A stretch of DNA of 64,000 bases from Haliclystus octoradiatus. Its lineage: Eukaryota; Cnidaria; Staurozoa; Stauromedusae; Haliclystidae. The stretch is from the NCBI GenBank assembly GCA_916610825.1, contig OU744454.1, positions 10,728,922 through 10,792,921 of the forward strand. Reading direction: 5' to 3'. This document shows positions 1-64,000 of this stretch, in pieces (position 1 is the stretch's first letter; each line of letters opens with the position of its first letter). The notes under the pieces were generated by a model. The model did not search any database. It had not been told where the DNA came from and worked only from the letters and a program-made list of their open reading frames with translations. The position numbers and the translations under genes are program-made.

Positions 1-680
1 TTCAGACTGGACAATTTGAAAATAAATTCCTATAAATCCAGATAAGATACTATATACTCAAGTCAAATGAAAAACCATTAATAGTTGGCGTGAAATAGTA
101 CAACCCCAGATTAGAAAAGTTCTACTCTGGCACTCCGGAAAATATATTGCCTGTAGATAATAACCATTATCCCTTTTCAGTGAAGAAGTGGAGTGTTAAT
201 GCTGGAAACCGAAGCATGTAATAAACTTCATTTTTTATGGGCCTTCATGCAAAAGAAGAGAAAGAGGGGACCAATCAACCAGACGTTCGGTGAACCAATC
301 TAACACCGTGGCAGTTTTTCTAAAGTATGACAATTACGCTTGGACATACTAGATCATATTACGCAAGATAATCTGAATACAATCATACAGGTATACATAG
401 TATGCTACCTTCTGAAGCCATTAAAAAGATGACCGTACGATAGGAACACACGAGAAAATGTTGATTTTGAAATTTCGTTCCAATAACGATAACTCTAATG
501 GTAGTATGATACGATATGGATATACGAACGACTGTCATTATGAATAAATAATTGTGCCTATTTTGGTGTGAAATATAATTTACATAGATAAATAAATAAA
601 TAAATGAATAAATATATTCATTATTTGTCTTTACTGAATGTAATAGTGCTCAATGCTATACAGCAGAGCGTGTAATATAG

Positions 681-780
681 TTGAAAATAGTCAAAAATTA
701 GACATTCACTTTGCTACTTTTTTTAATAAATTGCTTGATGATTGCTTATCAAAATGAATGTCTAATTTGACTATTTTCAA
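681..780. repeat. Foldback/MITE-like inverted repeat, ~100 bp
   Basis: The left arm at 681-709 starts TTGAAAATAGTCAAAAATTA. The right arm at 753-780 is its near-perfect reverse complement, with a two-base indel. The loop is about 43 bases and AT-rich. TA dinucleotides lie at both edges, compatible with a Tc1/mariner-type target, but no family was identified. Confidence 0.65.
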
Positions 781-983
781 TTATAATTTGGATAGATATA
801 TATTTATTATGTTTGATGTAGACTGAACGCTTTCAACGCCTTCATCCGGCTTAATCCGGTCTGTTTAAAAATGCCCACTATTATTTTACATTACAGCGTT
901 TTTCATTGTTTATTGTCTGCATACAGTAGTAGATTTCAATAAAACGGTGGATGATTGACAGACAGTTAATATTTTTGGATTGT

Positions 984-1075
984 TTAGCCTCATTCCATAA
1001 CGGCCCTCAACTCCGTGCAGATGCTACGATGGAGAGCGTATGCGTGGAGTTCAGGGTCATGATGGAATGAGGCTA
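984..1075. repeat. Foldback element, ~90 bp
   Basis: TTTAGCCTCATTCCAT at the left is matched by ATGGAATGAGGCTA at the right. Pairing continues inward through CCCTCAACTCC against GGAGTTCAGGG with a small bulge, leaving a ~30-base loop. No second copy was seen in the window. Confidence 0.6.
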
Positions 1076-3379
1076 GGTTATCTTGGTTCTTCCCCGTGTT
1101 GTAAAACTAATAATAGTAGAGTTTATTTAAAACATTTAAGCGCACCATAAAATTGAAATTTATAATTTACTAACAGCATGGTGTGCTAAAGTGAGTTAAT
1201 AATACAGTATCTACTATCCAATATCTACCGGCAGCTGTCAAACAATTAAAACATGCTTGCACGGATCATAGCCGGCATTACCAGTAGACTTTGCAATAGA
1301 CGGTCAAATGAAATGTCGCAATGAAACATTTTGAGATGTTTTCTTCAAATTGCGTATCACAAATGCTTAATATCTATAAGAAATTGAACTTATTTATCTT
1401 GAAACATTTGTGTTTCTCGTAACGTGTTACGCTAGATTACCGGCTATTATCTGGAGCAAATACTCCTGGAGATGAAATTATTGCGCTTCGAACGCCAGGG
1501 GTCGTTCATATAAGTCTTTAGCAGAATGACTATAAAAGGTTCGAGATCATCAAAAAGATACCCCCCAAATACATGTTACAATGGACATGGTGCCATGAAA
1601 TAAATAATTAAAAACAAGTTGAAAACTGACCAAAAGTCGAAAAATAGACCTCAAAAATTTTCACGGCAACTAATACCTAGAATTTAGATAAGAATTTACC
1701 CTCTGCCTGGACTGACTACACGGTAACTTATCCATATGACTTAGTCACTTATCCGAACGGTGAATTAAATTGTAGTAAGCCAGAATGCTCTCTTTGTGTA
1801 GTTCGTAGTTGTATAAAATTTGAACAATCCCAAAAAGGTTTTGCAGCATAGAAAACCAAAGAGTTATAGCGATGAATTACGAAATTAATTTCTAGCTATT
1901 TTGTAGCCGATATGTGCCGTCCGTCATATATATCAGTGACTATGTATATATGGTACAGAGACGTGAGAATTTTAACAACGCATTTCATTATTTCATGTCA
2001 TTTCAAAAACACAATTATCCAGTTAATTGCTCTACTAAAATTTGCTTTCATAAAAATTTAATTGCTGAACATTTAAGTAAAAGATATGTGATCTTACAAT
2101 GTTTACTATAAAACTTTTTTAAATTTAATCATAGAGATTAGAGGAGTTTAATTTAATTAAAGCTTAATTTTGAAGCCTGCAAGCGTTTTCTAAAGTTTTC
2201 TAAATTCTCCTTGTCGCAATTTTCACATGTTTCTGCGACCAGTCCTTTGCGATTGGATGAAAACTGCAAGTTACATTATTTCTAGAAGTGTACAAGCAAC
2301 GTTCTAAAGGTTCATATATCGGTGGAGTAATTGCTCTTTCAGGAAAATTTGAGATTTATTTTGCCTATGTTTCCATTTATTTCTTACAGAAGAATACAAG
2401 TCTTTAATATATAGAGCAACAAAAGTACGATTTACAAACACGACGATATTTCAACATTTCCAAACCATCTACATAGACATATGTAATACCAAAATATTAC
2501 ATTTGCAGACCGTTGCAATGTGAAATTTTTTGTTACATTTTTAAATTTTTCCAAGAGATGAGAAATTCATTCCGGCAACACTGGAGTATGTCGTACCCGA
2601 TTCCAAGATGGGACGTACACACATGGCCATATTACGGCCTCAATCTTCAAGTCCTATAACATGACTGTTTACACGGAATAAATAATAGTTATTGAATTAA
2701 GTTAAGAAGATGAATATTATAGTACGATGAATGAATGTTCTTTTATTAAAATGCATCAAACAGGAATTAAACGCGTGAGTAGAAATCATTTCATTCGATG
2801 ATGTAATGCGGTCATCAAAAAACGTCAACAATTTGGTTTTTGTTCCAGTTTTTGACGTCCTTCCAATCAAAAGTCCTATTATTTTAGACGTGATTCCTTC
2901 AAGAATACAATTAATTATAGGATTGTTTGCTGAATTGAACGAGTCACACGTCAAAACAACTCATTAATTATGCCGTGAAATTAACCCAGAAAGGGAGCTC
3001 CGCAAACAATTATTCATTGCACAGTCGGTAATTGCCTCATGATACAAAAGCGACACAACTCCACGTGTTTGAAATCCCACATCAAACAGCGACAGAAGAA
3101 TATCAAGTAGATGCAAAAAGTAGCGGATACAGCACACATGTATAATTTCACACAGGAAAATGCCCACGGAATTAAAATGTGGTATCATCTCTGTGCTTTG
3201 AACTGTGTTGCTGAACGGCATTGAATTTTGTACACCTAGTTGACGGAAGGCAATGAATAAACATTGTTGAGTTTTGACAAGGGAGTGTTGTTAACTGTCG
3301 TGTTTTGGAGCTGATTGTAATGCTTTACAAAGGTCTTTGAACAAGAGTGTAGAAACTAAAGAATACCATATATATTGCA

Positions 3380-5179
3380 ATGGGTGCAGAGCAATCTCGA
3401 CGAACTCAATCAGTAGCTTTACGTGGTGGAGGTTCGCAGAAAAACAAACTGCAGCCAAGCTGGAGATCTGCTTCTATGAAACACGAAGTCAACAGAAACG
3501 CAGAGTTTGGTAAACAACAGCAAGGTTCTCACAAAAATAGTTCAAAACGTCATAGTTTCTCAAACCTTACATCGTTGCAAAAGCAAAAAGGAATTTGTTA
3601 CGATTCAACTACGAATGGCGTTATAAATAGTGACGAAAGTATTAATTCTGAATTTGAGGAACTACACAGTTCACACGAAGAAAAACCTGATATGACAAAA
3701 CATACAGAGGAATTTATTACTGTAATTAACAAAAAAGACAATAAAGGAATGGATAAATCTGGATTATTTGTCGAAACATCAAAAATAGCTCATTCAAGAT
3801 CATTTAACGATGAAACTGAAATAAATTCTCGCAAAGGTGTTGTTGATGTAATCCGATTAAAAGACCAAGACGAAGTTACAAGTAAAAAGAAAAGTACATT
3901 AAAAAGAGCAAAGAGTTTATCTGATGCTGCACAATTAAATAAATCAAGAGCTGAATTTGTCAATCGTTCAAAACAATTTACGTTGATGTTAAAACATTTG
4001 AAACAACGAGATTCATTTCGTGAGCGTGATGTGGAGAATAGAAAATCTTTTGAAGGCGGAAAATCAAGCGGGGATAACTCTGAACATACACCCAAGAAGA
4101 AAGATAGTTATATGGACGATTGGATACGCTCCCAGCAGGAACGTATTGTAAGCCTTGTTGTTGCTGCTAAACGAAATTCTGCCTCTTTTGACGAAGATAG
4201 TAGCTGCTCCACACGTGTAGCTAGTCAGACGGTAAATATCAATGGAGCTGATGCCGCTACAACTGCGAAAGTTCAAACGAGTTGCAAGAAAACCCCTATC
4301 CAAAAAGCAGAAGATTTTTTATCAACTGATAAATATCTTGGTTCATCCTCTTTATTAAAATTTACGCTTGAAGGCATGTCACCTGTGGAGGCTTTGAAAC
4401 AACAATACAAATTAAAACGTAAAGCTAAAAGTGAAGAAACCGCAGATGAAAACGTGCGGCGTAATAACAGAAAACCGCCCATACCTGTAAGAAACACCAG
4501 TTCAAAAAATACTAATGATAGCAAAGGCACTTCACTACGTCGAAGTCATACTTATCACGCTGGTGGATCAAGAGTTCCTGTTACAAACTTAGATGATGTT
4601 ATGGGAGACTCAACGTATAATATTTCAAACGATGATAAAAAATCGCAGCGGTCAACCCTGCCTGCAACAAAATTGCGTTCACCGCAATTACTCCGCGCTG
4701 TTGCTATTGACTATGATGATACAACGGTAGAGCAAGCCAAACATAACGATCACTTAAATATAAATAATTCGAATAATGGGATATCATCAAATGAAAACAA
4801 ATTACATGGAAGTCAAATTGGTTTACACACGCTAGATCATGATATGAGAGTGCGTAATGTTAACAATTTATTAGCTAGTGTATTGCATGATTTACGAACA
4901 ATCAGAGATCAGGATGTTAGACTAGCCCGTCAATTAATAAGTATTGGTAAATCAATAAATAAAATTAAAAGTGATCATGAAGACGAGGTTCTAGATGATT
5001 CTGATATGGAATATTGTAATGATATATTAAACAGTTCAGGAGAATCATCAAGGAGTCATGACGATGATTATTATGTCACTAAAATTGAATTTGATGGACG
5101 GAAACTTGATTATGTATCTGAAGAATCATTGGACAGTATCGGCGATCGTGGTTCCGTATCTGTTGCATCGCATTGGTAA
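3380..5179 (+). CDS. Single-exon, serine/lysine-rich protein with N-myristoylation signal, 599 aa
   Basis: I do not recognise this protein. It starts MGAEQSRR, which fits the N-myristoyltransferase consensus (Gly2, Ser6, basic residues after), so membrane anchoring is a fair inference. The start has G at -3 and G at +4. Most of the chain is polar, rich in Ser, Lys and Asn, and probably disordered, with several basic/serine patches that could be phosphorylated. Residues ~480-525 (LLASVLHDLRTIRDQDVRLA and the following stretch) look like a short amphipathic helix and may be the conserved core. The tail is acidic (EDEVLDDSDMEY, then a run of Asp near 558). No intron interrupts it, unlike the other genes in the window. 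A polyadenylation signal follows 186 nt after the stop. It could be a lineage-specific gene or an old retrocopy. Confidence 0.8.
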   Translation: MGAEQSRRTQSVALRGGGSQKNKLQPSWRSASMKHEVNRNAEFGKQQQGSHKNSSKRHSFSNLTSLQKQKGICYDSTTNGVINSDESINSEFEELHSSHEEKPDMTKHTEEFITVINKKDNKGMDKSGLFVETSKIAHSRSFNDETEINSRKGVVDVIRLKDQDEVTSKKKSTLKRAKSLSDAAQLNKSRAEFVNRSKQFTLMLKHLKQRDSFRERDVENRKSFEGGKSSGDNSEHTPKKKDSYMDDWIRSQQERIVSLVVAAKRNSASFDEDSSCSTRVASQTVNINGADAATTAKVQTSCKKTPIQKAEDFLSTDKYLGSSSLLKFTLEGMSPVEALKQQYKLKRKAKSEETADENVRRNNRKPPIPVRNTSSKNTNDSKGTSLRRSHTYHAGGSRVPVTNLDDVMGDSTYNISNDDKKSQRSTLPATKLRSPQLLRAVAIDYDDTTVEQAKHNDHLNINNSNNGISSNENKLHGSQIGLHTLDHDMRVRNVNNLLASVLHDLRTIRDQDVRLARQLISIGKSINKIKSDHEDEVLDDSDMEYCNDILNSSGESSRSHDDDYYVTKIEFDGRKLDYVSEESLDSIGDRGSVSVASHW

Positions 5180-5364
5180 TTTTGTAATTCGAAATATTTT
5201 TTATTTGCACATTTGTATATAAAAACTTTACATGTATGTAAAATTTGAAATTCACCTAGATGCATATACCGTTCATTTTATATTTAGCGTTCGTGACTTT
5301 CTTTTCGTATTAATCTGCAATATTTATGTTGATGTAGTAGGAGATTGTAGATATGGCTATTGAA

Positions 5365-5370
5365 AATAAA
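5365..5370 (+). terminator. Polyadenylation signal AATAAA
   Basis: AATAAA lies 186 nt after the stop of the 599-aa gene and is the first canonical signal downstream. It supports this ORF as a complete terminal coding exon. Confidence 0.6.
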
Positions 5371-6520
5371 TGTAAGAATAGTTTTTGTCCATTTTATGCA
5401 ACATGCTTTGTATGATATTTATCTTTATAATTTGTTCAGTTTTTAATGTGTATATATTGTTAATTTTTATAAAATGTTGTTGTTTTGTCCAGGTTTTATA
5501 ATAACTTGAAAACAGATATATATATTTATGAAAGAAAATAACAAGAGACAATTAATGGTTCTTATTTAATCTCAACTTATTTCTATTTCTTTTTAATTGT
5601 TAAAGACTCATTGTCATAAAATGTACAATCAGGTATTGTCTGTTTTATAAATAGTGCAAATATTCAAAAGGGTTTTGCTATGTTTAGACAAAGGATTATT
5701 GACACAATCATATTACAAGAGATTAATACATTTTGTTACTCAAATAATCATGTTGAATATTAAGGAAGTCCTGTTTTATCAAATATTTGGATAATAACTT
5801 CTATATTTCCATTTTCTAAACTTTCTTTTAAATCAGCTTTCCATGAAATTAATTTAAAACGTTATTCCGTACTATAAATAGAATCAATCACCATGGCAAC
5901 AGCTATATAATAACGAAATATTTTTGTATGGTTTATTAAACTGTAACCGCTTTTCACATCGCACATAAATAAGTTTTACCCACTTTTATAAGGCGCGTAA
6001 TCACATAATTAAAATCGATAATGCGATTAATCCTCAATCTGTTTCTTATAATGTATTAATAAGTGTATACAACGATATAGTTAAAATCCAAAAAATCCTT
6101 TTATAAATGAGACAGAAAGACATCCTATTAAGTCTATGACAGAGTTCAATAATTCTTTTACAAAACGATAATATGATATATTCAGGATAATTAAAATGTT
6201 ACCAATGTAGTTGCAAAGATACGTGCGTGAAACGTGGATATGTGATACTCAACGTGGATACGTTTCTTCTTTCTCAGAATCTAGCTATTCGTTCTATCAT
6301 AATTTTTACTACCGGTCTTCAAAACGCACATGCTTGTATTTCTGAGCTGCCGCGGGCTTTTCATGAAATTATTTCTCCTTAAGGAACTACATAGCAATAA
6401 TATTCTTCATTAATAGGTTTAGAAAAATATTCATACCCCAATGATATAACTGTACGGTATTGACATCCGAATCGAAATAATTTCAAATCGGATCGTAAAC
6501 TGATTTTATAAACGGATCAA
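5371..6520. other. Intergenic region
   Basis: AT-rich spacer between the 599-aa gene and the PIP5K promoter region. No coding frame, RNA gene or clear repeat was seen. Confidence 0.5.
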
Positions 6521-6525
6521 GGTTA

Positions 6526-6533
6526 TGACGTCA
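6526..6533 (+). promoter_or_regulatory. CRE-type palindrome TGACGTCA upstream of PIP5K
   Basis: A perfect TGACGTCA octamer (CREB/ATF consensus) lies 237 bp before the PIP5K start codon and is followed by an AT-rich CATAAATAATAG stretch that could act as a TATA-like element. Placement fits a core promoter. This is inference; no transcript start is visible. Confidence 0.4.
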
Positions 6534-6678
6534 TGCATAAATAATAGAGCTTAGTCTTCTGTCATTGCTGTGTCCATCCCATGCCCTTTGGAATGAGTTG
6601 CCCTTTGAGACAAGCGAACATCAAACTGAATTTTAAGCAAGAAACGCGTGTTACTACTACCCACAAAACTACGCTCAC

Positions 6679-6726
6679 ATGGTGTCTAAGAACATGCTGG
6701 ATAAGATAATACCATTAACAACTTAA
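6679..6726 (+). CDS. Possible 15-codon upstream ORF in the PIP5K leader
   Basis: ATG at 6679 opens 15 codons and stops at 6724-6726, 43 nt before the PIP5K start. If the leader includes this region, the uORF could dampen translation. It depends on the unknown transcription start. Confidence 0.25.
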   Translation: MVSKNMLDKIIPLTT

Positions 6727-6769
6727 AACACTTATTAAGGCAATTACATCTAGAAATTTATATTACACA

Positions 6770-9700
6770 ATGTCGACAGAAACTGGTGTTATTTTGACGG
6801 AATTCACCGAACAAGGTTTGTGGACAAAATGTAGTTTTGAATGGCAGTGAACTGTCGTCTTGGAAAATAAATGTTTTGTCTTGATTATAAAGCTGTAATT
6901 CCCATTATTTAATCTATGTGTCTAGGTATTTATTTTTCATTTGTAACTCGTTCAAATAGACTCAGAAATTGTTTTTCTTGAATTTAATAAATATTGTTTA
7001 TCAAAACATACTTTCTTCTATTTTCCCCCACCCAAATCTATGATTAGCCCAACTTTTGCGTTCTCAATGATAGTGTAAGTTGTATAACTCAATATGCCTG
7101 CCTTCCCTTTCATTTGTTTATCTCACTGAAATTGTAAATATTTTGACTTCGTTTCATCTGGATCAGCTATTCTATCTCTGTATTGAGCATATAAAATTAG
7201 ATTGTTATGGCGAGAATTGTGGATTTTAGAGCGTCCCCAGTTTTACCACAATTTCCAGTTGAGTTTACATAACTGAACTCTTGTTTTCTTGTAAACAAAC
7301 TTTTAATATTTAATAAAGAACTAATTCAAGACTTCGTTATAAACCCTGTGTACAGTATTCTGGAGATAGTTTGAATAACATGCAAACATAATACAATTTC
7401 CTTGTTTTTGATTTTATCTATAAGATATTTCAGGGTGAGTTGATTGTCTTTCTGGGACTGATAACAACATCTTTTACCTCCTACGTCGTAAATATCTACT
7501 ATTAAACGTATGATACGCTATTTATAGTATAATTATATTTTATCTGCACAATATCCTTTAACTTTCTTAAGTTTAATGCCTGACAATTTCTGAGAGGGCT
7601 TCAAGACGTTTAGAAAAGGGAAATTTAATGGTGCTACAGTGGATCCCGCTTAAGTGCAATTCGGATAAGTGAAGTCCCTCCTTATATGCAACCTGGCTTT
7701 AAAACTCTATTGACTATTTTGTAGTCTGTCTTTGCTAAACAATTTTGGATAAGTGCAAATTCGGATAACTGCAACGACAATTTTGACAATTTTGATTTGC
7801 TCTTAAGCGGGTTACACTGTATATGCAATGATACAAACCCACAAAAATTGTAGTTCACTGGACCAAAACATTGTGTTTGTTTTTAACTTTCTGAGATCCG
7901 GGTCCGACAAACTCAGTAGGCCTAGCCTGGCAACTAGGTTTCCGGAAGGCTGGCAAAAATTCAGAAGAAAATTGACTTTAAAACAATTTGCTCCTTAAAT
8001 TTAGAGAATTGACAATAACCATAAGTTTTGTTGTCAAAGAAAGACAGCATTATTATCGACAGGGTTCAATAAAATGGGGGATTCTGGGACTGAGTGTCCC
8101 GAAAAGCTAGCACACATTTAGAAGAAATGCAAAGAAATAGTTGTATTCAAGTTTTGCTAATCAGAAATATCATTTGCTTTCCTTTTGTGGATAGAGAAGT
8201 AAAACTGTGCAGTTTTTATCGTATTTTTATGACAATAACTGTAAAATAAAAAGATGTGAAAGAGTTAACATTATGAAATCACCTGAACTGAAAGCGTTTG
8301 CACAATGAAATCATCAGAAAACTTTTGCATGATGTAATCACCTGAAAAAGTTTGGAATGGAAAATTGGAATCCGGAAGGAAAACTGATGACCAATCTTAT
8401 CGTCCATCCCTGTGCAAAGACTTTTCCTGTTGCTTAAAAATGGATCTAAACAAATCAAATGCTTTCAGTTTTTTCATGATCTTCAATGATAGTTAACTAA
8501 TTTAATTTTCCAACTTTCACATTTACTTCAGGAAATCATCAGTCTCATTTTCCTTTGATTCAAATTATTTGTTGTTGAATTTTAGATGCAGACCATGATC
8601 AAAGTCATACTGTTAAAAGCAAAGCGGCCGTTCATCCTGCTGATACAAGCGGACAGGAAGTAAGTGATCCAAATATAGTTATTGACCCTTAGAGACAGAT
8701 GACTTTCCAGGTACGAGAAAAAGTTTTACGTTCCGGAATCTTCGTAAAATTTTCTTCTAAATTTTTTACCACAACGTAACAAAAGAAGCAATAAATAGTA
8801 ATGGTAAACTTGAGTGCGCAAAATATCAATAGCTCATAGGGAACTGTGTGCCAAATGCTTTGTATTATAACTAGCTTTAAGCACATGTCAACTTTTACAA
8901 GCACTTAGCCTACATGACTTTCTTGTTCATGAAGTGTTCTTGTAAACTCCTGATCAAATTGGAAATTCTTATTTGTGAATTGTAAGATCGATTGTGTTTT
9001 TGAACCTAGTTTTGCTATGGTGATTTGGCGTCAAACTCTAAACCAATCAGATTGATTTAATCATTTTTGTTATAAAACAATGGAAGATAGTACTTTACTG
9101 AGCATACATAACTACCAGTAAATAGTTTTTATCAATCAATTTTTGTTGTTTGTGGTAGAGTCAATTGCAAAGACGTGAATCAACAAAAGTGAAACCATTG
9201 CTAAAGCAAGGTCATTTAAGAGTTGGTGAAGATGGCTTGAAAACATATAAAAAGGTAATCAACTTGCTTAATTATTTGACAATATTTTTCAATAAAATAT
9301 AATTGCACAACTTCCTCGATTTGCCTGATTTTGAAAAAAGTCTCTTTTGATGCTAAGAAATTATTAATGAGGCTGCGCGTATTATTCAGAATTATTCAGC
9401 CCGAGGTCGAAGTTACCTGCCGAAGCCGTAGGCGATCCAATCGTACCTGACGTACATCGTACACTCATGCTGTCTATGCCTTCATCTTCATAATTCCTTT
9501 ATGTTCATTAGGGATGCGAATCAAATATCGATTTTGATTATTAATCAAATATCATTGGAAAACTCAAGGGATTTTTGAATGCTGTTCTAATGATTTGATT
9601 GGCTAACTCCCGTGTTTGGATCACGCAAGCCAATACAGCTTGGACATCATGAGAGATAAAAACTAAACACCCCAAATTTCTAAATAATTGTACATACAAA

Positions 9701-12700
9701 TTTGAATAACTTTAGCATTGTCGATGATATGTAATTATTTCAGAATATTATAATCAAAAGCATTCTTCTTCTTTGCGTCATTTTGTTTGGTCATAGTTGC
9801 TATTCCGAGACAAAAAAAGCCCTACAGAACCGGCAAAGGCTTGCAAAACAGCAGAAATGGGAAACGAGACAGATCAAAATCAAAACGTTTGAAGGAATCG
9901 AATGTGGTTCGAAAGTATAACTCTGGATCTATGATTCGATTAAAGGCAAAATATGACAAAGACATAAAGATTTATGGGAGAAAATTGATCTAATCAATCA
10001 AATATTTTATGTTAAATTTGTTTCAAAATAGTAAAAATAGGTTTTATTTCACAAAAGGGTTACTGCACGGAATATTTTTACATTGATTCTGCAGTTTTCA
10101 TTGTTTTCAACAACATGTATCGCTAGATTTAATATTTAATCAAGTAATATCCGGTCATTGTGATGATTACGATTCCGGTAATCGGCAATAGTAATAATAA
10201 TTTCCTCCGTAACAGTCACACTGCAACATTGAAAATATTTGAATTTGAAAAAGTCTAGAAAAAAATTCTGATTTTTTCAGATTTAAGAGAAAAATTTCGG
10301 AACGGATTTATTTTTAATCTTGAATTTCGGATTTGACTAGATTCGGATTTCAGATAGTTCGTAGGCTACCTATCGCCAATTTTCGGGAAATCCGATCGGA
10401 CGTACACCCACACTGTCTATGCCTTCATTGTCATATTTCCTTCATGTTTCATCGAATTAGGCTGTGTGTAAGGGAGGATTAAAAATTTTAAACGTTGCCG
10501 AAATATATCAAATCAAATTGTACAATCGAGCCATAGTCATTCTTTCTTATCAATTGAAAATGATTTCTGTAATAAATTATGCCTTTTCCTTTCAGACACC
10601 TGCGTCAGCCATTATGGCTGCTATCCAACTTGGCATTGGTTATTCTGTAAGTCTTTTTACAGTAGTATAGAAAGTACGCTATTTTTGATTATTAACTTTT
10701 TCTCAACTCGAAATGATAAGAGCAGGCTCATGGATTATCTTATAAGGCGTTTGATTGCACGCACTCTATCTTCACGCACGCCTACACACTCCGACACGTG
10801 CAATTGATTGCACACCAAAATGTTTTATTTAAAAAATCTTTCATGGCAACTGATAATCATGGATGTGTTGTCATGACAACAACTATCTGATGGTGTGCGA
10901 TAGCATGTCTAATTCACTATAGCACCCATCTCATTTCTATAATGGATACCATGCAAGAGCGATACGAAAAAAGTGAAGTCAGAATTATAAAAATTACCTT
11001 TCACATGCAGAGTGACTTGCCGACACGTTTTTTGAAACCTTTTCATCGTTTCTGAATCTGTGTTAAAATTTTTGATTTCATCTGCACTTAAACTCTTCTA
11101 TTGAGCCAATACTTTGAGAACATTTTGAATGCTTGAGACACATGGTGATATAACTCTTTCAAAGGGAGAAAATAATTGATTCAATCATCTTATCTTTCTT
11201 GTACACTTTGTTATTGATTTGCTAATTGTACGGTTTGTACCTATCTGGGCTATACTTGATGTAACATATAGACGGTACTGACCTTGAGTTTTTAAATTGT
11301 TTATTCTGCTGTATTTCCAAGGTTGGTCGTCTCTCTGCAAAACCAGAAAGAGATGTACTTATGATAGACTTTTCATTCACAGAAAAAGTTTGGTTTCCTG
11401 GGTGAGTTGCTTGATATTATGAAAACTTTTATCAGATGTAGATATAATGTTATGCCACAGTCAAGCTCTTGTAGGCATAAATTGCAAATTGTAGTGTAAT
11501 AAGAATGCATACCTTTTCCTTACTCACAATCAGGTGACGGCAGCCAGTGTCCTACAAAAGGTTTAGCCTTCCAGAATCTAGAAAATTATCAACTTTTTCT
11601 TCTAAATTATTTGTTAAAGGGGCAAAATTGACTGGTGGGCTCTACCCCCTAGAGTCACGTGCATGTTTGTCGTTTGTAATGTTTCTGTACCTGAAACCAT
11701 GCTGAAACTTGAAATTTGAAGCCGTGCTAAGCCATAACTGACATTGATCGTTGAATTTACTACGCGAAGCTTAATTCAAGTTGAGCTCGTAGCAACCACT
11801 GGTCTATGTTGCTCCTTTAAGGTTTGGCCTATAAATCAGAAAGTTATCAATTTTCTTCTGAATTTCCTCATACCTTCGAAGGTCTAGGATCCCATGATCC
11901 CACTTTTGTCAGACGCCGAAAACAGCTATCGAAGCAACTTGTAAAAATGGCACTTCACAGTGTAAAACACTAGCTTAAAATCTACCTGTATCTTTCTTGA
12001 GAAATGCTTCTCTTGCTGCCATTCAAAGATGTTGTGCAATGTCTGTGGATGGTATGATTTCGATCGCTAAATTACCTATAAGAGACGTATTATGTGCAAC
12101 AGCAGAATCTCTAGAAAGGGAAGTGTTTCTGAATTGGGACTACAATTGATAAATAAAACATGCCAAAGCATGCATATTGCTATGACGTGTTTGACGAAGA
12201 GTTGTGATTTTATGACAATTGATGTTTTGTGACAGTGTGTGAATTGGAGTGTGAATAATTTAGCAAATTTATATAGGTGCTATTTTCAATGGGCTGAGAA
12301 TCACATATTAGTTCACAGACCGTATGGTTTTAGAAATAAACCTCGGGGCTGGTACGCAGGCTAGCCTATTGCCCACGTTGCCATAAGCTGAATCAAGGAG
12401 AACAAATTGAGTATTTGAGAGTACAACCTTCTAAAAGATGTATTTTGTTATTATTACCCAGTGAATATGTCAACATTACTTATAATTTTGTTATTTATTG
12501 ATGATTATTATCATGTTTGTTCGTAGGTCTGGTTCTCGTGAAACACCATCGCATAAATTTGATGATTTCCGTTTTAAGTCTTATGCCCCTGTGGCATTCA
12601 GGTATGTTTACATTTGAAGTAAAAGTCAATTTAGTACAATCAAACCTGTATATAGCAGCCAGCTATAAGAGGTTGATATATTGACCACTATATGCGGCGA

Positions 12701-15700
12701 CCTTTATATACAGGGTTGATTTGATAGAAAATAATACATTTAGACATTGTAGAAGTAACCACTATATGCAAGTGACCTTTGTATACAGGGTAGGTTTGAT
12801 AGACAATTAATACATTTAGACATTATAAAAGTGACCACTATTTGCAGGCGACCTTTATATACAGGGTTGATTCAATAGAAAATACTGTTTTAGACATATC
12901 AAGACTTCAAGAGTGACTATAATGTACAGGTGGTCACTGTGCAGAGGTGACCATTATATCAGGTTTGACTTAACTCATTGCAAACTTGTTTAACTTTCTT
13001 AATTTTAATGAATAAACTTTTTTGTTGTAGATACTTCCGTGATATTTTCGCTATTCCACCAAGTGGATTCCTGGTTAGTGCTTTAATGATTATACAATTC
13101 ACTTATGTTATAAGAACTAGTGCCAGATCCACCCATAGGCGGTTTAGGCGGCTGCCTTAGGCCACAGATAATAATAGGCCTCCGAAAGAAAACAAAAATT
13201 GTTAAACATTCCCAAAGTTATTTTGTTATATGTTGGTTATTTTGAGCAAGTATATATTGTTTTCTGGAACATTTTAATTATGGCTAATTCAATATTTTTA
13301 TCAAGGAATGTCAACTGTGTCTTGTTTAATTTGTTTACCCCTCTTTTGACCTGCCTCTAATTCATTTGATCCAATGGTGCTGACGCTTGCATTGCCATCT
13401 ATCTGGATTATTATACTAAGACCAGAGTACAACAATTGGTTCAGCCTTCTGGCATTTTAAGAGGCATTTAAAGATTTTCTTCTGAAGTTTTGTTTTTGAA
13501 GTTTAACCTACAAACCATAAAATATCAATTTTCTTCTGAATTTACTGTAACCTTCCGGAATCTAGGTTTGCAGGATTCCTACTTTCATCGTACCCTTACT
13601 TAGACATCCTGAATCTATGATAAATCAGTTCCATTATTGAGTTGCGTAACTGGAATTAAACTTAATTTGTAATTCGTTATTTTTAGATGTCACTTTCAAC
13701 TGAATCGCTACGAGAACTATCAAATTCCGGTGCAAGTGGATCCATATTCTTTCTTTCCAATGATGACAATTTCATTATAAAAACTGTACAGCATAAAGAG
13801 GCAACTTTTCTACAACAATTACTACCTGGTTATTATATGGTAAGTAACAAATAAACAAATAGGGTAAACAAATATCGAAAATATGATAGCTTTGTATTTA
13901 TATTACAGTCAAACCTGTTATAACGGTCACCTCTATACAGCGGCCACCTGTCTATAGTGGTCACTCTTGCAATGTCTAAAATAGTATTTTCTATTGAATC
14001 AAACCTGTATATAAAGGCCACCTGTCTATAGTGGTCAGTTTATCTACCTCTTATAGCTGGTCGTTATATACAGGTTTCACTGTATATCAATAATTTCTGT
14101 TTTTTATAAAAAAAATTAATTTCGGACTGACGTAATCGTTATTGGATTAAATCGGACTTTGAGCAAAATTTTTTCTGCATTTTTTTTGTAGATTATCACT
14201 GCTATAATCCTCTTCGCAGTTCCTTGTCAGTATAGGTCTCATTGTTACCAGTCCCTATGGAATAAACGCGGGATAATTCTATTGAATTTACTCTGTTTAT
14301 CCCACCGCAGAATATTAAAACTTTTAAACTCCGCAAGATGCTTATTAGCAACATTTATCGCATGATTTAATCGAACTACGTCATATCTAGCTATTCTAAT
14401 TATGAAAGAAATTATGGTGGCACGATTGTTATTAATTGCATTATATAACAGTCAAATTGCACCATTCAAAATTGTTTGAAAGGCTGCAAAACTTTCTGAT
14501 TTATGATGAAAATTAATTTGAATTACAGATGGTTTCTACATGTTGTCAATTTTCAGAAAATCTTCAATGTTTTTATTTCGCTATCTGTTTCGCATAACAC
14601 AAGAAAATCTACCATATCAACGATGGCTTTCATTTTTCGATATCAAATTTCGCCAGTAGTCAAATTCCAAGAACACATCAAATATTAGTTTAACGTTTGT
14701 TATTGTTTACCTCTGAATCATTGTTAGTAACTTGCTAATAATCAATTGTACATTCAATCTGTTTTTCTTGTACAGAATTTGCATCAAAATCCAAGAACAC
14801 TGTTACCCAAGTTTTTTGGCCTGTACTGCTACCAGGTAAAGAATTCATAATCGTTTCAAGCTATATCTCTTTCATACCTTTCGTTAGCATGACTTTTAAA
14901 ACTTTAAAATGTTTATGATTTCTTTAGTCAGGTGGAACAAATATTCGATTAGCTGTTATGAATAATTTATTACCAACAACATATAAATGTCATCAAAAAT
15001 ACGATTTAAAGGTTAGTACATAATTATCTGTATACAGTTACTTAATATCCTTTAACGATGGTGCGGATGAAAAATGGGACATTAAACGAGGTAGAAATAT
15101 GAGAGCTTGTATATAATGGATGGAATATAGAAATCAGTTTCATGTGGGGATATTGAGCCGTGTTGGACATTGAAAGAGGGGATATTAACTGAGTTCGACT
15201 GTATAATTAACCGATGCAGGTGCAGGAGACTAGGGTCCGATGCCTTGCCGATTACAATGATGCTGATTTCAGATGGTTTGTACCTGTGGGCAGTGTCCGA
15301 CTAAAGGTTTAAACTTCCAGAATATTCAAAAATTTTCTGTAGTTTTTCTTTGAAGTTTTTGCCAAGGTTTGACCTATAAATCAGGATATTATCAAGTTTT
15401 TCTGAATTTGTTCTAGCCTTCCAGGATGTAGGTTGCCAGGATCCCCACGTTTGTCGGACCCTGTCTGTTGTCAATGTTTGGAGACTCTGGTCAAACACAC
15501 ACCTTCCGTACACACGTCCCTGCAGCACCAGCTATCACAAATCCTTTTTAGTGAAATCTCAAAATCATTGCCAAATTGTTAAATTATCAATTGTTGTTCA
15601 AATTTAAAGTCATTTGCCAGCCTAAAAAATGTCAAAAAGTTTTGGTAGAATTGTATTGACACCGTTCTTTTGATCGATTAATAGTAATGCAGCTCATCTG

Positions 15701-18700
15701 AATGTTGCTAAAATGACAAATAGTTTTGCTACCCCTCCAAGCTCTGTACAAATTTTCAGATGTTACAGTGAACCTATATATAACAGCCAGCTATGAGAGG
15801 TAGATGAATTGACCATTATATGCAGGTGGCCTCTATATACAGGGTTGATTCAATAGAAAATATTATTTTAGACATCGCGAGGGTGACCGCTATAGACATG
15901 TGGCCGCTATATAGAGGTGACCGCTATAACACGTTTGACTGTATTGAGATTGATAAACAATTATTTATTGAGTACTTTTGTCTCTTGTGTTGTTGTTTTT
16001 GATTTCATTGTGAATTTATTTCAATGAATATTGAATTTATTTCAATGTAGGGTTCCACATACAAGCGCCGAGCATCTAAAGCGGAACTTGAGAAAAAGTC
16101 ACCAACAAGAAAAGATTTAGACTTCATAAATGATCATCCTGAGGTATTATTTTATTTTTTATTTTCTAGTATTAAACAGACCTGGAATCATCCTGAAGGA
16201 AAGCTAGACTCATACAGTACAATGTAACCCGCTTAAGTGCAATTCAGATAAGTTAAATTCCCGCCTATCTGCAACCTAGCTTCGAAACCCTATCAACTAT
16301 TTTCTGGTCAAGTCCTTGGTAAACAATTTCAGATAACTGCAAATTCGGTTAAATGCAATGAAAACCTTTGACAATTTTGACTTGCACTTAAGCGGGTTAC
16401 ACTGTATTAATGAATTATGAAACGTTGGATTAAAATACACCGTCACGATAACTTTTGATATAATATAATGACCTGGTCATCATTATTTCAAGCATATCAA
16501 GCAACCAGTATAGGCATCATGTAGCGTGTTTCTAATCTTCTTCTTCGTTTCTACGATTGCCATTTTCTTGCATTATAAAGGTTTGATTGACTGTGAAATT
16601 AATATCCTTCTAAAAGCTGTCCACCTGTGATTCTAATGTTTGATCGGTAACACATTGACTGCACCTTACGAATTGCAATGTACTATAGTCAAACTCATTT
16701 GCAGGGTCCGACAAAAGGTTCAGCCTTCTGGAATCCTAAAGGCATTTTAACATTTTCTTCTGAATTTTGTCTAGCCTTCCGGGATCTAGGATCCCAGGAT
16801 CCCCACTTTTGTCAGACCCTGCTCATTTGATATTCCAAATTTTAATACCCCATAAAAAGCTTGTACCCACTTCCATATTCCCAGGAATAGCTCAGGCCCT
16901 TCATGGTGGGATAATAACTAAGGAGATGTCAAATGAATTAAATTTTATATAAAGGTTTGATAAATCATACAAGATTTGAAATGGAAACGCTCTACTAAAA
17001 ACTATGAGGGACAAACTTTTTTACTATAAATTTGGAATTTATTATTAATAAAATGTTAACTTGAGAATGGCACAAGATAATGGGGTTGAAACGTTGTGAC
17101 AAACTTTTGTGTTAATATTCTGTGTCAAACATACAAATTTTGTTACAGCTATTGTTTGTTTGTTTGTTTGTTTGTTTATCATAGGGTATTATATTAGAAC
17201 CAGACACGTATAATGCTGTGATGAAAACGATAAGAAAAGACGTCAGGGTTAGTATATCACTCTGATATTCATTTATTATTTACTTTTGTATACTTCGTTG
17301 CTATGGCAGTTAATTGATCGAACAGACGGGATGAATTTTAAGTGCTTTGTTTATGAATTGAAATGTGAAAGAAAATCGTGCTGCCATGACAACAGAAGAT
17401 TGCGCTTCTGTGAACATAATCCAAAACGTAAATTGAAGATAAAATACAACATTATCTGTTTCAGAATAAGGCAAAAAATAATGTTTGGACAATATTTCAA
17501 TAATGGCTACATTAAAATAGCGCTGTTAACTATTCATTAATTAACAGCAGTCGCTTAAAACAATGAATAGTCAATCGTGGGACCGAAAAGGGCGGTCGCT
17601 GGTCGCGTTTGAAGAGTGGTCGCTGAATACAACACTTTTCTATTGTTTCATTCAACGGCGGCCTGAATCGTGGTTGCTTACAAAGAGTGTCCGCTTAATA
17701 GGAGTGGTCGCTATGACGAGTTTGACTGTATTTACAACTTCATTTGCTAAGTAATATTGCTCAATAGCGCTTTATAAAATTAAAAATGTAGATGAGTTTG
17801 AAATATGTAATATAAATATTATTGCAGTCAAGCCTCCAATAGAGATCACCTCTATATAGAGGCCACCTGTCTATAATGGTCACAGTTAATCTTGTTATGA
17901 TATGTGGTTGGTGTATACAGGTCTCACTGCACTTGTTTGTATATTTATCTGGTAAACAATGTGTACTCTATGGCAATAATATTTTCTACAGAAAATGGAC
18001 CTGCCATCAACAAGTGACTTTCATATATACAACCAGGGTCTGACAATATAGTCAATCATAGAATCATAGAATTATGGAATCCTAGTGGTATTACAAAAAT
18101 TTATTCTTTATCTTTTGTTGACGTTTGACCAATAAATCATAAAATTATCAAATTCTTATGAATTTGTGCTAACCTTCCTGAATCTAGGATTCCAGGATTC
18201 CTACTTTTGTTGGACTCTGTATACAGTGAAACCTGTATATAACAGCCAGCTATGAGAGGTAGATGAATCGACCATTATATGCAGGTGGCCTTTATGTACA
18301 GAGTTATTTCAATAGAATATACCATTTTAGACATTGCAAGGTTGACCACTATAGACAGGTGGCCGCTGTATGGAGGTAATCGTTGTAACAGATTTAACTG
18401 TACAACATTGATTCAATATAAGATTGCCAGTTTGGATTTTAATTGACTTGGGACCCTTATAAGCAGGTGGCTGGTATAACAGGTATTAAGTTACAGTATT
18501 TACAATGAACCACTCTGTAGTAAAACGTCTTGAGGTTTGAATACAGTAAAAAGGTATATCTCACATACAGTGTATGGGAAGATTTCTGGTTTAAAATAAA
18601 TAATTTGATGTAAATTTCTGTCTGTGAGGGTGATAGTCATCTCGTAACTTTGGTGCGTTGTTTTATCATTTAGGTACTTGAAAGTTTTAAAATCATGGAT

Positions 18701-21700
18701 TACAGTTTACTCCTCGGTATTCACAATGTTGATCAAGCTCTAAAAGACAAGGAACAGGTAAATCGCATAAATTGAAATTTCATGTTATGCAACTTGTCTT
18801 GTTTTCTACTTTAACGATCACTTAAATTATTTTCTCTAATTGCCATATTCCATTGATGATACGCCAACTTTACATACAGTTTAAATAGAGAAATCTGATT
18901 CATCATATCATTGGAGAGCTATTAAGTCAAGGCTCATATTTTAAATATATATTTGGCTATCTATACACTGGGGTGGGTTTGCAAATCTACAATCTTTGTA
19001 GTAGTATAGAATAGAATAGAATCTTATTTCAACCACATGATAAATAGATATGTACAGACTATTAAGACATTGATTAATGAAATATGATATACAGTGGTTT
19101 ATTTTATTTTTTTCAATTTCTAAAATATGAAATGTATCGTGTAAAATAATAACCTTGTACTGCTTCTCTAAATTATAATGTTATAAAGAGAAATTCTAAT
19201 TAAATTTTTTTGCACCCTGTTCGGATTCTCCACATGAAATATCGGCAATAAAAATGTCAGATCAAGTTTGAAAAATTATATTGTTCTCTGCTATAGAGTT
19301 TATGAATGACATGGATAAAAGGTTAAAGCAAGGTATAGTCTCATTGAAAATATCGGACAATCATACCGACGCTTTTACTATTCAGATAATTATTGGAAAT
19401 AGTCTAGAATTATTCACCATGATATTCTAAACTAATTAGTGTCTAGAAATATTTTAAAATAAAAATGTTTGAAATTGATTATATATAAATTTTAATGTCG
19501 AAGTCTTTTTAAAATTATTATAATTTCATTTATAGTCAAATCGGACCAGCAATTACAGTATATCCCGTGGACAAGAAGCCGGTAAGTTGCGTATAATTTT
19601 TTGATAACAACATTTCTATTAGAGCCGTTGTTAATCAATGATTATTTCATTCTTGATACAAAGATTATAACGTATTCGATGATGATAGTATCCATGCACC
19701 ACTCTTACTTATTGAATGACGAGTATGGTTATCAAAACTGAGAACAATAATATCAAATAATAAAATTAATGTAAGCAGACTGTTGCTATAATACACATTC
19801 TGGAGCTTGAGATTGTTGTCAGCTTGCTTAAGAACAATAATTGTTGTAAGCTGAAGACTACAATTCACAATTCTTCTATGAATTGGAGTTACCTTTAGGT
19901 CGTTCTCCATAACACATAAAAAATTATTTGTTCGTAAAGCGCAAGCTAGGTCACTTCTAGACATTTGCCCTATAAACAAACGTTTTCCGTTTCAATATAG
20001 GAGAAATGCATCAAAACTTTAGTCAAAGCTGATACAATGCATTCCGTATACATTTTCAACAAGTCCTTTCCCGTGCACTTTGAAGATGATGGATTTCGTG
20101 GTGACAATATGGTCATAATTATGACAAATATTGTATTAATACGAGAAAAGCTCCAATCGTCGAACCATGAGTCAAAGCTATGTTCTTACATTTACCCAAA
20201 CTACTGTTCGTCATAGCCAAAATCATGGCATTCGTATTGATTTCGAAGCACATATTGAAGAGTGTTTGCGTGACGCTTTATTGACATCTTTTCAATATAG
20301 TTTTTTTTATTGGAGCCTCACTCATTATATTTTATAAAATGAAATGTTTTCTTTCAGGGCAATCGTTACGTCGCGATGGAGTTGGTGCTGCTTTAGAAGC
20401 AATTCAATTGAGTGAAACCGAAGAAGAAAGACCGTGAGTTTTTAGTTTCATGTGAAATTGTCCAAGAAACTTCTTTTTATACTACTCTAAAAAGTACAGT
20501 AATGAATTCTAACATGGGGGAATTTCAAGTCAATAACCTGCTCTGCTCACAAAGAATATTCAATATGGTACTCCTCGCCTGTTGCGAAATTGGAGACTCC
20601 TCGTCTTTCCTGGGCGCAGAGCACTCAAATTTTGATTTTTGTGTGTTTTTGAGGGTAAAATATTACTTCATTTCTGCATGAATATATTAAATAAAAAGCC
20701 TTTTACCTGATTAATGACTTCTCGAAGTTCTAGACAATTTTTACAAATAAATACTACTTTTTGTTTATCAGATGAATTGGGTTTTGTTTATCATTTTATA
20801 AAATCTTTGGTAATGGAAACTGAAAGCACCTTCTGAAAGCACCCTCCTTGAATTAAACTTATGTTTATTGCAGATGCGAAAACATACTGCTTAAAAATGT
20901 TTTATACTCCATGGCAAAATTATGCTATATCCTCTTTCAAACACACAATCAAGCCATCTTTATTACCTTGAATCATTTCTGTATGATGTTAAAGATAGAA
21001 AGTTTATTTGTGTCCTGACTTTTGGTAGTCAAATATTTATTTCTGTTTTTCCTATGATAGTGTTGGTGGTATACCTGCTCGTAATGCCAAAGGCGAAAGA
21101 TTAATACTTTTCATTGGTATTATTGATATTCTTCAGAGCTATAGGTAGGATACATTAATTAAATGTATTATTATATCACTATAGTTGTTGATTGTTGATT
21201 GATACTCACTGATACTCACAGATCAACTGATTACCACGATTTCTATCAGCTCTTTTAATAACAAATTTTAAATCACTTGTTGCATTGATTTTGGTGTTGT
21301 ATTTCCTGTTTTCCGAAAGTATTTCATGTTGTTTTTTTCAACTGAACCTTTCTGTCAAGCTATTACAGTCAAACTTGCTTAATATCCTCCTTCTAAAATC
21401 GATGAAATCATGAAAAGTGGGATATTGAGCAAGGTAGGAACATGAGAGTTTGTATGGAGATTGAAAATATAAATAAGTTTTATATGAGGATAATAGGCAA
21501 GGTGGGACATTGAAATAGGGGTTATTAACCGACTTTCACTTTATATGGTTATCACTTTGATAGTGGCCACAAGACATCTATTGAATAAGCCCTGTATATA
21601 ATGGTCGCCTGTCTGTAGTGACCACTAAACATTACTCTGTTAAATCAACCCTGTATTAAAGGAGCAAAAATGACCGGCAGGCGCTACGCACTTCGGATCA

Positions 21701-24700
21701 CGTGCATGTTTATTGTTCATATCACAATGTACATTGTTGACATGAATTTATAACAGATTAGGCCTGCGTAGAACAATAGTTTCAAAGCGAGACGGTTGAA
21801 TTACGCTAAGCATAAATTCAACTTGTGCTCGCAGCGGTCGCCGGTCAATCTTGCCCCTTTAAAGGCAGTGTCCGACAAAAGGTTTAGCCTTCCGGAATCT
21901 TAAATAATATTGCACATTTTCTTCTGAATTTTTTGTTGAGGTTTGGCCTGTAAATCAGAAAATTATCAATTTTCTTCTGAATTTGCTCTAGCCTTCCGGA
22001 ATCTAGAATTCCAGGATCCCCACTTTTGTCGGACCCTGATTAAGGCCACTTGTCAATAGTAGTTGCTGTCTATGCATCTCATAGCTGGATTGATTGCTTA
22101 TCCCACGTCTGAACAATGACGCTTATAGACACCAAAGAGGCTTATTATTCCATTGCATCAACCCCTATACAGTCAAACCTGTTATAACGGTCACCTCTAT
22201 ACAGCGGCCACCTGTCTATAATGGTCACTCTTGCAATCTCTAAATTAGTATTTTCTATTGAATCAAACCTGTATATATAGGCCACCTGTCTATAGTGGTC
22301 AAATTATCTACCTCCCGTAGCTGGCTGTTATATACAGGTTTCACTGTATATTATAATGGCCCTTGGTATCTATAAGCGGTCATTGTCTTTACATCTCATA
22401 ACAGGCTGTTACATGCATTTATACATGTTTTACTACTTAAGATTAAGTTTATATTTTTGAAGTGGTGATCTTTTTGTGGTTGTTTATAGAATGGCGAAAA
22501 AGCTTGAACATGGGTGGAAATCATTCTTCCATGATGGTGTAAGTAACTTTTTAAATTAGATAACTTTTTGTTTTCTAATGCAGTATCTGTTGATTATTTA
22601 GCTCTACTTTATTTTTGTAATGAACCTTTTCCAAGATGAAAATATTCATAAGTTTCTCCTGTCCCTGGAAAACAAAATAAAATTTTATTTTCCAGTCATA
22701 TTGTTTTGCATGGCAGAGTGTCCGGCGTCCACACTCTGTCCAGGTGGCCAGGGTTCGATTCCTCGTCGGTGCACACATGTTTGTATTTGCGTGTATATCT
22801 GTTCATGTCCCCCAAATAAACCAAGCACTTATGCTTACAGGCTGATTATCGGTTATGTTATATGTAATTAACTGAAAATGTAATATTGTTATTATATTAT
22901 TGTTTTGAAATCAATTTTCATAGCATCAGTATTAGCTATTTATTTGTATATAAACATTGCATCTTTGGACTGAAATGAAATAATAAAGCTGTATATAACA
23001 GCCAGCTAGGAGAGGTAGATAAATTGACCATTATAATACCATATAACCAATTGACCAATGATTTAATAATTTCCTACAAAACATGCATCCGTCCCGTTGC
23101 TGAGTACGCATGTGCTCTTTTCCATAACGCTTTAACTAAATATCTGTCAAATGACATAAAAAAAACTTCAAAAAAGAGCAATGAAGATTATAAGGCCAGA
23201 TTTGAGATATAGCGAAGCACTCATTCTGTTATCCTTGGAAAAACTTTCAGAGCGTAGAGGAATAATATGTGAGAAGCTCTTTCTTGGCATCATAGAAAAC
23301 GAAAGCCATAAGCTACATAACTTATTACCACCTAGAAACAACAGCACAGTGAATACTCTTAATAAACAATACTTTAATTTGTTAAAATGTAACACCAAGA
23401 GACATTCACAGACTTTTATCATTCACCAGAGCTCCAATTTTAAAACAAAATTATTAATTGTATATATAAATATAAATCAGGAATAATTTTTAACATTATT
23501 TGTAGCACATATATTTTACTATTATTTTTAAGTATCAAATTTAAAGTCATACAACTGAAATTGTAAATTCAATCCTTATCTTGTCTATAATGTAAATATT
23601 AAATAAATGTAAAGTAAATTGTAATTCAGCCTTCTGCGGCTGCAAAAATTTGACTTGATAAACAATCAATCAATCATCAATCATTATAGACAGGTAGCCT
23701 TTATATACAGGTTTGATTCAATAGAAAATACTATTATAGACATTGCAAGAGTGACCACTATAGACAGGTGGTGACCGTTATAACAGGTTTGACTGCAATA
23801 GTAAAGAATGACAAAGATAGAGTATTTAATCAATCAATGTGTCTGTTTTAGGATACGGTTTCTGTACACAAACCATCTTTCTATGCGAAAAGATTTCTTG
23901 ATTTTGTAAGATCAAAAGTCTTGACTCGATCACAAGGTATGTAAATACAAAATATAATTAGAAGAGTAGAAAATTTATTAATTTGTTTATATTAAACTAC
24001 CGATGGAAACAATGCCCCTCAGTTGAAACATGCTTCAGACAGACATAGCATGTCTGTGCTAATTACGATAATACCTTGATATTCTGATTCCATTCTTACC
24101 CTCTCAAACATTAACCAAACATTGATCCAACATTAACCAAACATTAACACAAAACAAGTGCTTTTTACATGCTGACAATCTCATATGGAGCTCAGTAAAA
24201 TGGGGGACCGCCAGTCCCAGGCACATTTTGAGAACACAGCTTTTAACGTTGCCCAAATTTCAGCTGTTGGAAAGATTATCTTAAGTCTTTCTGGATTAGT
24301 ATAAATGGTGTTTATTCTGAGCAAGTTCTAGTCAATGTCGTTTTCATTCAAATGATGTTCTTTATCAATTCAGCAACAATCTGCAAACATGCAAACACCT
24401 TGAAACTAAATATTAAGCCACAAACACAGATATATTGGTAGATCTCTGATCTCTAGATTTAATGTTATGTAACTAATCGATATATTGGCTCAATTAAGCT
24501 ATAAGATAAGGAATATACCATGTGTTTTTATGTTGATTATTTTTATGCATATTTTTAGTGAGTCGAGGTCCTTCGAAACGCAGAACAACAACAAGAGGAC
24601 AGTTGCCAAGTACTAGTGGCGGTAGCACAAAGGCAAGATTATCTTCAAGTGACGTCACATCTGATGCACCAAAAGGTAGTTATAGTTATTGATTTGTAGT

Positions 24701-26906
24701 TCTCAAGATTTAAATTTGATTATTTGGACATTTATACACTTCTAGCAATCAGTCCCCCATGTTGCTAGGTTAATTTGGGTTGATTTAGTTTTACAGTAAC
24801 TAGATTGTTTAGAAAGTGTATTTTTAGCTTTTCAAAACAGAGCACCAAGCCAACATTGTTTTATAACAGAAGCGAGTCAATAAATCTGATTCCCAGAAAT
24901 AATTTGGGTAAACAATAATAATTAGGAACTCTCATGTTGGGATTGCGGTCTGAATTATTTTACTTAAGATACAGTACCAAACTTTTTCACAATGTAACAT
25001 ATCCATTATGAGTAAGCTGGGAAATAGAAAATTCATTGGATCGCTTAAACACATCAAATGAGTACCATTTTGTGATGGTTTATGAATGCAATGATCCAGA
25101 GGGAATTGCATTATGAGTTGATGTGCTTGACAAGAGTGCATATCGTTGCAAAGAAACTCATTGCAAAGAATGTCGTTGCGAAGAATAGGCATTGCGAAGA
25201 AAAATCATTGCGAAGAATGTTCTTCGCAACGACTATTCTTTGCATCGAGTTTCTTTGCAACAATATGTCCCCCTTGACAATCGATACCTTTCTGTCATGA
25301 AATCTGTAGAAATTAATCTGCAGTGTTGCAGCTGAAATCGTTGAATCCTTATATGCTTTCTGGGAAAAGAGCAATTCATCTAGAAATAGAGACCAGAGCA
25401 CTTTTGATAGGGCGATACGTTATGTCATGCTGACTTACTTTATTCATATGTAAGAGTTTCCTTATTTGATTTAAGTTGACGCTGATACCTCTAGTAAGAA
25501 TATGTCTTTATTATTTTGTTTTTCTAGTTGATAAAGTTACCTTCACTGTTCGTATCGATGAATCTAAAAACGAAGGTAAAATCTTATGTAATGTTTAAAA
25601 CAACATTATTCAATGCAAAATTCCAACCCTCGGTTGTTACTTTTAGTTTACAGTTAGTTTAATTTTTTGTTTTGTTGCATCCTTGGTTTGCTGTTGGAAG
25701 ATATCCTGGATACGATATTATTGCGAGAGCCAATCACGTATGTCTATTTGATAGACTTGTTTGATACCAGTTTCCAGCGAGCATGAAACCTTTAATGAAC
25801 TTATACATATTTTATAGTTTGAAATAGTTGAGGTTGTACAGCCAAATGTCAGAATTTGACCTCATGATGATATTTTATCAAGTCCAAAATCTATAATGCA
25901 ACAAATGTTAAAAATCCAGTCTTTTGTGACCGTCGTGGGCAGGTGGTCGTTATATGGAGGTAAATAATTTGAACATATCAACTTTGAGAGTGCTTAAAAG
26001 ACACAATTTTGTAGATGATCAATTCAGTTAAATCAATTGTACCAAATTGGCCATTGTGAAAGGTGACTGCTCTTAGAGGTATAAATTTTCAAAAGTATTA
26101 ACTGTGTTGTTTCATTTAACTTATTCATTTATTCAGATATCCCACGTTCCCCAGCAATGTCTGATGATGCAAGTGCTGTAAGCCCTGCGAAAGAACTAGA
26201 AGGAGCAGCTGCCATTATGCCCGAAGAATCCTTGGATGATATAGAAGAGGAAGCAAAAAAAAACAGTAATGACCATGACGTCTTTACTACCGATGAAACA
26301 ATAGTTGTTGGTGATACTGAAAAGCATGACTCCGCAGACGAAGACTCTGACGACGATGATAAAGATACGATTGGAAATACTGTTACAACTAGGTTCTCTG
26401 ATGTTGTCATAACAACAAATGGATCACCCTTGGTTTCAGAAGGAATTACAACTGAATTAAAGCATGGAGAAATCAATAACACTTCTGAATCTTCGAGTGC
26501 TTCCAGCAGTCGTAATAGTCGTGCAAGTTGTAGCGGAGATCAGTTAGAATCAAATCAAATACAATCAACTGAATCTCCCTTTGTGGTTACTACTACAATT
26601 ACGACTACGGAGACTGTAACGACTGATGGTGATAATGAAGTCACGACTGTTAGCCATCATAACGACTCATCGCACGATGGTGTACCGTCGGTGACTATTA
26701 CTACTCGCAATCACGACGGAGAAATTTTAAAAGAGGAAACTCACGTTAATTCAAAATCGAATGATGGTAACCATCCTATCACGGTGAAATTACCAGCGGG
26801 ATTCAACGTCATCGAAACAACAACAAACGAGGAGATCTCTTCTGATGGAAATATAGTAACTACAACGACGACAGTTGAAAAAACAACCGAAGATAGTGTT
26901 TCATAA
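6770..26906 (+). CDS. PIP5K1: Type I phosphatidylinositol-4-phosphate 5-kinase, 21 coding exons, 758 aa
   Basis: Makes PI(4,5)P2 from PI4P at the plasma membrane. Coding exons: 6770-6815, 8586-8659, 9159-9254, 10596-10646, 11322-11401, 12527-12601, 13031-13073, 13687-13839, 14776-14835, 14928-15011, 16051-16143, 17185-17247, 18674-18757, 19536-19581, 20358-20433, 21061-21144, 22490-22538, 23852-23936, 24559-24675, 25528-25575, 26137-26906. All junctions are GT-AG and the frame stays open (2277 nt). Seen: AIQLGIGYS near 80-89; glycine loop GASGS at 170-174 and ATP-binding Lys187 in [14 protein letters not shown] with catalytic Asp315; metal-binding IID at 395-397; and a di-lysine KKLEH (406-410) ahead of the activation loop [17 protein letters not shown]. 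Glu409 aligns with the residue known to favour PI4P in type I enzymes, so type I rather than type II is inferred. The last exon adds a ~256-residue acidic, Thr-rich tail with no domain I recognise. No talin-binding motif of the gamma isoform was seen. The start has A at -3. Confidence 0.93.
7635..7821. mobile_element. MITE family 4, TA-flanked
   Basis: The left end reads TACAGTGGATCCCGCTTAAG and the right end is the inverted form CTTAAGCGGGTTACACTGTA. The interior repeats GGATAAGTGCAA and GGATAACTGCAA. A second copy with the same ends lies at 16218-16406. The termini suggest a Tc1/mariner or pogo-type non-autonomous element. Confidence 0.75.
7900..8110. mobile_element. Decayed MITE family 2 remnants
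   Basis: GGGTCCGACAAACTC, then CTAGGTTTCCGGAAGGCTGG and AGAAGAAAATTGA, match the reverse strand of the family 2 consensus. The copy is rearranged and lacks a clean second terminus. Confidence 0.45.
11545..11920. mobile_element. MITE family 2 interrupted by MITE family 3
   Basis: The left part (11545-11614) begins CAGTGTCCTACAAAAGG and the right part (11821-11920) resumes GGTTTGGCCTATAAATCAGA, the next segment of the family 2 consensus. The break is filled by a ~205-bp family 3 element (11615-11820), so insertion order is visible. Confidence 0.7.
11615..11820. mobile_element. MITE family 3, TTAA-flanked
   Basis: Ends are TTAAAGGGGCAAAATTGACT on the left and inverted GTTGCTCCTTTAA on the right. 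A second copy (21658-21859) has the same inverted ends and shares internal CACGTGCATGTTT. TTAA at both edges suggests a piggyBac-type target, which is inference. Confidence 0.65.
12636..12970. mobile_element. MITE family 1 copy with internal ~75-bp triplication
   Basis: This family 1 copy starts AAACCTGTATATAGCAGCCA and ends ATCAGGTTTGACTT. Its interior unit starting GACCACTATATGC (12683) repeats near 12757 and 12833, so the element is ~335 bp instead of ~180. It lies in the intron just before the 13031 exon of PIP5K. Confidence 0.7.
13422..13595. mobile_element. Decayed MITE family 2 copy
   Basis: Contains TTCAGCCTTCTGGCATTTTA, two TTTTCTTCTGAA blocks and CCTTCCGGAATCTAGG in family 2 order. 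Both termini are eroded. Confidence 0.55.
13904..14084. mobile_element. MITE family 1, full length (181 bp)
   Basis: Begins TACAGTCAAACCTGTTATAA and ends with inverted ATATACAGGTTTCACTGTA. The interior holds two diverged half-units, each carrying GGCCACCTGTCTATAGTGGT. TA edges and CAGTC/CAGTG ends point to a Tc1/mariner-pogo type non-autonomous element. It sits in the intron after the PIP5K exon carrying the ATP-binding lysine. Confidence 0.8.
15291..15463. mobile_element. MITE family 2 copy
   Basis: Left end CAGTGTCCGACTAAAGG, right end TTTGTCGGACCCTG inverted. The interior has the family hallmarks: TTGACCTATAAATCAG and paired TTCTGAA blocks. CAGGGTCCGACAAAAG-type ends suggest a hAT-like origin (inference). 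Confidence 0.7.
15764..15943. mobile_element. MITE family 1, full length, opposite orientation
   Basis: Starts TACAGTGAACCTATATATAA and ends ATAACACGTTTGACTGTA, the reverse orientation of the 13904 copy. The internal half-units are intact. It lies in the PIP5K intron before the exon at 16051. Confidence 0.78.
16218..16406. mobile_element. MITE family 4, second copy
   Basis: Begins TACAATGTAACCCGCTTAAG and ends with inverted CTTAAGCGGGTTACACTGTA. The interior matches the 7635 copy throughout, with GCAACCTAGCTTCGAAACCC in the same place. Confidence 0.78.
16702..16821. mobile_element. MITE family 2, shortened copy
   Basis: CAGGGTCCGACAAAAGGTTC at the left and CTTTTGTCAGACCCTG at the right are clean inverted ends. 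The central TTTGACC-ATAAATCAG segment is deleted, leaving ~120 bp. Confidence 0.75.
17155..17178 (+). repeat. TTTG microsatellite at a splice acceptor
   Basis: Six or so GTTT units run up to 7 bases from the ATAG acceptor of the PIP5K exon at 17185, taking the place of the polypyrimidine tract. Confidence 0.7.
17540..17730. mobile_element. MITE related to family 1, single copy
   Basis: Ends GTCGCTATGACGAGTTTGACTGTA in inverted form, similar to the family 1 terminus. The interior repeats the word GGTCGCT at several places. The left end (AACAGCAGTCGCTT) is less well matched. No second copy was found here. Confidence 0.5.
17825..17933. mobile_element. MITE family 1, internally deleted
   Basis: TGCAGTCAAGCCTCCAATAG at the left and ATACAGGTCTCACTGCA at the right keep the ends, with one copy of the internal GGCCACCTGTCTATAATGGT. 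About 70 bp of the middle is missing. Confidence 0.65.
18034..18219. mobile_element. MITE family 2 copy abutting a family 1 copy
   Basis: CAGGGTCTGACAAT at the left and TTTTGTTGGACTCTG at the right, with the family interior between them. Two bases later the next element (18222) begins. Confidence 0.65.
18222..18402. mobile_element. MITE family 1, full length
   Basis: Starts TACAGTGAAACCTGTATATA and ends GTAACAGATTTAACTGTA. All internal landmarks are present. It lies in the PIP5K intron before the [10 protein letters not shown] exon. Confidence 0.78.
19000..19097 (-). mobile_element. 3' end of a retroposon with ATTCT tail
   Basis: Read on the minus strand, the block ends in a ATTCTATTCTATTCTA tail. 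The ~95-bp unit matches 47823-47919 on the plus strand, including CATGTGGTTGAAATAA and TTTCATAAATCAATGTC-like words. A non-LTR 3' end with a microsatellite tail is the likely nature. Confidence 0.55.
21540..21657. mobile_element. Decayed MITE family 1 remnant
   Basis: GTGGCCAC, CCCTGTATATAATGGTCGCC and GTCTGTAGTGACCACT are recognisable family 1 pieces, but the termini are lost. Confidence 0.45.
21658..21859. mobile_element. MITE family 3, second copy
   Basis: TTAAAGGAGCAAAAATGACC at the left and CCGGTCAATCTTGCCCCTTT at the right form inverted ends. It directly abuts a family 2 element at 21866. Compare the nested copy at 11615. Confidence 0.7.
21866..22038. mobile_element. MITE family 2, best-preserved copy
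   Basis: Left CAGTGTCCGACAAAAGG and right CTTTTGTCGGACCCTG are near-perfect inverted ends. The interior contains GCCTTCCGGAATCT twice, in direct orientation near the ends, and two TTTTCTTCTGAATTT blocks. Use this copy as family reference. Confidence 0.78.
22168..22348. mobile_element. MITE family 1, full length
   Basis: Same length (181 bp) and orientation as 13904-14084 and nearly identical to it, so recent or shared origin is likely. Located in the PIP5K intron ahead of the KKLEH exon. Confidence 0.8.
22695..22880 (+). mobile_element. SINE B, tRNA-derived
   Basis: TGGCAGAGTGTCC (A-box-like region) and GGTTCGATTCC (B box) are followed by CGGTGCACACATGT, ATGTCCCCCAAATAAACCAA and a tail ending AACTGAAAATG. 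A second copy in reverse orientation (58728-58900) shares the tRNA-like head and the same 3' words. Confidence 0.65.
22979..23797. mobile_element. MITE family 1 split by a LINE insertion
   Basis: The left piece (to 23035) and right piece (from 23682) together make one reverse-orientation family 1 element. CATTATA occurs at both junctions (23029-23035 and 23682-23688), a 7-bp target duplication. The left terminus is worn (AAAGCTGTATATAACAGCC). Confidence 0.75.
23036..23681 (+). pseudogene. Truncated, frameshifted non-LTR retrotransposon (reverse transcriptase C-terminal end)
   Basis: The first frame encodes [20 protein letters not shown], typical of the thumb region after the reverse transcriptase core in CR1/L2/Jockey-like LINEs. 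After ~23165 the frame shifts and continues as [20 protein letters not shown] and [20 protein letters not shown], ending at 23484. A ~200-bp untranslated end follows, finishing in an AATC-rich simple tail. It is 5'-truncated and inactive. No endonuclease or catalytic YADD part is present. Confidence 0.75.
25036..25432 (+). mobile_element. SINE A, 5'-truncated, interrupted by a palindrome
   Basis: ACACATCAAATGAGTACCAT, CCAGAGGGAATTGCATTATG, GACAATCGATACCTTTCTGT, TCATCTAGAAATAGAG and TAGGGCGATACG follow the order of the 44701-45066 SINE. The tRNA-like head is missing. A ~120-bp inverted repeat (25145-25261) sits in the middle where the intact copy has none. Confidence 0.7.
25145..25261. repeat. 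Near-perfect palindrome inserted in SINE A
   Basis: The left arm 25145-25185 (GTTGCAAAGAAACTC start) and right arm 25220-25261 (GAGTTTCTTTGCAAC end) pair over ~41 bp with one small indel. The loop consists of further direct GCGAAGAA units. Each arm is built from repeats of TTGCRAAGAA. Confidence 0.75.
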
Positions 26907-26960
26907 TAATGTGCAACTTTGCAATTAGAAGTTATAAAATCACCGTCTTCATCTTCTTAA

Positions 26961-26966
26961 AATAAA
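26961..26966 (+). terminator. Polyadenylation signal of PIP5K
   Basis: AATAAA 55 nt after the PIP5K stop codon, the first canonical signal downstream. Confidence 0.6.
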
Positions 26967-28885
26967 AATCTAAATTCTGAATTTAATACATTTGTAAATA
27001 TAAGCGTATGTAAGTTAGTCACAAATTAAAATGGAAAGATAATATTTTTCTTGGCTTTCATTCATTAAACCGATTATATATATAGTATATAAGAATTTTA
27101 TTCTCTGATCAATTGCAGCGTCTACTCCCCGGGATTGAGTCAAAATATTTTACACTTTGTAAAGGATTACAAAATGGAAATATTATGAATTTCATTCCCT
27201 GCTATTTGTGCCTCTTTCCTTCGGGAGTGAAAAAAAAATGTTTGCGATTGAATACCAATAAGATATATTATATAGAAGAGAATAGATTTTTAAAAAGTTA
27301 CAATTTACTTTCTGGAAAGACATTAATAATATTCTTCTTCTTTTATTTATGATTTTAATTATATAAAGTTATCATTCAGTTAATGAAAAATCAGTATCTT
27401 TTTATCAATTTGTTTTGATTTACCTGTATCCTACTGTATCTGTATAATTTTATTCTTTACAAGAACACTCAAACATTGGATCTTTTGAGAGTAAGATGAT
27501 GCTTTATATGATAAGTCCGTCTTAATTCAAGGAGCAAGGATGAACGAAGTTTAACTACTCAATCCCTTAAATAACGACCACTGACCGCAATAAAACAGGC
27601 ATTATCTTTTAGAGACTGACGCGAGTGTTTAGTTACGAATAACTGGACAATAATAACGAGATTGCATGCATGCATGGAAAAGCATGGGTTATACTAAGGG
27701 ATTTTGAAAATTATTAATATTTCACCTGGCAGCAGACAACAAGTACATGTTTCTGGTCATTAGCCTTCATCAGTACTGCTCAGTGAGCGAACAAGGGACT
27801 GACTTCGGTATATACCTACTAAGGTCAAGATGAGTTATCAATGTGATGAAAAAATTCATCACATGAAAAAACATCTGTGCCATACCAGAATGGGCATACC
27901 AATATTTTACCTGTGCATGTTTTAATTGAAATGAAGTCTATAGATACTCCTATATATGGTGAAACTAAATCGATTCCGAACTGTTCCATGAAAAAATGTT
28001 CAAATAAGAAAACCTGAAAAGTAGCCATTTTCGGCAAAAAAAGCATGGGTTATATACTAAGGCATTTTGAAAATTATTAAAATTTTAAATGTCGATATTT
28101 TAATTGAATTGAAGTCTATATAATTTATAATAACGAGAAATTGTATATTCCACGAGGCCGCCGAGTTAACAATTTCGACTATCACATAATGATGGCAGTT
28201 ACGCAATGACTATGCATATTTCCAAAACCAAATTCATAGGCCTCGTATAGGCTTTACTTGTAGTCTGCCAACAATTATGAGTCAACATAAAATGCTTCTT
28301 CTGCATGAATGCTAAATTATCATCAAGTTAGTCATTTTCTTTGATCATTTTTGCTAATGCACGTTCAATCGTTATCTAATCGTATTAGATAACGCCATCC
28401 GTGTGGTGTTGTCCACATATATCATTGAATCACGTGTTCGATTTTAGCCAATAAGTGGCACGAATTGAGTATTCATGTATCATATGAGTACCTAATGCAT
28501 TGCGTGGATTGGATTTATTCGGAATTTGAAATCACGACGTTTGTGACTATTGATTTCATCACATTGTTGGTCGTTATTTACAGGTTTGAAATTACTTTGC
28601 ACTTTACGTTATTAGTAACAACAAAACAAAAAGACTTACAATGTTAATTTCATTTCATTAAAACTATAATGACTTAATTCTACCTGACATTTAAAAACAT
28701 CATTATTCAGGTTATAGTTATAAATTTACAAAGGAAATGCGGGCTAAAAAAGTATATTACAAGGACAATAATTATAAATTGCAATGTTTGATAGTGTGTT
28801 GGACTATGTTTGATTATAAAAAGATGAATGTTTTTTAAATCTGTTCGTTCAGATAATATGGATTAATCAGATGAGATACATTCTC
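26967..28885. other. Intergenic region between convergent PIP5K and coronin
   Basis: No gene seen. A ~45-bp direct repeat beginning AAGCATGGGTTAT occurs near 27680 and 28041, and TTTAATTGAA-TGAAGTCTATA recurs near 27920 and 28099. No clear AATAAA was found for coronin just below 28886, so its 3' end is unplaced. Confidence 0.5.
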
Positions 28886-37290
<8,405 letters not shown>

Positions 37291-37863
37291 GATTATTAAT
37301 TTACTGAATTCTTAAATTGCAGGGCCGTTGGACGAGGAAGGCTTGTATATAGGTCTTGTAGCTATGATATTTCTATGAGAATGATTTTAATCTAGACATA
37401 AAACATACCCTGCGTTTGAAGTCTTATGAACAGGTGCATATTTCCATGTCTGACTTATTGACTAATTTTGTATTTAATTAATTTATAATTCATTGCTTAT
37501 TTATATAGGAATTCAATTTGTAACAGAAGATATTTCATTTCAGAGATTGTTTTTTCAAAATAATTATAATGCTATCGACTGTAGTCCAAAACCACTGAAT
37601 TTTCAATTGGTAGACCGGCTGAGGAGAAATATATTGATTACAATTACAAAACCCGTTTTTCCATGACGACCACATATCTACCGACTGCGATTTTTGTATC
37701 GGTTATATGCATTCGATTTGCGAATAAACGATACAGCTAGATTTATCTATGGCAACCATTGTCGGCTCATCTAGCTCAACGGTGTATCTTTCTTCTTATA
37801 AATAACTGCAGCTATAACGCCACATACACTTTTTAAAAAATTGCCCAGAGGTGCTTTTATAGA

Positions 37864-37943
37864 CAGCTTTTACTGTAATTATTAAATAAAAATATCGAAT
37901 CAACAGCTTTTACTGTAATTATTAAATAAAAATATCGAATCAA
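37864..37943. repeat. Exact 40-bp tandem duplication
   Basis: The unit starting CAGCTTTTACTGTAATTATT occurs twice head to tail without mismatch, so it is recent or an assembly artefact. Confidence 0.85.
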
Positions 37944-37986
37944 CATATATCCCTTCATAACTTTACTACTCTTTTGTAATCTGTTT

Positions 37987-38469
37987 TCACTTTTCTTTTT
38001 TCATCTTCTTCACAGGATCTGTGTAGCCTCTTCGCCAGGAATGCAGATGGGAAGATAGCGCTGGTCTCCATAATGGACAATTTGCAATGTGTTTCGATTG
38101 TGTACTGGCATGTCGCCCTCCATTATAGTCATGACCTTCAAAATAATCCTTTTCATCTTTTGGATTGCGTTGTACTGTCCCTGCACCGCACGAGCAATCA
38201 TTACTCAGTTTGAAGTCTCTTGCGCAACAAGCTCGAGCAATGGCTGGGCTAGTGCATACAATGGTGCTATTCCCAAAGCCGTGCCTCCATGTTTCAAGCT
38301 TTTCTAAATAGCTAGGATCTATGTACCGGAGGTTTTCATATAAATCTGAAGCAAGGACTTTCGGTTGACAAGCAAGTTGGAACTTCCTGTTTATTTTGGG
38401 CAGTAGGCTCTCAAGGATTGACCATTGACGATACAGCGACAGAATAACCTCACACAAACTAATGCTCAC
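37987..38469 (-). CDS. Unidentified 160-codon open frame, possibly a gene remnant
   Basis: Not recognised. The frame encodes a Cys-containing segment (ARACCARDFKLSNDCSCGAG) after a Leu/Tyr-rich part (ENLRYIDPSYLEKLETW). An overlapping minus frame (38010-38201) encodes natural-looking MPVHNRNTLQIVHYGDQRYL. The two may therefore be one older reading frame joined by a frameshift. No splice partners were found. It stops just before a LINE fragment on the other strand, so a transposon or retrocopy origin is possible. The stretch is less AT-rich than its surroundings. Confidence 0.3.
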   Translation of the reverse strand: MSISLCEVILSLYRQWSILESLLPKINRKFQLACQPKVLASDLYENLRYIDPSYLEKLETWRHGFGNSTIVCTSPAIARACCARDFKLSNDCSCGAGTVQRNPKDEKDYFEGHDYNGGRHASTQSKHIANCPLWRPALSSHLHSWRRGYTDPVKKMKKEK

Positions 38470-38898
38470 TCACAAACTAAAATTCAATCTAGCTCCTCGT
38501 CTGCTCTCCCATATATTTCAACAAACAACCAAATACGACCAAGACAAGATCTCACACCCATAATGACATATACATCAAGTCAAGCCATCGCCACTCATTT
38601 CAATATGCTGGTGCTCACAAGTGGAATGATCTACCGTCAACAATGAAGGAGGTTTCCAAAAGGAAAAGTTTCAAAAGTCTCCTTGAGAAGCATTTAAATA
38701 CCAATACAATTACAGCATCTTAACTGTTAATTTCATATTTCATTAACCTTGTAGCAGCTGCTGTATATATATCTATGTATTATTGTAATCAATTATTTTA
38801 TGTTTATTTTCTAGTTTATTACGTAAATCAGTCCTGTGAATAAAAGTTGTTGTAAAATTTATCAGGTTTCTGAATAAATGATGATGATGATGATGATT
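38400..38898 (+). pseudogene. Frameshifted 3' end of a CR1/L2-like LINE
   Basis: The frame to ~38600 encodes RPRQDLTPIMTYTSSQAIAT. After a one-base shift it continues as YAGAHKWNDLPSTMKEVSKR then FKSLLEKHLNTN and a stop at 38718-38720. This is the usual C-terminus of CR1/L2-type reverse transcriptases (W-N-LP then a short helix). The untranslated end finishes in an ATG-repeat tail (TGATGATGATGATGATG), typical of such elements. 5'-truncated and dead. Confidence 0.75.
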
Positions 38899-39627
38899 GG
38901 TTGGAAGCACTGATTGAGGATTGACTATGTTCCATTAATATTTTCAAATTTAAGAACCAGAGCGAATGAGTGAATTAACTTTTGTTTTCTCTGCAATAGC
39001 AAAAATAAAGACAGAGCGATATGAAAGCGGACACAAACACAGGAAAAATATAATACAATAATACAGCTACAATAAATGACATCTCCTCTCAAGAATTCTA
39101 CGGACTAATCTTGATTCAGCTTACGACGTCATATTTCGACATACTTTGGGTTAGGATCACACTGGCCAAACGTACAAGTTGTCAACTGCCAAACCTAGAA
39201 TACTTTCCCCTCTACCTCTGCCTGCTAGTACTCAACAACATCAGATCATTTTTTGCCATGCTGAGAGATCAAATTCGTAAGCAAGAGGTACGGCACTGTC
39301 GCCATCTATAACTCTAGTACTCTATTCCAGCCATCTTCACACCTTACAAGAGAATAGCCTAAGAGATAGGCTATAGATTCAGTCGGGGTAGTTCACTTTG
39401 ATGCTATATAGTCTGAAATCAAGAAAATTGCAATGGATTTCGATGGCGAAAAGGCAATAAATTAAGTTTAGAAGGATGGAAATATCAGTAAATATAGGAC
39501 TATATGCAGAACCTACGGTATCGGGATCTAAATGACTGATTCCTCAAACGATCGATTTAATTCCCTCATTATAATTTTCGTCCATTTTCTTTTTTGAAAT
39601 GCTTCTCATAAGAAAACGTCAATCTTC

Positions 39628-39633
39628 TTTATT
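39628..39633 (-). terminator. Polyadenylation signal of RPL4
   Basis: AATAAA on the minus strand about 170 nt after the RPL4 stop codon. Confidence 0.45.
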
Positions 39634-39800
39634 TGGCCTTAATATCAAAAATATTTGACAGATACTTTTCATTCTAATGGTTCAACCTTACATATTCAAA
39701 AGAGGGACGAGGGAGAATCAAACAAATAATAAACAAGTTTTAAATTTTCTTTGATTTTCATTTGAAAATATTCAATCTGGAGAGTTGTTGCCATGCAATC

Positions 39801-42800
39801 CTATTTTTTCGTGGGCTTCACTGTTTTCTTTGCCTTCTGTTGTGTTGGTTTTTTTGGTGGTGCAGATTTTTTGGTGGTGCTACGCTTGTCATCAATTGTC
39901 TTTTCTTTTGCTGCCTTTCTTCTTTCCACTGCTAATACCGCATTACGTTTCATTGTTTTAGCGTAAGGATTGACCTTTACCATCGCTTCGATATTTTTAA
40001 GAGGATTCTTCTTGAGAACCGCTTTTCTTTTGATAGATCTACACAAAATGAAAACAGTAAAATGGTTAATTAGTTTATTGAATTTGAGGGGATCTGTTAC
40101 CGCAAGCATTGCTTATTTGTATTTCAATGTTGACACTCTGAATGTCCTCAAAAGGCCAGCAGAAATACCCATCTGACTTGACATAAATACAGTTGTATGG
40201 CTACAGGAATTAGTATTCTAAGCTATGGAATGATTCCTAGCAATTTGATTGGTTGTTGAGGGTTCTAAAAAGTCGATGAAGTAATGCGGCACCCTTTGTT
40301 CTAAAATAATGAAATGCTTTATTGCAAATTCCTGCACTCAGGATGTTGTCTAACTCGCATGCGCCTTGATGCCTTGTTTATGCTTCGCGCGCGTCCCCCA
40401 AACAAATTTTGCAATGAAGCACGGCGACACCTGCATGAATCCTTAAATCACAGAGATGAGATCCAAAATTTTGAAAATAGTCTAATATTTAGATTAAATC
40501 AAACAAAATTACTTACATCTTTGGTCGAAGAGCCTTTTGAACCTCATCTGAGTTGATGAGTCGAGTGAGGTCGGCGTTGAGCATTTTTGGTCGAGGTAAA
40601 CTAAAAAGGCAATGTGATACATACAAATCAAATATCAAATCAGACAATCAATAGACATCTTTTCTGAAGACAACAATAAAACTGTTCTACAGTTACACAA
40701 ACAATAATTATCCAAAAAGCTGTCTCTTATACTTGATCATTCATGCTTAGCTGGTTAATATCCTTATGTTCAAAGCTCAGAGAGTACATAGGGGTATAAT
40801 CACGCAACTAGTGTAATTGAGGGCAAGTTCTTTCATCACTGCAAATGAACATCAACACAGAGCAATTTCTTTTTAGGATTCCTTAAACCTTGATTTAAAA
40901 TATTGGCACACTTACTTGTAGTTATTCTTTTCTGTTGACGATTTTTTCCATGTGCCGTATAAGCCATCGAGTTTTTCGAATGCTGATTTAGTCCAGATAC
41001 AGAAACTGCAATGGAAACAACAAGAACCATCAGTTTCCAAAATGACGATAGGGGATGTGCATCAAAATTTTACATGTCAATTTTATTTCATATGAAGAAG
41101 TACTGTGTGAGTTTTGAAATAATCTTTAAGATTTTTGTTTACGAGGGTTCGACATCACATTGCGATTCGATCAATCAGCTTCGTCGACATAACGCGGGAA
41201 ATCATGATGAATTCTTTATTAAATCTCTCGTAACTATAAACCACTAGTAACATAACGATGGAACTTCATATATAGGGTATTTTTGGTCAATGATTTTGAG
41301 TACATTCCTACGTTGGTGCTACTTTTCAAAGCTCAGAGAGTACATTAGGAGTATAATCATCCACTGATGTAATTGAGGGCAAGTTTTATCATCATAGCAA
41401 ATGAAAAGTAGCATTGTGTACAAATTTGACCACATAATAATTCAGTCAATCTAGTTTGATAATTTAAAATCAAGGCGTAGAGCATCAACTCCAATAAAAT
41501 AGTTCAAACATAACTTTGATCGACACTGCATTGGAAAGTTTTCTGAGCACATCCAAACTCACAGTGGAACTAATCATCATAATAATAAATACAACACCTT
41601 GACATTAGCATTTTAGCTTCTTACCGTCCCATATGACCACCAGGGCACAATCTGAGAAGGTTCAAATGATTAACGTTAATGAGTTCGACACCCGGTAAAT
41701 TTCGAAATGCTTGTCGGATGCCAAAGTCTTCTCCGTAAATGACTAAAGGTCCTCTTTTCATGGTATATCTTCTGTTCCTCATTTTACCCTACAGATAAAT
41801 GCAAAACAATCAACATTTCAGAGGGGGCATCTTTGAACTGTATGCAGAAAAGAGAAAACTTATTAAGCACAATCACAGTTGAAGAACTTTGAGGGCTTTC
41901 TTAAAATTTCTATATTCAACCATACTGGTAAACGCGAGCAACGGTTCAACAAATGTGGGATCATGGAATTGGAAGGTTGGAGCAAATTTAGAAGAAAATG
42001 TTGAAATGCCCCAGGTCCAGGATTCCAGGAGAAGGCTGAAGCATTGCTACTCCAGTAATCTGTGTCTAGAATAGTCACCAGGTCTTTTCACAGCAAAAAG
42101 ATATCAGATGAAAATTTGAAAATAGTCTGAAATCTAGGATATCTTGACAAATTTCAATGGGAAAGAGTGATAAATAGAGTTTCACAAAGGTAAAAAATAG
42201 TCTGAAATCCGCTAGAAGTCTGAAAATCTAATGTCTGTAAATTGGAATTTAGATAATGTATCTGATTCTGCAAAACTGCACCACAACATCTTTTGCGGTT
42301 GTCCTTACCTTTCCGGCGCGAATTTTTCGAGAATCTTTGCAGCGTTGAATATCATCGTAAGCATTAATTGCTTTAAGGAGTGCTACTGCAGCGCTGGTTT
42401 TTGTAAGGCTTTCGATGCCATTTGCAATGACAAGGGGTACTTCTGGGATGTTATCAATTTTGTGGCCACGTGACATGACAACAGCAGGGAGTGCGCTTGC
42501 AGCCAAGGCAGAACATACAGCATAACGCCTTTGGTTTTGGTTGATTGGGCTATGCCATTTCCTCCAAACTTTGGTGGGTGCGAACATACGTCCACCACGG
42601 CACATGTTACCGAATGCACCCTGACCAGAGCGATGAGTACCACCACCACGGACACGGGGAATACGAGCAACAGCACGACCAGTACCCCAAGATTCCGCTG
42701 AGGTTTGGTGACCTGCTTCTTTGCTTACGGCATAGGGTTGTCTGCTGTTTTTGGCCATGTTTGAATGGACAAATCCAACAACATCTGGGCGAATTGGGGC

Positions 42801-43711
42801 CTTGAAAACAGCTGGAAGAGTTACTTGTTCGGCTTTGGTACCTTGTTCATTGTATACCGTTACAAACGGACGAGCTGCCTGCCAGGGGTAAAATAAAAAA
42901 CACCTGATAAGAAATAATTTTCAAATTTGGCGAAAAAGGCAGCTTAATTTATTATAATGAAAGCAGTGGGCCTACTCAAGATTACAACAGAAAACCAATG
43001 TCAGCCTAAAAAGGCGGCAAACCTTATCCCTTATCTTCATCAAATTTTGAATTGACTGTCTGACATGTATTGTCCGAATCATAGTTGCGCTGAAACTGTC
43101 ACAATTACTAATTAGTTCAAAGCTCAGAGAGTACATAGGGGTATAATCACTCAACTAGTGTAATTGAGGGCAAGTTCTTTCATCACTGCAATGAACAATC
43201 GGACAAGCCTATCTCAGAAAGAGAGCAAAAGTTAAGTAATTACTTATCTAAATAGTTAGCATAAATGGTATGATAATTACACTTCTACAATTGTTAGGAT
43301 TCAAATCAGAACAACGTTGCGCCACGAAACGAATGTTGCATATATCTGAGAGTGATTCACTTTAGCTGTAGTAAGACGGCAGGGAGGAGAGTTTAGGATC
43401 AGTCGAAAACTGAATACAGTGGGTCTACAGTGAAATCATGTTTCAATATTTAATTGGCTGCAAGGAAACTGCTATCATTATAGCTCAACGTAGAATATTT
43501 ATATGTTTGATACACAACTACGAGGAAGAGTACATTGATGAAATGCTTGCTTATCATATAGAGGCTAGGGCCCTACGCCTGCACTCAATTTGACTTCTTA
43601 GAACGGCTTAAAACATGTTATAATACTGTTTCCACGCCGTTTGGACCACATAAAATGTTACAATAATCATCACACATTGGCTATTTACATAAATATTAAC
43701 AAACATACCAT
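39801..43711 (-). CDS. RPL4: 60S ribosomal protein L4 (uL4), 6 coding exons, 382 aa
   Basis: Core large-subunit protein that lines the exit tunnel with its internal loop. Coding exons: 43709-43711 (only the ATG), 42309-42878, 41625-41788, 40916-41005, 40517-40600, 39801-40038. Total 1149 nt, GT-AG junctions, intact frame. The protein opens [10 protein letters not shown] and carries the uL4 loop at 45-100 ([40 protein letters not shown]), then [49 protein letters not shown] and [13 protein letters not shown]. The Lys-rich tail is shorter than the human one. Introns 1, 3 and 4 each host a C/D snoRNA. The leader is a pyrimidine-rich TOP sequence. Confidence 0.96.
40766..40852 (-). ncRNA. Box C/D snoRNA in RPL4 intron 4 (U18-like)
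   Basis: Minus strand: C box GTGATGA, then AAGAACTTGCCCTCAATTAC, an internal GTGATTA (C'-like), CCCCTATGTACTCT and D box CTGA. The ends ATGTTCA and TGAACAT can pair as terminal stem. The body is almost identical to the copy at 43115-43196. U18 snoRNAs are known in RPL4 introns of vertebrates; assignment to U18 rests on host gene and is inference. Confidence 0.88.
41318..41412 (-). ncRNA. Box C/D snoRNA in RPL4 intron 3, diverged paralogue
   Basis: Minus strand: C box ATGATGA, then AAAACTTGCCCTCAATTACA, internal GGATGATTATA, AATGTACTCT and D box CTGA. The terminal stem GCTACTTTTCA / TGAAAAGTAGC pairs perfectly over 11 bp and differs in sequence from the other two copies, so the pairing, not the sequence, is kept. 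Confidence 0.9.
41938..42062 (-). mobile_element. MITE family 2 fragment in RPL4 intron 2
   Basis: GGAAGGTTGGAGCAAATTTA, GAAGAAAATGTTGAAATGCC and CCAGGATTCCAGGAGAAGGC match parts of the reverse family 2 consensus. Ends are lost. Confidence 0.45.
43115..43196 (-). ncRNA. Box C/D snoRNA in RPL4 intron 1 (U18-like)
   Basis: Minus strand: C box GTGATGA (43180-43186), guide-like AAGAACTTGCCCTCAATTAC, internal GTGATTATACCCCTATGTAC and D box CTGA (43124-43127). The terminal GTTCA / TGAAC pairs. It shares nearly every body base with the intron 4 copy. Confidence 0.9.
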
Positions 43712-43800
43712 TTTTTTTTATAGTTTCACAGAAAGGAAAGCTCTACAGCTTATCTAGAAAATGGCGTTTGGAGAAAAGAACGAGAAAGTTACTTCACGTG
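43709..43800 (-). promoter_or_regulatory. RPL4 leader with TOP motif and E-box
   Basis: On the minus strand CACGTG (43795-43800) is followed by CTTTCTCGTTCTTTTCTCC, a pyrimidine run typical of 5'-TOP ribosomal protein mRNAs. The likely start is the C opposite 43788. The leader then runs to the start codon, where the donor GTATGT follows the ATG directly. Confidence 0.6.
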
Positions 43801-45060
43801 TCAAAAGGTGCGCGCGAATACTGGGCTCTAAGATTACATAACTACTAGTACCCAGCTTTTAGGGGATTTATCCCCTGAATATATTATTGCATTTTTAGGG
43901 TTACGAAACTACGAAACACCCCACTAACGTCAATACGTTGAATGTACTGAATGAAATAAGGGAAAATCCGAATAAAAGATAACATTCCCTGCATAATTTG
44001 ATTGCTTGGTCACTGCCTTGTTGCATAATCAAATAATATGAAATCATATCAAAGGAATGATGATTTAAATACAAATTAATAAAGAAATTGAGTTACCGAT
44101 GGGGAGGGGATTTTTCCTTTCTTCTCCCCCGTCGTACGTGATACACGGGCCAATCCACGAAGTAGAAGTCTGGTTCAATTTCAGACTGGGAACACCAAAA
44201 GGGGGGCGAAAAAGAGGTTAAAGTGACATTTCTCAAGCCATAACTTGTAGTGTGCAATGTGCACCATATCTGAAGACCGAGCACAAAGACCGCAGCAGGG
44301 GTTGGATCCCCCGAGAACGGAACTCACCTGACGATGGAGCTATTTAGAGAAAAGTTTGCCCAAATGCATGGAAAAGTACAAAAGGCTTTCCCAACGAGGG
44401 GGCTGCCACCCATGATTCGTCGGTCAATTTTCTGTCTTTTTAATGTAATTAGGAACTGTAAATGTAAGCAGATTATTTAAAACAAAGAAAAAACATTTAA
44501 AGTTTGGGTAATGCTTTTACTTTGGCATAATAAATAAATAGATGGCACTTTTCCAGGGACTGGGGGTGGGGGATAACAGAATTTCTCAACAAGAGAGGTT
44601 AACTCTCCCAACAACAGGGCCATTACAGGAATATTGCAAAAGCTTGAAAAAGTACTAACACATTCTCTGACAGTTCTCTCGACAACAAGGGGCTGTAAAA
44701 GGAGGATTAGCTCAGATGGCAGAGCAACCGAATTTCAGATCGGATCATATCTGATCGACCGTGGTTCAAATCCCCTAAGGTCAACTCAGCCTTGACTTTA
44801 TCTGAAACATCAAATGAGTACCATCTGAAGATGGCGGATGGAATGGTCCAGAGGGAATTGCATTGTGAGTAGCTGCGGCGCATTGACAATCGAGACCTAT
44901 CTGCCATTAAATCTGTTGAAATTGATCTGCAGTGTCGCGGCTGAGATCAACAAATAGCGTTTAAAATCATTGCTCTCAGCGAAAAAAAGCCACTCATCTA
45001 GAAATAGAGGAGTGGTACGGGTGCCTTCGATAGGGCGACACCGTCTACATTACATTATTA
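43801..45060. other. Intergenic region between RPL4 and DCUN1D1
   Basis: No gene seen. 44090-44340 is less AT-rich but holds only short frames. The right third is a SINE A copy (44701-45066). Confidence 0.5.
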
Positions 45061-45066
45061 TTTATT
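44701..45066 (+). mobile_element. SINE A, full-length tRNA-derived copy
   Basis: GGAGGATTAGCTCAGATGGC resembles a tRNA 5' part with A box, and GGTTCAAATCCCC is a B box. A ~290-bp body follows, with ACATCAAATGAGTACCATCT, GAATGGTCCAGAGGGAATTG and TAGGGCGACACCGTCTACAT, and an AT-rich end. The match to 30880-31252 extends along the whole length. Confidence 0.85.
45061..45066 (-). terminator. Possible polyadenylation signal for DCUN1D1, supplied by SINE A
   Basis: AATAAA on the minus strand ~310 nt after the DCUN1D1 stop, within the AT-rich end of the plus-strand SINE. No closer canonical signal was noticed. Use by the gene is inference. Confidence 0.35.
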
Positions 45067-45374
45067 TGTATCCCCTTGCACTGTTCTAGTCTGCCCCCAG
45101 AATAATTAGAGGTACTTTAGATATTTGACACAAATAAATATTAACCAAAATATCAAAAGTGGCATTTGCTATATCCCAATATTGGTATTAAGCATTTAAG
45201 TCTCATAACAATATATGGCAGTAGGTGAGATAATAAAAATTCTTATAAGAAAACTTAAATTGATAACCACATCATATCACTGTCCATGTATCAAGTAGAA
45301 GTCATACATTAAAGTCGTCATAATTAATAACATAAATTAACATAAGTAATTAAATCTAGATAATCAATTCTATC

Positions 45375-48300
45375 CTAAACGAGCGTGCTTCTTTTTGCAG
45401 GTAGCCGTGGTTTCGCCCATTCTACAAAATCGTCAATAAGAACCGGCCATGCACCTATAAATAAAAACAATTCCCAATGAATGATTATTAAATCTAGTTA
45501 CAAACATGCAGGGATCTTATTGAAGAGGGTGGGGCTTTTCCATTGTCTTCTGGAAAACACCTGACAAAAATGTAAGCCTTGCTAGAATCCTAAAATATTT
45601 TCAATTTCATTCTTTAGGATTTCATGTCAACGTTTGACCTATACATTCTAGAGTTTTACAGTGAAACCTGTATATAACGGCCAGCTACCAGAGGTAGATC
45701 AATTGACCACTGTAGACAGGTGGCCTTTATATAAAGGTTTGATATTGATTCAATAGAAAATACTATTTTAGACATTGCAAGAGTGACCACTATAGACAGG
45801 TGGCTGCTGTATAGAGGTGACCATTATAACAGGTTTGACTGTATATATTATTTACTTGGATCTATTAATGTGTCTTTTATGTCTCCCTCACATCGACCAT
45901 AGTCTCAGACCATAGTCTTACAGTTTCTTCTGAATTTATATTTAATATATCCTTCCAGAATCTAGAATCACAGGGTCCCTGTTATCAGACCTTGCTTTTC
46001 TTGTATGAATTTTTCTGTTGATTTAGAAATGCTGAAAGTTTGGGCACTCCTAATTTGAAAAGAAAGTGATGTTTCAAGGTTGTAATAAGTCAAACAATAT
46101 TTAATAATCTCTTTCCTAAAATGCATCCAAGAAAATCATGGCTGTTTTTACATATTATAGGTTGTAGGCATTTTTTGCAAAGGGTCCTTTCCCTGATTCG
46201 ACTAGTCATATTACATAGGCAATGTAAGAAGCGTAATAACATGATGTATGCTTGAACAATTGCAAACATTCATAGTTATTTTTTCCAAGTTGGATTGTCC
46301 TGCTCAAAATCCAGATAAGTAGTTTTTCAATAGCCAATTAATTCAATTATTGTTTCAAAACATTGCAATTAACTAAACATGGGTCTATGCTAGCTTGGTA
46401 CATAGGAAAGTGCCAAATCTACCTCTGCCTTTCAAAACATCCCTAAAGATAATGCTTGGGGTAAATGAAATAGCAGTATTTCAGCGCAATGTCTCAATTA
46501 AGCACTAAACTATTAGTGGGGCATTTCATTCGAAATTATGGCTGTGAAGGGTCAACCCTCAATCAGCTTGTATTATTAATAGCAATCAGTTCTATACATA
46601 ACTACATATTTTATGGGTTTGTAATGAAAATCAAACTGATTTCATATTTACAATGATTTGAGATCAAACCAGATCAGATTACATTTACAATGGTTACGTC
46701 TACAAACCTTCGTCATCGTAATTATTCATATCATCAGCAATCATTATACTGAAATCTAAAAGCAAATTCCATGTGTCTTTTGGGATTGAATGCTTTTGAT
46801 TCTCCTAAAAGTGAAATAATATAATTATAAATCAATCATCAACAACTACAGTCAAACCTCTTATAACGATCACCTCTATAAAGCGGCCACCTGTCTATAG
46901 TGGTCACTCTTGCATGTCTAAAATCGTATTTTCTATTGAATCAAACCTGTATATAAAGGCCACTTGTCTATAGTGGTCAATTTATCTACCTCTTGTAGAT
47001 GGCTGTTATATACAGGTTTCACTGTACAAGAAAGTAGCTCATGAGACGAGAGAAAAACGTACAAAACACAAGCTCGTAATTTTGAGTGTCAAAACAACAA
47101 AACGCACAGGCCAGTCGTAACGAAACGAAACACAAGATTTTTGAGTGCCTAATTAACTACATTGATTATATTTGATTTATAAAATAAGCAATATATATAG
47201 TTTTCTTTTCGATTAAGGTACTTTTCTTTACAATAATATTACGCATGACTCGATGAACGTTCAAATTTCTTCTTTGTTTATCAGAGCTTTCAATCTACCA
47301 ATCGAAGCTTAGATAGAATGCACTATGTTTTTGATCATACCCATTTCATAATGCCATTTTTTGTGCAAAACTATAAAAGGCTCAATCAAGGAATCATGAG
47401 TGGGGCATTGGTTAGATTGTTTTCCGAATTTTTATACGGTAATATTGATTATGTAACAACAAAATTGATTCCATCACTTTGATTGGTTTAGAGACACAGA
47501 CACCAAATCACCAACACAAAACTAACATTCATCAAAACTAACATTATATTCATCGTCTAATACTTTCATCAACTATATTCGAAAGAACATTTTAAAATCC
47601 TACTATTCCGTTTGCACTTACAAAAACTGTTACATATGTTGTTAAATTGTATTATTTTTTTTTTGTATAGTATGTTAACTTCTTAATTACAATTAATTTT
47701 TGAATTTTCTTTACTGTAGTTTAAATTCACCATTTTTATTTTAATCTTTTACCCATGTCATTCATAAACTCTATAGCGTCTCTCAATAGACAAGCAAATT
47801 TTGCTTACGAGATGACGTCAACCACTGTATATCATATTTCATAAATCAATGTCTTTAGTCTGTAAATATTTTTTTTTATCATGTGGTTGAAATAAAATTC
47901 TATTCTATTCTATTCTAACATGGTTTGAAAAAGTCATATATCTTGAAATTTGATAAGGAATTTGAAAAAAAAATTATGTGTGAGAAAGTCATGCAAAATT
48001 TTATAAAAAGTGTGATAGCTATTTTACAAAGCAATTGGTGCATGATTTTCTATCAGCGATGACTTTATGGCAAACATGTATTCCGATTAATTCTGAAGCA
48101 TTTGCATCGCAGCCAGCAAATGAAATACTTGACTGCTATAATACTTTGGTGACCTCCATATACAGGCAGGTCCGATGAAAGGTTCAGCCTTCTGGAATCC
48201 TAGAGGCATTTCAACATTTTCTTTTGAATTTTTTGTTGATGTTTGACCAATGAATCATTAGAAATATCAATATGCAGGTTATCAAGGTTCAATATAATAT

Positions 48301-51300
48301 AATTTCACCATTGATGACATTGATGATGTGACCCTTATAGACAGGTCACCCGGATTAGAGCATGATTTATTGTATACTATAGATAGACCTACATAAATTG
48401 ATTGTTGTAATTACCGTTAAGAATTGAACCCATAAGTCGAGAAATTTGAACCTGCCACGCATAACAATATTCCAGTAAGCAATTGCCATTTCAAGATCTA
48501 AGGGAACAACAACAATCAAGGATGTTAGTAACGTTTACAAAAGTAACAACGTTAATTGTAATTGTTACTTTTTAGTAACTTCTACGTGTAACTAGTTACA
48601 TTTAGGATTAAAAATAAAGTAACGATTACTCGTTACTTTTTCACTACATTTTCGCTTTACTCCCGTTACGTTTTTCATAATAAAGTGGTGAAAGTTAGCA
48701 TCTTCTTGATCGATATTGTGTTTTTATCCAAGAACAGTAAAAAACGCAAACAAAAAGTTATCTACAACTACATAAAATCTTTTCATAAATTTGGATAGAA
48801 GAAAAATTACATTCGAAAATATAATATTCTGTTTGCCAATCTGTTATTCCAAGTTTATTCAAGTGATTGAAAGAGCGTTTCATGTCTCTTACACCAGTCC
48901 GCTCAATTAATTGTCATAGCAACCGAGCCTGAAATAGAACTAATGGCGCGTAACATGAGATTTTTTTTGTCATGGTTTTAGGGGGATTGCATAGACCATT
49001 CAAACAAGCAAAAGATGCTGCAGTGAAATATTCGTTGGGTGTTTGTGTTCGTATTTATACTGTCAAAAGAGCATTTGACTACTTAACAAATTAAAATACA
49101 TAAATTTTATTTGAATGTTTCATATATGTCTTATTGCTTCTGTTGGATAATTGTAGATTTATTTAGAAAAAGTAGCGGAAAAAGTAACTGTAACTAGTTA
49201 CTTTCGAATAATGTTTTAATAATTTCATTACCCTTACCTAGTCCTTTTTGACCTTGATTGCGTGCAAAATTGAATGAAAATTGATATAAATCTTTGAATT
49301 TGTATTCATCTCGAAGTTCTTGTTCTATTGTTGAAATTTTCCGTTTGAGAGAGTCTAAAGAATCACATCTGAAACAATTCAACAATCACTCTTAAAAACA
49401 GTGTAGAGACAAGACCAAAATCACCTGTGAAAACAGTTCAGGAGTTCATGAACAGTTCATGAACAGTTCATGAACGTTAAATGGCCACAAATTTTCATGA
49501 ACTGTCTATCAGGGTTCATGAGCAGTTCAGGAAAATTGGAGCCACTTAACGTTCATGAATTGTTCATGAACTGTTCATGAACTCCTGAACTGTTTTCGCA
49601 GGGGTTATGATGAGAATACCCTATGTAGAGAGTTCAATTTAGGTCAACGCCAACGGTTAGCTTAGCCTTGAATTGATCTTAACATCAAATGAATATCACC
49701 TTCTGAGATGTGTAAGATTCTTACATTGTTGTAAAGATATTAATCAATTATTATTCTCATAATCGATTACAAAAGAATAATCGCCAAAACAATGGTTTGA
49801 ATGATGCATGAAATAATTTTAAATACTTAATTAATGTCATACAAATAGGATTCTTTTACTTTATTTTATTTTATTTTAACGATAACTTCACTTCAACTTT
49901 AATTTTTTAGCACACAGATTTTTGTGAAAAATAACTTACCATAACTGATGGTAACAGTTTAGTTAACATTCAGTATGAGAAACGAGTTGAGATAAATAAT
50001 ATGATGAAATTGATGAAAAACAATTTCTTTATTATGCAGCTTACAGACAGTGTACTGCCAGGGGTTTTCCTCTCAGAAACCTGATTTTTAATTCAAGAAC
50101 CTTCAGAAGACTTGATTAATCGATTGATTCCTAATAGGCTATAGTATTGTCATTTCTATAATTTGAGCTTTTGAGGAGAGTAAAGAAGCAAAATCAACAT
50201 TCTTCTGAATTTTGACCAACCTTGCCCATGATTTTTTAACACCTTTTCTTTTGACTCATTGCTAGAGGTATGTAAATCATATCTGATCTGACCAGATTTT
50301 TTCAGGTTCGGATTGAATTTTCTATTTTCATATTTTTAACATCCATGATATTAATATATGCTGAGTTTATAATTAGTTCATTGTTTTTTCATATCATTAG
50401 GATCATAAATAGAAAACAAAGATTATATACATTACTTGGATCCGGATTCTGTCAGATTGGATTCTCAAAGCAGATCCCAATTATAGAGGTGGACCGGTTT
50501 ACCGATCTAAACATCCGGGCTATTATAGTTACAAACGGCTCCGTCACGTGGTTATTAATAATCATCATCATCATCATCATCATCATCATTTATTCAGGGT
50601 CCAAAAAGACAATAGGCTTTTTTCATGGGGCTGATATAGCAGAAACAAAAGGTTTCAAAGTAATAACATTAATTTACAAATAGAAAGTAATATCTAATAA
50701 CATTAACTACAAATTTTTATAAAGATAACAAATTTTAAAACAAAGAATATTGATTATAAAATTTCAATATATTCTGCATTGTGTAGTTTTTAAATTTAAC
50801 AATATTTTTTGTCAATTTCATGTCTGTTGGACATGAGTTCCATGAGCGTACACAGGAAGATTGAAAGGAATCAAGTATATATATGAATCCACATTGCACA
50901 GAAAGTTTTTAAAATATTTTACTGTATTACTATTGAACATACCCTAAATCAGTCATTCCATCTGTAAATTCTTTTCTTGTAAATTCACACTGGATCGATG
51001 CTTTGAATTTCCAGCATATTAATAAGACATCAAAACTTGCAGGATCTAATCTTAGATCGTCGCAGAACCGACTTATTCCCTCTACTAAAATACGGTCTTC
51101 TTGTGAATCTACGACAAGGAGAATAACACAGAAAATGAAAGCAAAATAGAAGCATGAGCATGACCAATGTCCGTTGAAAGGTTTCGCCTTCCGGTATCTT
51201 GAACAATATTGTCAATTTTCTTCTGAATTTTCTCCAGCCTTCCGGTATCTAGGATCCCCATTTTTGTCGGACCCTGAGCATGACACACTGTATATGTTTC

Positions 51301-54300
51301 TCAAAGGTTTTAATTTATCATGCTATGCTGGATTTTCAAAATTCAAAAGACTCAAACTTAAAACAATGTCATTCATCGTCAGGATCCGACAAAAGTAGGA
51401 ATACTGGAATTCTAGACTCTGGAAGGTTAGAAAATTAGGAAGAAAATTGATAATTTTAATGATTATTTATTGGTCAAACATCAACAAAACAATTCATCTA
51501 AACATCTTGAAAATGCCTCTAGAATTCAAGAAGGCTAAACCTTTTGTCGGACCCTGTTCATCGTACGTCAGTAACATGAAAAACAAATTGCTGAAATTAG
51601 CTCAAGCAAATGCTATATACATTCATAAAATTCATTGTTGACTTTTGTAATTAAACAGACGCCATATTTTTGAGTAAGCACAGGAATTCATCCGAAGTTG
51701 TGGCTTCAAAATTTGATGTGATTTCTAATGGAATCCTATATCCAATCTTTTATATAGATGAGTTCTAGTACCCTGTTTAAGATGATGCCCCATGTTGGCG
51801 CTGTTTGGACTATCCTCATGACAACATGTCACGACGAACATTCAAGAATTCGCAATGTAATGTAAAACGTGCGGAATCTAACGCACGCAATTCTATTGAC
51901 GTCATTTTCATTGTTTTTAAATTATCTATTGTTTTATTGAGTCTTTGTAAAGCCGCAATCTAGAAAGATCAGCTAATCCAGAACATTCGGTCTTTCGTAA
52001 ATCAAGGCATTGTTTAACATAGTTTGTTAATGGTTAATACTTATTTTTGGAAATAAATTTAGTATAAAAGTAGATGAAATTTGTAGAGATAATCAGATCT
52101 AAGAAGATGATCAGAGAGTAATGTTGTTGTGAAGTAAAATTATCAAGTTTATGTAAAGAAGTTTAAATGAGAAATATATGCATTGGAGATATTAACTGAA
52201 GATATATGTTTATTGGATTTCTTGGATCGAACCTTTCGTCTAACACTATTTGTCTAAAGTGTTAAGAGTTGGGCCTGTAACGAACAGCCAACATCCTCGT
52301 CCAATCAATGGGTGAGTCTCATTTATACAGAATTAATTGTGCCTAGTCAAGGACCCTACCTAAGAAGGCATCCAATTACATACACCTCCCTGTTAACGGC
52401 TCTAGTTTCTAAGAACAAGATACAGTCCTCTCAAAACAAAATAACTCAAGATAGAGCAGTTAACACCCCCTATCTACCAAATTATAACCTCTCTCACCTT
52501 TATATTTATCAAATAATTGTCCAATCTTTTTTCTATCAATCGTTGATTTTGTTTCCCGATTGAATCTTTCCGGATGCGTAAAATAATCATCGGTGGCAAT
52601 ATCAACTCGCCAATCGTGTGTACTCAAACAATAAATAGCAGTTTTTTCTCCTGTGTTAGTGACAGCAACAAATTGTCTGACTTTCTCTTTCTGTGATGAT
52701 TTCAGCCTGTTCTGAAGTAATAAAATAGCGACAAAAAAATCAATTCACAAGGTGCAGTTGAGGTATTGAACTGATCTTGCAAGCCTGTAACAGAGATTTT
52801 ACATTAAAATGTTGGAGGAAGAGAAAGGTATGTTCAGGGTCCGACAAAATGTTTTACCTTCCGCAAACATTAAATTTTCAGATAAACTTTTGAGTAATTT
52901 TACTGACATAAAAACGTAAAATCGAAGCCTTCTTTTAGGTTTATATCCAGCATTTTGCCTTTTCCTTCTGAATTTTTCTGGCCTTCCGCAAACTAGGTTT
53001 CCAAGTTTCCGGACTTTGTTGGACCCTGGGTATGTTGCTTGGATACCGAAATTACTTCAAAGATTGGATGCGATGCATTTCGTTGTTTACATGCGTAATG
53101 TTTATTATTACTATATGTGACTTTGGATTTCAGGTATGTCAACCATTCAGGTCGGCACTGGAGCTGTTAACTATTAAAGATCAAAGATGTATGCCCCTCA
53201 ACCGCTGCATGACATTCTTCACTGGAAAGAGAAGGAGATGTTTGGAAGGGGCTATGGGAAAGTTTCTTTGTCAGCTATGACTGACCGTCATTTGTGGTGT
53301 TCTTTGTGTAGCAAATATGTAAGGCGTAAGAGGGACGGCACATTCCTATAACTATTTCTATTCCTATACTACTCTTATTACTAGGCTACTATTATTAACC
53401 ACCTGCTGGACAACGAAGAGTTTACATTAAATCTTAAGGGACATTTTTACTACATCCATCAAATATATCTGCATTGTCTGTTATCATAAATATCCCATTA
53501 TTTACTATAAATGTGTTATATGCTTTATGCTATGGAATGCTGTAATTACATTAAAAAGAAGATTAAGACAATCAACTACTACATGGACTTGAAGACTGTG
53601 AGCGATGGATGGCGCTGTTTAGATGCATAATTGTTACTACTGTATTAATATAATGTGACTGTTGGATTTCAGACCTGCGCGGATCAAAATGTTTTCTATG
53701 ATTGGTAGGGTCTGCGTAATATCGACAGAAAGCTTGCGCTGGACTGAATCGTGAAGTATTTATCAACATATCATTGTAGAGTTAGAGTAGAGGGATCCCG
53801 AAAAAGGGAGGGTATCGTAACCATTCTTCCATTTTTTCCATAATTTCAAACTACATAACCTATATTCAGGCATGAGAGTAAAGCTCAGTCAGAAAAGAGG
53901 AAAATCCTTTGAAAAATGCTAACACAATAGCAAAACTAATGTTTTAGGTGATTTTTCTTTGTTCCAGAGCTGATAGAAAACGAGGAAATCAGCTTTTCCG
54001 AGGATTTCTCTCATGCCTGTATATTTAAGTACCTGTCTAACTAAAGATGGATTTGGGCACTTGAAACGTAATTGTACTAAAAATGTAGGTATTGGATTAC
54101 GAATTACAACTGAACTTAAAATTTGACTACCAATTGAAATTATCCCAATTCAGTAGCTCATTTAGTAGTTTTTAAATTTTCAATGTTTCAAAATTCAATG
54201 TTAATAGGCATTGCCTAGCATTGGCCTAGCTAACTAGGCAGCATAAATGGACAAATCACAAATGAAACAATCTACATATAGATAATCGAGTTTAAATAAA

Positions 54301-54682
54301 AAGGTATTAAATCATATCATATTAAACATATGCAGTTCTATGATGATTGAATCAGATATTCTTGAGGTAAAACATTCAATTCAAGGAACAATGCCAGGAA
54401 ACCTAAATTTGCGAACTATTAGGCCTATAGAAAATCCTCATCCTTCAAAAACGGAATTATTGTACACATAGCAATGTTTTCTATCTTATTAATCTGTTTG
54501 AGGATTGCAAATATTTCCTGTCTTGATAAGTTGAAATTGATAACATAAACACCGGGGTAATTAAAATACTTGAGGTGGAGATTGTGCGGTCGGTAGACCA
54601 ACTATTCATGGAAACAATAATATTATTAAAAAATTGAGTTTAAAAGTTTTAAATACAGAAATTTTAACATCGCACTCACCAT
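45375..54682 (-). CDS. DCUN1D1: DCN1-like protein (DCUN1D1/2 type), cullin neddylation co-E3, 7 coding exons, 257 aa
   Basis: Promotes NEDD8 transfer to cullins with UBC12 and RBX1. Coding exons: 54680-54682 (ATG only), 52498-52711, 50943-51108, 49238-49368, 48415-48497, 46708-46804, 45375-45454. Total 774 nt; 257 aa against about 259 in vertebrates. Residues 2-45 form the UBA-like region ([33 protein letters not shown]). The potentiating-neddylation domain then runs from ~60 to ~245: [96 protein letters not shown]. Exons 2-7 are certain. The one-codon first exon is chosen because ATG is followed by a strong donor GTGAGTG, with an ETS/YY1-like promoter block ~140 bp upstream; ATG at ~56742 with GTAAAT is the alternative. 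Confidence 0.92.
45558..45994. mobile_element. MITE family 2 interrupted by MITE family 1
   Basis: CACCTGACAAAAATGTAAGC at the left and TTATCAGACCTTG at the right are family 2 ends. The middle breaks at 45657 for a complete family 1 element. The right half carries ~80 extra bases before the TTTCTTCTGAATTT block. Confidence 0.55.
45657..45843. mobile_element. MITE family 1, full length, nested
   Basis: TACAGTGAAACCTGTATATA to ATAACAGGTTTGACTGTA, 187 bp, TA at both edges. Inserted in a family 2 copy within the last DCUN1D1 intron. Confidence 0.8.
46847..47026. mobile_element. MITE family 1, full length
   Basis: TACAGTCAAACCTCTTATAA to ATACAGGTTTCACTGTA, 180 bp, in DCUN1D1 intron 5. Nearly identical to the 13904 and 22168 copies. 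Confidence 0.8.
47823..47919 (+). mobile_element. 3' end of a retroposon with ATTCT tail
   Basis: TTTCATAAATCAATGTCTTT, CATGTGGTTGAAATAAAA and a tail of four ATTCT units. The sequence matches the minus-strand block at 19000-19097. Confidence 0.55.
48165..48270. mobile_element. MITE family 2 left half
   Basis: CAGGTCCGATGAAAGGTTCA, TTCTGGAATCCTAGAGGCAT and TTTGACCAATGAATCA follow the family 2 order, then the sequence departs from it. Confidence 0.5.
48530..49210. mobile_element. Possible hAT-like element, ~0.68 kb, filling DCUN1D1 intron 4
   Basis: The left edge has AAAGTAACAACGTTAATTGT and further GTAAC-rich words; the right edge has AAAGTAACTGTAACTAGTTA in inverted sense. Such GTAAC-repeat ends are common in hAT-type elements. 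No transposase frame is present. It takes up nearly all of the 740-bp intron between the exons at 49238 and 48497. Confidence 0.5.
49424..49602. mobile_element. Foldback element with GTTCATGAAC repeats (family 5)
   Basis: The left arm CCTGTGAAAACAGTTCAGGA continues through three GTTCATGAAC units. The right arm is the inverted copy ending TGAACTGTTTTCGCAGG. Arms are ~50 bp and the whole element is 179 bp. Located just upstream of a DCUN1D1 exon. Confidence 0.75.
49640..49720 (+). mobile_element. SINE A fragment
   Basis: GCTTAGCCTTGAATTGATCT and ACATCAAATGAATATCACCT match the stretch just after the B box of SINE A. Only ~80 bp remain. Confidence 0.5.
50556..50590. repeat. ATC trinucleotide microsatellite
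   Basis: About ten ATC/TCA units in DCUN1D1 intron 3. Confidence 0.9.
51165..51276. mobile_element. MITE family 2, shortened
   Basis: CAATGTCCGTTGAAAGGTTT at the left, TTTTTGTCGGACCCTG at the right, with CCTTCCGGTATCT at both ends of the interior. It begins only ~57 bp upstream of the DCUN1D1 exon at 50943-51108. Confidence 0.7.
51380..51556. mobile_element. MITE family 2, full length, opposite orientation
   Basis: CAGGATCCGACAAAAGTAGG to CCTTTTGTCGGACCCTG, 177 bp. Together with 51165-51276 it makes an inverted pair in the same intron. Confidence 0.72.
52835..53028. mobile_element. MITE family 2 variant
   Basis: CAGGGTCCGACAAAATGTTT to ACTTTGTTGGACCCTG, 194 bp. The interior differs (CCTTCCGCAAAC instead of CCTTCCGGAATC), so it may be a subfamily. 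In DCUN1D1 intron 1. Confidence 0.65.
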
Positions 54683-54823
54683 ATCTTAATAGTTTATTTG
54701 TTGGTTTTATTATTCTTTTTTATTGACCATTACTGCTGTGTTTTCTTTACAACAGCTTCGTCATTTCTGACTAAAAATGACCAAGGCAAATTTTTGTTAC
54801 TTCAACAAAAATGCTTTTTTCCT

Positions 54824-54841
54824 GGCCATCTTACCGGAAGT
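54824..54841 (-). promoter_or_regulatory. ETS plus YY1-like sites, likely DCUN1D1 promoter
   Basis: The minus strand reads ACTTCCGGT followed directly by AAGATGGCC, an ETS-type and a YY1-type consensus side by side, ~140 bp upstream of the chosen start codon. Such pairs mark many housekeeping promoters. This supports transcription starting here. Confidence 0.45.
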
Positions 54842-55442
54842 TCAAATGATGGAAGTAACAGGGAGACCAGACTGTGTAGATGACAATTTGATCATAGTTC
54901 GATAAATTTATGTTTTCATTGCAACTTAAATAGTACAATTATTTGTTCATTATATTCATTATTACGCTTTAGAATTTGATAACTAAATAAAGATAGATTT
55001 AGATTAGATTAGTTTCCTTTATTCGATTTTCTATAAAAAAGTTATCAATTTGTTGGATTTTCTCATGACTGGAGAAAATATCAGTTGCCATGACTACCAA
55101 AGTACAAGTATGCTCGAGCTGTCTCGTTTGCAATCTTTCATACTAAAAATGGCTTCTGAAAAATCAATAAATAGGCATTATTGAGTTTATAGAAATTTAG
55201 TTGGACATGAAATGAAGTTTAATTTACTGGAAAGGATATTTTACTTCAACAGGACTATTCGAAAACTGGCATTGATTCATAATATATTGAATTATGCTGA
55301 ACAATGGTATGCTACATCGATGCTAATCTTATCTTATCTAGGCATATGATCTGAATTTCATAGGCCTACCCTAAATGATGGCATAGGAATTTGGATTCCT
55401 AACTCCAACCAAAAATCAACAATTGCCTAGCCTAGCCATATT

Positions 55443-55476
<34 letters not shown>

Positions 55477-57778
55477 ATTTATCATTTATACATCAACTAG
55501 GTAGGCCTAAAGTTGAAACATTTTTGTGCAGATTAGGATTTGAAGCGTGGGTACGTTTTATTGTATGGCCGAATGCTCTTCTTGACGCTAACCAATAATG
55601 CTCCTGCCAGGCCAGACTGCATTCTTTGTAAATGCGCAGGGAAGAAAAAACACATCTTAAAAATTTTGCTGTTTGAGGGAAAAATTTTCCCAAAAGAATT
55701 GCGGATAATAATTTCGCTTTGTATAATAATTTCAAATTTTTAATAGTGCTTTTTAACATTTAGTTAGATAAAACAGCACTTAACAGTTAAGGAACAATGT
55801 AAGCTGTTAAACAATTATCTACAAATTAAAATATGATAAATTGTTCTTATTTATGTTGAATGCTTGACTAAATGAAATTAAAATGTTTTTCTAAAGTCAA
55901 ATCTAAATTCTATAAATATTTCTTGTTTTTCTATTCATATTTTATTATAAACGCAGGTGTAAATAAATGAATTTTTAAATTTACTAGATTTCAAGTTGCA
56001 TGCAAATGCATGCTTGTATTGAATTGTGAATCATCTGGCTTAACTGGCTCAACATAAATGCATGAAGAAATCTATGTAGAAAAGCCGATCGAAGCCGTAA
56101 CTTAATTGAGAAAATATTCTATTTCATTGTTTCTGTTGAAAGAAGCATGATTTCTGACAAAGTATAGAATGAGAATTTAAAAACTATCTATTATTTCTTT
56201 GCATCTTATTTCGTTAGTTACAGTCATGTACTTTCTTATATATTTCAATTGAATCTGCTATTCAGATCAGAGATTCAATCCCTGGCAGCCAGTCTGCATT
56301 CGTTGTACTAATTGAGGAAGATATCCCCGCATATTTTGAGAGGTCTTCCTGTACATACCCTCAATGAAACTTCCCCTCCGCTTTTTCGTGAAGGTTGTCA
56401 TGCAACTTTGATCTCTAAACATGGTCTTCAAAAGTCATCTGATGTTGATGAGCAATAGCAGAGGCAGAACTTCTAGGGGAAGACTAAGAAAGTTATCTAA
56501 GCTTAGTAGGGAAGATCGGGGTGAATTAGAACAAGTTTTCTTAAAAAGTTCATTGCTCCTAAACGGCTCAGGCAAAACTCACAATTTTGGTATATCAAAT
56601 TGTATTGTCTGAAATTTATATACAAAATATCTGAATAATGTCAAATCAAAGTTGAAACAATGTTTAACGGAAGAATGACATTTTTTCAAAGTCGCAATTT
56701 TGCGAAAATGTGGGGTGAAACGGAATGATTGCAAATTTACCATTACTTCATCGAATTTCTTCAAATAAATTGAATATCATAACTATTGACCCTTTGAAAG
56801 TTGATATCAACAATGATAAATCAAATAGATACTTAAGAAACATAAAGAAACTTACTTTCAAATATGAATTTATCAGATTATCATTTTCCACACAAAAACA
56901 ATTATGTCTTCCGAAAACATTATAAAATCTTCACAATTAGCCTACCAGTAGAATTTTTCAAATTTGAGTTATAGTTGAGAGAATATGAGTAAGGTAAATC
57001 ACTTAATTGGTTTTTAGCTAGATATAAGTAATAGGCTACAGTATAAATAAAACAACACTCAATTCCATGCAGTCTTTAGAAAAAGTCGCTTTCCTTCTGA
57101 AGATGTCAAATTCAAAGAAATCGCTCATGCCAATGTTTTGTTTACATTATAATTCACACTGATTCACCAGGAAAATAATAAATAAAAAAAAGACAATACA
57201 AACTCATTAATTTTACGTTGGAAATAAAAATTACAAAAGGATCAATGGTTTTTTAGAAATAATACAAGGTTATTTACTGATGAAGGGAGGCAATTGAACC
57301 AATTTAATGGTTTAAAATGAATGATTTCTTCTTGGTGTGAAAATCAAAGGCGGAGTGACAACAAAGCAAAGCAGTGTGAAGCCTGACTGTGATTGAAATG
57401 TTTCCCGTCGTGTTCCATTCAACCCCATCGTAAACCTTGCAACATAAACACTATTTACTGGAAAGTTTGTTGGAAAAGACAAAATTAACAACTTTCTACA
57501 TAATAACACGGAAATTCTCTACACAATGGTATGCAATAACACCTGTTGCTTGAAGAAATGAAAATAAAATTGGAATTAAAAGTCCAATACCCTAGCCGCT
57601 GGCAAGGCCAAATCAAATCAAATAATTTATCAAGTAAATTTTGGACAACAGAATCAAATTTCAAATTAATCAAAATAATCAACTAGTAGCCTAGTACGTA
57701 GCAGCATGTTATTATGCAATTAACTTTCCAGTTAATTAATAGGTATGATCCATTAATATTTTTAGTATTTGAATTATT
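54842..57778. other. Head-to-head intergenic region, DCUN1D1 and LRR gene
   Basis: No gene confirmed. It holds a TTG microsatellite (55443-55476), a stretch of short open frames on both strands near 55500-55760, and an open frame at 56421-56609 with no recognisable product. Confidence 0.45.
55443..55476. repeat. TTG trinucleotide microsatellite
   Basis: About eleven TTG units. Confidence 0.9.
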
Positions 57779-60700
57779 ATGAAGAAGAAAAAGAGCACCA
57801 AAAAATCGAAATCAACCAATGCTACATCAAAAACAGAACAGGCTGTCGCTCTTCTGAAAATTTACACAGAAAAATGCAAAGAAAAACAAATTATTCCTAA
57901 TTTTGTTTTATTGGAATCTCTGAATGGATGCATCAATGATGACGAAACATTTACAAAGGTAAAATGTTTCAATTGATAAAATTTAAGATTTTAAAATTAC
58001 AGTAGCGTACTGATTATAGAATGGATGATAGCAGTAAGATCTAGGCCTGATCCTGGGATAAAAAGTTCACGATTTCATGAACGGTTCATGAATTGTTCAT
58101 GAATGTAGAATGGCGTCATTTAAATGAATTTCTGTATGAAATTTTCATGAACAGTTCATGAATTCCAATGAAAAGGGTCAGGAGAAAAATCAGAAAAATT
58201 AGGCCATTTAATTTTCAAGAACAGTTCATGAACCGTTCATGAAGTCCTGAACTGCTATTCAAAGGGGAGCCTGTTTAATCATTTTTTGTTTGATGTGACT
58301 TCTACTTCAGGTGTCATAAAGTAGAGGTGTTAATTTTGTTTGCATTTCAATTATAGCTTTGGTTGGATTTTACTTTATCAAATATCACCACATCAGAGAA
58401 TGGAACATCTTCATGTGATATGAAATTACTTGTTAACTCTGTTCTTATTGCTAAGACATATAACATCAGTTTTATCGGACTCAATCATGCAACAATTGCC
58501 GATGAAGAAATGACAGACTTGGTACGTTGAGTTCAATAAGTTTAATGTGTTTTTGACTATGTAAGACAATGGTCTATATGAGGGAGATATATACCCGACA
58601 GTGCAGTAATTGATCTGAGTGAATGTAAACGTTAATCACTCCACGAAGAACGGACTTAACCCCATTCTCTACACATGACTCCAAACATAACTGCGGTCAG
58701 CTAGCAGACTTCATATTTGTAATATTCCATTTTCAGTTGGCTACATGATAACTGTCATTCACCCATTGATTACTTGTTTATTGGGGACATAAAACCATAA
58801 TTTACAGACAAGTCCAGACATGTGTGCACCGACAATGAATTGAACCAGGCCTCACATGCAATGCATGGACACTCTGCCACTAAGCTACCAGTGCACATAT
58901 TACATCACAGCTGTGATCACAGGAGGGAACTACATGCAATATATATAAGCATCTAAGTCACACATCCGACCTGATCTCTAGATCGCATAGTAGCAAACAC
59001 GTTACACATTTGTTTATTAAACTAGAACATCCATGCTGAAATTTGATTTTTTGATGATATTCCCCTCTTGGAACGCAGTTCAATAATTGCTTGATTGTCC
59101 CATTTTCATGAACTGTTCACAAACTTGAAACTAAAGGTCCATAGAGACTAAAGTTCCATAGAGAAGTTATTCAAAGATTGTTCACCATGCAATAATGAAT
59201 TTGTAAGAAGAAAGCGATAATGCTTTGTTTGTTTTGATCTTGTAAGTTTATTCTAGCAATGATGTTTTTCAGTGTGCCGAGAGACGTTATACAACCACTG
59301 CGTGACGTAACAAAAATAAAGCAACTTTGACGCTCCATAAATCGTTGTTAAATCTCAAACGAGCACTCTATTAATATTCTCGTTCCATCTGGAATATGAG
59401 CCTTCATTGCCCCTCCAAAAACACTTCATGGGTTCATGAACTGTTCTTGAACTGTTCATGAACGTTTAATGGCTTCAATTGTATGAACTTTCCATAATTT
59501 TTCATGAAATTTTAATGAACAGTTAAATAATTGCAATGAAAAGCTCATTAAACAATTTCCAGGAAAATAGGGCCATTTAGCGTTCAAGAACATTCAGTGA
59601 ACTGCTCTTCACAGATTATGGAACAAAAATTCAACACATCATTACCGCGATAACAATATTTGGCCTACGGATTAATAGAATCATCTTTTGCTTACAAAAG
59701 CTGCGTTTCCTGACTTGGACTTAACAATGTAAGCGGTGTAAAAGTGAAAACAGTTCATGAACGCTAACTGGCCAAATTTTCATTGATCCTTCATGAACAG
59801 TTCATAGGCAGTTCATAATCACCCTTTTAAGAAAAATCCATGAGTTTATGAATAGTTCATCCACATTTTTTTGTGGGTTCATAAACACTTCATGAATCGG
59901 TTCATAGACTGATTCATGAATGTGAAATTTCCTGAAAGTTCATGAACAGTTCATGAATTTTTTTGCTTGGGCCTGAGCTCTTTGAACCCAGCAAATTGTT
60001 TCGCCAGAGAAAGTAACCAGTGACATGACAGAATTACATTATAGGCTCTGGCTTTGTATGCTAATACAGTCAAAATCACATACATGAAAACACCATGAGG
60101 GTGTCAAATCTTATTTAAGTATGAAGCTGGGTTTTCAATTTTCAGCGAAGGATGTCGACAGTATATCCTTGAATATCTAGGAGAATCATTGATTTTAATA
60201 TATATTCTTTACATTTTAAATTGGCCGTCCTTTCCTTTTGTCTGTTAATTGTAATTTTAATCGTAATGGATCTCACTTGATTGCCATGTGTTATATGGTA
60301 TAGGCTTATATAAAGTTGCTCAAGATTACATCCTGCTAAAAGCATTTCATGAACAGTTCATGAACAGCTATTGAACATTAAATGGCCCCAAATTTCCATG
60401 AACTGTTCACGAACTCTTGAAGTGTTCATGAACTCTTCACAAACTCCTGAACTGTTTTTTTTTTCAAGGAACATCTCAAACAACCATAGACAGGGTCCAA
60501 ACTAATTGGGGATCCTGGAATCATAAACCCTGGAAGGGAAAATTCAAAGAAAATTGATAATTTTATAATCTATTATGACAAACTTCAACAAAATTTTTGA
60601 AGAAAATGTTGAAAATGTTTCAAGATTCCGTAAAGCTAAACCTTTTGTCAGACACCAGTTTCATAGAAATATATAATAATTATATTTTACTATTACAGTA

Positions 60701-63700
60701 AAATAATTTGTTCATCCCTTAATTTGAAGCAGAAGCACACTCTTTCAATTTCAATACTCAGATTGATATACAGTCAAACCTGTTATGACTGCCACCTCTA
60801 CACAACGGCCACCTGTCTATAGTGGTCACTCATGCAATGTCTAAAATAGTATTTTGTATTGAATAAAATAAAACCTGTATATAAAGGCCACCTGTCTATA
60901 GTGGTCAATTTATCTGCTTTAGTAGCTGGCTGTTATATACAGGTTTCACTGTACTGTAATTATATCCAAGTTGATATTCCCTTGTTTTTGATCTTCTAGA
61001 TACTTCTGCTGGGACATAAAAAGTTTATCATAACTTCATTGGAATTGACAAATTGCATGTTTTCATTTGACTCTGCAAAGCGATTGTCGAGGTAAAGGGA
61101 AAATATACTACATATAAAATTATATTATAAACTCGCTATACGCTATTTAAAAACTTGTTAAAAACTCAACTCGTTATAATTTGACCCAAGTTTCAACTCA
61201 TAATTTCATAGTTTCAAGTTTCGAGGTTTTAGCTCATTAAAAACTCGTTATATTTCTGACATTTACTTCAAACTCATTGGAAAATTTGTTTTTATAAAAC
61301 AAGTTTGATTATATTATAAACTCGCTATACGCTATTTAAAAACTTGTTAAAAAACTCAACTCATTATAATTTGACCTAAGTTTCAACTCATAATTTCATA
61401 ATTTTAATTTTCGAGGTTTTAACTCATTTAAAACTCGTTATATTTCTGACATTTACTTCAAACTCATTAAAAAATTTGTTTTTATAAAACAAGTTTAATT
61501 ATATTATAAACTCGCTATACACTATTTAAAAACTTGTTAAAAAATTCAACTCGTTATAGTTTGACCCAAGTTTCAACTCATAATTTCATAGTTTCAAGTT
61601 TCGAGGTTTTAACTCATTAAAAACTCGTTATATTTCTGACATTTACTTCAAACTCATTAGAAAATTTGTTTTTATAAAACAAGTTTGATTATATTATAAA
61701 CTCGCTATACGCTATTTAAAAACTTGTTAAAAAACTCCAACTCATTATAATTTGACCTAAGTTTCAACTCATAATTTCATAATTTTAATTTTCGAGGTTT
61801 TAACTCATTAAAAACTCGTTATATTTCTGACATTTACTTCAAACTCATTAAAAAATTTGTTTTTATAAAACAAGTTTAATTATATTATAAACTCGCTATA
61901 CACTATTTAAAAACTTGTTAAAAAATTCAACTCATTATAGTTTGACCCAAGTTTCAACTCATAATTTCATAGTTTCAAGTTTCGAGGTTTTAACTCATTA
62001 AAAACTCGTTATATTTCTGACATTTACTTCAAACTCATTAGAAAATTTGTTTTTATAAAACAAGTTTTTATTGATTTTGCATCTTCACAGTGTATGATGG
62101 ATTGATGGCCTTATTGTGTTTGGAAACATTTGACTCTCTTCTCTTCCTCAATCCAGACAATGTCTGACAAAAGGTTCACCCTTTCTGAAATCTTAAACAA
62201 CATTGTATATTTTCTTCTGAGTTTTTGTTGTTGTTGAGGTTTGACCTATAAATCAGAAAATTATCAATTTTCTTCTGAATTTTCTCTCGCCTTCCGGGAT
62301 CTAGAATCCCAGGACCCCCACTTTTGTCGGATTCTGTGTTCAGATCAGGTAATGTTCTTGCAGCAAAACAGATCCTGCTCTAAACTGTGTCACTGTGTCA
62401 GATAGATTAACAACATAATATAAACAATAATATCTTCTCATTATCATAATAATGGTAAGCCATGCCTTCTGACGTTATAAGAGGAAGGAAGCTGAGAGCT
62501 GCTATGTTGGTTAGTCGGAAATCTTTGATACAGCAGGCATGGCTGTAAACGATGACTACAAAATGTGAAAAACGACAATGAGTATTTAACATGATAAATT
62601 ACATGACTACAAGTTAACGAGGATATAACAGCTCTTGAGAAAACCACTGAACAAGAACTTGAAGAGCAGAGGAATATACATGTGCCATCAATCTGAAGAT
62701 AGATGCTACTTCAGCGGCACACATCGATTGCCTATTGTATAATGTATGTTTATTTTTTAAAGAAGTTGGTTAAATAATTTGATGTTTGAGGTTAACCTGA
62801 GCGAAAAATTTACTAATTTCATGAACACTTTATTAATAGGTCATGAACCATCTATGAACGCTAGAAGCCTGTTTGTCATGAACTGTAGGCGGCGGCCTAC
62901 GTGAGCTGTTTTAACTGGAGTAGCATATAGAAGGAGAGGGAATGTTTGTTAAAGCTAAGCAATTACGGCTGCATCAAGTGTTATTTTGATGTAGCTTTGG
63001 CATTTTGATTGGCTGACGTCCATCCACGGATATCAACTAACAAAACAAAGAAAATTAGTGTTGTGAATATTGTTTTCACCTGATTAAAAATGTATAGAGT
63101 TAGATTATTTAACAGAAAATATGAATAGCTATGCTGCACTTTTACCAAGATGCAGCATAAGCCATAATTAAAACTGAGTTAATGAATTGTCTTTCCGATT
63201 TTAGTTCTTTCATTGGAAATAATCTCAAAAGCATCTGTCTTGACTACACAGTGTATGTATTAATTAAAGAACATCATTAATATTCTATACAGTCAAATCT
63301 GTTATAACGGTCACCTCTATACAGCGGCCATCTGTCTATAGTGGTCACTCTTGCAATGTTTCAAATAGTATTTTCTATTGAATCAAACCTGTATATTAAG
63401 GTCACCTGTCTATAGTGGTCAATTTCTCCACATCTCCTAGCTGGCTGTTATCTACATGTTTCATTCGAGAATTGACTTGAAACTTTTGTCACACTTTTTT
63501 GCTGGGGGACAACCTTGTATTAAATCTCGTTGAATAGCAAAGATTGGTTTTTGTTCGTGCCAAACTAAATGCAGTTCTTTTTTAATCAATCATTAGCATT
63601 CTTTTAATGAAAACATTTTCATGTTTATGAACTGCTATCAATCTACCTGAGAGCTTAAACTCATAAACGGTTCATAAACAATTTTTGCATGCCTCTTTCA

Positions 63701-63886
63701 CATATTTACATTCACTTCTAAGCAGAATTCAATGTTTGTATTTAGAATTGATGAAGAGAAATGTAAATTACTATGCTATGGTTTATTTGGAAATCTTAAA
63801 CTTTGCACATTAAATATGAATTATTGTAATCTTCAACCTGTATGTGGAACCTACATTGGTCAGCTAATAATGGAATCAACACTCAG
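57779..63886 (+). CDS. Leucine-rich-repeat protein, 5' part (five exons), runs past the right edge
   Basis: Partial. Exons 57779-57958, 58357-58521, 61000-61091, 63205-63250, 63726-63886 keep one frame through GT-AG junctions (214 codons and 2 nt). The start MKKKKSTKKSKS is Lys-rich and could be a nuclear or nucleolar signal. Repeats of the ribonuclease-inhibitor type follow: ISFIGLNHATIADEEMTDL, ITSLELTNCMFSFDSAKRL, LKSICLDYT, LKLCTLNMNYCNLQPVCGTY with IGQLIMESTL. The pattern (LxxLxLxxCxL then a helix) resembles LRRC34-like proteins, but that name is a guess. The first codon could lie further upstream, since a possible acceptor (TTTTTAG) precedes the ATG. Introns are rich in repeats. Confidence 0.8.
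58052..58266. mobile_element. Family 5 foldback copy
   Basis: Left arm with TTCATGAACGGTTCATGAAT, right arm with ACAGTTCATGAACCGTTCAT in inverted sense; interior GGCCATTTAA shared with other copies. In the LRR gene's first intron. Confidence 0.65.
58728..58900 (-). mobile_element. SINE B, reverse copy
   Basis: On the minus strand GTGCACTGGTAGCTTAGTGG and GGCAGAGTGTCC form a tRNA-like head, GGTTCAATTC is the B box, and the body and AACTGAAAATGG end match 22695-22880. Confidence 0.65.
59409..59615. mobile_element. Family 5 foldback copy
   Basis: GGGTTCATGAACTGTTCTTG at the left and AGCGTTCAAGAACATTCAGT at the right, with the shared GGCCATTTAGCG interior. Worn arms. Confidence 0.55.
59744..59969. 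mobile_element. Family 5 foldback, composite copy
   Basis: GTGAAAACAGTTCATGAACG at the left, several GTTCATGAA units in the middle and right. It may be two overlapping copies. Confidence 0.5.
60333..60470. mobile_element. Family 5 foldback copy
   Basis: TTCATGAACAGTTCATGAAC at the left, CATGAACTCTTCACAAACTC and CTGAACTGTTTT at the right, interior TTAAATGGCCCCAAA. Confidence 0.6.
60491..60658. mobile_element. MITE family 2 copy
   Basis: CAGGGTCCAAACTAATTGGG to CCTTTTGTCAGACACCAG, 168 bp, reverse orientation of the 21866 copy. Confidence 0.65.
60779..60953. mobile_element. MITE family 1 copy
   Basis: TACAGTCAAACCTGTTATGA to ATACAGGTTTCACTGTA, 175 bp, in the LRR gene 47 bp before the exon at 61000. 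Confidence 0.78.
61120..62066. repeat. Tandem satellite, five ~190-bp units in A-B-A-B-A order
   Basis: The word TATATTATAAACTCGC recurs at 61121, 61310, 61500, 61690 and 61881 (spacing 189-191). Units 1, 3 and 5 share TTTGACCCAAG and CATAGTTTCAAGTTTCG, while units 2 and 4 share TTTGACCTAAG and CATAATTTTAATTTTCG. The array therefore grew as a ~380-bp dimer. It lies in the LRR intron just after the exon ending at 61091. Confidence 0.9.
62154..62336. mobile_element. MITE family 2 copy
   Basis: GACAATGTCTGACAAAAGG to ACTTTTGTCGGATTCTG, with a GTTGTTGTTG slip in the middle and otherwise close to the 21866 copy. Confidence 0.7.
62815..62890. mobile_element. Decayed family 5 remnant
   Basis: TTTCATGAACACTTTATTAA, GGTCATGAACC and TGTCATGAACTG are worn units of the foldback family; arms no longer pair well. 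Confidence 0.4.
63288..63466. mobile_element. MITE family 1 copy with worn right end
   Basis: TACAGTCAAATCTGTTATAA at the left is intact. The right end reads TCTACATGTTTCATTC, with the terminal CTGTA lost. Confidence 0.7.
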
Positions 63887-64000
63887 GTACAATTATATCA
63901 ATTGCTATTTTATGTTTTCTCCTGTGAAAACAGGTTGTAAACATTCTCATAAATACAGCATTTTTTTCAGGGTTATGTGTTTGTAGTTTTTTTATACTTT

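Follow-up and report, generated by a model that had tools for sequence, protein, structure and literature searches.

The RPL4 (uL4) gene of the staurozoan Haliclystus octoradiatus very probably carries, within its introns, three paralogous box C/D snoRNAs of the SNORD103 type, predicted to guide methylation of 18S rRNA at G555. The window analyzed here, a 64,000 nucleotide stretch of contig C11 (chromosome 9), contains the coding region of this gene on its minus strand at 39801..43711, running from ATG to TAG through six exons and five introns. When joined, the exons form a single open frame of 382 amino acids, and each of the five introns begins with GT and ends with AG. The predicted product resembles animal uL4, with matches to PDB uL4 chains at E-values down to 3.6e-161 and to the Pfam Ribosomal_L4 domain and its C-terminal domain. 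The three snoRNA copies are likewise on the minus strand, in the sense orientation relative to RPL4. Specifically, copy 1 (43115..43196) lies in intron 1 (43708-42879), copy 2 (41317..41413) in intron 3 (41624-41006) and copy 3 (40766..40852) in intron 4 (40915-40601). Introns 2 and 5 contain no copy detectable by alignment and no Rfam match on the strand of the gene at E <= 10. Intron 2 does hold, at 42241-42111, a copy of a short dispersed repeat with at least 41 further matches (77-96% identity) on seven contigs, as counted with 40 of 761 candidates scored. By eye, seven copies of this repeat have inverted CAGACATGAGAATT / AATTCTCATGTCTG-like termini and a length of ~150 bases, and are thus MITE-like, and the ends of the RPL4 copy have decayed. 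The genome searched comprises 261,861,806 bases in 33 contigs; the available part of the published genome note gives 262 Mb (261,898,343 bp in a figure legend), 33 scaffolds and a mitochondrial sequence of 18.3 kb (PMC9975415). On contig C33, of 18,316 bases, the COX1 translations read by eye assign Arg to AGR, Ile to ATA and Trp to TGA, a code that rules against a tunicate. An ARAGORN search of this contig (9,999 bases, bacterial code) returned just two tRNAs, one for Met and one with anticodon TCA, and we take this code and sparse tRNA set to be a cnidarian-like picture.

Box C/D snoRNAs are bound by fibrillarin, NOP56, NOP58 and the 15.5K protein, and all three copies have the anatomy of this class. 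Near the 5' end each has a C box of the form RTGATGA (RUGAUGA in the RNA), which is GTGATGA in copy 1 (43180..43186), ATGATGA in copy 2 (41395-41389) and GTGATGA in copy 3 (40839-40833). Near the 3' end each has a D box CTGA (CUGA), at 43124..43127, 41336-41333 and 40780-40777, respectively, and the core measured with both boxes included is 63 nt in every copy. The original prediction of three box C/D snoRNAs in three RPL4 introns therefore holds for boxes, core and placement alike. The D' box is degenerate, reading ATTA and not CTGA in all three copies (43161..43164 in copy 1, aligned with CUgA of the RF00188 consensus; 41373-41370 in copy 2; 40817-40814 in copy 3). Moving outward from the boxes, there is a short GC step (2 bp, G-C/C-G), then a small internal loop, and then an outer stem that pairs the ends over 5, 12 and 7 bp in copies 1, 2 and 3, the 5 bp taken alone being within chance.

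The guide sequence is what ties these RNAs to a putative target. All three copies carry ACTTGCCCTC (43166..43175 in copy 1, 41384-41375 in copy 2 and 40828-40819 in copy 3), which forms 10 perfect Watson-Crick pairs with positions 552-561 of the animal's own 18S rRNA, about the shortest length expected of a box C/D guide. Counting from the D' position, the first base is unpaired and pairing begins at position 2, and the fifth base from D' stands opposite 18S G555 (numbering from TACCTGG). This points to G555, the counterpart of human G601, as the predicted methylation site. The accessible part of one source lists SNORD103 for 18S G601 (PMC8881200), and that of a chicken study assigns U103 to 18S G562 through its 5' guide and U62 to A551, 11 bases away (PMC2653536). 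In Haliclystus 18S, A544 lies 11 bases upstream of the predicted G555, which is the same spacing as in chicken. Complementarity to rRNA upstream of a D or D' box had been proposed as a check and does exist, upstream of the D' position; it lies in 18S instead of the 28S target that had been anticipated.

As regards chance, 506 of 127,966 17-mers in the window (0.40%) match the same 1137 nt of 18S equally well in one of three registers. Among the 40 C boxes in the window, a 10-base complement of this 1137-nt 18S follows in these three only. The exact C-box-plus-guide pattern occurs at four places in the genome, the three RPL4 copies and one on contig C10, as compared with one place for the backwards control. 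At the C10 place the core would be 106 long, as measured to the first CTGA, and the best stem is 4 bp; we take this place as a chance match. The 1137 nt query came from one of four genome places with 18S, where by eye the 18S seems to end after ~1.1 kb. A complete rDNA unit was not found in the assembly, and a 28S DNA query against it returned one degenerate piece only: around position 5417 of contig C4:24085000-24094900 there are ~450 bases of degenerate 28S rRNA that are probably a pseudogene piece. As a separate observation, the last part of IMGVR_UViG_3300029287_000002, which is filed as viral, is a eukaryote-type 18S 3' end running to GGATCATTA, giving this entry a chimera-like appearance.

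The best-scoring Rfam family for each copy is SNORD103/SNORD85 (RF00188), with 27.9 bits for copy 1, 23.3 for copy 2 and 23.0 for copy 3 (E-values of 0.0068, 0.12 and 0.15 over 2.9 kb, or 0.0098, 0.18 and 0.22 over the whole gene), while the scores of other C/D families there range from 17.7 to 20 bits. All three scores are below the 45-bit gathering score of this covariance model, and Rfam run at gathering scores over the whole window gave no matches, so that these genes would escape an annotation run at default settings. The RF00188 score alone proves nothing, since a match on contig C1 that lacks the guide scores 28.0 bits and the same search yields sub-cut-off matches in 13 of 14 prokaryote control genomes. 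Genome-wide there are seven RF00188 matches at E <= 10, and the other four of the seven have no ACTTGCCCTC on either strand within ~100 bases. Rather, it is the guide match and not the Rfam score that decides the proposed SNORD103-type assignment. The RF00188 consensus has ACUUGCCCUCA right before D' at nearly the same distance from C, with one inserted base in the RPL4 copies. Thus the guide to 18S G601 is found in the D' position, as in SNORD103/SNORD85, and the CUGA of the D' box is not.

The original prediction also treated the end stems, said to differ in sequence while each remains self-complementary, as strong evidence of selection on structure. The stems GTTCA/TGAAC of intron 1 (5 bp) and ATGTTCA/TGAACAT of intron 4 (7 bp) are as described, and that of intron 3, TGCTACTTTTCA/TGAAAAGTAGCA (41413-41402 with 41328-41317), extends over 12 bp rather than 11. 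To put chance rates on these lengths, the minus strand of the window was sampled at intervals of three positions (21,277 in all, the copies included) and stems were scored over a 10 x 10 choice of registers. With the register free, a stem of 5 bp or longer is found at 12.8% of window positions, one of 7 bp or longer at 1.3% and one of 12 bp or longer at 0.08%; over the 3,493 positions of the RPL4 region the corresponding rates are 12.0%, 0.9% and 0.26%, this 0.26% being 9 positions that are nine neighbours at the intron 3 copy itself. At the registers used by the copies, the window rates for 5, 7 and 12 bp are ~0.19%, 0.02-0.03% and 0.003%, respectively. The 12-bp stem of intron 3 stands out from chance, the 7-bp stem of intron 4 is suggestive, and the 5-bp stem of intron 1 counts only because it is in the same register as its siblings. 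Two changes between aligned stem pairs are, by eye, strictly compensatory, G-C/T-A at pair 5 and A-T (intron 4) versus C-G (intron 3) at pair 7. Minimum-energy folds contain the outer stem in all three copies. Of 200 shuffles, 199 fold less well than the intron 3 copy taken with its flanks (z -2.84); 39 of 200 shuffles fold equally well for intron 1 (z -0.81) and 177 of 200 for intron 4 (z +1.12). The structural claim is thus sound as far as the long intron 3 stem and the two compensatory pairs go and is overstated otherwise, with a covarying stem convincing mainly for intron 3. Note that the outer stem does not directly adjoin the boxes and so may be a feature of the precursor and not of the mature RNA. 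Outer stems help release some C/D snoRNAs.

The copies in introns 1 and 4 are near-identical (97.6% over 84 columns) and the copy in intron 3 is diverged from each of them (86.6% over 82 columns), much as originally described. When the intron 1 copy is searched as DNA against the whole genome, three places are found at E <= 1, all in RPL4 (1e-42, 1.8e-32 and 5e-17), and no other alignment among introns 1, 3 and 4 reaches E 0.01. Because the copies align over ~84 nt only and have unrelated flanks, they look like snoRNA duplications within the gene. This pattern fits a probable duplication inside RPL4 after which the flanks decayed, or a copying of the unit alone. Duplication of snoRNAs within a host gene is described in the available text of the chicken study (PMC2653536), and duplication into sibling introns together with changes of host in that of a sponge study (PMC3412847).

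Another host gene in this genome shows a like picture: two U18 (SNORD18) genes lie 864 bases apart on the minus strand of contig C6:18661500-18671400, with C boxes starting at 5577 and 4713. Both carry the guide CGGTCCGTGTTACTGA and sit in two introns, bounded by eye, of a gene that has two RRMs and a glycine-rich tail and whose closest PDB matches are hnRNP A1 and A2/B1. The whole-genome U18 covariance search gave 11 matches, two over the cut-off of 41 (42.3 and 41.7 bits) and nine below it; in the 14 prokaryote controls it gave matches below the cut-off in four and over the cut-off in none. A pattern for the U18 guide with one mismatch hit two places in the genome, and no C box lies in the 200 bases upstream of either. 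The U18 pair is 92.9% identical over 70 nt, its flanks are unaligned, and its end stems are GTACA/TGTAC and TGCA/TGCA, so that divergent end stems on alike snoRNA copies recur in this second gene.

These comparisons bear on whether gene conversion has recently acted between the copies in introns 1 and 4, as opposed to independent purifying selection on each. Such an event, which would be compatible with the SNORD103-type assignment, would account for the far closer match of these two copies to each other than to the intron 3 copy, but we consider it rather unlikely. The homology ends at the edges of the snoRNA unit, the U18 pair likewise shows high identity between unaligned flanks, and the 97.6% identity confined to the unit is equally expected if purifying selection followed an older duplication.

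A less probable alternative concerns the D-side half of the RNA. Across the three copies, 21 consecutive bases around D are invariant, as are 18 consecutive bases in the guide block. The D-side guide finds no target in 1137 nt of the animal's own 18S and the 456 nt 28S piece; the best match there is a weak one of 8 pairs that involves the intron 3 copy only and starts at position 4. The D side is as conserved as the guide block and has no target in the rRNA searched, so the sequence shared by the copies is not attributable to the 18S guide alone. These RNAs could then be box C/D snoRNAs acting mainly through a D-side guide on a 28S or snRNA target, with the 18S match incidental or a relic. The degenerate D' and the invariant run around D are in keeping with this, and the D guide was compared with 456 nt of 28S only. 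We nonetheless regard this possibility as improbable, because the 18S guide is invariant in all three copies, stands in exact D' register and equals the guide of the best-matching known family. Given the sub-cut-off scores, the degenerate D', the conserved yet targetless D side and a function that is predicted, we call the RPL4 copies SNORD103-like box C/D snoRNAs and not formal RF00188 members. The expectation that they would belong to the U18 (SNORD18) family and guide 28S methylation, as invited by vertebrates such as chicken, in which U18 occupies RPL4 introns 2, 5 and 6 while U16 occupies introns 1 and 3 according to the available part of that study (PMC2653536), is refuted to near certainty, as the RPL4 locus has no SNORD18 match at E <= 10, the copies lack the U18 guide, and the genome keeps its two U18 genes in the hnRNP gene.

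With the SNORD103-type assignment, the following course of events can be proposed. Splicing of the RPL4 pre-mRNA would leave the snoRNA in an excised or debranched intron, where the C and D boxes would be brought together by the G-C/C-G step and then by the outer stem. The outer stem probably aids assembly of the snoRNP proteins and shields the RNA from exonucleases, and trimming of the ends would then yield a small RNA of roughly 70-80 nt. On the 18S rRNA, the 5' guide ACTTGCCCTC would position the methyltransferase at G555. As for the origin of the copies, the snoRNA unit was probably duplicated within RPL4, and the flanks then turned over.

The SNORD103-type trio is ordinary biology, though unlike the snoRNA of vertebrate RPL4. 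In the literature searched we found no report of this trio in RPL4 or of any Haliclystus snoRNA. It adds a predicted guide for G601-type methylation of 18S in an early-branching animal group, and provides an example of a ribosomal protein gene whose snoRNAs differ from the vertebrate ones. In addition, three copies with unrelated flanks amount to a natural experiment, if a small one, on the flanking pairs that must be present for a new intron to release a C/D snoRNA. More speculatively, RPL4 may be a permanent host of box C/D snoRNAs throughout the animals in which the occupant changes, with a SNORD103-type RNA having spread to three of the five introns in the staurozoan and U18 having moved to, or stayed in, the hnRNP A gene. 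The mobile unit would then be the snoRNA plus outer stem, each new intron making its own stem from its flanks, as in the 12 bp of intron 3; we offer this broader scenario tentatively and think it has a minor chance of being correct.

Among known systems, the closest is SNORD103/SNORD85 (U103, HBII-251, RF00188), with which the RPL4 copies share the guide ACUUGCCCUCA after C and a target at 18S G601 or its counterpart. A further likeness is the occurrence of several copies in the introns of one host, as in chicken PUM1 introns 9, 12 and 21 in the available portion of that report (PMC2653536). The differences are the host, which is RPL4 here, a D' of ATTA versus CTGA, scores of 23-28 bits versus a cut-off of 45, and a D-side half unlike the RF00188 consensus. 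With SNORD18 (U18, RF00093) the likeness is that of a box C/D snoRNA present as copies in several RPL4 introns in chicken, as far as the accessible text goes (PMC2653536); however, its guide and target are other ones, and in Haliclystus it is hosted by the hnRNP A1/A2B1-like gene. Finally, the duplicates in sponge ribosomal protein genes resemble the Haliclystus trio in that one snoRNA has been copied into sibling introns and in that hosts vary by lineage, SNORD24 for example being in RPL5 in sponge and RPL7A in human (PMC3412847, in the part available). The sponge case described there is a 94% identical H/ACA pair in two RPL13A introns, whereas that of Haliclystus involves C/D snoRNAs in three introns (PMC3412847).
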